Part shown: positions 1 to 64,000 of the stretch, piece after piece | Position numbering within the stretch: position 1 is the first letter of the stretch | How the letters are laid out: every line of letters starts with the position of its first letter | DNA from: Enterocloster asparagiformis | Lineage (GTDB): Bacteria > Bacillota > Clostridia > Lachnospirales > Lachnospiraceae | NCBI GenBank assembly: GCA_018380885.1 | Contig: JAGZSY010000022.1 | Location: forward strand, 14,856 to 78,855 | Direction: 5' to 3' | DNA: 64,000 nt | The notes under the pieces: model-generated | Told to the model about the DNA's origin: nothing | Database searches by the model: none | The model's input: the letters and a program-made list of their open reading frames with translations, nothing else | Translations under genes and position numbers: made by a program

Positions 1-537
1 TTAGTATTCCGGGATGTCCTCATACTGTCTTACATACTCGCTTTCTGACTTGTCGAATAACAATACCTGGTTCTTGTTGGCGTACACCATCCCCAGCTCC
101 TTGGTGGCGATCTCGTAAATCTGGTTCAGATCGATGCTGGTGTTGATGGCCGTTTCCAGCGCATCGTTCTCCGAGCGCTGCTTCTCCAGGTCCGCTTCCA
201 TCCGTTCAATGGCATGCATCCGCCCCGTGATGGAGGATTGCAGATGCAGATAGTTCACACAGAGGTATAAGGTGCAGAGCGATGCGATCGTCAGCATAAT
301 CACATACGGAAGATCCATATGCAGCGCTTTTTCCTGGTTGCGCCGAATCCTCTGGTTGCTGCGCACGCTGTTGGCATTTTTAGGTTTGCGCCTGGGTTGT
401 CTGGGATTCGGCTCGTAAGCCGGCTCCAGCTTCGGCGCTGCCGTTCCGTGTACGTATCCGTCCCTGTAGGAACCTGCAGCCTGACGGTTTATCTGTCTGT
501 AATTGCGCCCTCTGGACGCCTGTGTTCTGGCAGCCAT
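1..537 (-). CDS. ftsL: FtsL/DivIC-like septum protein
   Basis: Small bitopic membrane protein of 178 residues. It has a basic, low-complexity cytoplasmic N-terminus (about 1-74), one membrane segment (about 77-97) and a short extracytoplasmic coiled coil (about 98-130), the layout of FtsL and related septum-formation initiators that bridge DivIB/FtsQ and the septal PBP. The stop codon is exactly at the window edge, so the gene is complete. A strong GGGAGGAGG ribosome site precedes the ATG. It lies downstream of rsmH in the classic division-and-cell-wall order. Sequence identity in this family is always low, so the call rests on topology and position. Confidence 0.8.
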   Translation of the reverse strand: MAARTQASRGRNYRQINRQAAGSYRDGYVHGTAAPKLEPAYEPNPRQPRRKPKNANSVRSNQRIRRNQEKALHMDLPYVIMLTIASLCTLYLCVNYLHLQSSITGRMHAIERMEADLEKQRSENDALETAINTSIDLNQIYEIATKELGMVYANKNQVLLFDKSESEYVRQYEDIPEY

Positions 538-620
538 AACACCTTTCCTCCTCCCTTTTTGAAAATCCGAAAATCCTTAAAAAATCCTACAACTTTATCC
601 TTTGTACGAACGGACGCCCT

Positions 621-1562
621 TTACGCCCGCTCGAAAACCCTCAATTTTGCGCTCTTCGAGCGGCTGTTTACCTCCAACTCCTCCTCGGAGGGAAGAATCG
701 GCTTGCGGGTGACGACCCGCCCCTTGCTCACGCGCCCGCACACACAGACCGGAAAATCCGGCGGGCAGACACACGGGTTCTCGCTTTCCCGGAAACGCTT
801 TTTAACAATGCGGTCCTCCAGCGAGTGGAAGGTGATGATGCTCAGTCTTCCGCTGGGGTTGAGCAGGTCTATCATGGTGTCGATGGACTGCTCCAGCACG
901 TCCAGCTCCTGGTTGAGCTCGATGCGGATCGCCTGGAATGTGCGCTTGGCTGGATGTCCGCCCGTGGCCCGCACCTTGGCCGGTATGGCAGCTTTGATGA
1001 TCTCGGCCAGCTCCCCGGTGGTCTTTATGGGCCCGCTCTCCCTGGCTCTCACAATGTGCTTGGCTATGTTCTTGGCGAAGCGGTCCTCGCCGTAATCGCG
1101 GATGATGCGGTACAGCTCCATCTCGCCGTAGCCGTTCACAATGTCCGCGGCGGTCTGGTCGCTGCGCTGGTCCATGCGCATGTCCAAAGGCGCGTCCACG
1201 CGGTAGGTAAAGCCCCGCTCCGGCGTGTCCAGCTGATAGGAGGAAACGCCCAGGTCCAGGTAAATACCGTCCACCTTCTCGACGCCCAATTGTTCCAGCA
1301 CAGAGCGGATATTCCGGTAATTGTCCCGCACAATGGTCACCTTGTCCTCAAAGGCCTTCAGGCGCCGCCCGGCCGCGCGAATCGCATCTTCATCCTGATC
1401 GATGCCGATCAAACGCCCATGTCCCAGGCGCTTGAGCACCTCCAGAGCGTGTCCTCCGCCGCCCAGGGTGCCGTCCACGTAGCAGCCGCCGGGGATAATA
1501 TTCAGGCTTCCCACCGTCTCATACAGGAGCACCGATGTATGTCCAAATTTCAACTCTTCCAT
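621..1562 (-). CDS. rsmH: 16S rRNA (cytosine-1402-N4)-methyltransferase RsmH
   Basis: SAM-dependent enzyme that N4-methylates C1402 in the ribosomal P site. The 313-residue length is normal. The SAM loop [10 protein letters not shown] is seen near residue 30, followed by IDQDEDAI and DLGVSS, and the C-terminal [11 protein letters not shown] signature is intact. The start ATG shares one base with the mraZ stop (TGATG), so the two are translationally coupled. It is transcribed from the MraZ-controlled promoter with mraZ and the ftsL-like gene. Confidence 0.97.
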
Positions 1563-1987
1563 CAGATTCCCAAACCTTCCATATGCTCCGCAATCTCTTC
1601 CATATCGTCAAACGTATTGGCCTCCAGCCACCGTTCCTTGCTCCAGATTTCAATACGGCTGCCGACTCCGACCAGCACGGCATCCTTCTCGATGCCGGCG
1701 AACTCTCTCAGAATGGCCGGCAGTAAAATTCTGCCCTGCTTGTCCACTTCACAGGTGGTAGCTCCTGCCAGCAGGAAACGTGAAAACTTACGGGCTGCGG
1801 TGTTTGTCAGGGGTAAGGTGCGGAGTTTTTCCTCCAGCTTTGTCCACTCGGAATTCTCATACACAAAAAGGCAGTTGTCCAGGCCCTTCGTCACAACGAA
1901 TTCATCGCCCAACTGCTCTCTGAACTTGGAGGGAACGATCAAGCGCCCCTTCGAGTCAACTGTATGATTGTACTCACCCATGAACAT
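1562..1987 (-). CDS. mraZ: Transcriptional regulator MraZ
   Basis: 141-residue protein with two SpoVT-AbrB-like swapped-hairpin repeats, marked by [14 protein letters not shown] near residue 11 and [14 protein letters not shown] near residue 85. MraZ forms rings and binds short direct repeats in its own promoter, controlling the division and cell wall cluster. It is the first gene of the cluster, and just upstream lies a series of AGTGG repeats at helical spacing, which fits autoregulation. The length and both repeats are intact. Confidence 0.97.
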
Positions 1988-2051
1988 AGCTCATCACCTG
2001 CCGTACATCACCGCGGTACGCGGATGGGCCGTGGGGGATAATCCGTAACCC

Positions 2052-2106
2052 CCACTTCATCCACTTAACAACCATCCTCTACCACTTTGCACCACTTTCT
2101 ACCACT
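2052..2106 (-). promoter_or_regulatory. MraZ operator: six direct repeats
   Basis: On the minus strand AGTGG, or its close variant ATGG, recurs at 2102-2106, 2092-2096, 2082-2086, 2072-2075, 2061-2065 and 2052-2056. Spacing is 10-11 bases, one helical turn, with a single 9-base step. The known MraZ box is a set of GTGG-type direct repeats at about 10 bp spacing upstream of mraZ. The array begins just past the -10 box, so binding would block promoter clearance. Confidence 0.85.
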
Positions 2107-2115
2107 TGTATGTCC

Positions 2116-2144
2116 ATAATAGTACAGATTCTGGGAAATGGCAA
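2116..2144 (-). promoter_or_regulatory. mraZ promoter (sigma-A)
   Basis: Minus strand TTGCCA at 2139-2144, a 17-base spacer, and TATTAT at 2116-2121. The start of transcription would fall inside the AGTGG repeat array, leaving a leader of about 120 bases before mraZ. Confidence 0.8.
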
Positions 2145-2311
2145 GGATTTTTAAAGAAAAAGCAAAAAAAAATAAAGCAATTGCAAATGACTTTGCAACT
2201 GCTTCTAAATATGGGAAATTCTCAGAAAAATATACTAGATGTAGGGCTTATCCAGTTTTTCCCTAATTGATATTGGGCTTTCCCCCTCTCCCATCCGCCC
2301 GGTGTCCGGCC

Positions 2312-2422
2312 GAAAAAGTGGAGGGAAGGCCCACTTTTTCGGCGAAAACGGCCCACTTTTTACCCCCGGCCCAAAAGTGGAGGCCAGGTGGGGGAAACAG
2401 GCCGTTTTATCCCCGAAAGTGG
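2312..2422. repeat. Cluster of AAAGTGG inverted repeats
   Basis: A perfect 10-base inverted repeat (arms 2312-2321 and 2331-2340, GAAAAAGTGG and its complement) is followed by a second pair (2353-2360 and 2373-2380) and a single GAAAGTGGGG (2415-2424). Every copy has the AAAGTGG core seen in the MraZ operator. The hairpins may end lgt transcription, but the usual T-run is missing, so extra MraZ sites or a processing site are also possible. The rest of the 466-base gap between mraZ and lgt shows no gene. Confidence 0.6.
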
Positions 2423-2453
2423 GGTAAATATTCCCTGGATGTTTCCCCTAACC

Positions 2454-3338
2454 TCAGTTTTTCGGCTGGTCGCCCGCATTCTCGGCTCTCAGCTTCCGAT
2501 GCCTCGTCACAATCACGACTGCCGCCACGCACACCAGCGCCGCGGACAAGAGCTGGGATACCGCCAGACCTGTTCCCGGTATTTTCAGCTGGTCCGTGCG
2601 CAGGCCTTCGATCCACACGCGGCCCAGGCCGTAGCCCAGGAAATAGATCCAGAGCATCTCGCCCTCAAATTTCTTGCGCTTGCGGTACCACATCATAAAA
2701 GCCAGCACGCCCAGATTCCACATGGACTCATAAAAGAACGTGGGGTGGACCTGGATGTAGGCAACGCCGTTTTCCACAATCTGCTTGTCCAGCAGATCCT
2801 GGGAGATCATGGAGGGGTTCACCAGGCTCATCTTGATGCGCATGGCCAGCAGGTTGTTGGTAAAGCCGCCGAAGGCCTCGCAGTTGAAGAAGTTCCCCCA
2901 CCGCCCGATGATCTGTCCGGTGACCAGGCCCAGCACGCCGCTGTCCGCCATGGAGAAGAAGGACTGCTTGCGCACCCTGGTGAACACGATCAGGGTCAGC
3001 GCAGCCCCGATGACGCCTCCGTAGATGGCCAGGCCGCCGGCCCGCAGGTTAAATATCTGCAGCAGGTTATCCTTGTAGTTGTCCCAGTCAAAGATCACGT
3101 AGTAGGCCCTGGCTCCGATGATGGAAATGATGATGGCGTACAGGGCAAAATCCAGGTACATATCCGGGTCCTGTCCCCTGCGCTTGGCGTCGGATAAGGC
3201 CACGCAGATGCCGGCCAGCATCCCCAGGCCGATGATGATTCCGTAGAACGCGATGCGGAACCCAAAAATCGTCACGCTGCTGCGCAGGTGATCTATGGTA
3301 ATACCCAGATTGACAAAACTCAAATCTGCTCCGTTCAT
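2454..3338 (-). CDS. lgt: Prolipoprotein diacylglyceryl transferase
   Basis: Membrane enzyme that moves the diacylglyceryl group of phosphatidylglycerol to the lipobox cysteine of preprolipoproteins. It is 294 residues with about seven membrane segments. The family signature GRWGNFFNCEAFGG and the GGLAIYGG loop are both present. I place the start at 3338 (MNGADLS) because AAAGGAGT sits about ten bases upstream; a longer frame to 3401 would overlap the promoter. Several lipoproteins in this window are likely substrates. Confidence 0.95.
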   Translation of the reverse strand: MNGADLSFVNLGITIDHLRSSVTIFGFRIAFYGIIIGLGMLAGICVALSDAKRRGQDPDMYLDFALYAIIISIIGARAYYVIFDWDNYKDNLLQIFNLRAGGLAIYGGVIGAALTLIVFTRVRKQSFFSMADSGVLGLVTGQIIGRWGNFFNCEAFGGFTNNLLAMRIKMSLVNPSMISQDLLDKQIVENGVAYIQVHPTFFYESMWNLGVLAFMMWYRKRKKFEGEMLWIYFLGYGLGRVWIEGLRTDQLKIPGTGLAVSQLLSAALVCVAAVVIVTRHRKLRAENAGDQPKN

Positions 3339-3379
3339 ATTGTTTTGTACTCCTTTCATTTCTGATGAGATTCTTTCCC

Positions 3380-3408
3380 ATTTTACAGCGAACCAGTACA
3401 AATTGCAA
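3380..3408 (-). promoter_or_regulatory. lgt promoter (sigma-A)
   Basis: Minus strand TTGCAA at 3403-3408, 17-base spacer, TAAAAT at 3380-3385, about 42 bases before the chosen lgt start. This also argues against the longer lgt frame. Confidence 0.65.
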
Positions 3409-3571
3409 TCATATATTGCGCAAGCTTGGCGGAATACCCCCGGATTGCAGCCTTGTCCCGGTCCGGAATCCGCATATTAAGAATAGGAAGGAATCACATC
3501 GCCCTCCCCTCTCTTCCCGGATATCTCCTGCGAGTTTTTATAAATAGCCAAAGCAATTCACAATTAGGTGA

Positions 3572-3600
3572 TTGATATTATCCGTCTGCCCGCTTATATT
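3572..3600 (+). promoter_or_regulatory. Promoter of two-component/ABC operon
   Basis: TTGATA at 3572-3577, 17-base spacer and TATATT at 3595-3600, about 32 bases before the response regulator start. The surrounding DNA is AT-richer than the flanking genes. Confidence 0.7.
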
Positions 3601-3632
3601 TATACTGATAGCGTATGGAGAGGAGCATAAGC

Positions 3633-4319
3633 ATGGATCGGATTTTACTTCTTGAAGATGATTTGAGCCTGATTAACGGGCTATTTTTCGCATTCAAAAA
3701 ACAGGGGTATGAAGCTGATATCGCCAGAACCATCAAGGAAGCCGGCTGCGTCTGGTCAGAGGGAAAATATGATTTGCTTATTTTAGACGTATCTCTGCCG
3801 GACGGCTCGGGCTTTGAATTTTGTAAAAAAGTAAGGCAGACCTCCAAAGTGCCGATTATTTTTTTAACCGCTTCCGATGAGGAAACAAGTATCATTATGG
3901 GGCTGGATATCGGAGGCGACGATTACATCACAAAGCCTTTTAAGTTAGGCGTTCTTATTTCACGAATGAACGCCCTGCTCCGTCGCACAAGAGACTTTCG
4001 CTCAGCTGAGACGGAACTTCAATCAAACGGGATACGGGTACTGTTATTGCAGGGGCAAGCCTATAAAAATGGCAGGCTCTTGGAGTTGACTGCGGCAGAG
4101 TATAAATTGCTGTGCCTGTTCATGCAAAATCCCAACTCGGTGCTGCCGAAAGAGAAGATTTTAGATAAGCTATGGGATAGCGAGGGAAATTATATAGACA
4201 ACAATACGCTCACCGTCTATATCCGCAGATTGCGGATGAAGGTGGAGGACAACCCAAGTGAACCCCAAATGCTTCTTACCGTCCGGCGCATGGGCTATAA
4301 ATGGAATGTTGACAATTGA
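3633..4319 (+). CDS. OmpR/PhoB-family response regulator
   Basis: Cytoplasmic transcription factor of 228 residues. The receiver domain (about 1-115) has the acidic pair ED near residue 8, the phospho-acceptor D52 in LLILDVSLPDG and the conserved K in ITKPF. A winged-helix DNA-binding domain (about 130-228) follows, ending in the usual VRRMGYKW. The start at 3633 follows GGAGAGGAG by seven bases. It is first in a four-gene operon with a histidine kinase and an ABC transporter, as in BceRS-BceAB peptide-antibiotic detoxification. Codon use is less GC-rich than in the flanking genes. Confidence 0.93.
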   Translation: MDRILLLEDDLSLINGLFFAFKKQGYEADIARTIKEAGCVWSEGKYDLLILDVSLPDGSGFEFCKKVRQTSKVPIIFLTASDEETSIIMGLDIGGDDYITKPFKLGVLISRMNALLRRTRDFRSAETELQSNGIRVLLLQGQAYKNGRLLELTAAEYKLLCLFMQNPNSVLPKEKILDKLWDSEGNYIDNNTLTVYIRRLRMKVEDNPSEPQMLLTVRRMGYKWNVDN

Positions 4320-4328
4320 GGGCGCGCT

Positions 4329-5366
4329 ATGAAAATACTTGTAAATAAAGAAAACAAACGATTGATCGGGGCCGTTACCGCTGTTCTGACCGTATTTCTC
4401 ATTCTTTCACAGCTTATCGTGTGGATATTTTACAGTGAATTGTCGATCCCGCTATTGATCATTTTCCTGCTATCAGGAATCAGCGTTCTGGCAATATGCT
4501 GTTTGTATTTTTGCAGGCAGCATAGCGTTATGGAAAACGCAATTATTCAGATTCAATCCTTTCTCGGAGGCGACACGGACGCCCGAATTGATTGTGACCG
4601 CGACGGGGAGCTGTACCGTCTCTTCCATGAAATCAACACGCTGGCAGCGGTATTAAATGCCCATGCGGCCAATGAGCTCAGGGAAAAGGAATTTTTGAAG
4701 AATACCATATCCGACATTTCCCATCAACTGAAAACGCCGTTAGCAGCGCTGAATATTTATAATGGCCTGCTGCAAAATGAGGCGGAGGCGCTCCCGCAAA
4801 TCAAAGAATTTGCGGACCTGTCTGAACAGGAGCTTGACAGGATTGACACTCTGGTCCAAAACCTGCTGAAGATCACAAGGTTAGATGCCGGTACCATTGA
4901 GCTTGAAAAGGCTCCTCAAAATGTGGCAGATATGATGAACGACATTGCACTTCACTTTGCATATCGAACCAAACAGGAGCAGAAAAAGCTTACTCTTTCC
5001 GGCGACGAACATATCGCATTGGACTGTGACCGCGACTGGCTGGTTGAAGCGATGGGCAATATCGTAAAAAATGCCTTAGACCACACCAAGGAGAGGGATT
5101 CGGTCGAGATCCAATGGGGGCGGTTTGCTTCTGTCATCCAGATAAAAATAAAAGATACTGGCTGTGGTATCCACCCTGAGGACTTGCCCCATATTTTCAA
5201 AAGGTTTTATCGGAGCCGTTTTTCAAAGGATACCCAAGGCATAGGCCTTGGCCTGCCGTTAGCAAAGGCAATTATAAAAGCGCACAACGGCACGGTTGAG
5301 GTTGACAGCGGATTGGGAGTTGGCACGACTTTTATCATCAATTTCTTAATTCCTACAAAATTGTAG
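4329..5366 (+). CDS. Intramembrane-sensing sensor histidine kinase
   Basis: 345 residues with two N-terminal membrane helices (about 12-33 and 38-60) joined by only a few residues. It therefore has no real extracellular sensor, which is typical of BceS-like kinases that sense through their ABC partner. The H-box DISHQLKTP carries H132. The N-box (NIVKNALDH) and G-boxes (DTGCGI and GIGLGLPLAK) are intact. It begins nine bases after the response regulator and precedes the ABC genes. Substrate is probably an antimicrobial peptide or cell-envelope-active compound (inference). Confidence 0.92.
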   Translation: MKILVNKENKRLIGAVTAVLTVFLILSQLIVWIFYSELSIPLLIIFLLSGISVLAICCLYFCRQHSVMENAIIQIQSFLGGDTDARIDCDRDGELYRLFHEINTLAAVLNAHAANELREKEFLKNTISDISHQLKTPLAALNIYNGLLQNEAEALPQIKEFADLSEQELDRIDTLVQNLLKITRLDAGTIELEKAPQNVADMMNDIALHFAYRTKQEQKKLTLSGDEHIALDCDRDWLVEAMGNIVKNALDHTKERDSVEIQWGRFASVIQIKIKDTGCGIHPEDLPHIFKRFYRSRFSKDTQGIGLGLPLAKAIIKAHNGTVEVDSGLGVGTTFIINFLIPTKL

Positions 5367-5436
5367 CCTTGCTGTAATATTGCAGTAAGGCGCAGGTGGT
5401 AGACTTTCCATATCACGTAAAAAAGAGGTGTTAGAA

Positions 5437-6114
5437 ATGAATTTGTTAGAAGTCCGGTCACTTTCCAAAACGTATGGCAGCGGCGAAACGGCCGTGCACG
5501 CGTTAAAAAATGCAAACTTTTCTGTTACCAAGGGCGAGTTTGTGGCAATCGTCGGCGAATCCGGTTCCGGTAAGAGCACTCTGCTGAATATGCTGGGCGC
5601 GTTAGATACCCCTACTTCCGGCAAAGTCTATATCGACGGCAAGGATATTTTTTCAATGGGCGACCAGGCCCTCACAGTCTTTCGGCGAAGAAATATTGGG
5701 TTTATTTTTCAGGCTTTTAATTTGGTTCCCGAACTGACAGTTGAACAGAATATGGTTTTTCCCGTTTTACTCGACTATCAGAAACCCAATAAGAAATATT
5801 TGGAAGAGCTGCTGACTGTGTTAAATTTGAGAGATCGGCGCTGCCATCTTCCCAACCAGCTATCCGGCGGCCAGCAGCAGCGCGCAGCGATCGGCCGGGC
5901 GTTGATTACGCGTCCGTCGTTGATTCTTGCGGACGAACCGACAGGTAATCTTGACACGCACAACAGCAGCGAGGTCATCGCCCTGTTGAAAGAGGCGTCT
6001 AAAAAGTACGAGCAGACGATCATTATGATTACCCATAACCGCAGCATTGCCCAGACAGCAGACCGGGTGTTACAGGTCTCTGATGGCGTGCTGGCCGATT
6101 TCGGGAGGTACTGA
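5437..6114 (+). CDS. ABC transporter ATPase (MacB/BceA type)
   Basis: 225-residue nucleotide-binding subunit. Walker A GESGSGKST is near residue 40, the Q-loop is in FIFQAFNL, the signature LSGGQQQR is near 142 and Walker B LILADEPTGNLD follows. The GNLD ending is typical of the MacB/LolD/BceA family. The ATG at 5437 follows AGAGGTG; an in-frame GTG at 5428 is too close to that site. It would power the permease encoded two bases downstream. Confidence 0.94.
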   Translation: MNLLEVRSLSKTYGSGETAVHALKNANFSVTKGEFVAIVGESGSGKSTLLNMLGALDTPTSGKVYIDGKDIFSMGDQALTVFRRRNIGFIFQAFNLVPELTVEQNMVFPVLLDYQKPNKKYLEELLTVLNLRDRRCHLPNQLSGGQQQRAAIGRALITRPSLILADEPTGNLDTHNSSEVIALLKEASKKYEQTIIMITHNRSIAQTADRVLQVSDGVLADFGRY

Positions 6115-6116
6115 GA

Positions 6117-8450
6117 ATGAAAAGCTATCTCAGCCTTATCCCGATTTCCGCCAAAGTGCGCAGGCGGCAAAACCGCATGACAATATTGTGTATCATTATA
6201 TCCGTGCTGTTGGTAACAACGGTTTTCAGCATAGCCGATATGATGATTCGGACACAGCGCGGACTTATGCTTGAGAAGCATGGAAGCTGGCATATTTCAT
6301 TAAAGCATGTCTCCCAGGACATTGCCGCAAAAATCAGCCGGCGCCCCGACGTTACGGCCGTTGGCTGGTCTGAGGTTTTTAATTCCGATTTTGGCCAGCC
6401 CTACTATATCGGCGAAAAGAAGGCCGCCCTGTATGGCGCGGACAAGACATATATGACGCAAATTGCGGGCGGGGTGTCGGAGGGAAATTATCCGCAAAGC
6501 AACGGCGAAATTATGCTGACCGGAAATGCAAAGAACGCCATAGGCGCGCAAATCGGCGCTCACCTTACGCTGCATACCCCGGCCGGAGCTACTGAATTTA
6601 CCGTGTCCGGCTTTGGCTCTGACGATGAAAATTATTACCAAGGGCAGCTCTACGCAGTGGGCGTCACCATGACGCCGGAAGCCTTTGCGGCTATTATGGA
6701 GCAGAACAGGATATCAGGAAACGCGCCCACCTGCTATGTCCAATTTCAAAATGCCGGGAAAGCCGCGGGCGCGCTCTCAGCGCTTAAAGAGCAGTATCAT
6801 TTATCGGAAGATACTATTTCAGAGAATACCGCTGTGATGGGCATAGCCGGAAAAAGTAATAACGAAAACATGAAAAATTTCTATGGCATTGCGGCGGTAT
6901 TATTCTTTTTGGTTCTCCTTGCCGGAGTATTGATGATTTCCGGCAGCATGAACAGCAATTTAGCACAGCGGGCGCAGTTTTTTGGCATAATGCGCTGTAT
7001 TGGCGCGAGCCGCGGGCAGATTATCCGGCTGGTCCGCTTGGAGGCGTTGAATTGGTGCAGAACAGCAGTTCCTATTGGGGTTATCCTGGGCACAGCGATC
7101 AGCTGGGCAATTTGCGCGTTACTGCACTACGGTATAGGCGGCGAATTCAGTACAACACCCGTGTTCAAAATCAGTTCCACAGGGATTGTATGCGGCATAG
7201 CTGTCGGGATTGTCACGGTACTTTTAGCGGCACAAGCTCCGGCGAGGCGCGCGGCAAGAGTTTCTCCCATAGCGGCTGTTTCCGGCAGTGCAGAAAATCA
7301 CCGGGCTGTGCGGCGCGCCGCCAGGGACAGGGGGATAAAAATCGAGTGGACATTGGGAATCCATCATGCCACATCGACAAAGAAAAACTGGATTCTGATG
7401 ACAGCTTCTTTTTCTCTCAGCATTATCATGTTTCTCAGCTTTTCGGTGGGAATGGATTTTGCACGCGCGCTTTTGCCCTCTTTGCGGCCATGGCAGCCGG
7501 ATGTCTCATTGGGTGGCTACGCCAACGCGCTCGTATTAAATCGAAGCCTTGCCGGTGAAATCGATGCCCTACCGGGCGTTGCACGCGTTTGGGGCAGTTC
7601 CTATATGGATCACATTCCCGTCACTTCCTCACGCCCATCCGTCAACCACGTTAATTTGGTTTCCTATGACGATTATATGATGGAATGTGCAAAGAAAAGT
7701 GTCGCGCAGGGAAATATTTCAGATGTGACCGGGGATCGCAATCAGGTAATGACCATCTACAACAGGGAGAATCCGCTGAGGGTGGGCGATACCATACGGC
7801 TTGGGGGGACAGAAATTGAAATCGCCTGCGCGTTGTCTGATGGACTGTTTTCCAGCGAGTTGATTGTAATTTGTCCGCAGGATACCTTTGACCGTCTGGT
7901 CGGCGAGCAAAAGTACAATCTAATCGGTGTGCAGTTGAATCAAGACGCGACCGGCCAAACCGTAAAACAGATCAGCAGTCTTGCAACTGGAGAGATTATC
8001 TTTTCAGATATGCGGGAAAGCAATCAGGAAACCGCCTCCACCTACTTTGCAACACGCGTTGTCGGCTATAGCTTTTTAGGCATTATCGGCATGATTACCA
8101 TATTTAACATGATCAATAGCATCTCCATGAGCGCGTCCGCGCGGATTAAGCAGTATGGAGCTATGCGGGCTGTTGGCATGGACGCCGGACAGCTTACAAG
8201 GATGATTTTTGCGGAAACCTTTACTTATGCGATTTCCGGTCTGACCGTGGGATTAGGAATAGGGGTTCCGCTCAGCAGATTCCTGTATGGACAGTTGATC
8301 ACGAGGTATTTTGGCTGCGCGTGGTCCGCACCTGCGGTACTGCTGGTCATTGTTGTCGTTTTTGTGCTTGCTTCCGCTTTGGCCGCTGTATATGGGCCGG
8401 CTAAACGAATGAGAAATATGGCAATTGCGGAAACTATCAATGAATTGTAA
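6117..8450 (+). CDS. FtsX-like ABC permease, double domain
   Basis: 777-residue membrane protein. One N-terminal helix (about 20-42) is followed by a large extracytoplasmic domain and three helices (about 255-390). The same pattern then repeats, with a helix near 425-445, a second extracellular domain and three final helices (about 640-765). This double FtsX layout marks MacB-like/BceB-like mechanotransmission exporters. It overlaps the ATPase reading region closely and is probably coupled to it. A weak hairpin (8454-8479) follows without a T-run. Export substrate unknown; peptide antibiotic resistance is the likeliest role. Confidence 0.88.
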   Translation: MKSYLSLIPISAKVRRRQNRMTILCIIISVLLVTTVFSIADMMIRTQRGLMLEKHGSWHISLKHVSQDIAAKISRRPDVTAVGWSEVFNSDFGQPYYIGEKKAALYGADKTYMTQIAGGVSEGNYPQSNGEIMLTGNAKNAIGAQIGAHLTLHTPAGATEFTVSGFGSDDENYYQGQLYAVGVTMTPEAFAAIMEQNRISGNAPTCYVQFQNAGKAAGALSALKEQYHLSEDTISENTAVMGIAGKSNNENMKNFYGIAAVLFFLVLLAGVLMISGSMNSNLAQRAQFFGIMRCIGASRGQIIRLVRLEALNWCRTAVPIGVILGTAISWAICALLHYGIGGEFSTTPVFKISSTGIVCGIAVGIVTVLLAAQAPARRAARVSPIAAVSGSAENHRAVRRAARDRGIKIEWTLGIHHATSTKKNWILMTASFSLSIIMFLSFSVGMDFARALLPSLRPWQPDVSLGGYANALVLNRSLAGEIDALPGVARVWGSSYMDHIPVTSSRPSVNHVNLVSYDDYMMECAKKSVAQGNISDVTGDRNQVMTIYNRENPLRVGDTIRLGGTEIEIACALSDGLFSSELIVICPQDTFDRLVGEQKYNLIGVQLNQDATGQTVKQISSLATGEIIFSDMRESNQETASTYFATRVVGYSFLGIIGMITIFNMINSISMSASARIKQYGAMRAVGMDAGQLTRMIFAETFTYAISGLTVGLGIGVPLSRFLYGQLITRYFGCAWSAPAVLLVIVVVFVLASALAAVYGPAKRMRNMAIAETINEL

Positions 8451-8528
8451 CATAAACCGCATATGAAAAGCCGCGGTTTCGCGACCTGACCAAAAAGCCT
8501 GATAACGGAATTACTCTCCCAAATGAGA

Positions 8529-8557
8529 TTGAAAAAACAGAGGCTTTGTGCTATACT
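8529..8557 (+). promoter_or_regulatory. ychF promoter (sigma-A)
   Basis: TTGAAA at 8529-8534, 17-base spacer, TATACT at 8552-8557. It implies a long leader of about 212 bases before ychF. Confidence 0.75.
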
Positions 8558-8775
8558 CTATACTTGCGTCGGTTTCTTTTTCAAACGGAAGCTCTGCGCT
8601 GCAAAGCTGTTCACAATCGAATGGAAATGTTCATATTACGGACGAGTCACCGGCGAATGCAATGCGCCGGTTAAAAAAGCCGCGCCGGCCGTTTTACGGC
8701 AAGGGATGCGGCAAAAATATAACGAAAGGCAGAAGCCCTTGAAAACCAAGGCTTTCTGGACAGGTAAACTATAAA
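8558..8775 (+). other. Long ychF 5' leader
   Basis: Untranslated stretch between the ychF promoter and its ATG. The start has only a weak AGG ribosome site. A hairpin (8731-8757, AGAAGCCCTTG against CAAGGCTTTCT) sits just before it. An open frame covers the region but has no family resemblance and runs past the promoter, so I do not call it. No riboswitch class was recognised. Confidence 0.45.
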
Positions 8776-9873
8776 ATGAAATTAGGTATCGTAGGACTCC
8801 CCAATGTGGGCAAGAGTACCCTGTTTAATTCATTGACCAAAGCCGGCGCCGAATCCGCCAACTATCCGTTCTGCACCATCGATCCCAACGTGGGGGTGGT
8901 TCCGGTTCCCGACACCAGGCTGGACAAGCTGACCGCCATGTACGATTCCGCCAAAACTACGCCGGCTGTGATCGAGTTCGTGGATATCGCCGGGCTGGTT
9001 AAGGGCGCTTCCAAGGGCGAGGGCTTAGGCAACCAGTTCCTGTCCAACATCCGGGAGGTGGACGCCATCGTTCACGTGGTGCGCTGCTTCGACGACCCCA
9101 ACGTGATCCACGTGGACGGCAGCGTGGACCCTCTGCGGGATATTGAAACCATCAACCTGGAGCTGATCTTCTCCGATATCGAGATTCTTGAGCGCCGCAT
9201 CTCCAAGCAGTCCAAGGGAGCGTTCAACAACAAGGATCTGGCCAAGGAGGTGGAGCTGTTAAAGGCAGTCAAGGCCCATCTGGAGGACGGCAAGCTGGCC
9301 CGCAGCTTCACGCCGGACGACGAGGACGACCTGGAATTCATCAACAGCCTGAATCTGCTGACCTACAAGCCGGTGATCTTCGCCGCCAACGTGGCCGAGA
9401 GCGATCTGGCCGACGACGCGGCAAACAACGAGTACGTAAACGAGGTGCGCCGGTTCGCGGCTGAAAACAACTGCGAGGTGTTCGTGATCTGCGCCGAGAT
9501 CGAGCAGGAGATCGCGGAGCTGGACGAGGACGAGAAGAAAATGTTCCTGGAGGATTTGGGCATCACCGAGTCCGGCTTAGAGAAGCTGATCGCGGCCAGC
9601 TACCGCCTGCTGGGCCTGATCAGCTATCTCACCGCCGGTCCCCAGGAGAGCCGGGCGTGGACCATCAAGGTAGGCACCAAGGCGCCCCAGGCTGCCGGAA
9701 AAATCCACAGCGATTTTGAGCGGGGCTTTATCCGCGCCGAGGTGGTCAGCTACGACGACCTGATGGCCTGCGGCAGCATGGCCGCAGCCAAGGACAAGGG
9801 CCTGGTCCGCTCCGAGGGCAAGGAGTACGTGATGAAGGACGGCGACGTGGTTCTGTTCCGCTTCAACGTCTGA
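8776..9873 (+). CDS. ychF: Redox-responsive ATPase YchF (OLA1 family)
   Basis: 365-residue Obg-related P-loop ATPase that binds ribosomes and takes part in stress and translation control. G1 [12 protein letters not shown] is at residue 5, the [10 protein letters not shown] switch is near residue 70, and the altered NxxE-type base motif (FAANVAESD) gives the family its ATP preference. The C-terminal TGS domain ends [12 protein letters not shown]. Length and all motifs are normal. It is transcribed alone between a promoter and a strong terminator. Confidence 0.97.
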
Positions 9874-9924
9874 TTAACCGCTTCCTGTGACCAGCCGCAA
9901 TCTGATTTCCATAGAACGGGATAA

Positions 9925-9967
9925 AACGCCTTCTGCGACGCATAAGCGGCCGCGGAAGGCGTTTTTT
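9925..9967 (+). terminator. Rho-independent terminator after ychF
   Basis: AACGCCTTC (9925-9933) pairs with GAAGGCGTT (9955-9963), followed by a T-run. Confidence 0.85.
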
Positions 9968-10035
9968 GCGTGCGAACGCAGGGAGGGCGCGACTGCCTCC
10001 GCCCCTTTGTCCTCCGTCCCATCCCGTGGATTTTC

Positions 10036-10064
10036 TTGCCATTTCCGCGCTGCTGTGTTAAAGT
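10036..10064 (+). promoter_or_regulatory. Symporter promoter (sigma-A)
   Basis: TTGCCA at 10036-10041, 17-base spacer, TAAAGT at 10059-10064, about 40 bases before the start. Confidence 0.6.
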
Positions 10065-10104
10065 TAATTTAATCTGCATTTTTCAAAGAGGGATGGTAAA
10101 TGAT

Positions 10105-11541
10105 ATGGAGCTGATCAGCAATCTTGTCGAAACGTTCAACAATTATCTCTGGGGCGCGCCCATGATTATTCTGCTTCTGGGCACCCACGTCTACCTCACG
10201 ATCCGCACTGGTTTTATCCAGCGCAAAACCTTTACCGGAATCCGCCTTTCCGTGACCCGCGACCCTGAATCCCAGGGGGATATCAGCCAGTTCGCAGCCC
10301 TGACCACCGCCCTGGCCTCGACCATCGGCACAGGCAACATCATCGGCGTCGGCACGGCCATCGCCCTGGGCGGCCCCGGCGCAGTGCTCTGGTGCTGGCT
10401 CACCGGCGTGTTTGGCATCGCCACCAAGTACGCTGAATCCCTGATCGCCGTCAAATACAGGGTTAAGACCAAGGACGGCACCATGCTGGGCGGCGCCATG
10501 TACGCCCTGGAGCGGGGCCTGAATATGAAGTGGCTGGGAAAGGTTTTCGCGGTGCTGGGCGCTCTGACGGCCTTTGGCATCGGCTGCGGCGTGCAGGTCA
10601 ACGCCATCTCCAGCATCGTGAACAGCAGCCTGGCCCCAGTCCTTTCCGGCGCTTCCGGCAAAGCGGCGGGCCTGCTGGACTCCTTCCCCTGGATCATCAG
10701 CCTGGCCGTGGGTCTGTTTGTGGGCGCAGTGACCTGTCTGGTAATCTTCGGCGGCGTCAAATCCATCGCCCGGGTCTGTGAGCGCCTGGTGCCCTTTATG
10801 GCGTTTTTCTACGTGGTCGGCTGCATCGTGATCCTGATCTTCAACAGGGCCTACCTGTCGGAAACCTTTTCCGTTATCTTCCGCAGCGCCTTCACCGAGG
10901 TGAAATCCATCGCCGGCGGCCTGGTGGGCACGGGAATCATGATGTCCGCCCGCTACGGAATCGCCCGCGGCCTGTTTTCCAACGAGTCCGGCATGGGCTC
11001 CGCCCCCATTGTGGCCGCGGCAGCCCAGACCCGCAACCCGGTGCGCCAGGCCCTGGTGTCCGCCACCGGCACCTTCTGGGACACGGTGGTGGTCTGCCTG
11101 ATGACAGGCCTGGTGCTGGTCAGCAGCATCATCGGAAATGATGCCATCAGCGTGGCCACGCTGGAGGGAGGCGAGCTGACCAGCGCGGCCTTCAGCCAGA
11201 TCCCCTACATCGGCCAGCCCATTCTGATCGTGGGCATCATCACCTTCGCCTACTCCACCATTTTAGGCTGGTCCTACTACGGGGAGCGGTGTTTGGAATA
11301 CCTGGCCGGAAAAAGGGGACTGATCCCCTACCGCATGGCCTGGATTCTGGTCCTGGTGATCGCTCCTGTCATCCAGTTGGAGCTGGTGTGGAGCATCGCG
11401 GATACCCTGAACGCTTTGATGGCCATTCCCAACCTGATCGCCGTGCTGCTGCTCTCCAATGTGGTGGTCAAGGAGACCAGGCATTATCTGAAGCATCTGG
11501 ATGAGCGGGACGACACGCCGATTCCCGTGATCCGGGACTGA
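10105..11541 (+). CDS. Alanine/glycine:Na+ symporter (AgcS family)
   Basis: 478-residue inner-membrane symporter with about ten to eleven helices. It takes up alanine or glycine with sodium (AgcS/DagA, amino acid-polyamine-organocation superfamily). The family loops GTGNIIGVGTAIALGGPGA and NESGMGSAPI are present. I chose the ATG at 10105 because AGAGGG lies twelve bases upstream; ATG 10093 directly abuts that site. The frame stays open further upstream, but only into the ychF terminator. The gene is monocistronic and ends at a bidirectional terminator. Confidence 0.95.
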   Translation: MELISNLVETFNNYLWGAPMIILLLGTHVYLTIRTGFIQRKTFTGIRLSVTRDPESQGDISQFAALTTALASTIGTGNIIGVGTAIALGGPGAVLWCWLTGVFGIATKYAESLIAVKYRVKTKDGTMLGGAMYALERGLNMKWLGKVFAVLGALTAFGIGCGVQVNAISSIVNSSLAPVLSGASGKAAGLLDSFPWIISLAVGLFVGAVTCLVIFGGVKSIARVCERLVPFMAFFYVVGCIVILIFNRAYLSETFSVIFRSAFTEVKSIAGGLVGTGIMMSARYGIARGLFSNESGMGSAPIVAAAAQTRNPVRQALVSATGTFWDTVVVCLMTGLVLVSSIIGNDAISVATLEGGELTSAAFSQIPYIGQPILIVGIITFAYSTILGWSYYGERCLEYLAGKRGLIPYRMAWILVLVIAPVIQLELVWSIADTLNALMAIPNLIAVLLLSNVVVKETRHYLKHLDERDDTPIPVIRD

Positions 11542-11596
11542 ACCGCTTCTCCTGTGAACGCCGGACAGCAGGCCGCTGCGCCGGCCCATTGGATTC

Positions 11597-11644
11597 AAAA
11601 ATCCCGCCGGACGGCCATTTATTGGCCCTCCGGCGGGATTTTTT
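11597..11644. terminator. Bidirectional terminator
   Basis: AAAAATCCCGCCGGA pairs with TCCGGCGGGATTTTTT around a loop, with A-runs and T-runs on either side. It serves the symporter gene and the converging hydrolase gene. Confidence 0.9.
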
Positions 11645-11652
11645 CCGTCCGC

Positions 11653-12366
11653 CTATGATTTTGCCGCTGCCACAAAGGCTTTTAATATTTCCCGGCTCTC
11701 CCCGCTCGTCCGGTATGAAAATTCCGGATGCCACTGGATTCCCCACACAAAGCGGCAATCCGGCATAAAGATCCCTTCGATCAGGCCGTCCGGGGCAACC
11801 GCCATGGGCCGAAAGCCCGGGGCCAGCGACTTCACGGCCTGGTGATGATAGCTGTTGACCGGGATGTTTTCCCGCCCCAGCAGTCCGTAAAGAGGCGCGT
11901 CCGGCATCAGGCAGACCGTGTGGGCGCTGCGGTCATAGGGCGGCGACATATGGTGATCCACAGCTGAAGGGAATTCCGTGGGCAAATCCTGGTAGAGAGT
12001 TCCGCCGTATACCGCATTCATCAGCTGTATTCCCCGGCAGATTCCCAACACCGCCTTGTCCCGTTTTACCCCGTTGAGCAGAATATATTGGTCCATGGAG
12101 TCCCGCAGGAGGGAGACGCTCCCACAGCGCGGGGACGGCTCCGCCCCGTACAGAGCCGGAGCTACGTCCTGGCCGCCGGTCAGGATAAAACCGTCGCACA
12201 GCTCCAAAAAACAATCCAGCTCCTCCGGCCGGTCGGTCAGCGGCGGCATAAGCGGCACCGCCCCCTGCTCCTCCAGCCCTCTCATATAGCCGGGCAGCAT
12301 CCAGTAGCTGTCCCGCTCGTGGTCCATCAGGGGCATGACCCCAATCATCGGTTTTCCATTAATCAT
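11653..12366 (-). CDS. Peptidase C26 gamma-glutamyl hydrolase (PuuD-like)
   Basis: 237-residue class I glutamine-amidotransferase-like hydrolase, family C26, which cleaves gamma-glutamyl amides such as gamma-glutamyl-GABA or folate polyglutamate. The nucleophile elbow is GICRGIQLMN (cysteine near residue 109) and the catalytic His-x-Glu is in GIQWHPEFS near the end. The oxyanion region LTGGQDV is also visible. GGGAGG lies before the ATG. It is transcribed alone. The true gamma-glutamyl substrate cannot be read from the sequence. Confidence 0.9.
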   Translation of the reverse strand: MINGKPMIGVMPLMDHERDSYWMLPGYMRGLEEQGAVPLMPPLTDRPEELDCFLELCDGFILTGGQDVAPALYGAEPSPRCGSVSLLRDSMDQYILLNGVKRDKAVLGICRGIQLMNAVYGGTLYQDLPTEFPSAVDHHMSPPYDRSAHTVCLMPDAPLYGLLGRENIPVNSYHHQAVKSLAPGFRPMAVAPDGLIEGIFMPDCRFVWGIQWHPEFSYRTSGESREILKAFVAAAKS

Positions 12367-12419
12367 CTCTCATCCTCCCGGCTTTCATCCAGTTGCACAG
12401 TCCCATTTAAGATTTCCAT

Positions 12420-12448
12420 AGTATAGCGCGTTTTAAAAATGGTGTCAA
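12420..12448 (-). promoter_or_regulatory. C26 hydrolase promoter (sigma-A)
   Basis: Minus strand TTGACA at 12443-12448, 17-base spacer, TATACT at 12420-12425; a near-consensus promoter. Confidence 0.85.
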
Positions 12449-12499
12449 GGCGCAGAGGCGGCCCCAGGCCCGGCGGCTTTAGCGCCTTCACCGCTGCGA

Positions 12500-12533
12500 A
12501 AGGGCCCGGCGCTACCTTTAGCGCCGGGCCCTT
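12500..12533 (-). terminator. Hairpin terminator after mini-OadG
   Basis: Perfect 15-base arms (12500-12514 and 12519-12533) around a four-base loop, very GC-rich (GGGCCCGGCGC). Only three T follow on the minus strand, so termination may be incomplete. Confidence 0.55.
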
Positions 12534-12569
12534 CCTCTGATGATTGAAAAGAGAGAGTTTATATCAAAT

Positions 12570-12698
12570 TTACTTTTTCTTATTTCCAATTTTTCCCATT
12601 ACAATCACTGCGATCATAATGACGAAGATAGCGGCGAAGATTCCGCCCATGCCTTTTCCCATAATCTCCAAGGCGATTTCCACATTTGTCATATTCAT
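12570..12698 (-). CDS. Mini-OadG: short single-helix Na+ pump subunit
   Basis: A 42-residue gene too short for usual callers. GGAGG lies seven bases before the ATG at 12698. The protein starts MNMTNVEIALEIMGKG, has one membrane helix (about 15-36) and ends in a lysine tail. OadG, the gamma subunit of sodium-pumping decarboxylases, has the same N-terminal helix and anchors the carboxyltransferase to the OadB pump, but is usually 80 or more residues with a Pro/Ala tail. Here only the helix is kept. It is the last gene after oadB, 23 bases away. Function inferred from position and helix pattern. Confidence 0.75.
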   Translation of the reverse strand: MNMTNVEIALEIMGKGMGGIFAAIFVIMIAVIVMGKIGNKKK

Positions 12699-12721
12699 AT
12701 CATTTCCTCCTCACGCCGCGC

Positions 12722-13870
12722 TTACAGGTACTGTGTTACAATGCTGATGACCAGGCCTCCGGCGATTACGGAAGCCACCTGTCCGGACACGTTGGTGCCG
12801 GCAGCCTGCATCAGGATGATGTTTCCGGGTTCCGCTTCCGCCGCCATCTTCTGCACCACGCGGGAGGACATGGGGAAGGCGGAGATGCCGCAGCCTCCGA
12901 TCATGGGGTTCACCGGGGGCTTGCCCGCCATTTTCAGGAACACATTGACCACCTTGGCAAAGAGCACGCCGCCGATGGTATCGAACACAAAGGCCACCAG
13001 GCCCAGAGCCATGATCATCAGAGTCGCCGGATTCACAAATTGCTCAGCCCGCATGCTGAAGGAGATGGTGATTCCCAAAAGCAGGGTGATAATATTGGCC
13101 AGCTCGTTCTGGGCCGCCTGGCTCAGGGAGTGAAGCACGCCGCACTCGCGCAGCAGGTTGCCGAACATCAGGAATCCCACTAAAGCAACGGACTGCGGGG
13201 AGATGAAGCCCACGATGATGGTAACCGCGATGGGAAATGCGATTCTCATGCCGCGGCTCACATCGCCGGGATTGTACTGCATGTGGATGCAGCGCTCTTT
13301 GTGGGTGGTAACCAGCTTGATGGCAAAGGGCTGGATAATGGGCACCAGCGCCATGTAGGAGTAGGCGGCCACCGCGATGGGGCCCATGTAGTTGGAGCCC
13401 AGCACCTGGGAAACCAGGATGGAGGTGGGGCCGTCCGCCGCGCCGATGATACCGATGGAGGCGGCGTCCTTTAAGTCAAAGCCCATCAGGCAGGCGATCA
13501 GGATCGCAGCAAAAATACCGAACTGGGCCGCCGCGCCGAACAAAAACAGCACCGGCTGGCTCAGCAGGGGGCCGAAATCGATCATCGCCCCGATGCCGAT
13601 AAACAGCAGGATGGGCATGGCCTCGGAAGCCTCGATTCCCACCTCAAACAGCCACTGGATGATGCCGGCAGCCTCCACCTTGTTCTGCACCAGCTGGTCG
13701 ATCACGCCGGAATAGGGCAGGTTCACCAGAATCGCGCCAAAGCCCAGGGGCAGCAGCAGAGAAGGCTCATACTCTTTTTTCACCGCCAGCACAATGAGGG
13801 CGATTCCCACAATGTACATGGCAATCTGCTGCCATGTCACCGCCATAATACCGTCTAATAAAAAACTCAT
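12722..13870 (-). CDS. oadB: Na+-pumping decarboxylase beta subunit (OadB)
   Basis: 382-residue polytopic membrane protein of the OadB/GcdB/MmdB family, the subunit that couples decarboxylation of a carboxybiotin to sodium export. Family motifs seen are GAMIDFGPLL, the region GIIGAADGPTSILVS with the functional Asp, and C-terminal GGCGISAFPMSSRVVQ. GGGAGG precedes the start. No alpha (carboxyltransferase) or biotin carrier gene lies within the window, so the substrate (oxaloacetate, methylmalonyl-CoA or glutaconyl-CoA) cannot be assigned. It is followed by the mini-OadG and preceded at 37 bases by the CorC-like gene. Confidence 0.93.
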   Translation of the reverse strand: MSFLLDGIMAVTWQQIAMYIVGIALIVLAVKKEYEPSLLLPLGFGAILVNLPYSGVIDQLVQNKVEAAGIIQWLFEVGIEASEAMPILLFIGIGAMIDFGPLLSQPVLFLFGAAAQFGIFAAILIACLMGFDLKDAASIGIIGAADGPTSILVSQVLGSNYMGPIAVAAYSYMALVPIIQPFAIKLVTTHKERCIHMQYNPGDVSRGMRIAFPIAVTIIVGFISPQSVALVGFLMFGNLLRECGVLHSLSQAAQNELANIITLLLGITISFSMRAEQFVNPATLMIMALGLVAFVFDTIGGVLFAKVVNVFLKMAGKPPVNPMIGGCGISAFPMSSRVVQKMAAEAEPGNIILMQAAGTNVSGQVASVIAGGLVISIVTQYL

Positions 13871-13907
13871 TTTCTAATTTCCTCCCTTGAATTGGTACAC
13901 AATCAAT

Positions 13908-15242
13908 TTATCTATCTTCCGGCCCGGAACCCGTCAGGTTCAAGAGCACGTGGCCGATGACCCGGTCCTCCAGGTCCAGAATCTCGTACTCGGCTTCCGG
14001 CGTCACCACCTTTAACGGCAGCTCCCCCGGATCGGGGATGTAACCCAACTGCTCGATCAGATAGCCGGACAGCGTATCGCAGTAGCTCTCAATATGCAGG
14101 TGAAGCTCCTCCTCCAGATCAAAGACCTGGGCGCTGCCCAGAACCCGAAAGGATTTGTGGGGCTCAAGGGTCACGATATCCGGCTCCTCGGTCTCATACT
14201 CCTCCTGAATTTCTCCCACAATCTCCTCGATCAGGTCCTCCAGCGTCACCATACCGGACACCCCGCCGTACTCATCCACCAGAATAGCGATTTTCACCTT
14301 ATTTTTCTGCATCTCGCGAAACAGCGCGTCCGTCCTGCGGTTTTCCGGGACAAAGAACGGCTCCCTCAGCAGGGGACGGATATCCACCCGGCAAAAGGAT
14401 TTGTCCCTGGCGCTGATCGTAAAGTCCTTCATGGACAGGATGCCCACGATATTGTCAATCTCGCCCTCATATACAGGGATTTTGGAATGCATGCTCTTTA
14501 AAATCCCGTCGATGTACTCCTCCACCGGGTCCTCCAGGTCAATGGCCACCATATCCTGCCGCGGCACCATAACCTCCTTGGCCCGCTTGTCGTCAAAGGA
14601 GAAAATGGATGTGATCATCTCCTTCTCGATCTCGTTGAACACCCCGGTCTCGCTGCCTGTCTCCAGCATGGATTTGATCTCCTCCTCGGAGACCTCGGCC
14701 TCCAGCGTCTCGCTGTGCATGCCGATCAGCTTTAAAAAACCGCTGGTGGAGAGGGAAAGCAGCCGGATGAAGGGATTCAACACCCGGGATATCAGGTAAA
14801 TCGGGCGCACGCAGAACAGGCTGAAGGTTTCCGCCTTCTGCAGCGCAATGCGCTTGGGCACCAGTTCGCCGAACACCAGGTTGAAGTAGGCCAGCACAAT
14901 GGTGACGCACACGCCGGCAATGGTCTGGCTGTAGGGAATCCCCCGCTCCAGCATCCACACGGCCAGCACCTGGGAAATACCCGTGGCCGCCGACGCGCTG
15001 GAAAAGAAGCCGGCAAATGTAATTGCCACCTGGATGGTGGACAGGAATACAGTCGAGTCTTTCATCAGGCGTTCGATCAGCGCAGCGCGCTTGTCGCCCT
15101 GCTCCGCCAGACGGTGAATTTTGTTTTTATTCACCGAAACCACCGCCATCTCAGCCCCCGCGAAAAACGCGTTGACCGCCGTCAGAAATACCAGAAACAA
15201 CAGCTGGAATGCAATACCGCCCGTTAGAGGGTCGCTGTCCAT
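13908..15242 (-). CDS. CorC/HlyC-type transporter (CNNM-like, DUF21-CBS)
   Basis: 444-residue membrane protein. It has an N-terminal DUF21 domain with three to four helices (about 1-195), a pair of CBS domains (about 210-335, including MVPRQDMVAI and LVDEYGGVSGMVTLEDLIEE) and a CorC_HlyC domain (about 350-430). The domain order equals that of YhdP/PaeA/CNNM proteins implicated in Mg2+/Co2+ or polyamine efflux. Domains are complete. The downstream oadB starts 37 bases after its stop and may be co-transcribed, which links two sodium or cation transport functions. Confidence 0.92.
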   Translation of the reverse strand: MDSDPLTGGIAFQLLFLVFLTAVNAFFAGAEMAVVSVNKNKIHRLAEQGDKRAALIERLMKDSTVFLSTIQVAITFAGFFSSASAATGISQVLAVWMLERGIPYSQTIAGVCVTIVLAYFNLVFGELVPKRIALQKAETFSLFCVRPIYLISRVLNPFIRLLSLSTSGFLKLIGMHSETLEAEVSEEEIKSMLETGSETGVFNEIEKEMITSIFSFDDKRAKEVMVPRQDMVAIDLEDPVEEYIDGILKSMHSKIPVYEGEIDNIVGILSMKDFTISARDKSFCRVDIRPLLREPFFVPENRRTDALFREMQKNKVKIAILVDEYGGVSGMVTLEDLIEEIVGEIQEEYETEEPDIVTLEPHKSFRVLGSAQVFDLEEELHLHIESYCDTLSGYLIEQLGYIPDPGELPLKVVTPEAEYEILDLEDRVIGHVLLNLTGSGPEDR

Positions 15243-15304
15243 AATAAAATCATTCCTCCTTTTAATGGAAATTATTTTGCGCGATTCTCCGCGCTTTTGC
15301 GTCT

Positions 15305-15333
15305 ATTATACAAAATACACCCACTGCTGTCAG
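15305..15333 (-). promoter_or_regulatory. corC-oadB promoter (sigma-A)
   Basis: Minus strand CTGACA at 15328-15333, 17-base spacer, perfect TATAAT at 15305-15310. Confidence 0.75.
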
Positions 15334-15396
15334 CAAAAAAATTCTGAAAATTCTTTCAGAAATGGCGGCAGCGCCGGGGATTTATTTGCATTTTTG

Positions 15397-15425
15397 TTGC
15401 ATCCGCAGCGTTTCCAGGCTATGAT
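15397..15425 (+). promoter_or_regulatory. PfkB kinase promoter (sigma-A)
   Basis: TTGCAT at 15397-15402, 17-base spacer, TATGAT at 15420-15425. A short GGCCGGC-type hairpin (about 15437-15455) follows in the leader. Confidence 0.7.
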
Positions 15426-15475
15426 GAAGGGGCGGACCGGCCTTCAGCCGGCCGACTGACGGAGGTGTGAAATCC

Positions 15476-16405
15476 ATGAAACCCGCGCTCATCATCGGCT
15501 CCACCGTGGCCGACATCACAGTTTGTATTCCCCGCCTGCCCCAAACGGGCCAGGATATCAATATCAGCAGCCAGTCCATGTCCCTGGGCGGCTGCGCCTT
15601 CAACGTATCGGAGATGCTGCGCCACTTCGGCCTGCCCTACCATCTGTTCTCACCGGTGGGAAGCGGCATTTACGGGGACTTTGTCCGCGCCCGGCTGAGC
15701 GAAAAAGGCATTCCCCTGCTGATCCCCATGCCTGAAGAGGAGAACGGCTGCTGCTACTGTTTTGTGGAGTCCTGGGGCGAGCGGACCTTCGCCGCCCTCC
15801 ACGGCGCTGAGTACCGGTTCAAACGCCAATGGTTCGATCTGCTGGCCCCCATGGACCTGGGCCCTGTCTACGTCTGCGGCCTGGAGCTGGAGGAGGAGAC
15901 CGGGGACGTGATTCTCGACTATCTGGAGGCCCGCCCGGCCGAAGCTTTGTATTTCGCGCCCGGGCCCAGAATCGGGGACATTGGAGATAAAAAGCTGGAG
16001 CGGATGCTGGACCTGTCGCCGGTGGTCCATCTCAACAGGCAGGAGGCCGCGGCGTGCGCCCATTCCGCCACTTCCGACGCCTCCGCCTTAGCCCGGGCCA
16101 TCAGCCGCCGCACCGGGAACCATGTGATTATCACCCTGGGCGCGGACGGCGCCCTGGTCTGCCACCGGTCCGGGCGCTGCTCCCATATTCCCTCCCGCCC
16201 CGCCCGCCAGGTGGACGCCACCGGTGCCGGGGACAGCCACATCGGCGCCGTCATCAGCTGCCGGATGCGGGGCATGTCCCTGGACGACTCGGTACGCACC
16301 GCAAATCTCGCGGCCGCGGCCGTGGTCGAGACCCGCGGAGCCGGTCTGTCCGACGAGGCTTTCCACCGGTTGAACCTGGCGCGGCTGGAAAAGCCGCACC
16401 GCTGA
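15476..16405 (+). CDS. PfkB-family carbohydrate/nucleoside kinase
   Basis: 309-residue ribokinase-like sugar kinase. The N-terminal substrate motif GGCAFNVSEML and the C-terminal ATP/anion-hole motif DATGAGDSHIGA with the catalytic Asp are intact. GGAGG is ten bases before the ATG at 15476; an upstream in-frame GTG is too close to it. Near relatives act on ribose, pseudouridine, adenosine or fructose, and the sequence does not decide between them. The gene stands alone with its own promoter. Confidence 0.9.
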   Translation: MKPALIIGSTVADITVCIPRLPQTGQDINISSQSMSLGGCAFNVSEMLRHFGLPYHLFSPVGSGIYGDFVRARLSEKGIPLLIPMPEEENGCCYCFVESWGERTFAALHGAEYRFKRQWFDLLAPMDLGPVYVCGLELEEETGDVILDYLEARPAEALYFAPGPRIGDIGDKKLERMLDLSPVVHLNRQEAAACAHSATSDASALARAISRRTGNHVIITLGADGALVCHRSGRCSHIPSRPARQVDATGAGDSHIGAVISCRMRGMSLDDSVRTANLAAAAVVETRGAGLSDEAFHRLNLARLEKPHR

Positions 16406-16554
16406 CAGCCACAGGCTGCCTGAGACGCCTCACCGTGGTCTGTTCTCATGATTTCCACAATCCCTGCGCTTTATCCCCGGCGGCGCTGCCGCACAAACCG
16501 TAAGCGAATTTTAAAAATATAACAAGCTTTCCGCAAAACAAAGATGATCCGGGC

Positions 16555-16564
16555 ATGGTATGAT
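16555..16564 (+). promoter_or_regulatory. Possible extended -10 promoter of lipoprotein gene
   Basis: TGGTATGAT forms a TGn-extended -10 at 16556-16564 with no good -35. It lies about 49 bases before the lipoprotein ATG. The remaining 16406-16550 stretch shows nothing else. Confidence 0.4.
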
Positions 16565-16612
16565 GAAAGCATAAAACGTAAGCGCACCCAACGAACGGGA
16601 GGAGTCAAATCC

Positions 16613-17443
16613 ATGAAACGAACACGAACCGCAGGCCTGCGAACGGCCTCATCCATTTTTGCCCTGATGCTCATTCTAAACGCTTCCGGCTGCGCAGGTT
16701 TGTCCGGGGCGCCGGGCGGGACCTCAGCGGCCCGGCCCTCGTCCCCCACAGCTTCCGAAGCCTCCACCGGCGCGGACCGGACAGAGACCGCAGCTCCCCC
16801 GGACAAAGCCGGGGCAAAAGAGCCGGAGACCACCGTCTCCCCGGACGACGCAGGCGGAGCTGATCTTTCGCCGGCCGGCGCCACGGGCGTGGCCCAACCG
16901 GCAGCCGGAGAAAACGACGCCCCAGCGTCCGAGAGCCAATTTCCCAGCCTGAGCGTGATCTGCCGGGACGGCACCGCCGTGGCGGAAATCCCCTCCGCGG
17001 CCGGGGGCTACACCCTCATCATCCCCCAGCCCGACGGCACGGCGCAGTCCGTCATCGCCTGCGGCTCCGACCCGCTGACCGACCTGGCCCAAGGAGAGGA
17101 GGAGATCCCCTATGTGGAATACGGCGGCCAAATTGTCCTCTCCTTTGACGGCGGAGCGCAGCCTGATTCCGTCGCCCTGACGGATATCATCCTGCGCAAG
17201 GACGGCACCGCGCAGTACGACGAGCGGACCTTTATCCAAACCAATCTGGAATGCCGCGACGGCGTGGCGGAATTCACGCTGGAGGTAAATCCCACTGTGT
17301 ATCTCAGCTCCACCATGAACCCCGAGGGCTTTTACCGTGGCTTTCGGGTGACCTGCGACTGGGACAACGGTTCCCAGAGGGAATACGCTTTCATTCTCCG
17401 CGCCGGAACCTGCTTTCCCATCGAATCGACGCCGGAATCCTAA
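16613..17443 (+). CDS. Lipoprotein with Pro/Ala/Thr-rich linker, unknown
   Basis: 276 residues. A basic start (MKRTRTAGLR) is followed by a hydrophobic helix and the lipobox NASGC, so Lgt would lipidate it on the outer face of the membrane. Residues about 30-105 are a low-complexity Ala/Pro/Glu/Thr linker, as in wall-spanning lipoproteins. The rest is a beta-rich globular domain that I do not recognise; TWxNG-like features are absent. GGGAGGAG precedes ATG 16613. Single gene between the PfkB kinase and an ABC exporter. Confidence 0.8.
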   Translation: MKRTRTAGLRTASSIFALMLILNASGCAGLSGAPGGTSAARPSSPTASEASTGADRTETAAPPDKAGAKEPETTVSPDDAGGADLSPAGATGVAQPAAGENDAPASESQFPSLSVICRDGTAVAEIPSAAGGYTLIIPQPDGTAQSVIACGSDPLTDLAQGEEEIPYVEYGGQIVLSFDGGAQPDSVALTDIILRKDGTAQYDERTFIQTNLECRDGVAEFTLEVNPTVYLSSTMNPEGFYRGFRVTCDWDNGSQREYAFILRAGTCFPIESTPES

Positions 17444-17524
17444 CACACGCCCAAGGCAGATGAGCAGAACCCTGTGCGCCCTATCTAAGGCAAAAGGCGT
17501 AAGCCGGCATACCGGAGGATTCAT

Positions 17525-17553
17525 TAGACACCTCCCAAAAAACAGTGTATAAT
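17525..17553 (+). promoter_or_regulatory. ABC exporter promoter (sigma-A)
   Basis: TAGACA at 17525-17530, 17-base spacer, perfect TATAAT at 17548-17553. Confidence 0.8.
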
Positions 17554-17585
17554 GAATCAATATCAATCTGCTGGGAGGACACAGG

Positions 17586-19241
17586 ATGGACAAGATGGCC
17601 GGAATACGGTTTGATCCCGGAATCAACAGGATCTTTAAGCCGCTGAAAAAAATGCAGCTGTTGACGGAGCTCCTCTTTATGGGCATGATCTCCGCCAAAT
17701 TTATTCTGCTCATCGAGGTGCAAAAAACCATCGACAGCATTTCCCTGAACAACTTAGCCGCCACATGGCAGCTGCTCAAATGCTGCGCGCTGCTGATTCT
17801 GCTGTTTTTCTTTATCAACTGCATATTCCAGTACTTTTTCCGGAATCTGCAGTACAACAGCCATTATACCCTGATCAAAAGCCTGTTCGGCATGACCCTC
17901 AAAAAAGACTACTCTTTTCACGAGAAATACGTGTCCTCCGCCGTGCTGTCCATGGTCAAGGATGACAGCAAGTTCATCTCCGACTGGAAAAGCATCGGCA
18001 TCATCACGGTGACCGGAAACGTGGTAACCATGATTTTCGCCTTCTTAATCATGCTCCGTTACAGCCCGCTCATCACTGCGATCATTTTTCTGATCATCCT
18101 CCTCTGTTTCGGCGTCACCCAGTATATCAGCAAAATCATCAGCTCCAAGACCTATGATCTGCAGGTGTCCAACACGGAGGTGAACCAAAAAATTATCGAT
18201 TACCTAAACGGCATCAAAGATATCAGACAGTACCATAAGGAATCCTTTTTTCGAAACCGCCTGGCGGATTTTATCGACGGCAATACATACCGGCACAGCA
18301 AATGCATCTCACAGTACTATTCCGTATTCACCTCCATCTACGCCGTGCTGACCACCGCCCTGCCCGTGCTGACCATCCTGATTGGAGTGATTTTAATCCT
18401 GAACCGCAGCTACACCATCGGCAGTATGATCGCGGTCTTTGCCCTGGCGGAAAATTTACAGGAGCCGGTTCTGACCATCCCTGATTTTCTGAACCTGCGC
18501 AAGCAGGCTCTGGCCATGCAGAGTAAAATACTGCCGATTTTGCAGCAGAGCGATGCCTTCTACGCCGTCAAATCTCTGGAGCCCTTTAAAGCCTTCTCAT
18601 TTCACTCGGAATCATACGCCTTCAAGGACGGCAAAACCATTCTCAACCACGTTGATTTCACGGTCAGGAGAGGCGTGCCCGTCATCATCAAGGGCGAGAG
18701 CGGAAAGGGCAAAACCAGCCTCTTCAACTTAATCTCCCGCTTTTACAGCACCCAGGGGCAGGCCGTCTCCATGGCGTACAACGGCGTGCCGGTGGAGACC
18801 ATCCCTCCTCAGCTCTACTATCAGCATGTGCTGCAAGCCCAGCAGATGCCCTACATTTTCCGCGACACGGTGCTGGGCAACATCACCCTGGGGGACGACT
18901 TCGGCGATCAGGACCTGGCCGAGGTCCTGCACACCGCCTGCCTGGACGAATTCGTGGAAGCCAAGGGGCTGGACTACGCGATTGAACAGAACGGCGAAAA
19001 TATTTCCGGCGGCCAGAAGCAGCGCCTGGGCATAGCCCGGGTTTTGCTGCGCAAACCTGATATCCTGCTGCTGGATGAGCCCACCAGCGCCCTGGACGCG
19101 GAGCTGGTGGACACGCTCACGGAGCGGGTGGCCCAGTATTGCAAGCGGCACAGCATGGCCCTGATCCTGATTTCCCACTATGATTCATTTGAGCGGTATT
19201 ACGAGGAAATGCAGCTAAACGCGGAAATAATCCGGGTTTGA
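17586..19241 (+). CDS. ABC exporter, fused membrane and ATPase domains
   Basis: 551-residue half-transporter. The N-terminal membrane domain (about 1-320) has five to six helices. The ATPase domain (about 335-551) has Walker A GESGKGKTS near 370, signature SGGQKQRLG near 473, Walker B ILLLDEPTSALD near 493 and switch ISHYDSF. This is the type IV exporter fold that works as a dimer and often handles lipids, peptides or drugs. No partner half-transporter or peptide gene is beside it, so a homodimer is likely. GGGAGGA precedes the ATG. Confidence 0.92.
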   Translation: MDKMAGIRFDPGINRIFKPLKKMQLLTELLFMGMISAKFILLIEVQKTIDSISLNNLAATWQLLKCCALLILLFFFINCIFQYFFRNLQYNSHYTLIKSLFGMTLKKDYSFHEKYVSSAVLSMVKDDSKFISDWKSIGIITVTGNVVTMIFAFLIMLRYSPLITAIIFLIILLCFGVTQYISKIISSKTYDLQVSNTEVNQKIIDYLNGIKDIRQYHKESFFRNRLADFIDGNTYRHSKCISQYYSVFTSIYAVLTTALPVLTILIGVILILNRSYTIGSMIAVFALAENLQEPVLTIPDFLNLRKQALAMQSKILPILQQSDAFYAVKSLEPFKAFSFHSESYAFKDGKTILNHVDFTVRRGVPVIIKGESGKGKTSLFNLISRFYSTQGQAVSMAYNGVPVETIPPQLYYQHVLQAQQMPYIFRDTVLGNITLGDDFGDQDLAEVLHTACLDEFVEAKGLDYAIEQNGENISGGQKQRLGIARVLLRKPDILLLDEPTSALDAELVDTLTERVAQYCKRHSMALILISHYDSFERYYEEMQLNAEIIRV

Positions 19242-19309
19242 TTTCCACGGCCGCGGCAAGCGGCTGCCAGCTCCCCTCCGGCGATCGCGGCCGCGGGCCG
19301 CCCAGGCAA

Positions 19310-19354
19310 GCAAAAATGCCCCCGCCGGAAGGGAATATCCCTTCACAGCGGGAG
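19310..19354 (-). terminator. Terminator of racemase operon
   Basis: On the minus strand an interrupted stem (TCCCGC/GCGGG plus AAGGGA/TCCCTT) is followed by GCATTTTTG. It lies between two converging genes. Confidence 0.75.
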
Positions 19355-19386
19355 CACATCCAATCTGCCGCGCTATGTCGTTTCCG

Positions 19387-20076
19387 CTATTCTACCGCCC
19401 ACATCGCCGCCCGGGCCGCGTGAATCTGCGTGGTGTCGAACACCGGCAAATCCGTATCCGCCTGGCTGATCAAAAGCCCGATTTCCGTACATCCCAGAAT
19501 CACGCCCTGGGCGCCCCGGTTCCTCTGATCCTCGATGATCCGCAGGTACTCCTTTTTGGAATCCTCAGAGATCACGCCCAGACACAGCTCGTTAAATATG
19601 ATCCTGTTCACGATCTCCATATCCGCGTCTCCGGGAACCATGACTTCAAGGCCGCGCTCCACCAGCTTTTCCTTGTAGAAATCCTGCTGCATGGTATAGC
19701 GGGTGCCCAGCAGCAGAACCCGGGAAATCCCCCTCCCGGTCAATTCTTTGGCCGTGGCCTCCGCGATGTGCAGAATGGGAATGGAAATCTGCTCTCCGAT
19801 CTGGGGCGCAACCTTGTGCATGGTGTTGGTGCAGATCACAATGCAGTCCGCTCCCGCGCCCTCCAGGCGTTTGGCCGCATCCCCCAGAATGGCGGCGCTT
19901 CTGTCCCACTCTCCTCTGGTCTGGCACTCCTCGATCTCCTGGAAATCCACGCTGTAGAGCAGGATTTTCGCTGAGTGAAGTCCGCCCAAGCGCTCCTTCA
20001 CAGCCTCATTGATCAGCCGGTAATAGGTCACCGTGCTCTCCCAGCTCATTCCCCCGATCAAACCAATGGTTTTCAT
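19387..20076 (-). CDS. Aspartate/glutamate racemase family protein
   Basis: 229-residue cofactor-free racemase of the Asp/Glu family. It interconverts L- and D-acidic amino acids through two cysteines, seen here in VICTNTMH (near residue 83) and ILGCTEIG (near 194). The N-terminal GLIGGMSWESTVTYY is typical of aspartate racemase/YgeA rather than MurI. GGAGGACAGGAG precedes the start. It is 12 bases after ybjQ on the same strand. YgeA relatives accept amino acids such as homoserine, so the substrate is open. Confidence 0.9.
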   Translation of the reverse strand: MKTIGLIGGMSWESTVTYYRLINEAVKERLGGLHSAKILLYSVDFQEIEECQTRGEWDRSAAILGDAAKRLEGAGADCIVICTNTMHKVAPQIGEQISIPILHIAEATAKELTGRGISRVLLLGTRYTMQQDFYKEKLVERGLEVMVPGDADMEIVNRIIFNELCLGVISEDSKKEYLRIIEDQRNRGAQGVILGCTEIGLLISQADTDLPVFDTTQIHAARAAMWAVE

Positions 20077-20088
20077 CTCCTGTCCTCC

Positions 20089-20400
20089 TTACACGAACCG
20101 CACCGCTGTGCCGTAGGCCATCACCTCCGCAGCTCCCTGGGCCACGGAGCTGCTGTTGTAGCGCACCGCCACAATGGCGTCAGCCCCCATGGACGCGGCC
20201 TGCTCCGTCATGCGCTGGGTGGCCGTGTTGCGGGCCTTTTCCATCATCTCGTTGTAAGAGGTCAGTTCCCCTCCCACCAGCGTCTTAAGTCCGTTCATGA
20301 TATCCTTGCCAGCGTGCACCGTCATGATGCTGGCCCCCTTCACCAGGCCCAGCATCTCAAAATTCCTTCCGCATATAGTCTCCGTCGTGACAATCAACAT
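20089..20400 (-). CDS. YbjQ/UPF0145 family protein
   Basis: 103 residues, the standard length for the YbjQ (DUF74) family, which forms pentameric rings of unknown function and is often tagged heavy-metal-binding. Typical segments are GLVKGAS, GGELTSYNEMM and GADAIVAVRYN. GGAGG lies before the ATG. It is the first gene of a two-gene operon with the racemase. Confidence 0.9.
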   Translation of the reverse strand: MLIVTTETICGRNFEMLGLVKGASIMTVHAGKDIMNGLKTLVGGELTSYNEMMEKARNTATQRMTEQAASMGADAIVAVRYNSSSVAQGAAEVMAYGTAVRFV

Positions 20401-20507
20401 ACTGTGTTCCTCCTGTACATCCGCCGGGCGAGCCGGCCTGTTTCTTTTAAGTATAGCGTATCACGGCCCGGCATTTCTTACGTTTTCATTACATTTCAAA
20501 GTCTCTT

Positions 20508-21482
20508 TCACAGCCCGCGCTCCATCCGGAATGAAAAGGCAATATCTTTTTCCGCGTCAATCCAGAAATCCCTCTCCACATCGCTTCCCCAGCTGTCGAT
20601 TCCGCCCACGCCGCGCACCGCGCCCAGAATGCAGACCACAGTCCGCCTTGCCGGAGGCAGCTCCTCCTGATGGGTGGCGCTCTCCAGCTCCAGCGCCGTG
20701 TAGGGCAGGCAGGAGCAGGCAAAGGGTCTGTCCGTCATGGAAAATTTCAGGGAAAATGCGCCCTTCCCACGCTTCTCGTTGGCCAGCACAAGGCTGCGGG
20801 TGACCACCAGCTCTTCTGTCTCCATGTGCACGCCGCAGTCCTGTGGGACCAGATAAGGCGTCACCGGCAGCCCCTTCACCTCATACCGCCCTCTCACGCC
20901 TCCGGCCATGCGGTCCGGGTAGGTCTCGCCGGAAAGCCCCTGGTATACGTACCCCTCCGCCGCCGTCGGCATGATCAGGCGCAGGCCGAACACCGGCAGC
21001 TGGGGCAGCCCCTTGGCTCCGTGATAGCGGACGTCCACGCGCACCGAACCCTGCGCATCCACCGTGTAGCCGAAATCCACCGTGGTCTGGGGTACGGTGG
21101 GCGTCCGGTAGGTGTACTCCACCCGAACCTCCCGGGCACGCACCTCCCCCTGATGCCGGTTGTTCTCCGGGGCAGTCACCCCTGTCTGCCACTCTCCGTC
21201 CGCGAACACGCGCACTTCCTCCGTCTCCACAAAGAGATCGGCTCCCATCCACATAGCGGATTTGCAGGAAAAGCCGCTGCCCCTGTCATTGTCCGTGGTG
21301 GCCCGCCAGAAGGTGGGCCTTGGGGCGCGGTAGAGCCACTCCCGGCCGTCCAGCACCATGGATACGGGCCCGCCCGCGGTGTGGGAAAAAATGTAGTCAA
21401 ACCCGTCGCCGTGAAGCCCCAGGGTCACATCCCCGTACACCACCCGCAGGCACTGCGGTCCATGTTCAGTCATACAAACCAT
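20508..21482 (-). CDS. lacM: Beta-galactosidase small subunit LacM
   Basis: 324-residue C-terminal piece of GH2 beta-galactosidase, encoded as a separate subunit. It begins with the LacM pattern (VVYGDVTLGLHG, then EWLYRAPRPTFWRATTDNDRG) and carries the active-site-completing beta-sandwich domain 5. The start overlaps lacL by 17 bases in another frame, with GGAGGTGA inside lacL as ribosome site, so it is translationally coupled. The same arrangement is established in Lactobacillus/Leuconostoc. An ATG at 21473 is also possible. Confidence 0.92.
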   Translation of the reverse strand: MVCMTEHGPQCLRVVYGDVTLGLHGDGFDYIFSHTAGGPVSMVLDGREWLYRAPRPTFWRATTDNDRGSGFSCKSAMWMGADLFVETEEVRVFADGEWQTGVTAPENNRHQGEVRAREVRVEYTYRTPTVPQTTVDFGYTVDAQGSVRVDVRYHGAKGLPQLPVFGLRLIMPTAAEGYVYQGLSGETYPDRMAGGVRGRYEVKGLPVTPYLVPQDCGVHMETEELVVTRSLVLANEKRGKGAFSLKFSMTDRPFACSCLPYTALELESATHQEELPPARRTVVCILGAVRGVGGIDSWGSDVERDFWIDAEKDIAFSFRMERGL

Positions 21483-23388
21483 AATAATAGTTCACCTCCT
21501 GCATCGCGGGCTTTGGCGTCCGGTCTGCGAACACGAGCCCATCCCCGGAAAATTCATAGTCCGAGGGCCGGTCGTCAAAGTCGCCGCCGTAGCGCAGAAC
21601 CTCCCGCCCCGTCACCTCGTCCTTCACATACAGCGCCTGGTCGATAAAATCCCAGATATAACCGCCCTGGTACATCTCATAGCAATCCAGCAATTCCATA
21701 TAGGATTTGAGGCCGCCCAGGGAATTGCCCATGTCGTGCATGTACTCGCAGAGTATAAAGGGCTTCTTGGGCTCATTGTCCAGATACGCCCTCACCCGCT
21801 CCGGCGGAGCGTACATCTGGCTCTCCATATCGGAGATTCCGTCCTCGTAGGCCCGGTTGTGGAAAACACCCTCGTAGTGCACCGGCCTGGACGGGTCCCG
21901 TTCCTTAAAATATTGCTGCATAGCCAGAAGGTTATCCCCGGCGTAGGACTCATTTCCCAGGGACCAGAACAGTACGGACACGTGGTTCTTAAAGGTCTCG
22001 AAATTGGATATGGCCCGATCCAGCACAGCCTCCCGCCACTGGGGAAGGCTGCCCGGCACGTTCCAGCTGGGCTCCACAGCCCCCATCTTCTGCCAGGAGC
22101 CGTGGGACTCCAGGTTGGTCTCCGCCATCAGGTAGATTCCGCTGGAATCGCACATATAATACCAGGGAAGCTGGTCCGGGTAATGGCAGGTGCGCACGCT
22201 GTTGATATGGTTGGCCTTTAACAGCTCCATGTCGCGGACCATATCCTCCATGCCGATGACGCGGCCGGTTCTGGCGTTCCACTCGTGCCGGTTCACGCCG
22301 TTGATGATCAGGCGCTTTCCGTTGAGGCGGATCACCTTATCCTTTACCTCGATGCGCCGGAAGCCGATGTCATAGGGCACAACCTCCACCTCAGCGCCGT
22401 CGGGCGCGGTCAGGGACAGCTCCAAATGGTACAGATACGGGTTGTGGTGATCCCACAGGCGGACGTTTTCCAGCACCTGCGGCCCCAGCTGAAGCCTGCC
22501 TGCCGCGGGAGCCGTCCCCTCCGCCGCGATCTTCCCGTCCCCGTCCCGAAGGGTCCAGCGCGCCGAATATCCGTCAAAGCAGTCCCCTGCTTCCGGATGT
22601 ACACCGCGTTCATTTTCGTGGGACAGGCGCAGGCTCAGGGAAAACGCACCCGTCCGGCAGTCCTTCTCCACCTCGGCCCTGGCCCACATATCCTCCACGT
22701 GGACCTGGGGCTTGGCGTACAGCGTCACATCCCGGAAAATGCCGGAAAAGCGGAAAAAATCCTGGTCCTCCAGGTAGGCCGCGGTCGAGCGCTTGTGCAC
22801 CTGCACGGCCAGCACATTTTTCCCCTCCCGGATATAAGGGGTCAGATCAAAGTCCGAGGGCGTGAAGCTGTCCTCCGCATAACCCACAAACTGCCCGTTG
22901 AGCCAGAGGTAAAAGGCCTGCTCCACACCTGCGAAGGAAATGCAGACCCGCTTCCCCCTTAATCCCTGTTCCAGTTCAAACTCCCGGATGTAGGAGCCCA
23001 CCGGATTATACTCCGCCTCTGAGAACTGCCCCTCCCGGGGCCCTGCATCCGGAAGGGACCAGGCCGGCCGCCGGTACAGGTGGCCCTCCCAGGGGTACAT
23101 GGTATTGATGTAGTGAATCCTGTCGTATCCGGCCAGCTCCATATGTCCGGGAACCTGGATGGAATCAAAACCCGAGGCGTCAAAATCCTCCCGGAAAAAT
23201 CCCGCCGGGCAGGTCGCGGCGCTCCGCGACCAGCGAAAACGCCAGGTTCCGTTTAAGGACTGGAACAGTCCGCATTCCTGCCGGCTGCACTCGTCCGCCG
23301 ACCTGTAAAAACGGTGATCCGAGTGGGCCGGAAGCCGGTTTACCGCGAACACCCGCGGATCGTCCAGCCATCTGATATCTGCCTGCAT
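21466..23388 (-). CDS. lacL: Beta-galactosidase large subunit LacL
   Basis: 640-residue GH2 subunit with the sugar-binding jelly roll, the immunoglobulin-like domain and the TIM barrel. The acid/base Glu is in MAETNLESHG and the nucleophile Glu in ILCEYMHDMGNS, both intact. It stops after the barrel, as LacL does, and needs LacM for activity on lactose or other beta-galactosides. The start at 23388 follows GGAGGAG. It reads from the remnant region upstream, where a preserved promoter exists. No lactose permease accompanies it. Confidence 0.94.
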   Translation of the reverse strand: MQADIRWLDDPRVFAVNRLPAHSDHRFYRSADECSRQECGLFQSLNGTWRFRWSRSAATCPAGFFREDFDASGFDSIQVPGHMELAGYDRIHYINTMYPWEGHLYRRPAWSLPDAGPREGQFSEAEYNPVGSYIREFELEQGLRGKRVCISFAGVEQAFYLWLNGQFVGYAEDSFTPSDFDLTPYIREGKNVLAVQVHKRSTAAYLEDQDFFRFSGIFRDVTLYAKPQVHVEDMWARAEVEKDCRTGAFSLSLRLSHENERGVHPEAGDCFDGYSARWTLRDGDGKIAAEGTAPAAGRLQLGPQVLENVRLWDHHNPYLYHLELSLTAPDGAEVEVVPYDIGFRRIEVKDKVIRLNGKRLIINGVNRHEWNARTGRVIGMEDMVRDMELLKANHINSVRTCHYPDQLPWYYMCDSSGIYLMAETNLESHGSWQKMGAVEPSWNVPGSLPQWREAVLDRAISNFETFKNHVSVLFWSLGNESYAGDNLLAMQQYFKERDPSRPVHYEGVFHNRAYEDGISDMESQMYAPPERVRAYLDNEPKKPFILCEYMHDMGNSLGGLKSYMELLDCYEMYQGGYIWDFIDQALYVKDEVTGREVLRYGGDFDDRPSDYEFSGDGLVFADRTPKPAMQEVNYYYGLYD

Positions 23389-23411
23389 AAGCACTCCTCC
23401 TCGCTGCAATT

Positions 23412-23690
23412 TTATTCCTTAACGGCTCCGGCCGCAACTCCGGCCAGAATATGCAGCATAATGATACCTGCCGCCAGCGTCTGCCAGGACCCCTTCCGGG
23501 CGTTGGAATCGTCTATCAGGAATGTGGTCAGGGGCCGCAGCTTGTTTTTCGGTCATGTACAGATAAGGGATGTACATGTCGTTGATAATGTTGATGTCCT
23601 TGATGATGCAGACCGTAGCCGTGGCCGGGGCCAGCTCAGGGCTTTGTGAGCGGGCGGTCACGCCCATCTTTCTGAACCTTTCATACAAAT
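23412..23690 (-). pseudogene. Remnant of sugar ABC permease (MalG type)
   Basis: Only the last 90 or so codons of a carbohydrate ABC permease survive. In one frame the segment PATATVCIIKDINIINDMY followed by YLYMTEKQ is the typical penultimate region of MalG-type permeases. A frameshift near 23550 then moves the rest (RPLTTFLID, AGIIMLHILAGVAAGAVKE, stop at 23412) to another frame. The 5' part, including the EAA loop, is gone. It ends 24 bases before lacL, suggesting that lacLM once sat behind a galactoside ABC transporter that has been lost. Confidence 0.8.
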
Positions 23691-23768
23691 TTTGTTTCGA
23701 TGTCCATCAATGAGGCCAGTATAACGGCTTTTCCCTGCGCTTGCCATGTTTTTTGTTCCTTTTTCTTG

Positions 23769-23936
23769 TCATTTTTTCAGATTCGCCGAATCTTTAAAAT
23801 TGATCTGTTTTGCATTCCGGCACTGCGCCGTGCTCATCCCCGTCAGCCTCCGAAGGCTGCGGTTGAAGCGCTCCGAATTATTGTACCCCGCCGCCTCCTT
23901 CAAGATCAGGGAGGGCTTCTGGTTATACCCGATCAT
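23769..23936 (-). pseudogene. Fragment of AraC-type regulator
   Basis: An open stretch of 55 codons whose core, KEAAGYNNSERFNRSLRRLTG, matches the end of the second helix-turn-helix of AraC regulators (the usual A..VGY.n...F.r.F....G pattern). The first helix-turn-helix and any sensor domain are absent, and the tail is frame-drifted. I read it as a decayed regulator of the neighbouring galactoside genes. It is unlikely to be functional. Confidence 0.6.
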
Positions 23937-23989
23937 CTAGTGCTTAACCCCAGTCATCGCGCCGGCCCCGGGAAATTGGCGGACCGTGG

Positions 23990-24019
23990 ATAGTACAATG
24001 GGAGGGCACAAACTGTCAA
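23990..24019 (-). promoter_or_regulatory. Preserved promoter reading toward lacLM
   Basis: Minus strand TTGACA at 24014-24019, 18-base spacer, TACTAT at 23990-23995. It points through the AraC and permease remnants into lacL and is the only good promoter found for lacLM. The rest of 23937-24169 shows no gene. Confidence 0.6.
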
Positions 24020-24169
24020 GGCGCGCATGTTCGGGGGGACGCCGCGCATACAATGATTGTGAGTATTTTCTAAGGCGCGTTTGAATATGGCGCTTTACCC
24101 CTGCGCCCGCGGTCCCGGGTCAGCCGGGGAAAAGGCGATTTTCAAATACGCCCTGGCTGGAGGTATATC

Positions 24170-25678
24170 TTGTCCGTTTTTCTGCAAATCGTATTGATCA
24201 ACCTGGCCGTTTCCTGCGACAACGTGGGCGTGATCGCCATGGCCACCCGCGGGCTGCCGGACAGGCAGGCGGCGGCCATGCGCAGGCTGGGAATCGGCCT
24301 GGCCCCGGCCTTCACCATGGCCTTCATCTGGGCGGCCGGACGGCTCTTGGATATCTCGTGGCTGCACATACGCCTGCTGGGCGGCGCGGCCATGATGTAC
24401 GTGACATGGCAGATGATGAAGGAGGGGGCCTGCTGCGGCGGGGACTGCGCTAACGCGGCCGGGGACAGAAACCGGACGGCCCCCGCGGCTGGAAACAGCG
24501 GGCAGGCGGTCCCTGCGCCCGCCTCCTGCTCCCGCAGCGGACGAACCCGCCTCGCGGCCGTGTCCATTCTGGCCTCGGACCTGACCATGGCCATGGAGAA
24601 CGCCATCGCGGTGCTCTCCGTGCTCTCCGGGGACGGCCGTGTTCCGGACGGCCGCGGCTTTATGGCGGCCGCCCTGTCGCTGCTGATCTGTCTCCCCATC
24701 CTCCTCTGGTGCAGCGGCCGGGTAGCCCGGATGATGGAGGAGGTTCCGGCGGTGTCCTGCCTCTTTGCCGGCTACATGGCCTACACGGCCGTGACCATGG
24801 CTCTCCAGGATGAATCCGTGGTCCTGTTCCTGTCCTCCGTGCACTTCCGCCACAGCCTGCCTGCGGCTGCGGCCGCCGGGATTCTGACCGCAGCGGCCGG
24901 ATACGATATGCGGAGGGAGCAGGCCTCCCGGGCAGCGCTGTGCCGGACCGGCTCCCCCCTGCGCCCCCGAGGCCTGCCCCTGCTGCCCTACACCGCGGTG
25001 GTGATTTACGCGGCGACCACCGTCCACGTCTTTGCCCACCTGGTGCGGGGCCCAGTGATCAACGGCATCGGCGTCAGCCCGGAGCTTTTGTTCGGCTTCT
25101 CCCCCTCCGGCGCGGCTGCAGTCCGGGCAGCGGGCGCGCCTCCCCATCTGCTCTCCCTGTTCACCTGCCTGCTGGCCGTGCGGGCCGCCGCCTCCGGCGC
25201 CGGGCGCGTGCGTCCCTTCAGCGCCTTCCGCCTGGTCTGCCGCCACGTGGCCGCCATGGTCGGACTCTATGTGCTGCTCTGCGGCGCGGGCTTTTTCCTG
25301 CTGTTCGGTCCCGGCGCCGCGGCCCCCCTGGACCAGTTTGGCCGCCTGGGGTTGCAGATTCTGCTCCACTGGTCCTACGCGGCTCTGTTCTTCTGCCTGT
25401 CAATTCCGTTTAAAAACAGAGCCGCAGCCACCATCTTCAGCCTTTTCTGGCTCATGGCCGAGGATATCTTGGTGGATGTGTTCTGCTACTCCGGCCATCT
25501 GCGGATTCTGGCTGGGTTTCTGCCCGAATACTACATCCACGCCCTGTCCTTTTGCACCCTCAGCCCGGTCCTGATCGCGAGATGCGCCCTGGCGGCCGGC
25601 ATCCTCATTCTGATCTTCGCGGCCCCGGCCAGACGGCGGGAGCGCGCAATCAAGGAGGCCGCCCGCAGCAGCCCCTAA
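24170..25678 (+). CDS. TerC-like membrane protein with extra C-terminal domain
   Basis: 502 residues, starting at TTG with GGAGG seven bases before. The N-terminal half is TerC/YjbE-like: LINLAVSCDNVGVIA has the paired Asp-Asn of the ion-binding helix, and DLTMAMENAIAV is the second motif with Glu replacing the usual Asp. A Cys- and Ala-rich loop (about 85-125) separates the halves. Residues about 265-502 add five to six more helices, ending like an ABC-2 type permease. TerC proteins handle Mn2+ or tellurite stress. The fusion is unusual and its role unknown. The gene is very GC-rich and single, with its own terminator. Confidence 0.75.
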   Translation: MSVFLQIVLINLAVSCDNVGVIAMATRGLPDRQAAAMRRLGIGLAPAFTMAFIWAAGRLLDISWLHIRLLGGAAMMYVTWQMMKEGACCGGDCANAAGDRNRTAPAAGNSGQAVPAPASCSRSGRTRLAAVSILASDLTMAMENAIAVLSVLSGDGRVPDGRGFMAAALSLLICLPILLWCSGRVARMMEEVPAVSCLFAGYMAYTAVTMALQDESVVLFLSSVHFRHSLPAAAAAGILTAAAGYDMRREQASRAALCRTGSPLRPRGLPLLPYTAVVIYAATTVHVFAHLVRGPVINGIGVSPELLFGFSPSGAAAVRAAGAPPHLLSLFTCLLAVRAAASGAGRVRPFSAFRLVCRHVAAMVGLYVLLCGAGFFLLFGPGAAAPLDQFGRLGLQILLHWSYAALFFCLSIPFKNRAAATIFSLFWLMAEDILVDVFCYSGHLRILAGFLPEYYIHALSFCTLSPVLIARCALAAGILILIFAAPARRRERAIKEAARSSP

Positions 25679-25762
25679 AACCGGGACGCCTGCTTCTCTC
25701 ACCGCCCGTATCAAAAAATGGGCACAGCAAAACGCATGGAAAAAACTCCTCCGCGCGCGCTG

Positions 25763-25806
25763 AGGCCGGGATGCCTGCGTTAACGCGGCTTCCCGGCCTT
25801 CTTTTT
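25763..25806 (+). terminator. Terminator of TerC-fusion gene
   Basis: AGGCCGGGA (25763-25771) pairs with TCCCGGCCT (25791-25799), with an inner GCGTTAACGC palindrome and then TCTTTTTG. Confidence 0.85.
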
Positions 25807-25865
25807 GCCCTGGCGGGCGGCAGCTTTTCAATTTGCCCAAGGGCCGCCGGCTGGCGCCCGCCCCT

Positions 25866-26807
25866 TCATTTTCCCATTTCCCCTGCATCCAGGGATTTCA
25901 CATAGGACTCCAGCTTTTTTCGCAGCCGGCCCTCCTCGTAGACAGCCCCGTTTACCTCTTTAAGAAAACGGCTGTGATCCTCGCAGGCTTCCGCGTCGGA
26001 GTACAGCCTGGCATCCATTACGCGCTCCCGCTCCACCCGGAACGCCAGCTGGTAAATCCCCCGCCGGGCGGCCGCCTCCTCCAGCATCTCGCAGCGCGGG
26101 CTCTCGCCGTAGACCCAGTCGGCCGCGGCATACGCCGCAAAATTCACCTGCAAATCCGCCTCCTCAAGCCGGATGATCTCCCCCGGCCCCCAGGTGCTGC
26201 AAAAGCGTTGTGCCAGGCTTTCCCGAACCGCCTCCACCGAGATTTCCGGCGCGAATTCCTTCAGGTTGGCCACACGTTTCCGCACGGAATCCACCCCGTT
26301 GGAGCGCAGCTTCCTGACTCCGACTGTGAGCGCCCGGCTCATGGCCTCCATATCCGCATCCACCAGGATCGTGCCGTGCAGGAGCCCTCTGCCGTCCTCC
26401 TCATACCCGGCCATGCCGGTGATTTTCCTCCCGTCAATGAGAAAATCGTTGCCGGAGTGTTCCACCGGTCTCCCGGCCAGCTCCCCGACCACGCCCCGCG
26501 CCATCTCCCGGAACGCCTCCTCCTTCTCCTGTCCGGGCCAGTACAGAAAGGTGAAATTCAGATTGCCCAGATCATGGTACACCGCTCCGCCGCCGGACCG
26601 CCGCCTGGCCACCGCGATGCCGCCGCTGCGGCAGAACTGCTGGCTGCACTCCAGATAGGCGCACTGGTTGTTCCCCAGGATCACGGACCTGTCGTTGACC
26701 CACAGATACAGGCCGCACTGCCCCTCCTCCAGCTCTCGCAGCAGCGCCTCCTCCAGCGCCAGGTTTTTGTACACCTGTACGGAGCGGGAAATCACCACCC
26801 TATTCAT
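25866..26807 (-). CDS. lplA: Lipoate-protein ligase A
   Basis: 313 residues. LplA activates free lipoate with ATP and joins it to the lysine of lipoyl domains. The signature RRRSGGGAVYHDLGNLNFT and the lysine motif GRKITGMAGYEEDGRG, with the LHGTILVD strand, are present, and the C-terminal accessory domain is complete. The start overlaps the last 8 bases of the E3 gene (ATGAATAG), so the two are coupled. Its obvious target is the lipoyl domain of that E3, because no E2 or GcvH gene is in view. Confidence 0.93.
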   Translation of the reverse strand: MNRVVISRSVQVYKNLALEEALLRELEEGQCGLYLWVNDRSVILGNNQCAYLECSQQFCRSGGIAVARRRSGGGAVYHDLGNLNFTFLYWPGQEKEEAFREMARGVVGELAGRPVEHSGNDFLIDGRKITGMAGYEEDGRGLLHGTILVDADMEAMSRALTVGVRKLRSNGVDSVRKRVANLKEFAPEISVEAVRESLAQRFCSTWGPGEIIRLEEADLQVNFAAYAAADWVYGESPRCEMLEEAAARRGIYQLAFRVERERVMDARLYSDAEACEDHSRFLKEVNGAVYEEGRLRKKLESYVKSLDAGEMGK

Positions 26808-28566
26808 GGTAGTGGATGGATCCCACGGTGAGCCCCAGCGCCGCCTCGTGGATCGCCTCGCCCAGCGTGGGGTGTGGGAATACGGTGGCAATGACCGCCT
26901 CAGGCGTCAGACCGTTGGTGAGCGCCAGGGTCAGGATGGAGATCAGGTTGGAGGCATCCGGCCCGGCCACGGCGGCTCCCAGCAGCTTCCCGTCCTCCTC
27001 CCCTGCGATCAGCTTGACAAAGCCCTTTCCCTCGTCCATGGTCAGAGCCTTGCCGTTGGCTGCAAAGGGGAAACGGCTCACCTTGTAGGCGGCGCCCTCC
27101 TGCCTCAGCTCCCGCTCCGTCTTTCCCACCGACGCGATCTCCACCCGCGAGAAGATCACAGAGGGGATAAAATCGTACTCCATGGTCCGCTCCTTTCCCA
27201 GGATGCGGTCAACGGCCACCAGCCCCTGGTGGGAGGCCGCGTGGGCCAGCTGGATTTTCCCGGTCACATCGCCGATGGCGTAAACGCCGGGAACGCTGGT
27301 TTCCATGGCGGCGTTCACCGCGATGCTCCGCTTGTTTTCCGTCAAAGCCACGCCGGCGTTCTCCAGCTTTAAGCCGTCCAGGTTCGCCGAACGCCCCACC
27401 GCCACCAGCACCTTGTCAGTCACCAGGTACTTCTCGCGGCCGCCGGCCTCAAACACGACGATACACTGTCCGTTCTCGCTCTCCCGGATTTCCTTTACCC
27501 GCACGCCGGTGCGGATATCCACCTCGCCCTTTAAGTCCTCGGTCAGCACCTCCACCAGGTCCTGGTCCGTGGTGGGCAGAATCTGCTTCTCATACTCCAG
27601 AACGTACACCTTCCTGCCCAGGGAGGCGTAAATTCCGGCAAATTCCATGCCGATCACGCCGCCGCCCACAATGGCGATGGAGTGAAACTCCTCCTCTAAG
27701 TCCAGAGCTGTGGTGGAATTGAGCACGTTGCGGCCGTGGATGCCGGGGATGGGCAGGTCCGCGATGCGCGAGCCCGAGGCAATGATCACGTGCTCCGCCT
27801 TCACGGCGGTGCGGTTCAGACCCTGGGTGACCATGAGCTCCCTCTGCCCCTGAAACGCCGCCGTGCCCCGGACCAGGCGCACGCCGTTTTTCTCCAGCAG
27901 GGACTCGACCCCGCCGCGCAGCTGTTCCACCACCTGGTTTTTGTGGCCGATCACCTGATGCATGTCAAAGGAAGCCTGCCCGCAGCTCACGCCAATATCC
28001 GTCAGGGAACGCAGCATATGGTACTTTTCCGCGCTGTTGACAATGGCCTTGGTTGGAATGCAGCCTACGTTCAGGCAGGTGCCGCCCACCTTTCCCTTCT
28101 CGATGAGCACCACGTCCCTGCCCTGCTTCGCCGCGTAGATGGCGGCCTCGTATCCCCCCGGCCCTGCTCCCACCACAGCGATATCGCAGGAGATCTCCTC
28201 CTTTTTGCCGAACAGGGACAGAGCGGGGTTCTTGCGGACGCTCTCGGCAGATGGAGCTGAAGGACGCCCTGTCTCCGGAGCGCTTTCCCGTCCCTTTACC
28301 GGCTGAGCGGGCGCCGCGGTCGCGTCCGCCCCCGCGCCCTCACAGGCCGCCTGCGCAAAGGCCTCGCCGCTGCCGATCTCCTGCCCTTCCCTCACCAGCA
28401 GCTTCTCTATGGTCCCTGAGCGCTCGGCCTTGACAACCGTGTTGATTTTCCCGCTCTCCGCTTTCAAAAGAGGGTCGTTGGCCTGAAAGCTTTCCCCCTC
28501 ATTTTTGTAAATTTTTGTAATCTTGTAGCGTTTTTTGCTGTCCGCCGCTTTAAATAACAACTCCAT
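26800..28566 (-). CDS. lpdA: Dihydrolipoyl dehydrogenase with N-terminal lipoyl domain
   Basis: 588 residues. The N-terminal lipoyl/biotinyl domain (about 1-80) has the modifiable lysine K40 in ESGKINT. An Ala/Pro-rich hinge (about 90-130) leads into a full E3: FAD motif GAGPGGYEAAIYAA, redox pair GGTCLNVGCIPTKA, NAD motif IVGGGVIGMEFAG and catalytic HPTLGEAIHEA. GGAGGG lies before ATG 28566. E3s with their own lipoyl arm occur in pyruvate dehydrogenase clusters of Gram-positives, but no E1 or E2 is here. It may serve a distant complex or act alone with LplA. Confidence 0.94.
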   Translation of the reverse strand: MELLFKAADSKKRYKITKIYKNEGESFQANDPLLKAESGKINTVVKAERSGTIEKLLVREGQEIGSGEAFAQAACEGAGADATAAPAQPVKGRESAPETGRPSAPSAESVRKNPALSLFGKKEEISCDIAVVGAGPGGYEAAIYAAKQGRDVVLIEKGKVGGTCLNVGCIPTKAIVNSAEKYHMLRSLTDIGVSCGQASFDMHQVIGHKNQVVEQLRGGVESLLEKNGVRLVRGTAAFQGQRELMVTQGLNRTAVKAEHVIIASGSRIADLPIPGIHGRNVLNSTTALDLEEEFHSIAIVGGGVIGMEFAGIYASLGRKVYVLEYEKQILPTTDQDLVEVLTEDLKGEVDIRTGVRVKEIRESENGQCIVVFEAGGREKYLVTDKVLVAVGRSANLDGLKLENAGVALTENKRSIAVNAAMETSVPGVYAIGDVTGKIQLAHAASHQGLVAVDRILGKERTMEYDFIPSVIFSRVEIASVGKTERELRQEGAAYKVSRFPFAANGKALTMDEGKGFVKLIAGEEDGKLLGAAVAGPDASNLISILTLALTNGLTPEAVIATVFPHPTLGEAIHEAALGLTVGSIHYHE

Positions 28567-28631
28567 GATTTTCCCTCCAAACACAGTGATTGCTCCCGGC
28601 GCAGGCCTATCCCGCGCCTGAATGGGCTCAT

Positions 28632-28673
28632 TAAAAAGGACGGCTGCGAAGGTCCCTCCCGCACAGCCGTCCT
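28632..28673 (-). terminator. Terminator of CMD gene
   Basis: Minus strand stem AGGACGGCTG/CAGCCGTCCT followed by TTTTTAATG. Confidence 0.85.
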
Positions 28674-28701
28674 CTGTCCTCAAATGTCCTGATCCGCCGC
28701 T

Positions 28702-29052
28702 TTAGTCAAAATCGTGCTCAAACTCGTTTACCGCGTCCATCAGCGTGGTAACGGTGTACGCCATGCTGGGGCCTCCGCCGAAGGCTACCGCAACCATGGC
28801 CGCCTCAATGATCTCCTCCCTGGTGGCTCCCGCCTCGTACGCTTTGTACACATGGTAGACGATGCAGTACTCGCAGCGGTTGTAAGCGCCGATGGCCACG
28901 CTGATCAGCTCCTTGGTTTTCACCGGGAGCGCGCCCTCCGCGTAGTTGGTCCCCAGAAGATTCATGAACGCCTGGACATGCGCCTCGTTGGTCTCGCCCA
29001 GCTTTCCCAGACCGCCGACAAAATCATTCAGCATTGTTCTTACATCTTTCAT
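28702..29052 (-). CDS. Carboxymuconolactone decarboxylase/AhpD-like protein
   Basis: 116-residue all-helical CMD-family protein. The AhpD-type catalytic stretch CEYCIVYHVYKA provides the CxxC and downstream His that give peroxidase or thiol-oxidoreductase activity. GGAGG is nine bases before the ATG. It lies directly below a MarR gene with a large palindrome between them, so it is very likely the target of that regulator, perhaps in response to peroxide or quinone stress (inference). Confidence 0.88.
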   Translation of the reverse strand: MKDVRTMLNDFVGGLGKLGETNEAHVQAFMNLLGTNYAEGALPVKTKELISVAIGAYNRCEYCIVYHVYKAYEAGATREEIIEAAMVAVAFGGGPSMAYTVTTLMDAVNEFEHDFD

Positions 29053-29084
29053 GTTTTAAGCCCTCCAATCGATTTTTGCACTTT

Positions 29085-29113
29085 CTTGTAATACTAATAA
29101 TTAGCAATACAAG
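29085..29113. promoter_or_regulatory. Probable MarR operator palindrome
   Basis: A 29-base near-perfect palindrome, CTTGTAATACTAAT at 29085-29098 and ATTAGCAATACAAG at 29100-29113, mismatched at only two positions per arm. It lies 33 bases before the CMD start and about 40 bases past the marR stop, in an AT-rich patch. Size and form suit a MarR dimer. Confidence 0.7.
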
Positions 29114-29150
29114 TATTATGTTCATAATATAACACGGAAACCGGGGTCTG

Positions 29151-29579
29151 TCAACCCTCTTCCGTGTTTGCAAGCATCTGATTCAGAACTTCCTTGAATA
29201 TCTCCAGCTTCTCCTCCCCGATCCCCCGGATCGCGTCGTCCTTAAACTGCTCCGCCCGCTGGGAAAGCTTATCGTAGAGCGCCCGCCCCTCAGGCGTCAT
29301 CTCCAGGTAGCGCACCCGCCGGTCCTCCTCGCAGCAGACCCTGCGCACGATGTTCTCCTTCTCCATACGGTCCAGCAGGCGTACCACCGTCGATTCCCTG
29401 GAATTCATCCGCTCCGCCAGCTGCTTCTGGGTGATGGACGGGCAGCGGTCCACGTAATACATGGCGATCCACTGCACCCGGCTCACCCCGCTGCCGGCGA
29501 AGCGGTCCTCCAGGCGTTCCGCCAGGGTTTTGGCCCCTCTGCTGGTGATATAGGCAATGCAATCTTCCAATTGGAACAT
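29151..29579 (-). CDS. MarR-family regulator
   Basis: 142-residue winged-helix repressor. The DNA-recognition region reads QKQLAERMNSRESTVVRLLDRME and the wing is EEDRRVRYLEMTPEGR, all canonical. I take ATG 29579, with GGAGG eleven bases upstream; a GTG at 29591 directly abuts that site. A CysCys pair (RRVCCEEDRR) just before the wing could make it redox-responsive. It regulates itself and/or the adjacent CMD gene. Confidence 0.9.
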   Translation of the reverse strand: MFQLEDCIAYITSRGAKTLAERLEDRFAGSGVSRVQWIAMYYVDRCPSITQKQLAERMNSRESTVVRLLDRMEKENIVRRVCCEEDRRVRYLEMTPEGRALYDKLSQRAEQFKDDAIRGIGEEKLEIFKEVLNQMLANTEEG

Positions 29580-29683
29580 CCTTTGCTCCACCTCCCTCTA
29601 TGCCGCCGCGGCATGTTTTGTTCTGAGTATAGCACCAGCGCAAAACGGTGTCAATCACCGGATTTTGAGAGGAGGCGGTCCCT

Positions 29684-31150
29684 TCACCCCTCCTCCCGGC
29701 CTCCGCCGTAGCAGAATCCGTCCAGATCATACAGCGTCACCTGCGCTCGACAGCCTTCCAGGCGGACGCAGCCCTCGTGGCCGTAAACCCGGGTGGTAAA
29801 CACCTCCCGCCCTCCGTTCACAAACACCTCCAGGGAGGAGGTGTCCGAGAAAACCCGCAGGCTGTCCAGGCGCTCCAGCCTCACGCTGCGGCTGGTCCGT
29901 CCGCTGCCACACTGCCCCAAATCCAGGGTTAAAAGTCCGTCCTTCCAGACCATGGTCACGCCCTGGCGCAGTGTGAGCGCCATAAAACCGCAGCGCTCAA
30001 ACGCGGCCTCCAGCTCATAGACCGGCCCCCGCTCCTGCGCCCGGTTTAAGCCTGCGGCGTCAAAGTCCCGGCGGTTTTTCCGCAGGGCCTTCAGCTCTTC
30101 AAGGGGCTGCTGGATCAGGCGTCCGTCCCGCATATGCAGCTCTCTGGGCAGCGTCAGCCCATGCTGCCAGCCCGCCTCCACGGTGGGATTGGTGTAGTCC
30201 GCGTCTGGGATTCCCATCCAGCCGATCATGATGCGCCGCCCCGCCTCGTCACAGAAGGTCTGGGGCGCGTAAAAGTCAAAGCCCCGGTCCACCATGCTGA
30301 TCCCGGCCATATCCTCCAGGAAATACTCCCCGGGCGCGAAGTCGTAATCCAGCGCCGCGGCCGTGCACTGGTGCACATTGGCGAAGTCCACGCCGCGGCC
30401 CGGCACGCCCTGGGGACAGCAGACGAGGCAGAGCCGTCCGTCCAGAACGAACAGGTCCGGACACTCCCACATATATCCGAAGGGCTCCCGGGTGGTGATG
30501 CGGCCGTGGTACTCCCAGCGCCTCAGATCGGCGGAGCGGTAGACCAGCACCATACCCTTTCCTCGCACGTCCCGGGCGCCCAGCACCATGTAATAGCCGT
30601 CCTCCCGCCTGATCACCTTGGGATCACGGACGTGGCCGCTCATATCCGCCGGGTAATCGCTGTTTGTGAGCAGCACTTCCTTTTCCGAAAAATGGAAGCC
30701 GTCCCGGCTGGTCATGTGCACAACGCTGCTGCCGCGGCCTGTGAGAATATAGTCGTAGTCGTCCCGGTCGAAATATTTTACATTTCCGGTATAAAAATAA
30801 TGGATCAGGCCGTTTTCCACAAACGCACAGCCGGAGTACACGCCGTGGGCATCGAAATCCCGGTCCGGGTACAGCACCGGCTCGCCCTGCTCATAGTTGA
30901 CGAAATCCCGGGTGGTGTAATGCCCCCACAGCTTCAGCTCGCCGGTAGGCTCAAAGGGCGTGTACTGGTAATAAATATGGTAGGTGCCGTTTACCTGGCA
31001 CAGGCCATTGGGATCGTTGAGCCAGCCCGTTTCCGGCATCAGGTGGAAGGCCAGGCGGTCCCGGTCCGCCGCCACCTGTTCCCGGTAGGCCCTGTTCTGC
31101 CGGTACCACTGCCTGTAATCTTCCCGAAACACCTTTTGATATTTTTTCAC
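29684..31150 (-). CDS. scrB: Sucrose-6-phosphate hydrolase (GH32)
   Basis: 488 residues, cytoplasmic five-bladed propeller plus C-terminal beta-sandwich. The GH32 triad is complete: nucleophile Asp in WLNDPNG, RDPK, and acid/base Glu in WECPDLF. It hydrolyses the sucrose-6-phosphate made by the PTS to glucose-6-phosphate and fructose. The start is GTG with GGAGGAAGG upstream. It is 17 bases after scrA in the same operon. Confidence 0.93.
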   Translation of the reverse strand: MKKYQKVFREDYRQWYRQNRAYREQVAADRDRLAFHLMPETGWLNDPNGLCQVNGTYHIYYQYTPFEPTGELKLWGHYTTRDFVNYEQGEPVLYPDRDFDAHGVYSGCAFVENGLIHYFYTGNVKYFDRDDYDYILTGRGSSVVHMTSRDGFHFSEKEVLLTNSDYPADMSGHVRDPKVIRREDGYYMVLGARDVRGKGMVLVYRSADLRRWEYHGRITTREPFGYMWECPDLFVLDGRLCLVCCPQGVPGRGVDFANVHQCTAAALDYDFAPGEYFLEDMAGISMVDRGFDFYAPQTFCDEAGRRIMIGWMGIPDADYTNPTVEAGWQHGLTLPRELHMRDGRLIQQPLEELKALRKNRRDFDAAGLNRAQERGPVYELEAAFERCGFMALTLRQGVTMVWKDGLLTLDLGQCGSGRTSRSVRLERLDSLRVFSDTSSLEVFVNGGREVFTTRVYGHEGCVRLEGCRAQVTLYDLDGFCYGGGREEG

Positions 31151-31167
31151 AAGCCTTCCTCCCGCAC

Positions 31168-33102
31168 TTATTTTCTTCTCACCTCAGCCACCCTTGTGTC
31201 CGTTCCGCCGCTCTCCGCCGGGAACACCTCCACCTCCAGGGCCGCGCCCTCGGTGAAGATCATCATGGTCTGCGGGTTTAAATTCCTGCCGCGGATCAGG
31301 TCCAGGTCCATGCGCAGCAGCCCGTCGCCCTTTTTCACACGGGCGCCCTGCTCCACAAGAGCCTCAAAGCCCTCCCCGTCCAGCTTGACCGTGTCGATTC
31401 CTGCGTGAATCAACACCTCAAAGCCGGAGTCGGAGGCAATCCCCAGGGCGTGCTTGGTGGGAAAAATCATGGTCACAGTGCCGTCGCAGGGAGCGCACAC
31501 CAGGCCGTCCCGGGGATTCACCGCGATGCCGTCGCCCAGGGCCTTTGAGGCGAACATCTCGTCGGCGGACCCGGATACCGGCAGAATCTCTCCCTCCATT
31601 GGGGAATAGAATGAGGCGGCGCTGCTCTCCTCCACGGCCAACGCCTCCCGGCCTGCGGCGGGCGCTGGGGACTTTTTCTCCGCGCCCTGCCCACTCCCAC
31701 CGCCGTCCTGGCGCTCCAGCCCGAATTTCTTCCAGAACACCACGGTCAGGGCAAAGGATACCGCCATAGACAGGGCCAGGCCAATGGCAAAATTCAGATA
31801 GTGGTCCGGCTTCATGGAGATAAAGCCGGGCAGTCCCGCCGCGCCCAGGGCCTGGGCCAGGGTTTTGGTGCCGGCCAGGTAGGCGCTGCCCACCGCGGAA
31901 CCGGTCATAGCCGCGTAGAAGGGGTACTTTAGTTTCAGCGTCACGCCGAACATGGCCGGCTCGGTGATTCCCAACAGGGCGGAAATACCGGAGGCTGAGC
32001 AGATGGATTTGATCTTCTCGTTCTTTGTCATCAGCAGCACGGCCAGCACAGCCGCGCCCTGGGCCACGTTGTTCATGCTGGCGGTGGAGAAGATAAAGCT
32101 TCCGCCCGTCCGCGCGCTGTCCGCCAGGAGCTGGGTCTCAATGGCGATAAAGCTGTGATGCATTCCGGTCATGGTGATGGGCGCGTAGACAAAGCCGAAC
32201 AGCGCCCCGCCCACCGGGCCCAGGGTATTGTAGGTCCAGGTGATCCCCGCCGCCAGCAGATTGCCGGCCTGGCGCAGGATCGGGCCCACAAATATAAAAG
32301 TCATAAAGGAGGTAATCAGGATGGACAGCAGCGGCGTGGTCAGGTTATCCAGCCAGGTAGGCGTCACCTTGTGCAGCCGCTTCTCGATAGCCGCCAGAAT
32401 CCAGGCCACTGCCAGCACCGGCAGCACTGTTCCCTGGTAGCCGATGGCAGCGATCTCAAACCCGAAAATGTTCCAAACAGGCGCCTCGGCGATTCCGATC
32501 TGGTAGGCGTTTAACAGGTCGGGGTGCACCATGATCATGCCCATGGCAGCGCCCAAAAAAGGATTCCCGCCGAACTTTTTCGTGGCGCTGAAGCCGATCA
32601 GCACGGGCAGAAATGTAAACGGCGCGTTGGCAAAGGTGTTGATCGCCGAGGCCAGGCCCTGCCACTGGGGGTAGAGCGCGATCAGGGACTGCCCGCCGAT
32701 CAGCGGGGAGGTCAGCAGATTGTTCAGGCCCATGAGCAGGCCGCCCGCCACAATGGCCGGGATGATGGGCACGAAAATATCGCTGAGCATCTTGATAAAG
32801 CGCTGCACCGCGTTGCCCTTCTTCTCCTCAGGCTCATCTCCGTTCTCCTGCGCAACGCCCAACTGCTTCTGCACCTCGTCGCAGATCAGGTTCACCAGGC
32901 CCGCCCCGAAAATGATCTGGAACTGGGACTGTGTCAGAAACACACCCTTGACCCCCTCCAGATCTCCGATGGCCTCCTCGTCCCTCAGATCGTTGTTCTT
33001 CAACTGCAGCCTCAGCCGCGTGGCGCAATGCGCCACAGAGCGGATGTTGCTCTTTCCGCCCACATGTTCGATCACCTGACTGGCAATTTTCGCATAATCC
33101 AT
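31168..33102 (-). CDS. scrA: Sucrose PTS transporter EIIBCA
   Basis: 644 residues with domains in the order IIB, IIC, IIA. The phospho-cysteine is in VAHCATRLR (IIB, near residue 26). The IIC domain has about ten helices and the typical MTGMHHSFIAIE loop. The IIA domain (about 500-635) has the phospho-His in EVLIHAGIDTV. The order and IIB sequence suit the sucrose/trehalose/beta-glucoside group; the GH32 partner and LacI repressor point to sucrose. Expression is from a promoter flanked by two operators. Confidence 0.94.
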   Translation of the reverse strand: MDYAKIASQVIEHVGGKSNIRSVAHCATRLRLQLKNNDLRDEEAIGDLEGVKGVFLTQSQFQIIFGAGLVNLICDEVQKQLGVAQENGDEPEEKKGNAVQRFIKMLSDIFVPIIPAIVAGGLLMGLNNLLTSPLIGGQSLIALYPQWQGLASAINTFANAPFTFLPVLIGFSATKKFGGNPFLGAAMGMIMVHPDLLNAYQIGIAEAPVWNIFGFEIAAIGYQGTVLPVLAVAWILAAIEKRLHKVTPTWLDNLTTPLLSILITSFMTFIFVGPILRQAGNLLAAGITWTYNTLGPVGGALFGFVYAPITMTGMHHSFIAIETQLLADSARTGGSFIFSTASMNNVAQGAAVLAVLLMTKNEKIKSICSASGISALLGITEPAMFGVTLKLKYPFYAAMTGSAVGSAYLAGTKTLAQALGAAGLPGFISMKPDHYLNFAIGLALSMAVSFALTVVFWKKFGLERQDGGGSGQGAEKKSPAPAAGREALAVEESSAASFYSPMEGEILPVSGSADEMFASKALGDGIAVNPRDGLVCAPCDGTVTMIFPTKHALGIASDSGFEVLIHAGIDTVKLDGEGFEALVEQGARVKKGDGLLRMDLDLIRGRNLNPQTMMIFTEGAALEVEVFPAESGGTDTRVAEVRRK

Positions 33103-33133
33103 AAATTTTTACCTTCCCTTCCCAACAGTTTCC

Positions 33134-33145
33134 GGTATCGGTTCC
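33134..33145. promoter_or_regulatory. scr operator O2
   Basis: GGTATCGGTTCC, an imperfect copy of the palindrome at 33193, within the shared motif TTCCGGTAYCGGTWCCAT. It lies just beyond the -10 box in the scrA leader. Confidence 0.7.
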
Positions 33146-33153
33146 ATATTTAA

Positions 33154-33182
33154 ATATTATAACCTTTCCGGCATTTTGTCAA
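33154..33182 (-). promoter_or_regulatory. scrA promoter (sigma-A)
   Basis: Minus strand TTGACA at 33177-33182. Either TAATAT at 33154-33159 (17-base spacer) or TATAAT at 33156-33161 (15-base spacer) is the -10. Confidence 0.85.
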
Positions 33183-33192
33183 TGTATTTTCC

Positions 33193-33204
33193 GGTACCGG
33201 TACC
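33193..33204. promoter_or_regulatory. scr operator O1
   Basis: Perfect 12-base palindrome GGTACCGGTACC, centred 59 bases from O2 and immediately upstream of the -35. Two LacI-family sites flanking a promoter fit repression by ScrR. Confidence 0.75.
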
Positions 33205-33268
33205 ATGTTTTGATGTAAAAAAACAGCGCCATTTTTTGTGTATTTTGCACAATTTCGGCGCTGATTTC

Positions 33269-34252
33269 CTATTTTTTCACGCTTTGTCCCCGGATAAGCG
33301 TATAATCCACGACCTGCTTTTTTGGCACCGGTTCCCGGCGGATCATTTTGAGCACTGTCTCCGCCCCCAGGTAGCCCATAGCGTAGGAGTCGAATTTCAG
33401 CGTGGTCAGGGACGGCTTTAACAGCGCGCTCTCGTCGTAACCGCCGAAGCCCGCCACCGACACATCCTCCGGTATCCGGAGGCCGCGCCGCTCCAGCACC
33501 AGGTACGCGCCGAAGGCCAGCCGGTCCGTGGCGCAGATCATGGCGTCCACCGGGCCCTGCTCCAGAATCGCCTCCGCCATGCGCTGCCCGCTCTCAAAGC
33601 TGTAATCCCCCTGAAGCGCGATCACCTCCGGATCGCCCTGCTCCCGCAGGCCGTCCAGGACGCCCTGCCTCCGGCTGACGCCAACGGCCAGGTCGGACTG
33701 GTCCACCCCCAGGTACCCCACCCGCCTGGGGCCGGTCCGGCCCACGTAAGCGCCCATGGCCTTCCCGGCTCCGTAATCGTCCGCCGTCACCACCGTGCCC
33801 GGCTGGTACTCCTGGGCCAGCACCACCACAGGCACAGGGCAGCCCTCAATCACCCTGTGCAGCTCCGGCGTAATGGTGATGGCGCTGACCAGGATGCCGT
33901 CCACGTTCAGCGCCATCAGCCGCTGCATGTTTTTCAGCTCCAGCTCCGGGCTGTGGTCGGAATCCTTGATCAGTGTCTCGTACCCCTGTCCCCGCAGATA
34001 GCGGTCGATGCTGGTGACCACCCGGCTGGTGATCCTGGAGTTCAGCGTGGGAACCACCACCCCGATCACATTGCTCTCCTTCGCCTTCAGGCGGGCAAAG
34101 GTGTTGGGTTCATAGTGGTATTCCCGTATAATCTCCTGAATCCGCTCCCTGGTGGACTCCTTCACATACCCTCCGTTGAAATAGCGGGACACCGTGCTCT
34201 TGGTCACGCCCGCCATGTCGGCAATATCGGCCATGGTGATTTTTCTCGGCAT
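33269..34252 (-). CDS. scrR: LacI-family sucrose repressor
   Basis: 327 residues. The N-terminal helix-turn-helix is TMADIADMAGVTKSTVSRYF, with the hinge helix in TRERIQEIIRE. A periplasmic-binding-protein-like sensor domain (about 60-327) follows. It is upstream of and co-directional with scrA-scrB, and its own promoter is at 34348-34376. The effector is probably fructose or a sugar phosphate, by analogy with other ScrR proteins. The two palindromes before scrA are the expected binding sites. Confidence 0.92.
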   Translation of the reverse strand: MPRKITMADIADMAGVTKSTVSRYFNGGYVKESTRERIQEIIREYHYEPNTFARLKAKESNVIGVVVPTLNSRITSRVVTSIDRYLRGQGYETLIKDSDHSPELELKNMQRLMALNVDGILVSAITITPELHRVIEGCPVPVVVLAQEYQPGTVVTADDYGAGKAMGAYVGRTGPRRVGYLGVDQSDLAVGVSRRQGVLDGLREQGDPEVIALQGDYSFESGQRMAEAILEQGPVDAMICATDRLAFGAYLVLERRGLRIPEDVSVAGFGGYDESALLKPSLTTLKFDSYAMGYLGAETVLKMIRREPVPKKQVVDYTLIRGQSVKK

Positions 34253-34347
34253 ATTCTCTTACTCCGTGTGTTTGGTGGTTTTTGCGGCGCCGGCCTCCCC
34301 CGCTCCCCGCCGGGCACCGCGGTCGCAGGCGCACAATTCTATGCTTC

Positions 34348-34376
34348 ATCATACCACGGGGAAATCTTTGTTGCAA
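34348..34376 (-). promoter_or_regulatory. scrR promoter (sigma-A)
   Basis: Minus strand TTGCAA at 34371-34376, 17-base spacer, TATGAT at 34348-34353. Confidence 0.75.
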
Positions 34377-34430
34377 GCGGGAAACTTGGAGCCGGGGCCT
34401 GCCGGGAGCCGCGGCGCAGATCGCGACCGC

Positions 34431-34463
34431 AAAAAAATACGGACAGCCGAAGCCGTCCGCATC
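34431..34463 (-). terminator. Terminator of DUF3829 lipoprotein gene
   Basis: Minus strand GCGGACGGC, TTCG tetraloop, GCTGTCCGT, then a run of seven T. Confidence 0.88.
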
Positions 34464-34519
34464 TGATTATCTGCCAATCCTTTTGCTTGTCTTATCTCGC
34501 CGCTCTCCTAAAATCGCGC

Positions 34520-35548
34520 TCACTCGGCAAACACTGAATTATACCGGTCAATGCACTGGTTCAAGGTGTTGATCACGTGGGAGATGGAACCCAGAGGCTC
34601 CAGGGAGACGTCCTCGATGGGCTTGCCGCTCTCCACCTGCTTGATCATCCACTCCACCGCCTGCAGCTGCTTCTCAAACAGCCCGTCAAAGGGCCTGGAG
34701 TTGCTGAGGGATTCCACGATCAGCTGGTCATTGTCCGCCGCCGCCTCATTGAACTGCTCCACTGAGGCCGCCAGCTCGTCGTAGAGGGTGCGTATCTCAG
34801 TCAGGTCCATATCGTTGATATTCTCATCCGTCACGTCCTGTTTCTCCACGGCGTCTATGATCTTTCTGGTGAGGTCGATGTTGTTGCTGGCGTAGTACTG
34901 GATCATATAGCCTTCGCTTTTGAGCTCCTCGCGGAACTGCTCCGCCCGCCCGCTCTCCAGCTCCGTCATCGCGTTGTAATAGTCCGTGGCCGCGGGCTCA
35001 AATTCCATGGCCGCCGCAAGGATGACGGGGTGCAGCTCCTTGGGCTTCGCGTACTGGTTGTCCGCGTAGGCTCCGTGCATGCGGCTGATCTCGGAGAAGG
35101 ACTCCATCAGCTTCCGCAGGGGATCGGCCATCTCCTTGACCAGATTATCCATCTCGCCGTAGGAGGGTTCCATATCCGCCAGCTCCAGAGCCATCTCCAG
35201 GGTATCCGTGTTGGCGCCCACAATGCGGTAACCGTAGGTAAGCCCTGTATCCGGCAGCAGCGCGAACTCCTCCTGGCTGTCCACCACGGTGAAATAATAG
35301 TCGATGTTGTCCAGGATCTCCAGGATATCATTGCTCAGCTCAATGTAGATATTGTACTTGATCAGATCCATGGTCTCCTCGTCCAACTCGGGCTCCGTCT
35401 CCTCCGTCTCGGTCTCCTGCGCCAGGGTCAGACCTTTTTCCTCGCCGAATTTGCCGCCCGCCTCCGGCGTCTTTGCGCCGCAGCCCGCCACCGCCAGGCT
35501 GGCCGCCAGCGCGGCCGCGGCCATCATTGTCATACGCTTTTTTCTCAT
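34520..35548 (-). CDS. DUF3829-like lipoprotein
   Basis: 342 residues. The signal peptide (MRKKRMTMMAAAALAASL) ends in lipobox AVAGC, so it is a membrane lipoprotein. An acidic linker (Glu/Thr-rich, about 35-60) leads to a largely helical domain with many conserved Tyr and Asp/Asn, resembling the DUF3829 family of clostridial and enteric lipoproteins. Function is unknown. Start 35548 has AGAGGAG at the right distance. Transcribed alone. Confidence 0.75.
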   Translation of the reverse strand: MRKKRMTMMAAAALAASLAVAGCGAKTPEAGGKFGEEKGLTLAQETETEETEPELDEETMDLIKYNIYIELSNDILEILDNIDYYFTVVDSQEEFALLPDTGLTYGYRIVGANTDTLEMALELADMEPSYGEMDNLVKEMADPLRKLMESFSEISRMHGAYADNQYAKPKELHPVILAAAMEFEPAATDYYNAMTELESGRAEQFREELKSEGYMIQYYASNNIDLTRKIIDAVEKQDVTDENINDMDLTEIRTLYDELAASVEQFNEAAADNDQLIVESLSNSRPFDGLFEKQLQAVEWMIKQVESGKPIEDVSLEPLGSISHVINTLNQCIDRYNSVFAE

Positions 35549-35662
35549 CTGTGCTCTCCTCTGAAACATAATACATAATCTTTATTATATTAGCACATTT
35601 CTTTCAGTTTGGAAAGCCAATTTCCAAAAATTCCTTGACAACCGGGCGGCGCGTTTCCGGTC

Positions 35663-36784
35663 TCAGCCCGCTCCGCTTCCCTCCACGGAAATGATCACAT
35701 ACTCACAGTGGCGGCTGGTGCGGATGGGGTAACCCCAGCCGCCGATCCCCGACGAGACGATCACCTGAAGATGATCCATTTTCCGCTGTCCGTAATTCAT
35801 TTCCACGATGCCCGCGGCCTGGCTGATCAGGCCTGTGGGCCAGATTTGACCGGCGTGGGTGTGGCCCGAGAGCATGAGATCATACCCCTGCCGGTCCGCC
35901 TCCGCAAGCTCGCAGGGCTGATGATCCAGAAGCAGCAGGAAATCGCTCCGGTCTGCGCCCTCCAGCAGTTCCTCCAACTCCTTACGCTTTCCTCCTTTCG
36001 GGGTGGAACGGTCGTCCCTGCCGATCAGGGTCAGATCCTCCGTCACCTCCTCCAGGCGATCCGCCAGAATACAGATTCCCGATCCGTCAATGGCGTTTTC
36101 CAGCTCCTCCAACGAAAAATTGGGAGTCTGCGTATAGCTGGCCTTATCGTGGTTGCCGTGGACAAAATAGATGCCCAGAGGGCATTGGATTGTTCCCAGC
36201 ACGGCCATGGTCTCCTCCATCTGCTCCTTTGTGGTCCGCTCGTCCACCAAGTCTCCGCACAGCACGACCAGATCCGGCTTGGCTGCTTCGATCTCTCTCG
36301 CGTACCCGGCCAGGTCCCCGCCGTCCATAACCGTGCCGGCGTGCAGGTCGGACACCAGCGCAATCTTGTAGCCTCCGGCGCGTATATTCTTGTCCGTCAC
36401 CACATGGTAGTCCGTGCGAACCACCTGGTGTATATTCCAATAGCCGTATCCCAGCACCAGAGCCGTGCCGAGCACCGGCAGGAGGCCGCAGCGGTAAATA
36501 TTCTCCCACCGCGTGCCTCCGCGCTTTGCCAGCCGCAGCACGGCGTTTGCCAGGTCCATGCAGACCGCGAAGCCCAGCAGATGAAGCATAACCATAGCCC
36601 AGGTGCTCCACATCTGGAATGCAAGACAGGCGCTTCCCGCGCCCAGGACCACAGCCCACCGCCGGGCCGTACGGTCCACGGGCTTTTTCCGCCACCAGGC
36701 GATCACACGTTTAAAAAAGAAGAAAAAATAGATCCCAATCGCTGCCGCTCCCGCAAAAAGTACGCAAAGTACTATTGCCATCAT
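35663..36784 (-). CDS. Membrane-anchored metallophosphoesterase (YkuE-like)
   Basis: 373 residues. Three to four N-terminal membrane helices (about 1-120) precede a calcineurin-like phosphoesterase domain. The metal ligands are in VSDLHAGT, CGDLVD, HGNHD and SGHTHAGQIW, the full set. YkuE-type enzymes act at the membrane on lipid-linked or other phosphoesters; the substrate is not known here. GGAGGC precedes the paired ATGATG start. An imperfect direct repeat lies between this gene and the aldo/keto reductase gene. Confidence 0.9.
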   Translation of the reverse strand: MMAIVLCVLFAGAAAIGIYFFFFFKRVIAWWRKKPVDRTARRWAVVLGAGSACLAFQMWSTWAMVMLHLLGFAVCMDLANAVLRLAKRGGTRWENIYRCGLLPVLGTALVLGYGYWNIHQVVRTDYHVVTDKNIRAGGYKIALVSDLHAGTVMDGGDLAGYAREIEAAKPDLVVLCGDLVDERTTKEQMEETMAVLGTIQCPLGIYFVHGNHDKASYTQTPNFSLEELENAIDGSGICILADRLEEVTEDLTLIGRDDRSTPKGGKRKELEELLEGADRSDFLLLLDHQPCELAEADRQGYDLMLSGHTHAGQIWPTGLISQAAGIVEMNYGQRKMDHLQVIVSSGIGGWGYPIRTSRHCEYVIISVEGSGAG

Positions 36785-36791
36785 CGTCCGC

Positions 36792-36856
36792 CTCCATCAG
36801 ACGACGGATTGCTCCGCCCTATTGTACGTCTCCATCAAGCGGCGGATCACACCGCC
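36792..36856. repeat. Imperfect tandem repeat, 27 bases at 38-base period
   Basis: Copies at 36792-36818 and 36830-36856 agree at 21 of 27 positions. On the minus strand each ends TGATGGAG; in the copy next to the phosphoesterase this includes its ribosome site. The pair fills the gap between the two genes. Confidence 0.7.
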
Positions 36857-38008
36857 TTACCGGATATCCCGAAACATCTCCGACGCCTGGCGCATGTTTT
36901 CCCGCACCGGCACCTGGAAGGGACACCGCGTCTCACAGGCCCCGCAGGCAGTACACTCCGACGCCTTGTGCTCCAGCACCCGGTAGTGTTCCCGCACAGT
37001 CTCCGGCATATGCCCCTGGGCCTTGCAGAGATTCAAAAACTTGGTCACCATCGCCACGTCAATCCCCACAGGGCAGGGCGCGCAGTGGCCGCAGTACATG
37101 CAGTGGCCCTCCCAGCGGATTTTCGGAAAACGGGCGAACGCCAGGGCGAAATCCTTCTCCTCCTCGGACGCTTCCGAGTACCCCGCGCTCTTCACCAGCT
37201 CCTCAGCAGTCCTGGCCCCGGCCAGCACCGTGGCCACGCCGGGGCGGGTCAGGCAGTAGTGCAGGCACTGGTAGGCCGTCAGCGCCTTTCCCGCCGGGGA
37301 GAGCTTCTCGTCCAGCAAGTCGCCGCCGCCAAAGGCCTTCATCACCGTGATGCCAACGCCCTGACGGCTGCAGGCCTCGTAGAGCGCCTGGCGGTCCGGG
37401 TTCATATTGGTCAGCTGTCTCTCGTAGTTGGCTTCGCTCCACAGCGCTTCCACGTCCTCGCCGGCCGGCTGCAGATCGTAGCAGGGATTGACGCTGAACA
37501 TCAGCACCTCGATCAGGCCGCTCTCCACCGCCGCCAGCGCCACCTGGGGATTGTGGCTGCTCAGGCCGATATGGTGAATCCTTCCGCTCTGCTTCAGCTC
37601 ACGGGCAAAAGCGCTCACCGGGCCGTCCAGAATCATATTTAAATCCTTCATAGAATCCACGTAGTGGATCATGCCCACATCCAGATACGGCACATCCAGC
37701 CGCGCCATCAGGTCCTCAAATCCCGCCTTCACCTCCCGTATATCCCTGGTCCGCTTGTACTGGCCGTTCTGCCAGACGGAACACAGATGCCCCTGGAGCA
37801 CAAAATGCCCGGGCATATCCTTGAGCGCTCTGCCGACCCCGCTGCGGATTTCCGGGTCCGCCGTGTAGAAATCCAGATAATTGACGCCCAAAGCCTTTGC
37901 GGCCGCGAACATTTTCCGGATATGCGCTTCACCGCCCGCCAGGCCCTCGCAGCCCATGCCGATCTCGCCGACCAGCAGGCCGGTATTTCCCAATGTCCTG
38001 TAATTCAT
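36857..38008 (-). CDS. Aldo/keto reductase with two 4Fe-4S clusters
   Basis: 383 residues. The TIM-barrel reductase (about 1-285) has the usual start TLGNTGLLVGEIGMGC but an atypical active site: the catalytic Tyr/Lys region reads DFYTADPE. The C-terminal ferredoxin-like domain has CMYCGHCAPCPVGID and CTACGACETRCPF, two 4Fe-4S sites. This architecture is common in anaerobic clostridia, where ferredoxin may replace NADPH. Co-directional with the cupin gene upstream. Substrate unknown. Confidence 0.92.
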   Translation of the reverse strand: MNYRTLGNTGLLVGEIGMGCEGLAGGEAHIRKMFAAAKALGVNYLDFYTADPEIRSGVGRALKDMPGHFVLQGHLCSVWQNGQYKRTRDIREVKAGFEDLMARLDVPYLDVGMIHYVDSMKDLNMILDGPVSAFARELKQSGRIHHIGLSSHNPQVALAAVESGLIEVLMFSVNPCYDLQPAGEDVEALWSEANYERQLTNMNPDRQALYEACSRQGVGITVMKAFGGGDLLDEKLSPAGKALTAYQCLHYCLTRPGVATVLAGARTAEELVKSAGYSEASEEEKDFALAFARFPKIRWEGHCMYCGHCAPCPVGIDVAMVTKFLNLCKAQGHMPETVREHYRVLEHKASECTACGACETRCPFQVPVRENMRQASEMFRDIR

Positions 38009-38082
38009 TCCCTTACGCCTCCCTGTTCAAACATAAATGACGGCCGAGAGGGGACCCACCTCCGCGCGTCCCTCCGCTCCGC

Positions 38083-38481
38083 CTATTTCAGCCTGCCGTA
38101 CTCCTCCTCCGACACCGGTTCCAGCCACTGGTTGGAGCCGCCCTCGGCCGGCACCTCCACGGCCAGGTGTGAAAACCAGCTGTCCTTTGCCGCTCCGTGC
38201 CAGTGCTTTACCTCCGGCGGAATATTCACCACATCCCCTGGGAAAAGCTCCCTGGCCGGCTGCCCCCACTCCTGGTAATATCCTCTGCCCCCGGTCACCA
38301 GCAAAATCTGTCCGCCCTTGTGGTGAATGTGCCAGTTGTTCCGGCAGCCTGGTTCAAATGTCACGTTGCCGATGGCAACTCCCTCTGTGGACAGCATGTT
38401 CAGATAGCTGTTGCCCACAAAATACTGCGCAAAGGCGGTGTTGGCGCCGCCCCTGGGAAACAGATCGTGAATTTCGTTCAT
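38083..38481 (-). CDS. Cupin-domain protein
   Basis: 132-residue single-domain cupin. Motif 1 is NNWHIHHKGGQILLVTGGRG and motif 2 includes NIPPEVKHWHG, so the metal-binding His/Glu set (Glu replaced by Gln in HHKGGQ) is nearly complete. Such proteins often accompany CMD-type enzymes or act as small isomerases and decarboxylases. GGAGG is before ATG 38481. It lies upstream of the aldo/keto reductase gene with a gap of 74 bases and could be co-transcribed. Confidence 0.88.
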   Translation of the reverse strand: MNEIHDLFPRGGANTAFAQYFVGNSYLNMLSTEGVAIGNVTFEPGCRNNWHIHHKGGQILLVTGGRGYYQEWGQPARELFPGDVVNIPPEVKHWHGAAKDSWFSHLAVEVPAEGGSNQWLEPVSEEEYGRLK

Positions 38482-38610
38482 TGCGCTTCCTCCTCTTTGC
38501 CTTCCAGGCAAAACCAATTTTCATTCTTCTCTATTCTACCATCTGGAGCCTACTCTAAGTCAATGGATTTTCCATATTTTTCTGATCCGGCGCTCAAGGT
38601 AGATTCTTTC

Positions 38611-38639
38611 TTGACATTTTCATCACGCCACGATATGCT
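38611..38639 (+). promoter_or_regulatory. Promoter of wall-binding protein gene
   Basis: TTGACA at 38611-38616, 17-base spacer, TATGCT at 38634-38639. Confidence 0.8.
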
Positions 38640-38683
38640 TGTATTGGGAAATATTAACAAAAATGCTGGTAAGGAGAATGGGT

Positions 38684-39460
38684 ATGAAAAAGGGATTAAA
38701 GGCTGCCGCGCTGGCTCTGGCGTTCAGTATGCTCTCATCCGCGACTGCATTCGCGGGCGTCTGGGAGGGACAGGAGGGGGCCTGGCGGTACCGGAACGAC
38801 GATGGAAGCTATGCTGTCGCTCAGTGGGTAAACGACAAGGAGAATTGGTATTATCTGGAAGCAGATGGACTGATGAAAACCGGCTGGTATCAGGATGCGG
38901 CGGGCGCGTGGTATTATCTGGAGCCGGACTCCGGTGTGATGGCCGCCGGCGTTACAAAAAATATCGACGGGGTTGACTATACCTTCGACAGCTCCGGCGT
39001 GTGGCTTCAGCCCCAGGCCGCAAGCGGCTGGGACGGCCTCACCTTCAGGGATCAGGCGATGGACCTTCAGTTCACGGTACCGGATGGGTACTCTATCATA
39101 GATCCATCAAGCATGTTAGACAGCTATCCGTATTTGAGGGCTTGCGCTCAGTCGTCCGATGGTTCAGTTAGGTTCTTCGCAACACTGTACGATATGCCTA
39201 ATATTGCACAATATAATATCTCCGCTCATGATCTGGCCGTCGCCTTTGCGAAAGAGTTTCCGAACCGCGCAATCGTTCGCACCGTGGATTTAAACGGTTG
39301 TACCTACGAACAGGTTGCAATTCGTACGGACCTCCTGTTTATATCCAACTCGTATTTCCGCAGAGTGGGGGACGCGATAGTCTGTATCGATACGGACTGC
39401 CTCCTCGGCGATAAGGCGCAGTTGGATCAGATTGTCAATTCTATCAAAAGCTTCAATTAG
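38684..39460 (+). CDS. Secreted cell-wall-binding repeat protein
   Basis: 258 residues. A signal peptide ends at SATAFAG (about 24). Two to three choline-binding-like wall repeats follow (WRYRNDDGSYAVAQW, WYYLEADGLMKTGW, WYYLEPDSGVMAAG). The C-terminal domain (about 125-258) is not recognised; it resembles small PsbP-like or stress-induced domains only in general form. The second half is AT-richer than the repeats, hinting at a mosaic. AAGGAG lies seven bases before ATG 38684. Confidence 0.85.
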   Translation: MKKGLKAAALALAFSMLSSATAFAGVWEGQEGAWRYRNDDGSYAVAQWVNDKENWYYLEADGLMKTGWYQDAAGAWYYLEPDSGVMAAGVTKNIDGVDYTFDSSGVWLQPQAASGWDGLTFRDQAMDLQFTVPDGYSIIDPSSMLDSYPYLRACAQSSDGSVRFFATLYDMPNIAQYNISAHDLAVAFAKEFPNRAIVRTVDLNGCTYEQVAIRTDLLFISNSYFRRVGDAIVCIDTDCLLGDKAQLDQIVNSIKSFN

Positions 39461-39491
39461 CCTTGCCTTCCAGATAAACAGGTCTTTGAAT

Positions 39492-39537
39492 ACGGCCGGG
39501 ATTTCCATTTATATGGGAAATCCCGGCCGTTCTATTT
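39492..39537. terminator. Bidirectional terminator
   Basis: Perfect 15-base arms (39492-39506 and 39516-39530) around ATTTATATG, between converging genes. Confidence 0.9.
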
Positions 39538-39557
39538 TCGCGCAAACGCTCCTCCGG

Positions 39558-42500
39558 TTAATCCGCCATAATCGTCCCCTCGCCTCCCAGTCTCCTGCGC
39601 CCCAGGTTATACACCAGCTTGTAGTAGGTGGGCAGCAGGATCAGCGTCAGCGCAGTGGCGGCTACCAGGCCGCCCACATCCACCAGCGCCAGGCCCTGCA
39701 TCATCTTTCCGGCCTTTCCGTAGGCCAGAGCGTTGGGCACCATGGAGATCACGGTGGTGAGGGTGGTCATCAGAATGGGGCGCATGCGGATAGCCCCCGC
39801 CTCCACCAGGGCCTCGTCCATCGGCATCAAGGGCAGCAGCTGGTTTACCGTCTCTACGTAGAGGATGCCGTTGTTCACCACCGTGCCCACCAGCATCAGG
39901 AAGCCCAGCATGGAGACCATGCTGATGGGGCTGTCCGCCAGGTACAGAAGGCCGAAGGAGCCGATCAGGCTGAAGGGGATGGTGGTCATCACCATCAGGG
40001 AGAACTTGGGCGATTCAAACTGGATGGCCATCACGATGAAGATCAAAAACACTCCCGTCACCAGGGCGCCTCCCATGGCGCCCAGCTCCTCGCCCATCAT
40101 CTTCTCCATGGAGTTGGAGGCCATCTCCACCTCATCCGGCATATCCCACTGGGACACAAATTTCTTCACATCCTTCTCTGCGGTTTTCCGGTAATCGGCC
40201 TGGGGTTCCATGGTAATGGACACCTGGTACTGCTTATCCTTGCGCGATATCTGCTGCGGGCTGTCCTCGTAGCGTATCTGCGCCAGGTCCTCCAGCGGCA
40301 GAGCCGTGCCCGAGGCCGTGGGAATCATCATCCCCTGCAATTTATCGATGGTGTCGTACCGGTCGGCGGCGTACTCCACCCTGATATCCATATCCTCGCC
40401 GTTCACGCGGATGGTGGAGGCCTTGACGCCGCTTAAACTGCTGTATATCATGGAGCCGATCCCGGCCGGCGTCAGCCCCTCCGCCTGGGCGGCCACCGGG
40501 TCGATATCCACCTTGACCACGGGGGCCGCGTTCTCCACCGAGGAGTGAACCTGCAGCACGTCATCCCGCTGCCGCAGCTGCTCCGTCAGATCGCCGGCCG
40601 CCGCCTTAAGCGCCTGGTAATCCGTGCTCTGCAAATCGATTTCGATCTCGTCCCCTCCGCTCATGGCGCTGGAGCCGGTGGTGCTGCCCTGTTCCAGGGA
40701 CACGGACATATCCTTGTAGCGCTCCGTCTCCCGACGCCACTTGTCGATCACCTCATCGGTGGAAAGCTTCCGGTCGTCCTTCAGATAAGCGCTTAAGGTG
40801 ACGTCACCTCCGCCGGTCATGCTTAAGCCGCTGGAGCCGTAGGTCACAAGGTAGTGGTCCACATCCTCATCCCCCATCACCATCTGCTCCAGCCCGGCCA
40901 GCGTCTCGTTGACCGCCTCCACGGACAGGCCCGGCTTTGTCTTGACGGTCATCTGCACAATACCCTCATCCACGGAGGCCATCAGGTCCATATCCAGCCG
41001 GGACGCCATGAGCAGCGCCAGCGCCAGCAGCAGGACGCTGGTGCCCATGACCAGCTTGGTCCGCGGAATGACGGCGGGCATATGGCTGCGGTACCAGCTC
41101 TGCATGGACTTTATGAGACCATTTACCGGCGCACGGTCGTTTTCCCGGGGATGCCACTGGTAAAAGCAAAGGGGCACGATGCTCACCGCTGAGAACAGGG
41201 AGGCGATCATACAGAACACAATTGTAAAGCCCAGCGGCTTGAACAGCTGGCCCGACATGCCGCTTAGCAGCGCCAGGGGAAGAAATACCACGCAGGTGGT
41301 GATGGTTCCGCCGGTGATGGAGCCGATCATCATGCGGCTGCCCTCGATGGCCGCGTCGTAAAAGTTCATCTTTTCCTTGGCTCTGAAGCAGCCGTCCAGC
41401 ACGTTGATGGAGTTATCCACCATCATGCCCACGCCCAGCACCAGGGAGGTTAAGGAAATGACGTTCAGGGAGAAGCCCATGGCGCTCATTGCGATCAGAG
41501 CCAGCACAATGGAGACCGGAATGGAGGTGCCGACGATGACGGACGCCCGCAAATCCCCGTAAAACAGCCACAGGATGACCATGGACAGCAGCACCGCTAT
41601 GATCATGGTCTGGAACACATTGGATATCGATTGCTCGATCATCTCGCTGGAATCATTGATCACCGTGATCTCGATGCCCGGATTGGTGACGCGCAGCTGA
41701 TCGATCTGCTCTGTGACCTCCCTGGAGACGTCGATGGCTGTGGCGCTCTGCTGCTTTTTGATCCCCACGGAAATGACATCATTGCCGTTGTAACGGCCGA
41801 TAGAATCCGCCTCCTCCAGAGCGCTGTACACATTGGCTATGTCGGAGAGATGGATCACATCCCCGCCTGCCAGGGGAATGGCGATGGATTTTAAGCTCTC
41901 GGCATCGTCGTAATCGTTCCCCACGCTGACGTCCAGATTCCGCCGCCCCACATTGATATTCCCCGCGGGGATAGTGAAATCCGCCGCTCCCACCAGCTGG
42001 GCCACAGCCGACATGCTCAGGTGATACTGCTCCATTTTCTCCGGGATCAGCTCCACCCGGATATAGCCGGACTGTCCGCCGGACAGCGACACCTCGCCCA
42101 CAGAGCTCAGCTTCTCAAACTGGGGGACAATGTTGTTGTCCACGTATGTATACAGGTTTTCGTCCACCTGGCCGCTGACCGCCAGCGTGATCACCGGCTG
42201 GGCGTTCATATCCATCTCCAGAATATTTGGCTCCTCAATGTCGTCGGGCAGCTGGCTGCGGATTCCGTCAATGGCCTTTTTCAGGTTGATGTAGGCGGTG
42301 TCAATGTTGGTTCCGTACTTGTACTGCACCAGGGCGATGGCGACGTTTTCCTGGGAAAACGTCTGCACCGTGTCCACCCCGTCTAAGGACGAGATCGCGT
42401 CCTCCTGCTTCATAGTGATCAGGTCGTTTATATCCTCCGGGCTGGCCCCGGCGTAAACAGTGCTCACCACCAGCATAGGCAGCTCCATCTCGGGCGTCAG

Positions 42501-42608
42501 CTCAAGCTTTGTTCCCATCAGAGACTGAACGCCGAAATAAGCGATTGTGATCAGGCACAGAACGATGGTCACCGGCCGTTTTACCGCAAACTTTGTGATA
42601 TTCACCAT
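39558..42608 (-). CDS. RND-family multidrug efflux transporter (HAE1-like)
   Basis: 1016 residues with the RND layout of 12 helices and two large extracytoplasmic loops (about 35-330 and 550-850). The start KFAVKRPVTIVLCLI and the GMMVDNSINVLD segment with the proton-relay Asp are typical. It exports hydrophobic compounds with proton influx. In a Gram-positive it works with a membrane-fusion protein across the wall. It begins 2 bases after that partner gene and is the last gene in the tetR-MFP-RND operon. Confidence 0.94.
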   Translation of the reverse strand: MVNITKFAVKRPVTIVLCLITIAYFGVQSLMGTKLELTPEMELPMLVVSTVYAGASPEDINDLITMKQEDAISSLDGVDTVQTFSQENVAIALVQYKYGTNIDTAYINLKKAIDGIRSQLPDDIEEPNILEMDMNAQPVITLAVSGQVDENLYTYVDNNIVPQFEKLSSVGEVSLSGGQSGYIRVELIPEKMEQYHLSMSAVAQLVGAADFTIPAGNINVGRRNLDVSVGNDYDDAESLKSIAIPLAGGDVIHLSDIANVYSALEEADSIGRYNGNDVISVGIKKQQSATAIDVSREVTEQIDQLRVTNPGIEITVINDSSEMIEQSISNVFQTMIIAVLLSMVILWLFYGDLRASVIVGTSIPVSIVLALIAMSAMGFSLNVISLTSLVLGVGMMVDNSINVLDGCFRAKEKMNFYDAAIEGSRMMIGSITGGTITTCVVFLPLALLSGMSGQLFKPLGFTIVFCMIASLFSAVSIVPLCFYQWHPRENDRAPVNGLIKSMQSWYRSHMPAVIPRTKLVMGTSVLLLALALLMASRLDMDLMASVDEGIVQMTVKTKPGLSVEAVNETLAGLEQMVMGDEDVDHYLVTYGSSGLSMTGGGDVTLSAYLKDDRKLSTDEVIDKWRRETERYKDMSVSLEQGSTTGSSAMSGGDEIEIDLQSTDYQALKAAAGDLTEQLRQRDDVLQVHSSVENAAPVVKVDIDPVAAQAEGLTPAGIGSMIYSSLSGVKASTIRVNGEDMDIRVEYAADRYDTIDKLQGMMIPTASGTALPLEDLAQIRYEDSPQQISRKDKQYQVSITMEPQADYRKTAEKDVKKFVSQWDMPDEVEMASNSMEKMMGEELGAMGGALVTGVFLIFIVMAIQFESPKFSLMVMTTIPFSLIGSFGLLYLADSPISMVSMLGFLMLVGTVVNNGILYVETVNQLLPLMPMDEALVEAGAIRMRPILMTTLTTVISMVPNALAYGKAGKMMQGLALVDVGGLVAATALTLILLPTYYKLVYNLGRRRLGGEGTIMAD

Positions 42609-42610
42609 AA

Positions 42611-43684
42611 CTACTCACCTGCTTCCTGCTGCGCTTCGTCCAAAAGCACCTGGGCCCCGTCCACCAGCTCATTGCTCCAGCTGGTGATCACCCGGCTGTC
42701 CGGAAGCAGACCCGATTTCACTTCCATCCGCTCCGAATCGTAGATTCCTCCCTCAATCATGGCCTGTTTCGCCGCGCCGTCCTCGAAGCAGTACACAAAC
42801 GGCTCCCCGCCCGCATAGTTCACCGCGTCCACCGGCACGGTCATGACATTCTCCGCCCGGTCCATCACCACTGTCAGCTTCACCTTGGTGCCGTTGGTCA
42901 GTCCCTCCGCCCAGCTCAGCTCCGCCTTCACGTCGTACAGTCCGGTGGATGGGTTCACCATAGAACCGATCTCCGTCACCCGGCCGCTGTAGTCCGTGCC
43001 GTTTTTCGCCACAGCCACGGTATCCCCGGCCGCCAGGCTGAGCCTGGTTTTCTCCGTGACACCGAATTTTACCTGGGCCTGGCCTCCGGCTGAGATCACG
43101 CAAATCTCCGTGGTCGTGGAAATGTGGTCGTGGGGCTCCACATTTCTGGTCTCTACCGCGCCGCTGATAGGCGCGGTCACCGTGGTGTATTCCAGCTGCA
43201 AATCGTACTGGTGCTTGGCGGACTCATAGGCCAGTTTGGCTCTGGCGGCCCCGTCCCTGGCCTGCTCCATGGACTGCTGGGACACATAGCCGCCCACATA
43301 GAGCGGCTCGATCCGCGCGTACTCCCGCTCCGCCTCGTCGGCGGCTACCCGGGCCGATTCCGTCTGCAGCTTTAAGGACGTCAGCGCGTCGGAGTCAATT
43401 TTGCAGAGCGCCTGGCCCGCCTGGACCTGATCGCCGGCCTGGAAATAGACCTCCAGCACCTCGCCGCCGATCTTGGGCAGCACCGCCGCCCGGGACTGGG
43501 GCTCCACCGTGCCGGTGAGCTCCGTGTACAGGACGATATCCGCGGTCCGGGGCGTCTCTGCGGACACGGTAGGCCGCGCCTCATACTCCTCCGGCTTCTC
43601 CGTCCCCTTGACGATCCGAAAGATCAGCCCTCCGGCCGCCAGCACAATGACCGCGCCCAAAATCAAAACGTTTCTTTTCTTCAT
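42611..43684 (-). CDS. RND membrane-fusion protein (HlyD/AcrA-like)
   Basis: 357 residues. An N-terminal membrane anchor (VLILGAVIVLAAGGLIF) is followed by a lipoyl-like half motif (GEVLEVYFQAGDQVQAGQ), an alpha-hairpin, the second half (TAPISGAVETRNVEPHD) and beta-barrel domains. It is the adaptor for the adjoining RND pump. The start at 43684 follows AAAGGAGGAGG. A single base separates it from the tetR stop codon. Confidence 0.92.
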   Translation of the reverse strand: MKKRNVLILGAVIVLAAGGLIFRIVKGTEKPEEYEARPTVSAETPRTADIVLYTELTGTVEPQSRAAVLPKIGGEVLEVYFQAGDQVQAGQALCKIDSDALTSLKLQTESARVAADEAEREYARIEPLYVGGYVSQQSMEQARDGAARAKLAYESAKHQYDLQLEYTTVTAPISGAVETRNVEPHDHISTTTEICVISAGGQAQVKFGVTEKTRLSLAAGDTVAVAKNGTDYSGRVTEIGSMVNPSTGLYDVKAELSWAEGLTNGTKVKLTVVMDRAENVMTVPVDAVNYAGGEPFVYCFEDGAAKQAMIEGGIYDSERMEVKSGLLPDSRVITSWSNELVDGAQVLLDEAQQEAGE

Positions 43685-43685
43685 C

Positions 43686-44315
43686 TCAATCCTCCTCCTT
43701 TCTTCTGATTCCCTGTTCCAATATGCGCAGCTGCGCTCTGACCGCTTCCCCCAGCTTTTCCGGCTCGGAACACCGGTCAAACCACAGCAGCACCGCCTTA
43801 TCGATGATCGCCATCCCCATATCCACGGCGCAGGACAGACCGTCCTCGTCCAGTCCGGGATAGCGGGGCCGGTCCAGCGCCTTAAAGCACGCCTTTCCCC
43901 GGTCCCTCCACCGCTCTTCCCGGTAATACGCCTGCTTCACCCGCGCAAACGCCGACCTGCAGCCCTCGTCATCCGCTATATGCTTGTAAACCCGGGAATA
44001 CATCCTTCCCGCATCATTTTCAACCAACAGATAAAACACGTACTCCATGCTGTCGCAGAAAATTCCGCCGCACCTGCGGAAGGCTTCCTCCAGCAGTCCC
44101 TCCATATCCCCAGCCAAAGTCTTAAGCATAGTGGAAAACATATCATCCTTTCCATCAAAATAAGTGTAGAAGCTGGCCCGGGAGATACCCGCCCTGCGGA
44201 TCAGCCTGCTGACGGTGATCTGCGCGTAGGGGCGCATTAAAAACTCGTCGCGCATGGCCTCCAGGATCATCCGCTGCTTGCGGGTGCTCAGATTTATAAA
44301 TTTTTCCGTTGGCAT
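43686..44315 (-). CDS. TetR-family repressor of efflux operon
   Basis: 209 residues. The DNA-binding N-terminus has AQITVSRLIRRAGISRASFYTYFDGKDD, the standard helix-turn-helix with the F-Y-x-Y-F signature. The C-terminal ligand domain is not conserved. It is the first gene of its operon with the fusion protein and RND pump, and a palindrome overlies the -35 of the operon promoter, so autoregulated control by drug binding is expected. Confidence 0.92.
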   Translation of the reverse strand: MPTEKFINLSTRKQRMILEAMRDEFLMRPYAQITVSRLIRRAGISRASFYTYFDGKDDMFSTMLKTLAGDMEGLLEEAFRRCGGIFCDSMEYVFYLLVENDAGRMYSRVYKHIADDEGCRSAFARVKQAYYREERWRDRGKACFKALDRPRYPGLDEDGLSCAVDMGMAIIDKAVLLWFDRCSEPEKLGEAVRAQLRILEQGIRRKEED

Positions 44316-44367
44316 ACCCTCTCACCTCCTTGGCGCGGCGCAGGCCCGCCGGCAGTCATAATCATAC

Positions 44368-44395
44368 ATTATAAAAATATTTGTCTAACTGACAA
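44368..44395 (-). promoter_or_regulatory. Efflux operon promoter with TetR operator
   Basis: Minus strand TTGTCA at 44390-44395, 16-base spacer, perfect TATAAT at 44368-44373. The palindrome TTGTC-N5-GACAA (44381-44395) covers the -35 and part of the spacer. Confidence 0.75.
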
Positions 44396-44450
44396 TGGGC
44401 AGATTGGGGCCCGGTGCACAAGTTTTGTGCACCGGGCCCCAATCTGCCCA
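44396..44450. terminator. Perfect 26-bp hairpin insulating two tetR genes
   Basis: Two perfect 26-base arms (44396-44421 and 44425-44450) around a GTT loop, unusually long and stable, with a GGGGCCCGGTGC core. It lies only five bases before the stop of the upstream tetR gene and abuts the efflux operator. There is no T-run on the minus strand; ACTTTTATT follows on the plus strand. Most likely a terminator for the upstream gene. Confidence 0.65.
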
Positions 44451-44454
44451 ACTT

Positions 44455-45024
44455 TTATTCCGGTTGTTCCGTGCTGCGCCTCAGCGCTTCCACTATATTT
44501 TCCCCAAACATCACATGCAGCCTGTGCAGGGTCCGCTGGATAGGCGGCCTCTCACCGCTCTCCAGCCATTCCATCATAAAGCCCTTGACAGCGTGCTGGT
44601 AGAAGCGGCTGACCAGCGCTTTATCCTCGTCCGAGGCCGGTATATCCCGGGATACAATCTCTACCAGATGATCGAAGATAGCGGCGCTGGCCTTGTCCAG
44701 ATACCGCTTCACCTCGCTGCCCGAGGACTGATTCAGATTGTAAAACAGCGCCCTGTGGCTGATCATGCTGTCCAGCCCCCGTACAATGAATTCCTCCGAG
44801 TCGCAGCTGTTCATGTCCCTCTCAATCTGTTCCATCAGCTGCTGGGCTTCCATGTTTAAATATTCCTCCAGCACCTCGTACACGTCCTGGTAGTGATAGT
44901 AGAAGGTATTTCTGGAGATTTGACAGTTGTCGGTGATCTCCTTTACCGTTATCTTATCCACGGGCTTTTCCGAGGCCAGCTCGGCGAAAGCCCGCAATAT
45001 CTCTCGTTTTGTCAGTGTCGCCAC
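44455..45024 (-). CDS. TetR-family regulator (DhaS-like)
   Basis: 189 residues starting at GTG 45024 with GAGGG seven bases upstream; the nearby ATG 45030 abuts that site. The helix-turn-helix is KITVKEITDNCQISRNTFYYHY. The C-terminal half resembles the DhaS/TetR_C_8 group. Its target is unknown; the neighbours are the efflux operon and a DUF362 gene, both on the same strand. Confidence 0.88.
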   Translation of the reverse strand: MATLTKREILRAFAELASEKPVDKITVKEITDNCQISRNTFYYHYQDVYEVLEEYLNMEAQQLMEQIERDMNSCDSEEFIVRGLDSMISHRALFYNLNQSSGSEVKRYLDKASAAIFDHLVEIVSRDIPASDEDKALVSRFYQHAVKGFMMEWLESGERPPIQRTLHRLHVMFGENIVEALRRSTEQPE

Positions 45025-45107
45025 GCACATTCCCTCTTTGCTTCCACAGTTTGGGAATATTATACAGCAATTACCGCCCTGACACAAGCGCGGTTTTTCT
45101 CATCTCC

Positions 45108-45986
45108 TCAGTCCAGAACCACCAGCTCGTACTCCCGGCTTCCCAGCCCCAGCGCCTGGGCGGCCTCCACCGTGTGGATACCGTTACGGCTCTCCATGCG
45201 CTCGATCAGCGCCGCCTTGCCGCTGTCCGGGGAGCTGTAGACCGCGTCCACGCAGGCCTGGTCCAGGGCCACCGGGTCCAGGGAAGCGAAAATGCCCAGG
45301 TCCGCCATCTCCGGGTCGTGGGGATGGGCGTCGCAGTCGCAGTCCACGGACAGCTTGTTGGCCACATTGATATAGACGATGTTCTCCCGGCCCATAAAGT
45401 CCATCACCGCCTTGTCCGCGTCCGCCATGGACTCCAGGAAGGAATCGTGGTCCGACGTAAACATATCTTCCGCAGACATGCTGGTGGCGGAGTTGTGAAT
45501 CCAGAGCTTGCCGCGCGAGGAAGCCACACCGATGGACATATTCTTCAGCGCGCCGCCGAAGCCGCCCATGGCGTGCCCCTTGAAATGGCTCAGCATCAGC
45601 ATGGAATCGTAATTTTTGAGGTGGGTGCCCACGTAATTTTCCTTCAGATGGTTTCCGCCCTCCACCGGAATCGCCATATCGCCGTCCTCGTCCATGATGT
45701 CGCAGGGCGCAATGGCCATAAACCCGTGCTTCTCCATGGTATCCCAATGGGCCTCAGTGGTATTGCGCCTGCCAGCGTAGGCCGTGTTGCACTCCACGAT
45801 GGTGCCCTTCAGCTCCTGCACCAGATCCCTGATCAGGCCGGGATCCAGGAAATTGTGGCCGCCCGGCTCGCCGGTGGAGATTTTCACAGCCACCTTTCCC
45901 CCAAGACTTGCGCCCATGGCCTGGTAGATGCGGATCAGAGACCTGGACGTGATTTCCGATGTGAAATATACCTTTGATTTTTCCAT
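45108..45986 (-). CDS. DUF362 domain protein
   Basis: 292 residues of the DUF362 family, often described as an uncharacterised iron-sulfur-associated protein. Typical segments are KVAVKISTGEPGGHNFL, HFKGHAMGGFGGALKN and LGIFASLDPVALDQAC. A Cys/His-rich patch, CDCDAHPHDPEMAD, replaces the ferredoxin insert seen in longer members and may bind metal. The start at 45986 has a GGAGG-like site. Function unknown. Confidence 0.85.
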   Translation of the reverse strand: MEKSKVYFTSEITSRSLIRIYQAMGASLGGKVAVKISTGEPGGHNFLDPGLIRDLVQELKGTIVECNTAYAGRRNTTEAHWDTMEKHGFMAIAPCDIMDEDGDMAIPVEGGNHLKENYVGTHLKNYDSMLMLSHFKGHAMGGFGGALKNMSIGVASSRGKLWIHNSATSMSAEDMFTSDHDSFLESMADADKAVMDFMGRENIVYINVANKLSVDCDCDAHPHDPEMADLGIFASLDPVALDQACVDAVYSSPDSGKAALIERMESRNGIHTVEAAQALGLGSREYELVVLD

Positions 45987-46155
45987 TTGTTCCTCCTTGC
46001 ATGATGGTAATTTTCTATTTATTGGGTATATTACACCTTGGAGCGCGCTCCATGTCAAATGTTTTTTTCAGGAAAGGCAAAACTCCGATACGCGCCGCGA
46101 CCTATCCGCGTCAGCCCTTCAAAACAGGGATTTCGCCGCCACCGCCGCACGGCCC

Positions 46156-46189
46156 AAAAAAGGAGGCCGTTCCGGACAGAACAGCCCCC
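46156..46189 (-). terminator. Terminator of flavodoxin-like gene
   Basis: Minus strand stem of 11 pairs with two G-U (46179-46189 with 46162-46172) followed by six T. Confidence 0.8.
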
Positions 46190-46207
46190 TTCAGGGTAAT
46201 TTTCATG

Positions 46208-46828
46208 TCAGCGGATAAAATTCGTCCACTGGTGACTCTCATATTCCGGCGCCGGGACGCCGCATCTGCGCCCCGCCTCGATGCTCCGCAGCAGCCAGAC
46301 CATGTTCATGGCCAGAGTCCGCATGGTCTGAAGTCCTTCCAGGTCCTGCTCTACCTCCTCAGGCGCGGAGCCGTGCACCTGGTTCCAGTACTGGGACGAC
46401 ACCACCGGCATATTGCTGATCGTGAAATACTTGTTCAGCCGGTCAAAGGCCGCGCTGGCCCCGCCCCTGCGGCAGGACACCACGCTGGCCCCCAGCTTTC
46501 CCGCCATGCGCCCTCCCGCGCTGTAGAAAAGCCGGTCGAGAAAGGCCGTGATCTGTCCCGAGGGACCGGCGTAGTACACCGGTGAGCCCACCACAATGGC
46601 GTCAAACTCATCCAGCCGCTCCGCCACCTGATTGACCAGATCGTTGAAGGCGCAGCGCCCCGTGCGCTCGCAGGCCCCGCAGGCAATGCAGCCGGCCACG
46701 GGCTTTTTTCCCAGATACAAAAGCTCCGAAGCAATGCCGTTTTCCGCCAGGATGCGCTCCACCTCGCGCAGCGCCGTGTAGGTGCAGCCTAACTCGTTGG
46801 GGCTGCCGTTGATCAATAATGCTTTCAT
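46208..46828 (-). CDS. NADPH-dependent FMN reductase/iron-sulfur flavoprotein-like
   Basis: 206-residue flavodoxin-fold protein. The FMN phosphate loop is LINGSPNELGCTYTAL, followed by a cysteine set CIACGACERTGRCAFND like that of iron-sulfur flavoproteins, and the second FMN loop GSPVYYAGPSGQ. It probably passes electrons from ferredoxin or NADPH to a quinone or other acceptor. GGAGG lies before the start. Single gene with its own terminator. Confidence 0.9.
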   Translation of the reverse strand: MKALLINGSPNELGCTYTALREVERILAENGIASELLYLGKKPVAGCIACGACERTGRCAFNDLVNQVAERLDEFDAIVVGSPVYYAGPSGQITAFLDRLFYSAGGRMAGKLGASVVSCRRGGASAAFDRLNKYFTISNMPVVSSQYWNQVHGSAPEEVEQDLEGLQTMRTLAMNMVWLLRSIEAGRRCGVPAPEYESHQWTNFIR

Positions 46829-46922
46829 TGTTTAAACCTCCGCTTTTTTCTTGCAGCGGCCGCTTCCGCAGGGCCGCTGCGCCGGATTTTCGTTGCTTGT
46901 AACTGTGATCCACCCGGAGCGT

Positions 46923-47948
46923 CTACTGAATCCACGCCCCGTCGCTCCCCACGTAATACCCGTCCGGCGTGGTGGTGTCGTGCAGCATCTGCCCGCTCTC
47001 CACACAGTAATACCACTTCCCGTTCCAGTCGATCCAGCCGGTCACCATGTACCCGTTTCCGTCGAAGAAATACCAGTAATTGTCAATATACTGCCAGTTA
47101 TTGACCGTATAGCTGCGATCCGCGTTACAGTACCACCAGCCCACGCCGTCCTTCAGCCACGCGCCGCTTGTGGAACCGCCGGGGCCGGACGAGCTGCCGT
47201 TCACTGAGGAGCCCGACTTTGAATTGCCTCGGATTTCCGAAGCCTCGGAGGAGGTCACATACCACTCATCAGACGTCTCCCAGCTCCCCTTGTTGGAGGA
47301 ATTGTACACGCCCCGCACCCGGAACGTGTAGGTGCCGCTCTGGGTGAAATAGCCGGAGAAGTCGTAGGAGGTATCGGATGTTGACAGTATGGAGGAAGCC
47401 GTGCTGTCGCCCCGGTAAAGGCGCACCTCGTAGCGCTTGGCGTCCTCGCCGTCGTTCCAGTAGGCGGTGCCGTCGGACTCATCCCACTCCAGGCCGTCCA
47501 CGTCCAGCTCGTAGTCGCTGTCGTCGTCGTCATCGTCGTCGTCCAGAGCCTCCAGCGTGATATAGACCCGGAAGGTGTCGGAGCTGGAGCGGCTCACGGA
47601 CGTCACCGTGCCGTCGTCACCGCTGAGGCTCACATCGCTCTTGGTCAGGCCGCTGGTTGGGAAGTAGTAATCCTCCGCCGCGGTCAGCGTGACCTTCAGC
47701 TTCGGCTTATCCCCGTCTTCCCACTCGTCCCTGGGCTCATTGGTGACCTCCACATCCTCCACATCGTAACGGCCGGACCTGGAAGTGACATCCACATCAC
47801 TGCCGCTGTCCCCGGCTACGATCTCGGAGTCAATGCGCAGGGAAATACTGGAAATCTTATTCCCGGTCGCCGCCGAGGCTGAGAACGGCAGCATAGCGGC
47901 CAGCGCAGCGGTCAGCAGGCAGGCGGCGGCATTTTTTAGAATTCTCAT
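46923..47948 (-). CDS. Secreted wall-binding protein with Asp run
   Basis: 341 residues. A signal peptide ends at SASAA (about 27). Residues about 30-135 are a beta-rich unknown domain. An eight-Asp run (about 138-145) joins a fibronectin type III-like module (about 155-230, Trp/Tyr-spaced strands). A Ser/Gly linker follows, and four choline-binding-like wall repeats close the protein (GWWYCN, YWYFFDGNGYMVTGW, KWYYCVESGQML, GYYVGSDGAWIQ). Likely bound to the cell wall and surface-exposed. A GC-rich hairpin (46853-46880) follows and may end transcription. Confidence 0.88.
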   Translation of the reverse strand: MRILKNAAACLLTAALAAMLPFSASAATGNKISSISLRIDSEIVAGDSGSDVDVTSRSGRYDVEDVEVTNEPRDEWEDGDKPKLKVTLTAAEDYYFPTSGLTKSDVSLSGDDGTVTSVSRSSSDTFRVYITLEALDDDDDDDDSDYELDVDGLEWDESDGTAYWNDGEDAKRYEVRLYRGDSTASSILSTSDTSYDFSGYFTQSGTYTFRVRGVYNSSNKGSWETSDEWYVTSSEASEIRGNSKSGSSVNGSSSGPGGSTSGAWLKDGVGWWYCNADRSYTVNNWQYIDNYWYFFDGNGYMVTGWIDWNGKWYYCVESGQMLHDTTTPDGYYVGSDGAWIQ

Positions 47949-48144
47949 ACTTAACCCCCTTTTCCGTTTTCTTTTAATTATACCTGAAAATTATGACCAA
48001 ATCATGTTTTTTTCAGATTGTTTGCGCTTCCAGCCAATTTTCCCCGATCCTTCGGCCCTTTGCCCCGTCTTCGCCCGTATATTCCAGCGCTTTACCGCCC
48101 GCGCCCGGCGGCCTGCACCGTTTCGCCGGACTCCCGGCCCGGTC

Positions 48145-48816
48145 TCACAGCAGACATTTCAAACGCTCTATCTCCACATCGCGCATCTCTTTTTTCTCAA
48201 TGCTGAAAAATCCCTCTTTCTCCATCAGCTTCAGCTCCTGGTTCAGAGAGGCGCGGCTCACGTGCAGCATGTTGGCCAGGACCGTCTGGGAGCAGGGCAT
48301 GCGGACCGCCTCGTTGGGCGTCAGGTTGTTCATGCCCACGATCCAGTAGGCGATGCGCTCCCTGATCGTCTGGTAATTAAGGCAGTTGAGGTACATCTGG
48401 TTTTTCAGCCCCCGCTGGGAGATGTACAGCAGCAGCGCGTACATCAGCTGCTGGTCCTTGGAGAGCATCTCCTCCAGCACGCAGACCGGCACCCACACCA
48501 CCGTGGATTTCTTCTCCGCGTACAGCGAGTAGGTGTAGTAGCGCTCCCCGGAAAAGTAGAGAAATTCCGGGAAAATGTCCTTGGACTCAAAATAGGCGTG
48601 GCACAGCTCCGTCCCGTCCAGGGTGTTGTCCACCGCTTTTAAGATTCCGTCCAGCACAATGCCGAAATGGGTGATTTTCGTCCCCTGGGGATGGAGGCAC
48701 TGGGACCCCTGGTACGTCCTTTTCGTAAAATAAGACTGGTACTGTACCTCCCTTCTGCACAGATCCGCGAATGGAATCCTGCAGGAATTTCCAGTAATTG
48801 TAAAATATTCGTGCAT
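48145..48816 (-). CDS. Crp/Fnr-family regulator
   Basis: 223 residues. An N-terminal cyclic-nucleotide-binding-like beta barrel (about 20-140) precedes a winged helix whose recognition region is TVLANMLHVSRASLNQELKLME. The barrel lacks the Arg/Ser phosphate-binding pocket of cAMP receptors and the N-terminal Cys cluster of FNR; single cysteines occur at about 12 and 20. The effector is therefore unknown. GGAGG precedes ATG 48816. It lies downstream of the arylsulfotransferase operon and is its best regulator candidate. Confidence 0.88.
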   Translation of the reverse strand: MHEYFTITGNSCRIPFADLCRREVQYQSYFTKRTYQGSQCLHPQGTKITHFGIVLDGILKAVDNTLDGTELCHAYFESKDIFPEFLYFSGERYYTYSLYAEKKSTVVWVPVCVLEEMLSKDQQLMYALLLYISQRGLKNQMYLNCLNYQTIRERIAYWIVGMNNLTPNEAVRMPCSQTVLANMLHVSRASLNQELKLMEKEGFFSIEKKEMRDVEIERLKCLL

Positions 48817-48842
48817 GCAAAAACCTCCCTGAACGTGCCACA

Positions 48843-48871
48843 AAGAGGGGCTGTCAAAAACAGCTCCTCTT
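48843..48871 (-). terminator. Hairpin between sulfotransferase and crp genes
   Basis: Twelve-base arms (48843-48854 and 48860-48871) with one G-U and a five-base loop, before the crp ribosome site. It may end or attenuate read-through from the operon. Confidence 0.6.
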
Positions 48872-48901
48872 CGCCTATTTTCTCTCTTCTGATCTCGATC
48901 C

Positions 48902-50710
48902 CTATGCCAGCGGCTTATCCAGAATATCGCACAGATCGTCGTAATCCTTTTCTCCGTTGAACCGCTGAACCTCCTGGCCGTTCTTGAAGATCGCAACCAC
49001 CGGGATCCCTCCGATATGGCAGGTGTCCACCAGATCCTGGTTGGCGTCCACGTCCACGTAGCGGATCTCGTATTGGCCCTCGTACTCTTCCTTCAGCGCT
49101 TCCTCCAGAACCGGGTGCAGCGCCTTGCAGTGGGTGCAGCGCTCCGCTCCGAAGAGCACCAGAACAGGTTTATCCTTCACCTTCAGGACCTCGTCGTTCC
49201 AGGTGGAGATGGTCACCGGCTTGAAGAAGGAGGTGTCCACCTGGAATACCTTCTCCCGCTTGGTCACATCCTCTTCCTCGTCCGTGGCCACGCAGAGGGC
49301 TACATCTTGATAATACGGCAAAGTTCCGGGAATATCAATGACTTTTTTCGCCCCGAAGGCGCCCGCTCCGGGCACGCGGTAGGTCACGTTGTCGATGGGT
49401 TCAATGGCAACCTCCACAGGCGTGGGCTCCTGGGGCACATAGCTGTAGGGATAACGGTACGCCCGGTAAATCATATTGTTCTTGGGGCCCTTCTCGTTGT
49501 GGGTGTAGTACGGGGAAATCCACTCCCAGACGATCTCGTGATCCGGCGTCACCTCGATCAGCCGTCCGTCGGAGCCCTCCGTGATCATGGTGTTGCCGTT
49601 GGGCAGGCGCTGGGCGCTGCTGACATAGGGGCTGTAGAACTTGCTGGCGTCCGTGGGGATCGCGTGTCCCAGCTCCTTGGGCGTCACCTTCCAGATAATC
49701 TCCAGGGTGATAGGATCAAATTCCAGCACGCGGCTGTAATCCCTGTGGGCGTTCTTTGCGCCGATGGGAGCCGCCGGGTTGGGAACCCCGTAGCCGCCCC
49801 AGCCACCGTTGTCGAACACCAGCAGGTTCCCCTCTCCCGGAAGTCCCTTGGGGATCATATGGAAATGGTGCTGGCCGATGATCCAGCCCAGCTTTTTTAA
49901 CTCCGGCGTGGCGTTAAAATCCGGTCCGATGCGCCATACGATCTTGCCTGTTTCCTTGTCCAGGATCGCCAGGATATTGGCCTCGCGGCAGTCGAAAATA
50001 ATGTTGTCGGGCTTGAAGCGCATATCGCCCTGGTCGTACCATTTGTTCGGCCCCAGATAGCTCATGCAGTTCACGTGCAGGTAGTCGCCCACGCCTCCGT
50101 CGGAGGAACGCATGTTGGGATCGCGGAAAAGCACGTTCTTGGCGGCCTCGTCGAAGCCCAACTCGTCAAAGTGGTCGCTGATCGACCATTTCCAGAGGAT
50201 ATTACCCTCCCAGTCCACCTCGATCATGGCGTCGTCCAGCAGCTTCTTGTCGGAAATTTTGGGATTGCGGATGGTCTGGTGCACCAGGATCAGAGTGTTG
50301 CCCTCCAGGGGTTTGGCCTCCATGCCGGGCACGTAGTAGCCCACCGGGTTGCCCTCCCTCTGATAGTCGTGGTGCTGACGGGCCATCCAGCGGTGGTCTC
50401 TGCCCGGGTCGTCGATATTTTCAAAATGGTCGAATTCCCACACGATATTGCCGTCGTAGTCGATCTCGATCAGGTTTACGCCGTCCTGCATGCCGTAGTC
50501 GGGATGGCGGTAGCCGGAAAGGCCCATCACATACCCGCCGGGCAGAAGCTTCGGCGGCATTGCGTGCATATTCCAGCGGCGGATCTCGTTGCCGTTCATG
50601 TCGAACAGCAGCACGCCGTCGTTGATCAGCGGAACGATGGTGTATCCGTTCCAGCATTTCTCAGGGTTGTAAACCGTAACTCCGTGTGGAAAAACAAGTG
50701 GTTGTCCCAT
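48902..50710 (-). CDS. Arylsulfate sulfotransferase fused to thioredoxin
   Basis: 602 residues. About 1-470 form a six-bladed ASST propeller (NDGVLLFDMNGNEIRRW, HHDYQREG, QHHFHMIP, repeated IVWEW/ILWKW blade ends). ASST moves sulfate between phenols without PAPS, using a catalytic His. About 500-602 form a thioredoxin domain with active site ERCTHCKALHP (CxxC near 523-526) and cis-Pro GGIPVV. There is no signal peptide, so unlike E. coli AssT it should be cytoplasmic. GGAGG precedes the start. It follows a thioredoxin-reductase-like gene, the likely electron source for the CxxC. Confidence 0.87.
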   Translation of the reverse strand: MGQPLVFPHGVTVYNPEKCWNGYTIVPLINDGVLLFDMNGNEIRRWNMHAMPPKLLPGGYVMGLSGYRHPDYGMQDGVNLIEIDYDGNIVWEFDHFENIDDPGRDHRWMARQHHDYQREGNPVGYYVPGMEAKPLEGNTLILVHQTIRNPKISDKKLLDDAMIEVDWEGNILWKWSISDHFDELGFDEAAKNVLFRDPNMRSSDGGVGDYLHVNCMSYLGPNKWYDQGDMRFKPDNIIFDCREANILAILDKETGKIVWRIGPDFNATPELKKLGWIIGQHHFHMIPKGLPGEGNLLVFDNGGWGGYGVPNPAAPIGAKNAHRDYSRVLEFDPITLEIIWKVTPKELGHAIPTDASKFYSPYVSSAQRLPNGNTMITEGSDGRLIEVTPDHEIVWEWISPYYTHNEKGPKNNMIYRAYRYPYSYVPQEPTPVEVAIEPIDNVTYRVPGAGAFGAKKVIDIPGTLPYYQDVALCVATDEEEDVTKREKVFQVDTSFFKPVTISTWNDEVLKVKDKPVLVLFGAERCTHCKALHPVLEEALKEEYEGQYEIRYVDVDANQDLVDTCHIGGIPVVAIFKNGQEVQRFNGEKDYDDLCDILDKPLA

Positions 50711-50773
50711 AATTCATATCCTCCTGAACTAAATTTATATGTTAAATTAAAATCATTTTGATTTTCGCATCCT

Positions 50774-51952
50774 CTAACAGTCTTTTGCCGCCTTCACCTC
50801 AATCAGCTGCCCGTCGCGGTAAAACGCCGCGGACACGGTTTCCTCCACCTTGAGATTCTGGTACAGCAGGTTCTGGCGGGTGATGTCCTGGCGGTAAATT
50901 TTCCACTCCCCGGCCAGCTTCTTCTCCAGCTCGCCCACAGCCTCAATCTCCTCGTTGCTGTAGGGGTTGTAGAACAGGAAGGCCACGTTTCCCGATTCCG
51001 GGCTCAAAATATCCTGAATCTGGTTCAGCTCCTTCACGTACCGCTCCGACGCCACGGCCGCCACCGCTCCGTCCGCCGCCGAGGTGATCACCTGGCGCAG
51101 GAAGGTCTGGGTGCAGTCGCCCACCGCGTACAGTCCGGGGACATTTGTCTCCATCTTCTCGTTGACCTTGATGTAGCCGCTGTGGTCGCACTCCACCATG
51201 TCCCGGACCAGCTCGGTCTGAGGCACCATACCCACGAAGAAGAACAGCCCGTCGGCCTTCACCTCTCTTGTCTCCCCGGTGTCCACATTCTTTAACACCA
51301 GCGACTCCACGTGATCCCCGCCCTTAATCTCCTGGACGGTGGTGCTCCAGACAAAATCAATCCTGGGATTCTTGTAGGCGTGCTCGGCTGCCACCTCGTT
51401 GCAGTCCAGATGGCCCTCCTCGTGGAGCACGATGATGGTCACCTTGGAGGCAAAGCCGGTGAGGTAATCGGATTCCTCCACCGCCTGATCCCCTGCGCCC
51501 AGGACGTAAATCTCCTTGCCCTTGAAAAACTCCGCGTCGCAGGTTGCGCAGTAGGCCACTCCGTGGCCGGTGAACTCCTGCTCGCCCTTGATCCCCAGCT
51601 CTCTGGGCCGGGTGCCCAGGTCCAGAATCACGCTGCGGGCTTTAAAATCGCCTCTGCGCTTGGTGCCCACCACAAACAGGTCGCCCTCCTTGCGTATTTC
51701 CGTTACCGTGGTGCGCTTTAACTCCACCGTGGAGTGGCTGGCCGCGTGCTCCCGGAATTTCTCCATCAGGTGCTGGCCGCTGTCCACAATGGTGCCAGGG
51801 TAGTTGCGAATCTCGTAGGTGTCGTTGATACGCCCTCCGTAGCTTCCCTTCTCCAAAAGCAGTGTCCGCCGCTCGGACCTTCCGGCGTAGATGGCTGCCG
51901 CCAGGCCGGCCGGGCCGCCTCCGACGATGATCAGATCATAAATTGAATCCAT
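50774..51952 (-). CDS. Thioredoxin-reductase-like flavoprotein with degenerate thioredoxin tail
   Basis: 392 residues. The first 310 are a low-molecular-weight thioredoxin reductase: FAD motif GGGPAGLAAAIYAG, redox CATCD (near 138), NAD(P) motif VLGAGDQAVEES and FAD-closing AVGDCTQTF. Residues about 315-392 are extra. Their pattern (VAFLFYNPYSNEE and then ETVSAAFYRDGQLIEV) resembles a thioredoxin fold in which the CxxC is lost. NAD(P)H is the presumed donor and the thioredoxin-fused sulfotransferase 63 bases downstream the presumed acceptor. Confidence 0.88.
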   Translation of the reverse strand: MDSIYDLIIVGGGPAGLAAAIYAGRSERRTLLLEKGSYGGRINDTYEIRNYPGTIVDSGQHLMEKFREHAASHSTVELKRTTVTEIRKEGDLFVVGTKRRGDFKARSVILDLGTRPRELGIKGEQEFTGHGVAYCATCDAEFFKGKEIYVLGAGDQAVEESDYLTGFASKVTIIVLHEEGHLDCNEVAAEHAYKNPRIDFVWSTTVQEIKGGDHVESLVLKNVDTGETREVKADGLFFFVGMVPQTELVRDMVECDHSGYIKVNEKMETNVPGLYAVGDCTQTFLRQVITSAADGAVAAVASERYVKELNQIQDILSPESGNVAFLFYNPYSNEEIEAVGELEKKLAGEWKIYRQDITRQNLLYQNLKVEETVSAAFYRDGQLIEVKAAKDC

Positions 51953-51982
51953 AATTCCATCTCCTATCTCTATAAAAAATGC

Positions 51983-53443
51983 TTAAACATCATTGGTTGC
52001 CGAAATTTTGTTCAGCTTTTTACTGGCTCCCGGCTCCCGGCCGATCCCGGTCGCCACCCAGAACACGCAGATTCCCGTGAGAATCAGGCAGTAGAAGGAG
52101 CAGCAGAAAATCGCAAAGGGCGTCACGTGGGGGAGATAGCTGTGGTTCTGCACCATCTCGTTGATGATGGTCACGCTTCCCATGACAAAGGCGCTGTTGA
52201 TGGGAAGGATGGAGCTGACGTTGGTGGCGTTGGCAGTGAGCAGAATACTTCTGCGCTCCGGCGAAATGCCGCTCTCCTGGCCGATGCGGTCCGCCATATC
52301 CCCGAACATCAGGATGGACGGGAGCACGCAGCCCGCCAGCAGAATGTTGATGACAATGGTTCCGCCCATCAGGACCACCTCCGCGCCCCGCTTGGTCTTT
52401 GAAAACCTCCGCGACAGAATCCAGTTGCAGCACGCCTCCAGCATACCGCCGTCCACAGCCACCGCGATCAGGCCGTAGAGCAGGATCGTGGACACCGTCA
52501 CATCCAGCATCCCGTAGATGCCCTCGAACACGATTCCCTTAAGCCCCGACGTGGCGTAGTCGATGGACACGATATCCGAAAACGTGAACAGTCCCCCGGC
52601 CAGGCCCACGAAGAGGCCGGCTACAATGGCAAAGGAAAGTCCCACAAACAAATTTCCCGTCTTAAAGCAGATCGCCAAAAGCACAGCGATGGGGATCAGC
52701 ATCAGCAGGCCCTGAGCCTGTGAAAACGTCTCAATCTGCGCCATATCCCCCATGGTCCCGCCCTTTGCGCCGAACAGGAAGAAAATCACCATGGCCGCGC
52801 CCCCCGCGATCAGGATGTAGGGCGTCCTCTGGCGCAGGGCGGCCAGAAGATTCGCGGGCTTTCCCGTGGCCTTGTCGTGCTGGATCATCACCGTGGTGTT
52901 GATCACCTGGGAGCTAGGGGACAGCGCGTCCCCGAAGAAAATGCCGCTGATCAGCGCGCCGGTCAGCATAGCCGGGCTGGCGCCCAAGAGAATCCCCGGC
53001 GGGTAAAAAATGGGAAGCACCGCGAACAGGGCCGCGATGGGCGCCCCCGCTCCCATGGAGATCACCGCGGAAGCCAGGAAGCTGAACACCACGAAGGCGC
53101 TTCCCCTGATTCCCAGGTTTAAGCTCAGCCAGATAAAGCCGTTGCCGATCTTTCCGGTGTTCATCATTTTTGAAAAAATACCGATGATCAGGAAAATGAA
53201 AATCAACCGGGAATTTCCGTACTGGGCCAGTCCGCGGACCACGCTGTCCCAATATTTCCCCTTATCCTTACAGACAAAAAATCCCGCCAGCAGGGAGATC
53301 ACCGCCGCGAAGATCAGTCCCTTCATTGAATAATAGTGAAACCCTACCGAAAATATACCGCCCAGCAGTATGTACAGCCCGATGGGCATAATGGCAAACG
53401 CCGGATGTCCCCAAAAACTCAGTTTCGGTTCCTTGGTTTTCAT
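51983..53443 (-). CDS. NhaC-family Na+/H+ antiporter
   Basis: 486 residues with about eleven to twelve helices. NhaC-type motifs are seen: GIFFGDALSPSSQVINTT and the second half TILLYGLIAVAVDGGML. The ATG at 53443 is eight bases after GAGGTGGAG; the GTG at 53452 is less likely. NhaC members exchange Na+ for H+, and some exchange organic acids (malate/lactate, MleN). In this operon a substrate-specific role, such as moving a sulfated or phenolic anion, is possible (inference). First gene of the operon behind the Fnr-like palindrome. Confidence 0.88.
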   Translation of the reverse strand: MKTKEPKLSFWGHPAFAIMPIGLYILLGGIFSVGFHYYSMKGLIFAAVISLLAGFFVCKDKGKYWDSVVRGLAQYGNSRLIFIFLIIGIFSKMMNTGKIGNGFIWLSLNLGIRGSAFVVFSFLASAVISMGAGAPIAALFAVLPIFYPPGILLGASPAMLTGALISGIFFGDALSPSSQVINTTVMIQHDKATGKPANLLAALRQRTPYILIAGGAAMVIFFLFGAKGGTMGDMAQIETFSQAQGLLMLIPIAVLLAICFKTGNLFVGLSFAIVAGLFVGLAGGLFTFSDIVSIDYATSGLKGIVFEGIYGMLDVTVSTILLYGLIAVAVDGGMLEACCNWILSRRFSKTKRGAEVVLMGGTIVINILLAGCVLPSILMFGDMADRIGQESGISPERRSILLTANATNVSSILPINSAFVMGSVTIINEMVQNHSYLPHVTPFAIFCCSFYCLILTGICVFWVATGIGREPGASKKLNKISATNDV

Positions 53444-53475
53444 TTTCTCCACCTCGTTTCCTATTGCTAGTTAAA

Positions 53476-53519
53476 ATTATAACAGGCCAGGAAAATCATG
53501 TGTGTCGGACGCCCGACAC
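53476..53519 (-). promoter_or_regulatory. Activator-type promoter with Crp/Fnr palindrome
   Basis: Minus strand TATAAT at 53476-53481 with no good -35. In its place lies the perfect palindrome GTGTCGG-ACGC-CCGACAC (53502-53519). The predicted start is near 53469, so the palindrome centre is at -41.5, the class II activator position. The five-four-five core (GTCGG-N4-CCGAC) has FNR-box geometry. Confidence 0.7.
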
Positions 53520-53554
53520 TTTCGTAAATTTTTATAATTAATTTATAAAAAGGC

Positions 53555-53587
53555 GCAAAAAAACCGCCACAATTACTTGCGGCGGTT
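53555..53587 (-). terminator. Terminator of SirTM operon
   Basis: Minus strand AACCGCC/GGCGGTT stem followed by a run of seven T. Confidence 0.88.
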
Positions 53588-53695
53588 GCGGCGGGGAGCC
53601 TGAAAGCCTTCTGTCACAGGGATTTTCACCCATATCCCAGGCCTGCCCGGTTATCCTTTTGTCAAATACAATGGAGCTCCATGAAACGCGGATAT

Positions 53696-54478
53696 TCAAT
53701 AATCCAATAATCTTCTGTAAATTTTCAAGTCCTCTTCCGTAAAAACATTAAAGATAACCTGCCGCAAAGACCTGTTCCCGCGCAAAAACGCTGTTACCGT
53801 TTCCACGGCGATTTTTGCCGCTCTGTCCCCCGGGAAATGGAATACCCCCGTTGAAATGCAGCAGAAGGCGATGGACCTCACCCCATTATCAGCGGCTAAC
53901 CGCAGGCAGGCGCTGTAGCAGGAGGCCAGCAGCTCGCAGTCCTCGTCCCGAAGCCTTCCGGATACGGCCGGTCCGACCGTGTGCAGGATATATTTGCAGG
54001 GCAGGTTATACCCCGGGGTAATTTTCGCCGTCCCCACCGGCTCCCCGCAACCCTGGGCCGTCATTATCTCGTTGCATTTGATCCTAAGCTGAACGCCGGA
54101 AAACGTATGGATCGCGTTGTCTATGCAGGAATGGCACGGTTGAAAGCAGCCCAGCAGCGCGCTGTTTGCCGCGTTTACGATGGCATCGCAGCGCAGCGTG
54201 GTAATATCGCCCTGCCAGAGGAAAATCCGCCCGTCGGCCTTTGACGCTTTGAGGGCGCCGGCATCCGTTATGCCCCGCGCCCTTGCCAGTTCCGACAGAT
54301 AGGCGTCCTGCACCTGCAAAAACTCCGGCGAGGCAGGAAGAGGCGGGCGCAGATTCATCAGGGAGCGCAAAAGCCTTCTCTGCCCCTGTTCATCCCCCGG
54401 TATTTCCAGCCCCCGGTACCGCGGCTGTTCCTCTATCAGCGCGCGGATGAGAAAAATCCGCTGTTGGTCATGGGTCAT
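53696..54478 (-). CDS. Zinc macrodomain protein-ADP-ribose hydrolase
   Basis: 260 residues. An N-terminal helical extension (about 1-80) precedes a macrodomain with GDITTLRCDAIVNAANSALLG. The Zn-macro insert is GCFQPCHSCIDNAIH, and CCISTGVFHFP closes the ADP-ribose pocket. Zn-macros linked to SirTM remove the ADP-ribose that the sirtuin adds (established in Staphylococcus and Streptococcus). The start overlaps the sirtuin stop by four bases (ATGA), so it is coupled. Last gene of the operon. Confidence 0.93.
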   Translation of the reverse strand: MTHDQQRIFLIRALIEEQPRYRGLEIPGDEQGQRRLLRSLMNLRPPLPASPEFLQVQDAYLSELARARGITDAGALKASKADGRIFLWQGDITTLRCDAIVNAANSALLGCFQPCHSCIDNAIHTFSGVQLRIKCNEIMTAQGCGEPVGTAKITPGYNLPCKYILHTVGPAVSGRLRDEDCELLASCYSACLRLAADNGVRSIAFCCISTGVFHFPGDRAAKIAVETVTAFLRGNRSLRQVIFNVFTEEDLKIYRRLLDY

Positions 54479-55323
54479 GCCTTTCCCTCCTCTCCCCGCA
54501 GCTCCTCCAGCACCGGGCCGATATCCCCGTCCACGCACAGGGAGCGTTCCCGTATCTCAGGGGGAGAAAACGCCTGCCCCCGGTTCACACAGATATAGAA
54601 CGCCCTGCTCCACTGGAGGGTCATCTGCCAGAAGGGGTATTTGATGATGCCCGGGGTGTTCATCCCCACGCCCAGCTCCAGGAAAACCACCCGCCTTTGC
54701 CGGTTTTCGCGCAAAAAGTTCTCATAGCGCTGAGCCGCCTGATCCCAGGCCTCGTCCTCCACAAAATTGCCGTCGCAGCGCAAATTCACCTCCATGTCGC
54801 CGCCGCAGACCGGGCATCTCGGCACCAGCTCCGGAGGTATACGGCAATCCTGCTGGCAGGCTATCATCCTTCGGACCTGCTCCTCGTTGTCGTACAGCTT
54901 TTTGTGACAGGCCCCGGCGCACTGGAACTTCCCGTAATCCCCCTGTGTGGCAAATATGCGCTGGTTGTCGAATCCGGCCAGCCAGAACTGATGGTCCACA
55001 TTGGTGGTCAGCACAAAATAGTTCCGGCTCTGCACCAGCTCATACAGATCCAGGTACGCCTTTCCCGCCGGCTGGTCGTAGCGGTTGCAGTAGATGTGGC
55101 GGCTCCAGTAGGCCCACTTTTCCTCCTGGGTTTGAAAGGGGTAAAAGCCGGCGGAGTACATGTCCCTCATGCCGTATTTGCGGATAAAATCCGGAAAATT
55201 CTGTTGAAACCGCAAGCCCTCGTAGGTCAATCCCGCGGCCGCGGAGAGGCCGGAACCGGCCCCGATCACCACCGCCTGGGCGCTTTTCAGCTTTTCCCGG
55301 ATTACGTCGATCTGAGCGCTCAT
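54475..55323 (-). CDS. Class M sirtuin (SirTM) ADP-ribosyltransferase
   Basis: 282 residues of the Sir2 fold. The NAD site is GAGSGLSAAAGLTYEG, the NID-like motif is TTNVDHQF, and a zinc ribbon has Cys in FQCAGACHK and CPVCGG. Where deacylating sirtuins have a catalytic His (HGS) this reads TQGDYG, a Gln, as in SirTM enzymes that ADP-ribosylate the lipoylated GcvH-L carrier. Here no GcvH-L or ligase is in the operon; a ferredoxin-like flavoprotein takes that place. Four-base overlaps join it to both neighbours. Confidence 0.92.
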   Translation of the reverse strand: MSAQIDVIREKLKSAQAVVIGAGSGLSAAAGLTYEGLRFQQNFPDFIRKYGMRDMYSAGFYPFQTQEEKWAYWSRHIYCNRYDQPAGKAYLDLYELVQSRNYFVLTTNVDHQFWLAGFDNQRIFATQGDYGKFQCAGACHKKLYDNEEQVRRMIACQQDCRIPPELVPRCPVCGGDMEVNLRCDGNFVEDEAWDQAAQRYENFLRENRQRRVVFLELGVGMNTPGIIKYPFWQMTLQWSRAFYICVNRGQAFSPPEIRERSLCVDGDIGPVLEELRGEEGKA

Positions 55324-55961
55324 TTTACCGCCCCCTTCGCCGCTCCCCTGGGACAGGCTTCCACGCAGTTGCCGCAGTGGAGACAGTGCTCCTCCCGGAT
55401 TTTAAAGGGCACCTCGCTGCCGTCGATGCAGCTCTGGGGACACTTTGCCAGGCAGAGACCGCAGCCGTCGCAGTCCTCCGTGATATAGTATCCCTCCTCC
55501 CGCGGTACCTCCTGTCCGCTGCCCTTGCCCAGACGGAAGCTGCGGCGGACTATGGGTTTGGCGGACAGATCGAAATACTCGCCCCGGCCCTCGCACAGGC
55601 AAAACACCTCCAGGGCCTGCCGGCTCTCCGGGGTGGGGTAAATCTCCTCCATGTAGGGATTTTCCGCAAACACCTGATCCAGCAGGCATTTTCCCATGTT
55701 CACCACCCGCCCGGCAACGGACACCGCCTTTTTCCTGAGGGAGCCCTCCCCGCCGGTCATGCCGCTGACCGCCACATAGCGCTGATTGATCAGCTGGCGG
55801 TAAAATGCTTTCCCCCTGGCCGTGATAAAGTACAGGCTGTCATCGTCCGCCAGCATAACGTCGATCACCCGGGCCGCCGGGTGCCCTTCCTCATCCACTG
55901 TGGCAAACACGGCGGAGTGAATCTCCTCTTTCAAAATACGCAGATAATCTTTTGTTTCCAT
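55320..55961 (-). CDS. Split-barrel flavin protein fused to 2[4Fe-4S] ferredoxin
   Basis: 213 residues. About 1-140 are a pyridoxamine-phosphate-oxidase-like FMN-binding split barrel (FATVDEEGHPAARVIDVML, LYFITARGKAFYRQL). About 155-213 hold two 4Fe-4S motifs, CDGCGLCLAKCPQ and CLHCGNCVEACPRG. It is probably a small electron-transfer flavoprotein. First gene of the operon with SirTM and macrodomain, overlapping the sirtuin start by four bases. Start 55961 follows GGAAAGGATGGAG. A divergent HxlR gene lies 168 bases away. Confidence 0.88.
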   Translation of the reverse strand: METKDYLRILKEEIHSAVFATVDEEGHPAARVIDVMLADDDSLYFITARGKAFYRQLINQRYVAVSGMTGGEGSLRKKAVSVAGRVVNMGKCLLDQVFAENPYMEEIYPTPESRQALEVFCLCEGRGEYFDLSAKPIVRRSFRLGKGSGQEVPREEGYYITEDCDGCGLCLAKCPQSCIDGSEVPFKIREEHCLHCGNCVEACPRGAAKGAVK

Positions 55962-56059
55962 AGCGCTCCATCCTTTCCTCATTTCATTGTACCGCAGCCG
56001 CCTTCCGGCGTAAACCGCCCGCTGGAAAACGGCGCGGCGCCAAACCAACGCCGCGGGGC

Positions 56060-56088
56060 TTGCCAGGGGCGTTTTAATGGTATATAAT
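56060..56088 (+). promoter_or_regulatory. hxlR promoter
   Basis: TTGCCA at 56060-56065, 17-base spacer, perfect TATAAT at 56083-56088, 42 bases before the HxlR start. Confidence 0.8.
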
Positions 56089-56098
56089 AGTCCTATAC
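56080..56098. promoter_or_regulatory. Possible HxlR operator
   Basis: GTATA-N9-TATAC palindrome across the -10 box of hxlR, with a nearby AGATACT at 56107-56113. Position fits autoregulation and control of the divergent operon. Confidence 0.5.
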
Positions 56099-56129
56099 AT
56101 CCGTTCAGATACTAAGGAGGTGAGCACTG

Positions 56130-56459
56130 ATGGATCCAAATACCAAAAAGATGCCGGACTGCCCGGTGGAAATAACCCTGCAGCTGATCGGCGACAAGTG
56201 GAAGGTGCTGATCATCCGGGATTTGCTGACCGGGACCAAGCGCTTTAACGAGCTGATGCGCTCGGTCACCGGGATCACCCAGAAGGTTCTGACCAGCCAC
56301 CTGCGGGCCATGGAGGCCTCCGGGCTGGTGAACCGCAAGGTCTACCCCGAGGTTCCCCCCAAGGTGGAGTACTCCCTCACCGAGACCGGCCTCAGCCTGA
56401 AGCCCATACTGGACTGCATGGTGGCCTGGGGAGATGACTACAAAAAGAAGATCATCTGA
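56130..56459 (+). CDS. HxlR-family regulator
   Basis: 109-residue winged-helix protein of the HxlR/YodB/HypR family. The N-terminal DCPVEITLQLIGDKWKVLII carries the single Cys (near residue 11) that senses electrophiles or oxidants in YodB-type members, and RFNELMRSVTGITQKVLTSHL is the recognition helix. AAGGAGG lies before the ATG. It sits between two flavin split-barrel genes, on the opposite strand to both, and probably regulates them. Confidence 0.92.
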   Translation: MDPNTKKMPDCPVEITLQLIGDKWKVLIIRDLLTGTKRFNELMRSVTGITQKVLTSHLRAMEASGLVNRKVYPEVPPKVEYSLTETGLSLKPILDCMVAWGDDYKKKII

Positions 56460-56484
56460 GATTTCAGTCCAAACGTCCCCTTGC

Positions 56485-56509
56485 AGGGCGGCCGGAGCAC
56501 GGCCGCCCT
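56485..56509 (+). terminator. Weak terminator after hxlR
   Basis: Ten-base perfect arms AGGGCGGCCG/CGGCCGCCCT with a five-base loop and a short GTTTG tail. The rest of 56510-56711 shows no gene on either strand. Confidence 0.6.
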
Positions 56510-56711
56510 GTTTGCCGCTCGGATACTCCGCCTGCGGTACTGCGCTGCGGCCTCCTGACCGCCGGCAGCTTCTCCTATCCGCGCCATACCGTCGCTTTCA
56601 AAATCGCGCCGATCAACCGCGGTACTGCCCGGTCTCCCGTGAAGCTTTGCCACTAGCCGCGATTTTCACCTGCCCCAAGGCGAACGATCATATGTAGCTT
56701 CCCGGCGGCAA

Positions 56712-57107
56712 TTAAAATTCATAGGGCGGATTTCTCCGGAAATCCGCGATTACGCCGTGGGGATCCTCCAGGTAAAACACCTCGAAAATCGGGTTCTCCG
56801 CCGTGTTGTACTGGCCTTTAACAATGGGGTTTTCCATGCAGGCTTCCTTCACCTCCATGTTGTTCTCAAATACCGCTCTGCCGTGCAGGCGCAGCCAGGA
56901 GCAGGAGGCGTCGGAGATGCTCACCTCCACTTCCGGGTTGGCCTGCATATCCAGATACACGTCCTTGCGGTTGTTGGTACAGAACCAGAGCTTTCCGCCC
57001 TTCTCAAAACAGAACATAAAGGGACGGCATTTGGCCTTGCCGTCTCTGCCCACGGTGGCAAGATACTGCACGGGGTTTGCCTGCAAAAATTCCACTACTC
57101 GTTTCAT
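56712..57107 (-). CDS. Pyridoxamine-phosphate-oxidase-like flavin protein
   Basis: 131 residues, a single FMN-binding split barrel (YLATVGRDGKAKCRPFMFCFE, KLWFCTNNRKDVYLDMQ, FEVFYLEDPHGVIADF). Such proteins act as small flavin reductases or nitroimidazole reductases (Nim-like) in anaerobes. The start at 57107 has GGAAAGGATGGAAG upstream, nearly the same leader as the ferredoxin-fused split-barrel gene at 55961, which suggests common control. Converges on hxlR. Confidence 0.9.
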   Translation of the reverse strand: MKRVVEFLQANPVQYLATVGRDGKAKCRPFMFCFEKGGKLWFCTNNRKDVYLDMQANPEVEVSISDASCSWLRLHGRAVFENNMEVKEACMENPIVKGQYNTAENPIFEVFYLEDPHGVIADFRRNPPYEF

Positions 57108-57419
57108 GATGCTTCCATCCTTTCCTCGTATCAAACTGTTTTCAGTTCGGAACCGGCCGCTTCCTATAACTGCATTATAGAGCGATACGGCCGTCCGGGG
57201 AAGAACGCACTTTAAAGTGGGATAGGCGCCTGCGGGAAACATAGTATCTTTTTGATACTGTCTATGGCGGACCGGTTCCGAGGCAGCTCCCGGCCCCCAA
57301 ATGGGCAAATCCTGTTCCCGCTGTTTCGGCCGCCGCGGCCCCGGCCCCCCCGGACTGTTACGGCTGACGCCCTTGGCCGGGTGTTAGCCGACGGCAGCTG
57401 CCCGCGGGTTTTAATATTT
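57108..57419. other. Gap between split-barrel and M13 peptidase genes
   Basis: 312 bases without a gene. On the minus strand TATAAT at 57174-57179 is a possible -10 for the split-barrel gene, with only a weak -35. A palindrome lies at 57243-57259. The part nearest the peptidase is a C/G-rich tract. No clear terminator for the peptidase gene was found. Confidence 0.5.
57243..57259. promoter_or_regulatory. AGTATC-N5-GATACT palindrome
   Basis: Perfect inverted repeat with a T5 centre, inside a longer imperfect CATAG/CTATG frame. The half-site GATACT also occurs before hxlR (56108-56113), so it may be an HxlR site for the split-barrel gene, though it is about 70 bases upstream of the -10. Confidence 0.5.
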
Positions 57420-59495
57420 TTACCAAATCCCCACCCGTTTCTCCGGCGCCAGGTACATCCCGTCGCCCTCCTTTAGCTGAGGGTAGGCCAGGTAAAACGC
57501 GTCGGTGTTGCGCAGAACCGCATTCACCCTGACCTTAGCCGGAGAGTGCACATCCGTGTTCAGCCGCCGGATCATGGCCTCGTCCGTGTACTTAGAGGCC
57601 CAGATGGTGGCAAACTGTGTGAACAGCCGGCGAAGCCCTCCCGTGTCCTGTCCCACAATGGAGGTGACACAGGAAAGGCTGCCCAGATCCGCAATATTCT
57701 CCCCCAGCGTCTGCCGTCCGTCCACCATGCGGCCGTCAAAGCCCTCCTGCCCGTCGTAATACCGCGCCACCTCATCCGACAGCGCGCGGAAGTTCTCTAA
57801 ATCCTCCGGTGTCCACCACATGGCGTAATTGCCCTTCTCGTCGTACAGAGCGCCGGAGGAATCAAAGGCGTGGCTGATCTCGTGGGCGATCACCATGCCG
57901 ATTCCGCCCATATCCGTGGCCAGGTCCGCCTCCGGGCTGTAAAACGGCGCCTGCAGAATCCCCGCCGGGAATACGATCTCATTGCCAGAGGGATTGTAGT
58001 AGGCGTTGACCGTCTGAGGCGTCATGGCCCATTTCCCCTTATCCACCGGCAGCCGCCCCTCCCGGCGGTCAAAGTCCGCCTCCGCCTTCATCAGCGCGAG
58101 CATATTGCCGATCAGCGTTCCCCCCGCCTCCGGCGGGGTGATCTCCGCTTGGGCGTGGACGTCGGTGAAGCGGTCGGGATATCCCACCTTCAGGGTCATG
58201 GAATCCAGCTTTTTCACCGCGTTGGCCTTCGTCTCCTCCCCCATCCAGTCCAGGTCCAGGATGCGTTTCTTGTAAGCGGCCAGAATCTGGCGGATCATGG
58301 CTGTCACATTTTCCTTGTCCTCGGCGGAAAAGCATGCTTGCGCGTACAGGCGGCCGAACTCGAAGCCGAACACGGACTGGGTCATCTCGCCGGCCAGCTT
58401 GTCCCCGGCCTTCATCTCGGTAATCCCGTACTGGCGGTTGTGCCAGGCCAACGCGTTGTCCCGCATCTGAGGGGTCAGATACGGGCTCATATCCTTTGCC
58501 AGACAGAATACGGCGTAGTGCTTCAACAGCTCCAGATGTTCCTGGGTAAGCCATCTGTTGCAGGCCTTAAGCGCCTCAACGTCCGTCACCACATAGTAGT
58601 CCCGCCCCTGGATGCCCAGGAGTTCTAAATAGGCCTCCACATCCATGCCGGGCAGGAGCTGCTGCAGCTGAGCCTGCGTATAGCGGTTGTAATACGCCTC
58701 CGGGTCCTGGCTGCGGCTTAAGGGAAGGGCTGCGGCGGCCACGTCCTTCTGAAAAGCCAAAATTTCGGAGGCGGCCTGCCTGGCGTCCTCCTGCTCCACG
58801 CCGCAAAATCCCAACACCCGGCCGATATAAGCCTCATACTCTGCCAGAAAATCCCCCATGGACTCATCCTCCAGTATCTCCTTGCCCGGCCCCAAATCTG
58901 GCTGAACAAAGCAGTATACGTATCGTCCGGAATCCCGCAGGTCCTCGGTTTTCTGCACATTGACCAGGCTGGTCAGCCCCAGGTCGTGGGCAAGGGCGCC
59001 CAGACTTTCCAGATATTGGGGTATCGTGGCGGCGCCCAGGATGGACTCCATATAGGGCGCAAGCCCGCCAAGTCCTGCCTCCGCCCGGGCCTTATCGTCC
59101 AGCGCAGTCGCGTAAAAGTCCGCAATCTTCTGCTCCGCGGACCCCTTCTTAAGAGTCCCGCGCTTCTCCGCGTTTTCCCTCAGCAGCCGGTCCAGAACCT
59201 CATAGTTCTGCTGGTCCAGCTGGTAAAGGTAGCTCCAGGAGCTGGAATCCCCCGGAATCTGTGTCCTGCTTAGAATATCGTAATTGATGTACTCGTAGTA
59301 GTCGTCCTCCAGGCGGGGGCGCAGCGCGGAAGCGGAGGGGTGGGGCTGGGCGGCTTCTGCGGCCGGCGACGAGCCGGTTGTTTCTTCCGCCCGAGCGGGC
59401 GGCGGTGTCGGAGCTTCCGCTTTACAGGCGGACAGGACCAATACAACGCTCCCGGTCACAACAGCCAACCACATTTTTGCGTGTCTTTTCTTCAT
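57420..59495 (-). CDS. M13-family zinc metallopeptidase (PepO-like) lipoprotein
   Basis: 691 residues. The signal peptide (MKKRHAKMWLAVVTGSVVLV) ends in the lipobox LSAC, so it is extracellular and lipid-anchored, unlike most cytoplasmic PepO. A Pro/Ala linker (about 25-55) precedes the neprilysin fold. The zinc site is VIAHEISHAFD near 535, the third ligand is in ENIADLGS near 598, and the substrate motif NAYYNPSGNEI is present. It cleaves short peptides. The start at 59495 follows AGGAGA; the upstream open frame is not needed. Confidence 0.93.
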   Translation of the reverse strand: MKKRHAKMWLAVVTGSVVLVLSACKAEAPTPPPARAEETTGSSPAAEAAQPHPSASALRPRLEDDYYEYINYDILSRTQIPGDSSSWSYLYQLDQQNYEVLDRLLRENAEKRGTLKKGSAEQKIADFYATALDDKARAEAGLGGLAPYMESILGAATIPQYLESLGALAHDLGLTSLVNVQKTEDLRDSGRYVYCFVQPDLGPGKEILEDESMGDFLAEYEAYIGRVLGFCGVEQEDARQAASEILAFQKDVAAAALPLSRSQDPEAYYNRYTQAQLQQLLPGMDVEAYLELLGIQGRDYYVVTDVEALKACNRWLTQEHLELLKHYAVFCLAKDMSPYLTPQMRDNALAWHNRQYGITEMKAGDKLAGEMTQSVFGFEFGRLYAQACFSAEDKENVTAMIRQILAAYKKRILDLDWMGEETKANAVKKLDSMTLKVGYPDRFTDVHAQAEITPPEAGGTLIGNMLALMKAEADFDRREGRLPVDKGKWAMTPQTVNAYYNPSGNEIVFPAGILQAPFYSPEADLATDMGGIGMVIAHEISHAFDSSGALYDEKGNYAMWWTPEDLENFRALSDEVARYYDGQEGFDGRMVDGRQTLGENIADLGSLSCVTSIVGQDTGGLRRLFTQFATIWASKYTDEAMIRRLNTDVHSPAKVRVNAVLRNTDAFYLAYPQLKEGDGMYLAPEKRVGIW

Positions 59496-59628
59496 CTGAT
59501 CTCTCCTCACAGTCGTTAGTTTTTCCCTGGAACGCCATGCTTTTAGGCAAGTCCAGGTCTGCGGGAATCCGGATTGCGCCCCTGAGCACACTCCTGTACA
59601 ATCGCTGTCCGCTGCGGGACAGCAAAAG

Positions 59629-59669
59629 ACAAATCCCCAAAGAACAGTCTGTGCTCTTTGGGGATTTGT
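59629..59669 (-). terminator. Terminator of the thiazoline operon
   Basis: Perfect 15-base arms (59629-59643 and 59655-59669, ACAAATCCCCAAAGA) with an inner short stem, then CTTTTG on the minus strand, 19 bases after the last gene. Confidence 0.8.
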
Positions 59670-59688
59670 TATGCGATAGGACGCGGAC

Positions 59689-60123
59689 TCAAAAGAGCCC
59701 CGCCACATAAAAAATATAGATCATCCAAACTTCCGCGACGAGATAACAGGCCAGCCGGACCGCACAGGGCATCACCACCAGGCGAAACCACCGGTACTTG
59801 CCGTCAGGCATTTTCTGCGCTGCGAATTCGATGGCTGCGCCCAGCCTGGCTACGTTACCCATGATCAACAGCACGCTGATTCCCAGAGCAAACCACCGGG
59901 CCAGCAGGCCAAAGCGGATACCGCTCAAAACCAGTATCACGCTGACCAGACCCGCCATCAATAGATCGGAGCTGCTCTTAAGCGCCTGGGAGCATACGGC
60001 CCTGCCGCCGGCCTCGGCCGCAAGCGGCTTGCGCCAGCTGATATACGCGGCTTGGGACACGGCCCAGCCGACGGCAAATATTATTAACGGCACATAACAC
60101 ACTGCTTTAAAGCTCTCAAACAT
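59689..60123 (-). CDS. Unknown four-helix membrane protein
   Basis: 144 residues with four predicted helices (about 8-28, 52-72, 76-96, 118-140). A short Cys/Arg-containing loop follows the first helix (SWRKPLAAEAGGRAVCSQAL). I do not recognise the family. It starts 18 bases after the hydrolase stop, so it is the last gene of the five-gene operon, and may assist the transporter-like proteins there. AGAGG is before the ATG. Confidence 0.75.
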   Translation of the reverse strand: MFESFKAVCYVPLIIFAVGWAVSQAAYISWRKPLAAEAGGRAVCSQALKSSSDLLMAGLVSVILVLSGIRFGLLARWFALGISVLLIMGNVARLGAAIEFAAQKMPDGKYRWFRLVVMPCAVRLACYLVAEVWMIYIFYVAGLF

Positions 60124-60141
60124 ATTTACCTCTGTCTTTTC

Positions 60142-60837
60142 CTAGTCACACACGTTGAAGTTGGTATATCGATACCCGGCCAGAATGTCCGCCATCTCCC
60201 GGCCATAATCCTGCGCAAAGTCGGCCATCACACGGCCGTTCACTGCCTCCCCCGCGCTCTTGAATATGGCTGAGACCACCTCGCTGTACGCCCAGTAGGA
60301 GTGGGCGCAGTGGTATTCAAAATCCCTGAGGTTCTCCGGCTTCTTGCTCAGATCCGTGTCCCCGTCAAAGTCCACGTCCTTCATTCTGTGGATACAGTAA
60401 TCAGCGGTCTGCAGGGTCTGGTCCACCTCATAGGTCAGATAGGGGTTGAAGCCCCGCACAATGGAGTTATCCAGATGCCGGCAGTACTCCGCTCCTGCCG
60501 TTCCGTTTAAGCCCATCTCCTTAAACTGGGTATACCATGGACATTGAGTGATATGTACCACCGCCTCCGGCTGGTACGCCTGATAAGCCATAGCATTATT
60601 GCAGCCCTCAGCCTTCGTGTCCTCCGTGTTCACCCACTCCCCATAGCGGTAATAGTTTGCAGGTGTCAGAGCCTGGCCGTCCCGGATCGCCCTCTGGGCC
60701 ATCCTGCGCCCGCGCTGCTCGGCATAATACTGGGTGGCGTGGATAAAGGCCATCTTCCCTTTCTCGCCAAAAGCTTCCGTCAAATGCACGTAAAATTTCG
60801 CCGCAATATATGCGTGTACTTTTTCGTTAAATCCCAT
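60142..60837 (-). CDS. L-2-amino-thiazoline-4-carboxylate hydrolase family
   Basis: 231 residues of the ATC hydrolase family (PF14196 type). Characterised members open 2-aminothiazoline-4-carboxylate to carbamoyl-cysteine on the way to L-cysteine. Typical features are the helical N-terminus (YIAAKFYVHLTEAFGEKG) and the C-terminal CIHRMKDVDF, with conserved Cys, His and Asp. The start at 60837 follows GGGAGGGAG. It sits between membrane genes in an operon with an M20 amidohydrolase, the enzyme class that would carry out the next step. Confidence 0.85.
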   Translation of the reverse strand: MGFNEKVHAYIAAKFYVHLTEAFGEKGKMAFIHATQYYAEQRGRRMAQRAIRDGQALTPANYYRYGEWVNTEDTKAEGCNNAMAYQAYQPEAVVHITQCPWYTQFKEMGLNGTAGAEYCRHLDNSIVRGFNPYLTYEVDQTLQTADYCIHRMKDVDFDGDTDLSKKPENLRDFEYHCAHSYWAYSEVVSAIFKSAGEAVNGRVMADFAQDYGREMADILAGYRYTNFNVCD

Positions 60838-60856
60838 ATCTCCCTCCCATTTCCTC

Positions 60857-61573
60857 TTAGTTTCCGTTCCCACTCTGACCGGATATCTCCCGGCTGTGGA
60901 TTGCCTTGGCGATCAGTGAACCGCAGACCACCAGGATCAGAATCTGCGCGTACCCCCCTCCCAGGGGAAGGTACCCAAATACTCCCATTTGGTTAAGCAC
61001 CACACAGAAGATCGTGATCGGCACCATGACTGCAAATGTTTTTAAATCCATCAAAGCCCTCTGCATGCACATGGACCCGTAAAGCGCGGGCAGAAGAAAG
61101 TTGAGAGCCGTGATCACTGCCTGAGGAAGAATCGACAGGATAAAATTTCCGGCTACAGCCACCAGCGTCATACAGGCGACGCTGACAAACACGGAGGTAG
61201 CGATGGCAAGACATGAGATTACGGTACCGTGGTCCGTGCCCGGCTCCACATCGGCGGCACTCATGGCGGCAATCGCGGCAGGAGCCCGTATTTCCTTGGA
61301 GTTACCCGCAATGTAGGTCATGTACAATCCGGGAATCTGGAGCACAGGGAACAGTGAGATGGGGTCCACGATATACCAGGCCAGCATACTGCCCAGAAGC
61401 GGGATCAGCGCGGTTATAAAGCTGGCAAAGCTGATTTTAGCGCCATATACAATCATAAGCGCCATGGTGGGCAGCAGGATCAAAGGGATGGACACCCAGC
61501 ATGTGATCTTGCCCCATTTGATAATATAAGGCATATAATCCTGTTCAAAGGCTTTTTTCTGCGATTCATTCAT
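60857..61573 (-). CDS. Six-helix membrane protein, transporter partner
   Basis: 238 residues with about six helices and a short cytoplasmic N-terminus (MNESQKKAFEQDY). A conserved-looking polar stretch, AGNSKEIRAPAAIAAMSA, precedes the third helix. It lies 26 bases after the DUF5058 gene and the two are regularly found as a pair in this kind of locus, by my recollection. Together they probably form an uptake system for the M20/ATC hydrolase substrate. No characterised relative is known to me. Confidence 0.75.
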   Translation of the reverse strand: MNESQKKAFEQDYMPYIIKWGKITCWVSIPLILLPTMALMIVYGAKISFASFITALIPLLGSMLAWYIVDPISLFPVLQIPGLYMTYIAGNSKEIRAPAAIAAMSAADVEPGTDHGTVISCLAIATSVFVSVACMTLVAVAGNFILSILPQAVITALNFLLPALYGSMCMQRALMDLKTFAVMVPITIFCVVLNQMGVFGYLPLGGGYAQILILVVCGSLIAKAIHSREISGQSGNGN

Positions 61574-61599
61574 TTACGCTCACTTCCTTTCCGGCTGTG

Positions 61600-62325
61600 C
61601 TACGCCACTAAAAATCCCATGGAATGGGCGACGGTGGCCGCAATCATCCCCGCCAGCATACAGATGGTCAGGTTCCACTCCTTTACCCACTGTTTATCCG
61701 CTTTTTCGTTATATTTCTGAATGACCAGCATAACCACTGCCGCCGCGATCACCGCCACGATCTGGGTTTTGACCGGATAAACCTTATCCGCGGTCAGAGA
61801 ACAAAAGATTCCAATGAGCCCTCCTGTTCCGATAATCGGGATTGCCCTGGCGTTTCCCCCTGACATAAAATCATTGACCTTATCCATTTTGTCCGCGAAA
61901 AGCGCCACAAACAGCACCCAAGGCACGCAGCCCAGGCTCATAACCAAAGCGGATGTGGCCAGAAAGCTGGAATCCATGGCCGCGCTGCCAAGTTCCACCC
62001 CCAACGCCTTTGAGGTCAGGTCCGCGGCCTGGAGCTCATAGATTGCGGAGCCTATGAAATCCACTCTCAGCCAGGCCAGGGGAGACCCCACGTAGAGCAT
62101 CAGCGTCAGCATGGTGGTCAGCATCACAAAGCATGGGCCGATAGAGGTAATCGCTGCCGAACGGATTGCCGATTTCATCTGTTTTTCACTTAACCCCAGT
62201 TGGCTGGCACTCCTTTTTGTTTTCAAAAAGAATTTCATCGCCTGAAACAGCACGATCAGGATGCCTGGCAGACAGGCAATCCACATAATGATACTATTGG
62301 ACATACTCTTATAAGCTTCTGTCAT
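61600..62325 (-). CDS. DUF5058 family membrane protein
   Basis: 241 residues with six helices. The family pattern is seen in QLGLSEKQMKSAIRSAAITSIGP, GSPLAWLRVDFIGSAIYEL and FADKMDKVNDFMSGG. DUF5058 proteins lie beside amidohydrolases and peptidases in Firmicutes and are suspected small-solute transporters. The start at 62325 has AAGGAG at eight bases. It is second in the operon, after the M20 amidohydrolase. Confidence 0.82.
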   Translation of the reverse strand: MTEAYKSMSNSIIMWIACLPGILIVLFQAMKFFLKTKRSASQLGLSEKQMKSAIRSAAITSIGPCFVMLTTMLTLMLYVGSPLAWLRVDFIGSAIYELQAADLTSKALGVELGSAAMDSSFLATSALVMSLGCVPWVLFVALFADKMDKVNDFMSGGNARAIPIIGTGGLIGIFCSLTADKVYPVKTQIVAVIAAAVVMLVIQKYNEKADKQWVKEWNLTICMLAGMIAATVAHSMGFLVA

Positions 62326-62417
62326 ACTCCTCACTCCTTCTCCTAGATAATTTCGCTGGTAAAAAAGCTGCCGAACCATTCCCCCCTTCCATTTAAATCT
62401 TTTCAATCAGATAGGCG

Positions 62418-63758
62418 TTATTCAATCACAATGGGCTCCATCTGAATTGTCTCAACTCGATTGTGCATTTCCATATATTCCATGTAGGAATCTTTCGTGA
62501 GAACCGCCTTATGCTGTTCCATCAGCGCCCTGGCGTACCCTCCGTTGTTTTTCAGCAGATTGTACGCTGTAAGGGCAAACACCTTGGCAGTTACCACATA
62601 GGCCAGGTACTCGTCGGTGGGATGCATCTCCTTGTTGTGCAGTTCATGGGAATAACCACCGGTGTTAAACTGTAGCAGCGGGAGAAGCTGCGATACCTCT
62701 CCGAAATCCGTGGAGCCTCCCATGACAATGCCCGGATCGTGTTTTTCCACTTCATACTGCCCCGCCGCGGCCGAAATAGCCTCCTCAACGGCCCGGGTGT
62801 CCCCTGCCGGCATAATAGGCAGGTAGCCGGGCATAGTAATGATCTCCCCTCCGCAGCCGGTGGCCACCGCGCCCGCCCTCATAGCGCGGTCAAATTTTCG
62901 GCTGGCGTCCAAAATCGCTGGTATATTGTTGGCCCGCACGGAATATTCCATCGTCACATTGTCCGCGACTACATTCATGGCCTCACCACCTTTGGAGATA
63001 AACCCGTGCACCCGCACCGTATCCTGGTCCCGAAAGGATTCCCGCTGGGCATTGACCGCCTGTATTCCCAAAGCCGCCGCGCTCAGTGCATCCACTCCGC
63101 TCCAGGGCGCTTCCGCTGCGTGGGCCGGTATCCCGTGAAAGCGGACGATCTTGCTCATAAAACCGTTGGACCGGTGATTGGACAGCGCCACGCCGATTCC
63201 GGGCGCAATGTGATGCCCCACCGCAATGTCGATGTCGTCGAAGGCACCCACTCTGATCAGTTCCGACTTTCCTCCTCCGAAGGCGATTTCCCCCTGTTCC
63301 ATCAAACCGTGCTTGAACTCCATCTCAACAAACTCTTCAGCCGGCACCGCAAAGAACACCACATTTCCGTCCATTGCCTCCCGCACCTGGGCATCGCAAA
63401 GCGCGTACAGCGCGCCCATCATGCCCGCCATCTGCGCGTTATGCCCGCAACAATGAGCCGCCCCCGTTTCCCTGCCGGCATAGGGGCTGTCCGCCATTGG
63501 CAGAGCGTCCATCTCTCCGATCAGGGCCACAGTGGGCCCCGGGGCCCCGGTACCTTTTAAATACCCCTTAGCTCCTGTTATTGCCAGATGTGATTTCGCC
63601 TCAATTCCAAACTTTTCCAAATGGCGGCTAAATTTTCCAGCTGTCCGGTACTCCTTGTAACCAAGCTCGGGCTCGTTCCAGATGTCTCTTCCGATAGCGA
63701 TAATCTCATCTTTATGCTTTTCGATTAAATCGATGATTTTCTGTTCAACTTTGTCCAT
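62418..63758 (-). CDS. M20 amidohydrolase (AbgB-like)
   Basis: 446-residue zinc carboxypeptidase-fold enzyme. The metal ligands are in AHCCGHNAQ, PAEEFVE, GHHIAPG and SHELHNKEM, matching AbgB (p-aminobenzoyl-glutamate hydrolase) more than the hippurate hydrolase group. The lid domain is at about 185-300. It removes an acyl or carbamoyl group from an amino acid. In this operon, beside an ATC hydrolase, an N-carbamoyl- or N-acyl-cysteine-type substrate is plausible. AGGAGA is six bases before ATG 63758. First gene of the operon. Confidence 0.9.
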   Translation of the reverse strand: MDKVEQKIIDLIEKHKDEIIAIGRDIWNEPELGYKEYRTAGKFSRHLEKFGIEAKSHLAITGAKGYLKGTGAPGPTVALIGEMDALPMADSPYAGRETGAAHCCGHNAQMAGMMGALYALCDAQVREAMDGNVVFFAVPAEEFVEMEFKHGLMEQGEIAFGGGKSELIRVGAFDDIDIAVGHHIAPGIGVALSNHRSNGFMSKIVRFHGIPAHAAEAPWSGVDALSAAALGIQAVNAQRESFRDQDTVRVHGFISKGGEAMNVVADNVTMEYSVRANNIPAILDASRKFDRAMRAGAVATGCGGEIITMPGYLPIMPAGDTRAVEEAISAAAGQYEVEKHDPGIVMGGSTDFGEVSQLLPLLQFNTGGYSHELHNKEMHPTDEYLAYVVTAKVFALTAYNLLKNNGGYARALMEQHKAVLTKDSYMEYMEMHNRVETIQMEPIVIE

Positions 63759-63773
63759 TTTCTCTCCTTTTTT

Positions 63774-63808
63774 CAATATATATACAACCATTTTATATAT
63801 ATGAATTG
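63774..63808. repeat. AT-rich inverted repeat in operon leader
   Basis: CAAT-TATATATA arms face ATATATA-ATTG arms around ACAACCATTTT, between the predicted transcription start and the M20 ribosome site. Could be a regulator site or a leader hairpin. Confidence 0.45.
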
Positions 63809-63830
63809 ATTTTTGGCTTCTTTTATTGTA

Positions 63831-63859
63831 ATATTAACCAAAATCAGCTCATTTGTAAA
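63831..63859 (-). promoter_or_regulatory. Promoter of M20/ATC hydrolase operon
   Basis: Minus strand TTTACA at 63854-63859, 17-base spacer, TAATAT at 63831-63836. Upstream (63860-64000) is AT-rich, with a repeated TTTTTCATGT, and shows no gene. Confidence 0.65.
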
Positions 63860-64000
63860 GTTCACGTTTTTCATGTTTACATTCATTTTTTTCATGTATG
63901 ATTTAGCCTGCAAATAAAAAGTCAATAGGAAAATGAAAAATTATCAAAACTTATTGTTGATTGAATTTCAGGTACAACAAATAGACCACCGTTATCCGCT

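Follow-up and report, generated by a model that had tools for sequence, protein, structure and literature searches.

Four neighboring genes in a 64,000-nucleotide stretch of Enterocloster asparagiformis DNA (the whole of which is called the window here) form a real and recurrently linked cluster. Its role is probably, though far from certainly, an ATP-independent reductive desulfation, in which a sulfuryl group would pass from an organosulfate to His281 of an arylsulfate sulfotransferase (ASST) domain and then to a thiol, leaving as sulfite, while a thioredoxin reductase (TrxR) recycles the thioredoxin (Trx). The genes share the minus strand and run from the NhaC-like carrier through TrxR and the ASST-Trx fusion to the Crp/Fnr regulator, separated by gaps of 30, 63, and 85 bases. 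The features are:

51983..53452, minus strand: NhaC-like membrane carrier, 489 aa (PF03553, a weak match of 25.4 bits against a cut-off of 23)
50774..51952, minus strand: thioredoxin reductase (CATC) with a Trx-like C-terminal tail (PF07992, 164 bits)
48902..50710, minus strand: ASST-thioredoxin fusion, 602 aa (PF05935 and PF00085, both over cut-off)
48817..48901, minus strand: GC-rich imperfect hairpin followed by T, in the gap between the fusion and regulator genes (read by eye; similar in L019, L003, and L017)
48145..48816, minus strand: Crp/Fnr-family regulator, 223 aa (PF00027 and PF13545 over cut-off; ribosome-binding site GGAGG)
53503..53518, minus strand: probable palindromic operator TGTCGGGCGTCCGACA (motif comparison across loci)

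Profile searches match each of the four genes, which the sequence-only reading of this DNA had already placed side by side on one strand. The arrangement extends well beyond one strain: of 82 fetched loci, 14, spread over two phyla, have all four. The set of 80 genome loci, the best of 550 relatives, favors fusions. That reading had named outcomes that would count against it (a fusion confined to this strain, no co-occurrence elsewhere, or a propeller lacking the catalytic His and Arg); these fall away because the linkage recurs and five active-site residues, H281 and R242 among them, are kept in alignment with E. coli ASST. No relatives were found in viral contigs, nor any DNA match in E. coli genomes.

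The fusion scores 84 bits against PF05935 (cut-off 24.2) and 73.6 bits against PF00085 (cut-off 23.5). Conservation was counted over 104 full-length ASST sequences, 66 fused and 38 unfused, which include two repeats (L153 = L059, L190 = L010) and leave out the 223-aa, broken-frame ASST of L181. E. coli His252, His356, Asn358, Arg374, and His436 align with H114, H212, N214, R242, and H281, the last four pairs being recovered in a second alignment as well; H114, H212, N214, and H281 are each kept in 101 of the 104, and R242 in all. In the E. coli Thr501 region S364 is Ser in 101/104, the two alignments disagreeing there by one residue. Catalytic roles for the E. coli residues, with His436 as nucleophile and the other four as ligands, are given in PMC13426309, and by alignment H281 is the predicted nucleophile of the ASST domain here. 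The Trx domain has the CxxC motif C525-T-H-C528, and both cysteines are present in all 66 fused Trx domains (66 of 104 sequences being fused in this fusion-favoring set). A further cysteine, Cys473, lies in a C-terminal tail that is absent from seven of seven outside ASSTs, and is found in 99/104 sequences: in L186–L188 it is lost together with H114, H212, N214, and H281, while L160 and L189 are missing Cys473 with the catalytic His still in place. Selenocysteine at this position was considered and rejected, as the in-frame TGA/TAA codons of several unfused relatives are gene ends (L172 was outside this check).

Among known systems the closest in fold are the PAPS-independent ASSTs (EcAST/AssT of E. 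coli CFT073 and DhAST of Desulfitobacterium hafniense), which have the PF05935 propeller in common with the fusion, residues having been aligned to EcAST only. Unlike EcAST, the fusion lacks a signal peptide (by eye), the N-terminal beta-sandwich domain and the aligned cysteine loop; it has in addition the Cys473 tail and a dithiol system, either fused or neighboring, and its gene linkages are to carriers and, in certain lineages, to sulfite genes. Whereas E. coli has dsbL/dsbI beside assT, no DsbL/DsbI neighbor is present among the annotated genes. Reading by eye found no hydrophobic N-terminal signal, and the fusion is probably cytoplasmic, as proposed earlier. The accompanying statement, which makes DsbL/DsbI a requirement of known ASSTs at large, is not supported in that form; the aligned two-cysteine E. 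coli loop is absent from the fusion. PDB searches with the single fusion and with query A1 gave only thioredoxin-type chains among the 60 matches listed, and no ASST turned up when the ASST part was searched by itself; a profile built from unfused relatives weakly matched 9kf4 and 9kf6, and did not reach E. coli AssT.

A dithiol reductant is a recurrent partner of these ASSTs, in several forms, which upholds the suggested coupling to a thiol-redox system. TrxR is present in 25/82 loci. Its TIGR01292 score in the window (337.3 bits) is slightly below the cut-off of 343.45, with the CATC site present; the tail, which begins at about residue 306, has no CxxC and in the window ends in one Cys outside any such motif. 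Compared with the fusion Trx domains, the tails of 23 reductases give an hhalign probability of 89.6%. Stand-alone Trx adjoins an unfused ASST in five Clostridia loci (L154–L157, L159), and in the Desulfosporosinus family both Trx and TrxR are beside an unfused ASST in 7 of 14 loci (L234–L237, L240, L243, L247; L239 has no called ASST, and a spurious Trx call in L238 is left out of the count). At least one lipoyl, glutaredoxin or Lpd gene is found in 14/82 loci, with GcvH called in nine of these and Lpd in seven. No TrxR was called near 33 of the 66 fused sequences, and no thiol partner near 18 of the 38 unfused ones (L185 being counted here despite the Trx in its operon).

Other neighbors point toward sulfite. 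AsrA, with AsrB- and AsrC-like genes, is directly downstream of the cluster in Kluyvera and Phytobacter (L015, L016), an adjacency of one lineage pair (2/82 loci). In one sister pair of Clostridia (L154, L185), an SsuABC-like importer and the ASST are followed by O-acetylhomoserine sulfhydrylase-like and siroheme reductase genes, and further downstream by TusA-like, Trx, ThiS-like, ThiF/MoeB, and JAMM-like genes; neither CysD/CysH-family nor ATP sulfurylase matches were found in the two genomes (G170, G428), which may be incomplete. G009, G039, and G227 do possess CysD/CysH-family genes, so the proposed route would not be their only one. The E. asparagiforme genome, from a close relative of the window, has two AsrABC sets, about 390 and 450 kb from the cluster (the search covered 49 genomes, from 50 of the 80 loci, with that of L036 left out). 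Within the E. asparagiforme family, 7 of the 11 genomes with an ASST have AsrA, as against 43 of the 239 without one (one-sided Fisher p = 0.0015, uncorrected for kinship). A yeiH-family gene is downstream in Enterococcus and Vagococcus, the YeiH model scoring below its NCBIfam cut-off. A siroheme reductase (NIR_SIR) match is absent from 12 of 40 ASST-positive genomes (10 lactic acid bacteria, 2 Actinomycetaceae), in which sulfite would therefore need to exit the cell; one of the twelve (Vagococcus, G035) has a yeiH-family gene beside the cluster.

Rather than the redox-gated sulfate transfer first proposed, these gene neighbors suggest that a thiol accepts the sulfuryl group and that sulfite is formed. 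The carrier would import an organic sulfate ester, in the likeliest case an aromatic one, and the ASST domain would move its sulfuryl group to His281, freeing the alcohol or phenol. A thiol, most likely that of Cys473 or of the CTHC pair, would next take up the group as S-sulfocysteine; attack by a second thiol would yield sulfite and a disulfide, which TrxR and NADPH would reduce. The sulfite could go to an AsrABC-type sulfite reductase, to assimilation, or to expulsion. The dithiol donor in sulfate reducers and their relatives may be a lipoyl-GcvH/Lpd/glutaredoxin set in place of Trx/TrxR.

Another possibility, which seems unlikely, is that the enzyme works in the cytoplasm as an ordinary, non-reductive sulfotransferase, or releases sulfate there by hydrolysis, with Trx/TrxR only keeping Cys473 or the protein reduced or acting as a redox switch, as in the gating first proposed. 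The classical ASST active site is complete, and known ASSTs move sulfuryl groups between phenols, according to PMC13426309; in addition, a second ASST of about 630 aa adjoins the first in five Desulfosporosinus-family loci, and could supply or accept such groups. However, a thiol keeper with a housekeeping role would scarcely call for its own TrxR or be exchanged for a lipoyl/Lpd/glutaredoxin set, sulfate would not feed the reductase operon of G170 and G428, in which neither CysD/CysH nor ATP sulfurylase turned up, and the linkage to AsrABC and yeiH would be left unexplained.

The carrier bears on a different alternative. The NhaC-like protein, whose true start may be the ATG at 53443, has no NCBIfam match at E 0.001. 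It was first taken for an antiporter; because its position is filled elsewhere by unrelated families (SsuABC-like, SLC13, TRAP, or TctA carriers), it is more likely an organic-anion importer. SsuA-like binding-protein genes, which also speak for the organosulfate route, occur in 31/82 loci, with the SsuA model below its NCBIfam cut-off. Could the imported compound be some other oxyanion (a sulfonate, thiosulfonate, S-sulfocysteine, thiosulfate, or sulfamate), with the SsuABC, NhaC, SLC13, TRAP, or TctA carriers bringing it in and an ASST-like propeller splitting it reductively to give sulfite? The SsuA/TauA-type binding proteins, going by their model names, classically carry sulfonates, the carrier families are highly varied, and the sulfite context would fit equally well; but ASST chemistry is S-O bond cleavage, we know of no mechanism for C-S cleavage on this fold, and thiols alone can reduce S-sulfo compounds, all of which makes this quite improbable. 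That the Trx, whether fused or adjacent, assists folding or delivers substrate, and that the sulfite-gene linkage is just general sulfur metabolism, is very improbable: a link between ASST and disulfide exchange does exist in E. coli through its dsbL/dsbI genes, but retention of both cysteines by every fused Trx domain, the frequency of TrxR among the loci and the lack of an E. coli-type cysteine loop argue against it.

Reductive desulfation would have a close parallel, by mechanism only, in the APS/PAPS reductases: in CysH and in plant APR (with its fused Trx/glutaredoxin), sulfuryl goes to a tail cysteine, thioredoxin resolves the intermediate, and sulfite is released. The fusion differs in having an unrelated fold (a profile search found no match to PF01507, the PAPS reductase fold) and, as proposed, a non-nucleotide substrate, no ATP for activation, and a His relay before the thiol. 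In the known AsrABC pathway sulfite comes from elsewhere, whereas here the ASST would make it. Clostridial glycine and proline reductase operons likewise encode their own Trx and TrxR feeding a substrate reductase, but the four proteins here include no component of either reductase, and the enzyme differs.

As to regulation, the idea in the sequence-only reading of a dedicated transporter and regulator is supported. The regulator has cNMP-binding and Crp-type HTH domains. The Crp/Fnr ORF at 48145–48996 is over-extended, overlapping the fusion gene; translation probably begins at the ATG at 48816, which GGAGG precedes. Relative to the predicted start site the palindrome lies near −41.5 (counted by hand), with a TATAAT −10 element downstream. 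The stretch first marked out as the cluster, which ends at 53519, takes in this site. Matches with at most two mismatches are present in 17 of 21 non-duplicate loci with a linked Crp gene, in 11 of 15 Crp-linked loci outside the motif derivation, and in one of nine loci without the gene (L190, the repeat of L010, is left out, and the upstream sequence of L012 is too short). The Crp/Fnr protein encoded in the cluster is thus the probable binder of this site, and may activate the operon from there. The hairpin could possibly be an attenuator. A wider Crp regulon was considered and rejected: nine genomes gave 15 exact matches against 12 for the reversed pattern, with no genome-wide enrichment. 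Seven other matches that were inspected are mostly within or beside unrelated genes; one, in G008, is upstream of alcohol and aldehyde dehydrogenase genes.

More broadly, we lean slightly toward a family of ATP-independent organosulfate reductases, defined by the propeller, a His-to-thiol relay, and sulfite release, with interchangeable donors (fused Trx, Trx/TrxR, or lipoyl-GcvH/Lpd/glutaredoxin), for which host and plant sulfate esters would be a direct sulfite source in gut bacteria, lactic acid bacteria, enterics, and sulfate reducers. Sulfite release from organosulfates is not a known step of the ASST family; no description of an ASST-thioredoxin-sulfite link was found in the open-licence literature, which is weak evidence of novelty. 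If true, a thiol acceptor and a sulfite product would supply this ASST branch with an answer that is concrete and open to test and, should the chemistry be confirmed, a new kind of enzyme activity. Phenolic sulfates reaching the gut would be tied directly to bacterial sulfite and sulfide, sulfate reducers would have a cheap bypass of sulfate activation, and sulfate esters would serve sulfide formation, sulfur supply, or electron disposal.

The cluster consists of four genes:

51983-53452, minus strand: NhaC-like carrier
50774-51952, minus strand: thioredoxin reductase (TrxR), its C-terminal part (50774-51037) a thioredoxin-like tail without CxxC
48902-50710, minus strand: arylsulfate sulfotransferase-thioredoxin fusion (ASST-Trx)
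48145-48816, minus strand: Crp/Fnr regulator

The regulator ORF was listed with a TTG start at 48996, within ASST-Trx; the ATG at 48816, with GGAGG ahead of it, seems the more likely start. Directly upstream of the cluster (53696-55323), a macro-domain ADP-ribose hydrolase (NF003163, over cut-off) lies beside a weakly SIR2-like protein; the two resemble a SirTM-macrodomain pair. The window also encodes a 4Fe-4S ferredoxin domain fused to a pyridoxamine-phosphate-oxidase-like domain (55320-56048), and a protein, probably secreted, that combines choline-binding-type repeats with a D-rich acidic segment (46923-47948).

The fusion is 98% identical to a [Clostridium] asparagiforme DSM 15981 protein (L019), and a protein search with it gave 5789 matches at E <= 0.001 among 7997 scored candidates, the best 120 of which were listed. 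In this and further searches, fusions turned up in Clostridia, lactic acid bacteria, Enterococcus, Vagococcus, Gordonibacter, Actinomycetaceae, Cetobacterium, Pasteurellaceae and enterics, and unfused relatives in Desulfotomaculum-like bacteria, Deltaproteobacteria, Clostridium and Paenibacillus. Of 82 loci fetched in sets favoring fusions, 14 contain all four genes (L003, L004, L008-L014, L017-L019, L022, L023; Bacillota plus Gordonibacter). The sequence-only reading, which proposed a redox-gated or redox-coupled sulfate transfer here, had named as counter-evidence a fusion confined to one strain and a gene grouping found nowhere else; given this taxonomic breadth and recurring linkage, neither is the case.

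Judged by its sequence, the enzyme is an ASST. Profile alignment with E. coli CFT073 AssT (P0121; hhalign E 2.4e-5, probability 75.7%) pairs H212, N214, R242 and H281 with His356, Asn358, Arg374 and His436, and a multiple alignment gives the same pairs plus H114 with His252; the functions of the E. coli residues, including the sulfation of His436 during turnover, are given in a review (PMC13426309). H114, H212, N214 and H281 are each kept in 101 of 104 full-length sequences (out of 105 places, two being repeats) and R242 in all 104, so the lack of catalytic histidines and arginine, which that reading also named as counter-evidence, can be set aside. The N-terminal domain of the E. coli enzyme and its loop with two cysteines have no counterpart in the window fusion, where the propeller is followed by a tail and then by the Trx domain with C525-T-H-C528. 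The tail lacks a counterpart in all seven outside ASSTs of the multiple alignment; its Cys473 is present in 99/104 full-length sequences and in 86/86 of an earlier alignment (in L154, the cysteine is out of register in the small multiple alignment and present nearby in the sequence). L160 and L189 lack Cys473 and keep the histidines, which counts against its being essential everywhere. In three fused proteins adjoining TrxR (L186:8013-10690, L187:7072-9758, L188:8007-10693), H114, H212, N214, H281 and Cys473 have been replaced together, and this branch probably has a different chemistry. The E. asparagiforme genome (G008) also encodes a lipoprotein-type ASST with classical histidines (L091:1480-3024).

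A dithiol partner of the ASST recurs in several forms. Trx is fused to it in 66 of the 104 sequences, with both cysteines always kept; TrxR is present in 25/82 loci, but none was called near 33 of the 66 fusions, a group rich in enteric sequences. Two Clostridia samples supplied 12 loci with an unfused ASST, and in five of these (L154-L157, L159) a stand-alone Trx gene adjoins it; Trx plus TrxR do so in seven of 14 fetched Desulfosporosinus-family loci having a called ASST (L234-L237, L240, L243, L247). The third form, seen in 14/82 loci to which sulfate reducers and their relatives contribute many, is a lipoyl-type set: a protein joining glutaredoxin (CxxC) to an NrdG2-like domain (called in 14/14; L070:9982-10800 and further c8 members), a GcvH-like protein (called in 9/14) that would carry the lipoyl group, and dihydrolipoyl dehydrogenase (called in 7/14). 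No radical-SAM cysteine motif was seen by eye in the NrdG2-like domain. On a quick tree built from the ASST domain region, fusion requires at least three changes and the five partner states require 17; the 38 unfused sequences on it divide into 15 with a lipoyl-type gene, five with separate Trx and 18 with neither. The Trx-like tail of TrxR (hhalign probability 89.6%), common to cluster-linked reductases, is perhaps a docking part. Six Desulfosporosinus-family loci (L234-L238, L240) have a second ASST of ~630 aa, directly adjacent in five and several kb off in L240, mostly accompanied by Trx, TrxR and Crp and with no signal peptide obvious by eye; the two could possibly form a sulfuryl relay.

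Three separate gene settings point to sulfite as the likely product. In Phytobacter (L015) and Kluyvera (L016), genes for AsrA (TIGR02910 537 bits in L016, over cut-off) and AsrB-/AsrC-type domains lie downstream of ASST-Trx on the same strand. In two Clostridia, G170 (L154) and G428 (L185), ASST and an SsuABC-like importer (joined in L154 by Trx and TrxR) precede same-strand genes for an O-acetylhomoserine sulfhydrylase relative (TIGR01326 433 bits, below the cut-off of 495), an AsrC-related siroheme reductase (TIGR02912 154 bits, below the cut-off of 324; NIR_SIR match), Trx, ThiF/MoeB and TusA-like, ThiS-like and JAMM-like proteins, these last three assigned by eye. At E 1e-10 both genomes are without a PF01507 or PF01747 match, so that neither activation of sulfate nor reduction of APS/PAPS was detected in them; both matches are likewise absent from G142, where the same reductase operon is located away from ASST. 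The third setting is a YeiH-family gene (PF03601 over cut-off; TIGR00698 190 bits, below the cut-off of 232.6) that stands between ASST-Trx and the regulator in Enterococcus pallens (L009) and Vagococcus (L011).

AsrA is over cut-off in 14/49 ASST-positive genomes and, within the E. asparagiforme family (Lachnospiraceae), in 7/11 ASST-positive versus 43/239 ASST-negative ones; the four positives that lack AsrA include two, G170 and G142, with the other siroheme reductase. Against a sulfite product, 12 of 40 ASST-positive genomes, 10 of them lactic acid bacteria, lack a NIR_SIR match, and the YeiH-family gene beside the cluster is seen in just one of these 12; a single NIR_SIR match is present in E. 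pallens (G033). Two separate AsrABC sets are present in the E. asparagiforme genome (L269, L270).

The carrier position is variable: across the 82 loci it holds an NhaC-like protein as in the window (19), another NhaC type (4), SLC13 (9), SsuA-like (31), TRAP (4) or TctA (3) proteins. Since these unrelated families have small-anion transport in common, they support import of an anionic substrate by the cluster carrier.

A palindrome, TGTYGG-N4-CCRACA, lies ahead of the operon at -41.5 from the predicted start (counted by hand), the usual class II Crp/Fnr activator position. With up to two mismatches it precedes 17/21 non-duplicate loci with a linked Crp gene (11/15 among those unused in deriving the motif) and 1/9 without; in the window, where 8.86 such matches are expected by chance, the only one is exact and at the operon. 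The operon has an exact copy in 8/9 genomes, the sole one of the genome in four, although the nine together hold 15 exact matches versus 12 for a backwards control pattern. G008 has a second exact match (L264:6929-9472), which may be due to chance; it lies ~140 bp ahead of a gene for alcohol dehydrogenase, with one for aldehyde dehydrogenase next in line.

From the observed parts list, residues and linkages we infer the following chemistry: the sulfuryl group of an organosulfate would pass to His281, and from sulfo-His281 to a thiol (Cys473 or C525); the resulting S-sulfo-thiol would yield sulfite and a disulfide, which TrxR and NADPH would return to the dithiol. No description linking ASST, thioredoxin and sulfite was found among the open-licence papers searched. 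The enzyme is not a member of the APS/PAPS reductase family, and the proposed likeness is one of working logic with thioredoxin. As sulfuryl donors, aryl sulfates are generally ranked close to PAPS, which makes thioredoxin-driven reduction plausible. On the proposed reading, the cluster would carry out an ATP-independent reductive desulfation of organosulfates to sulfite.
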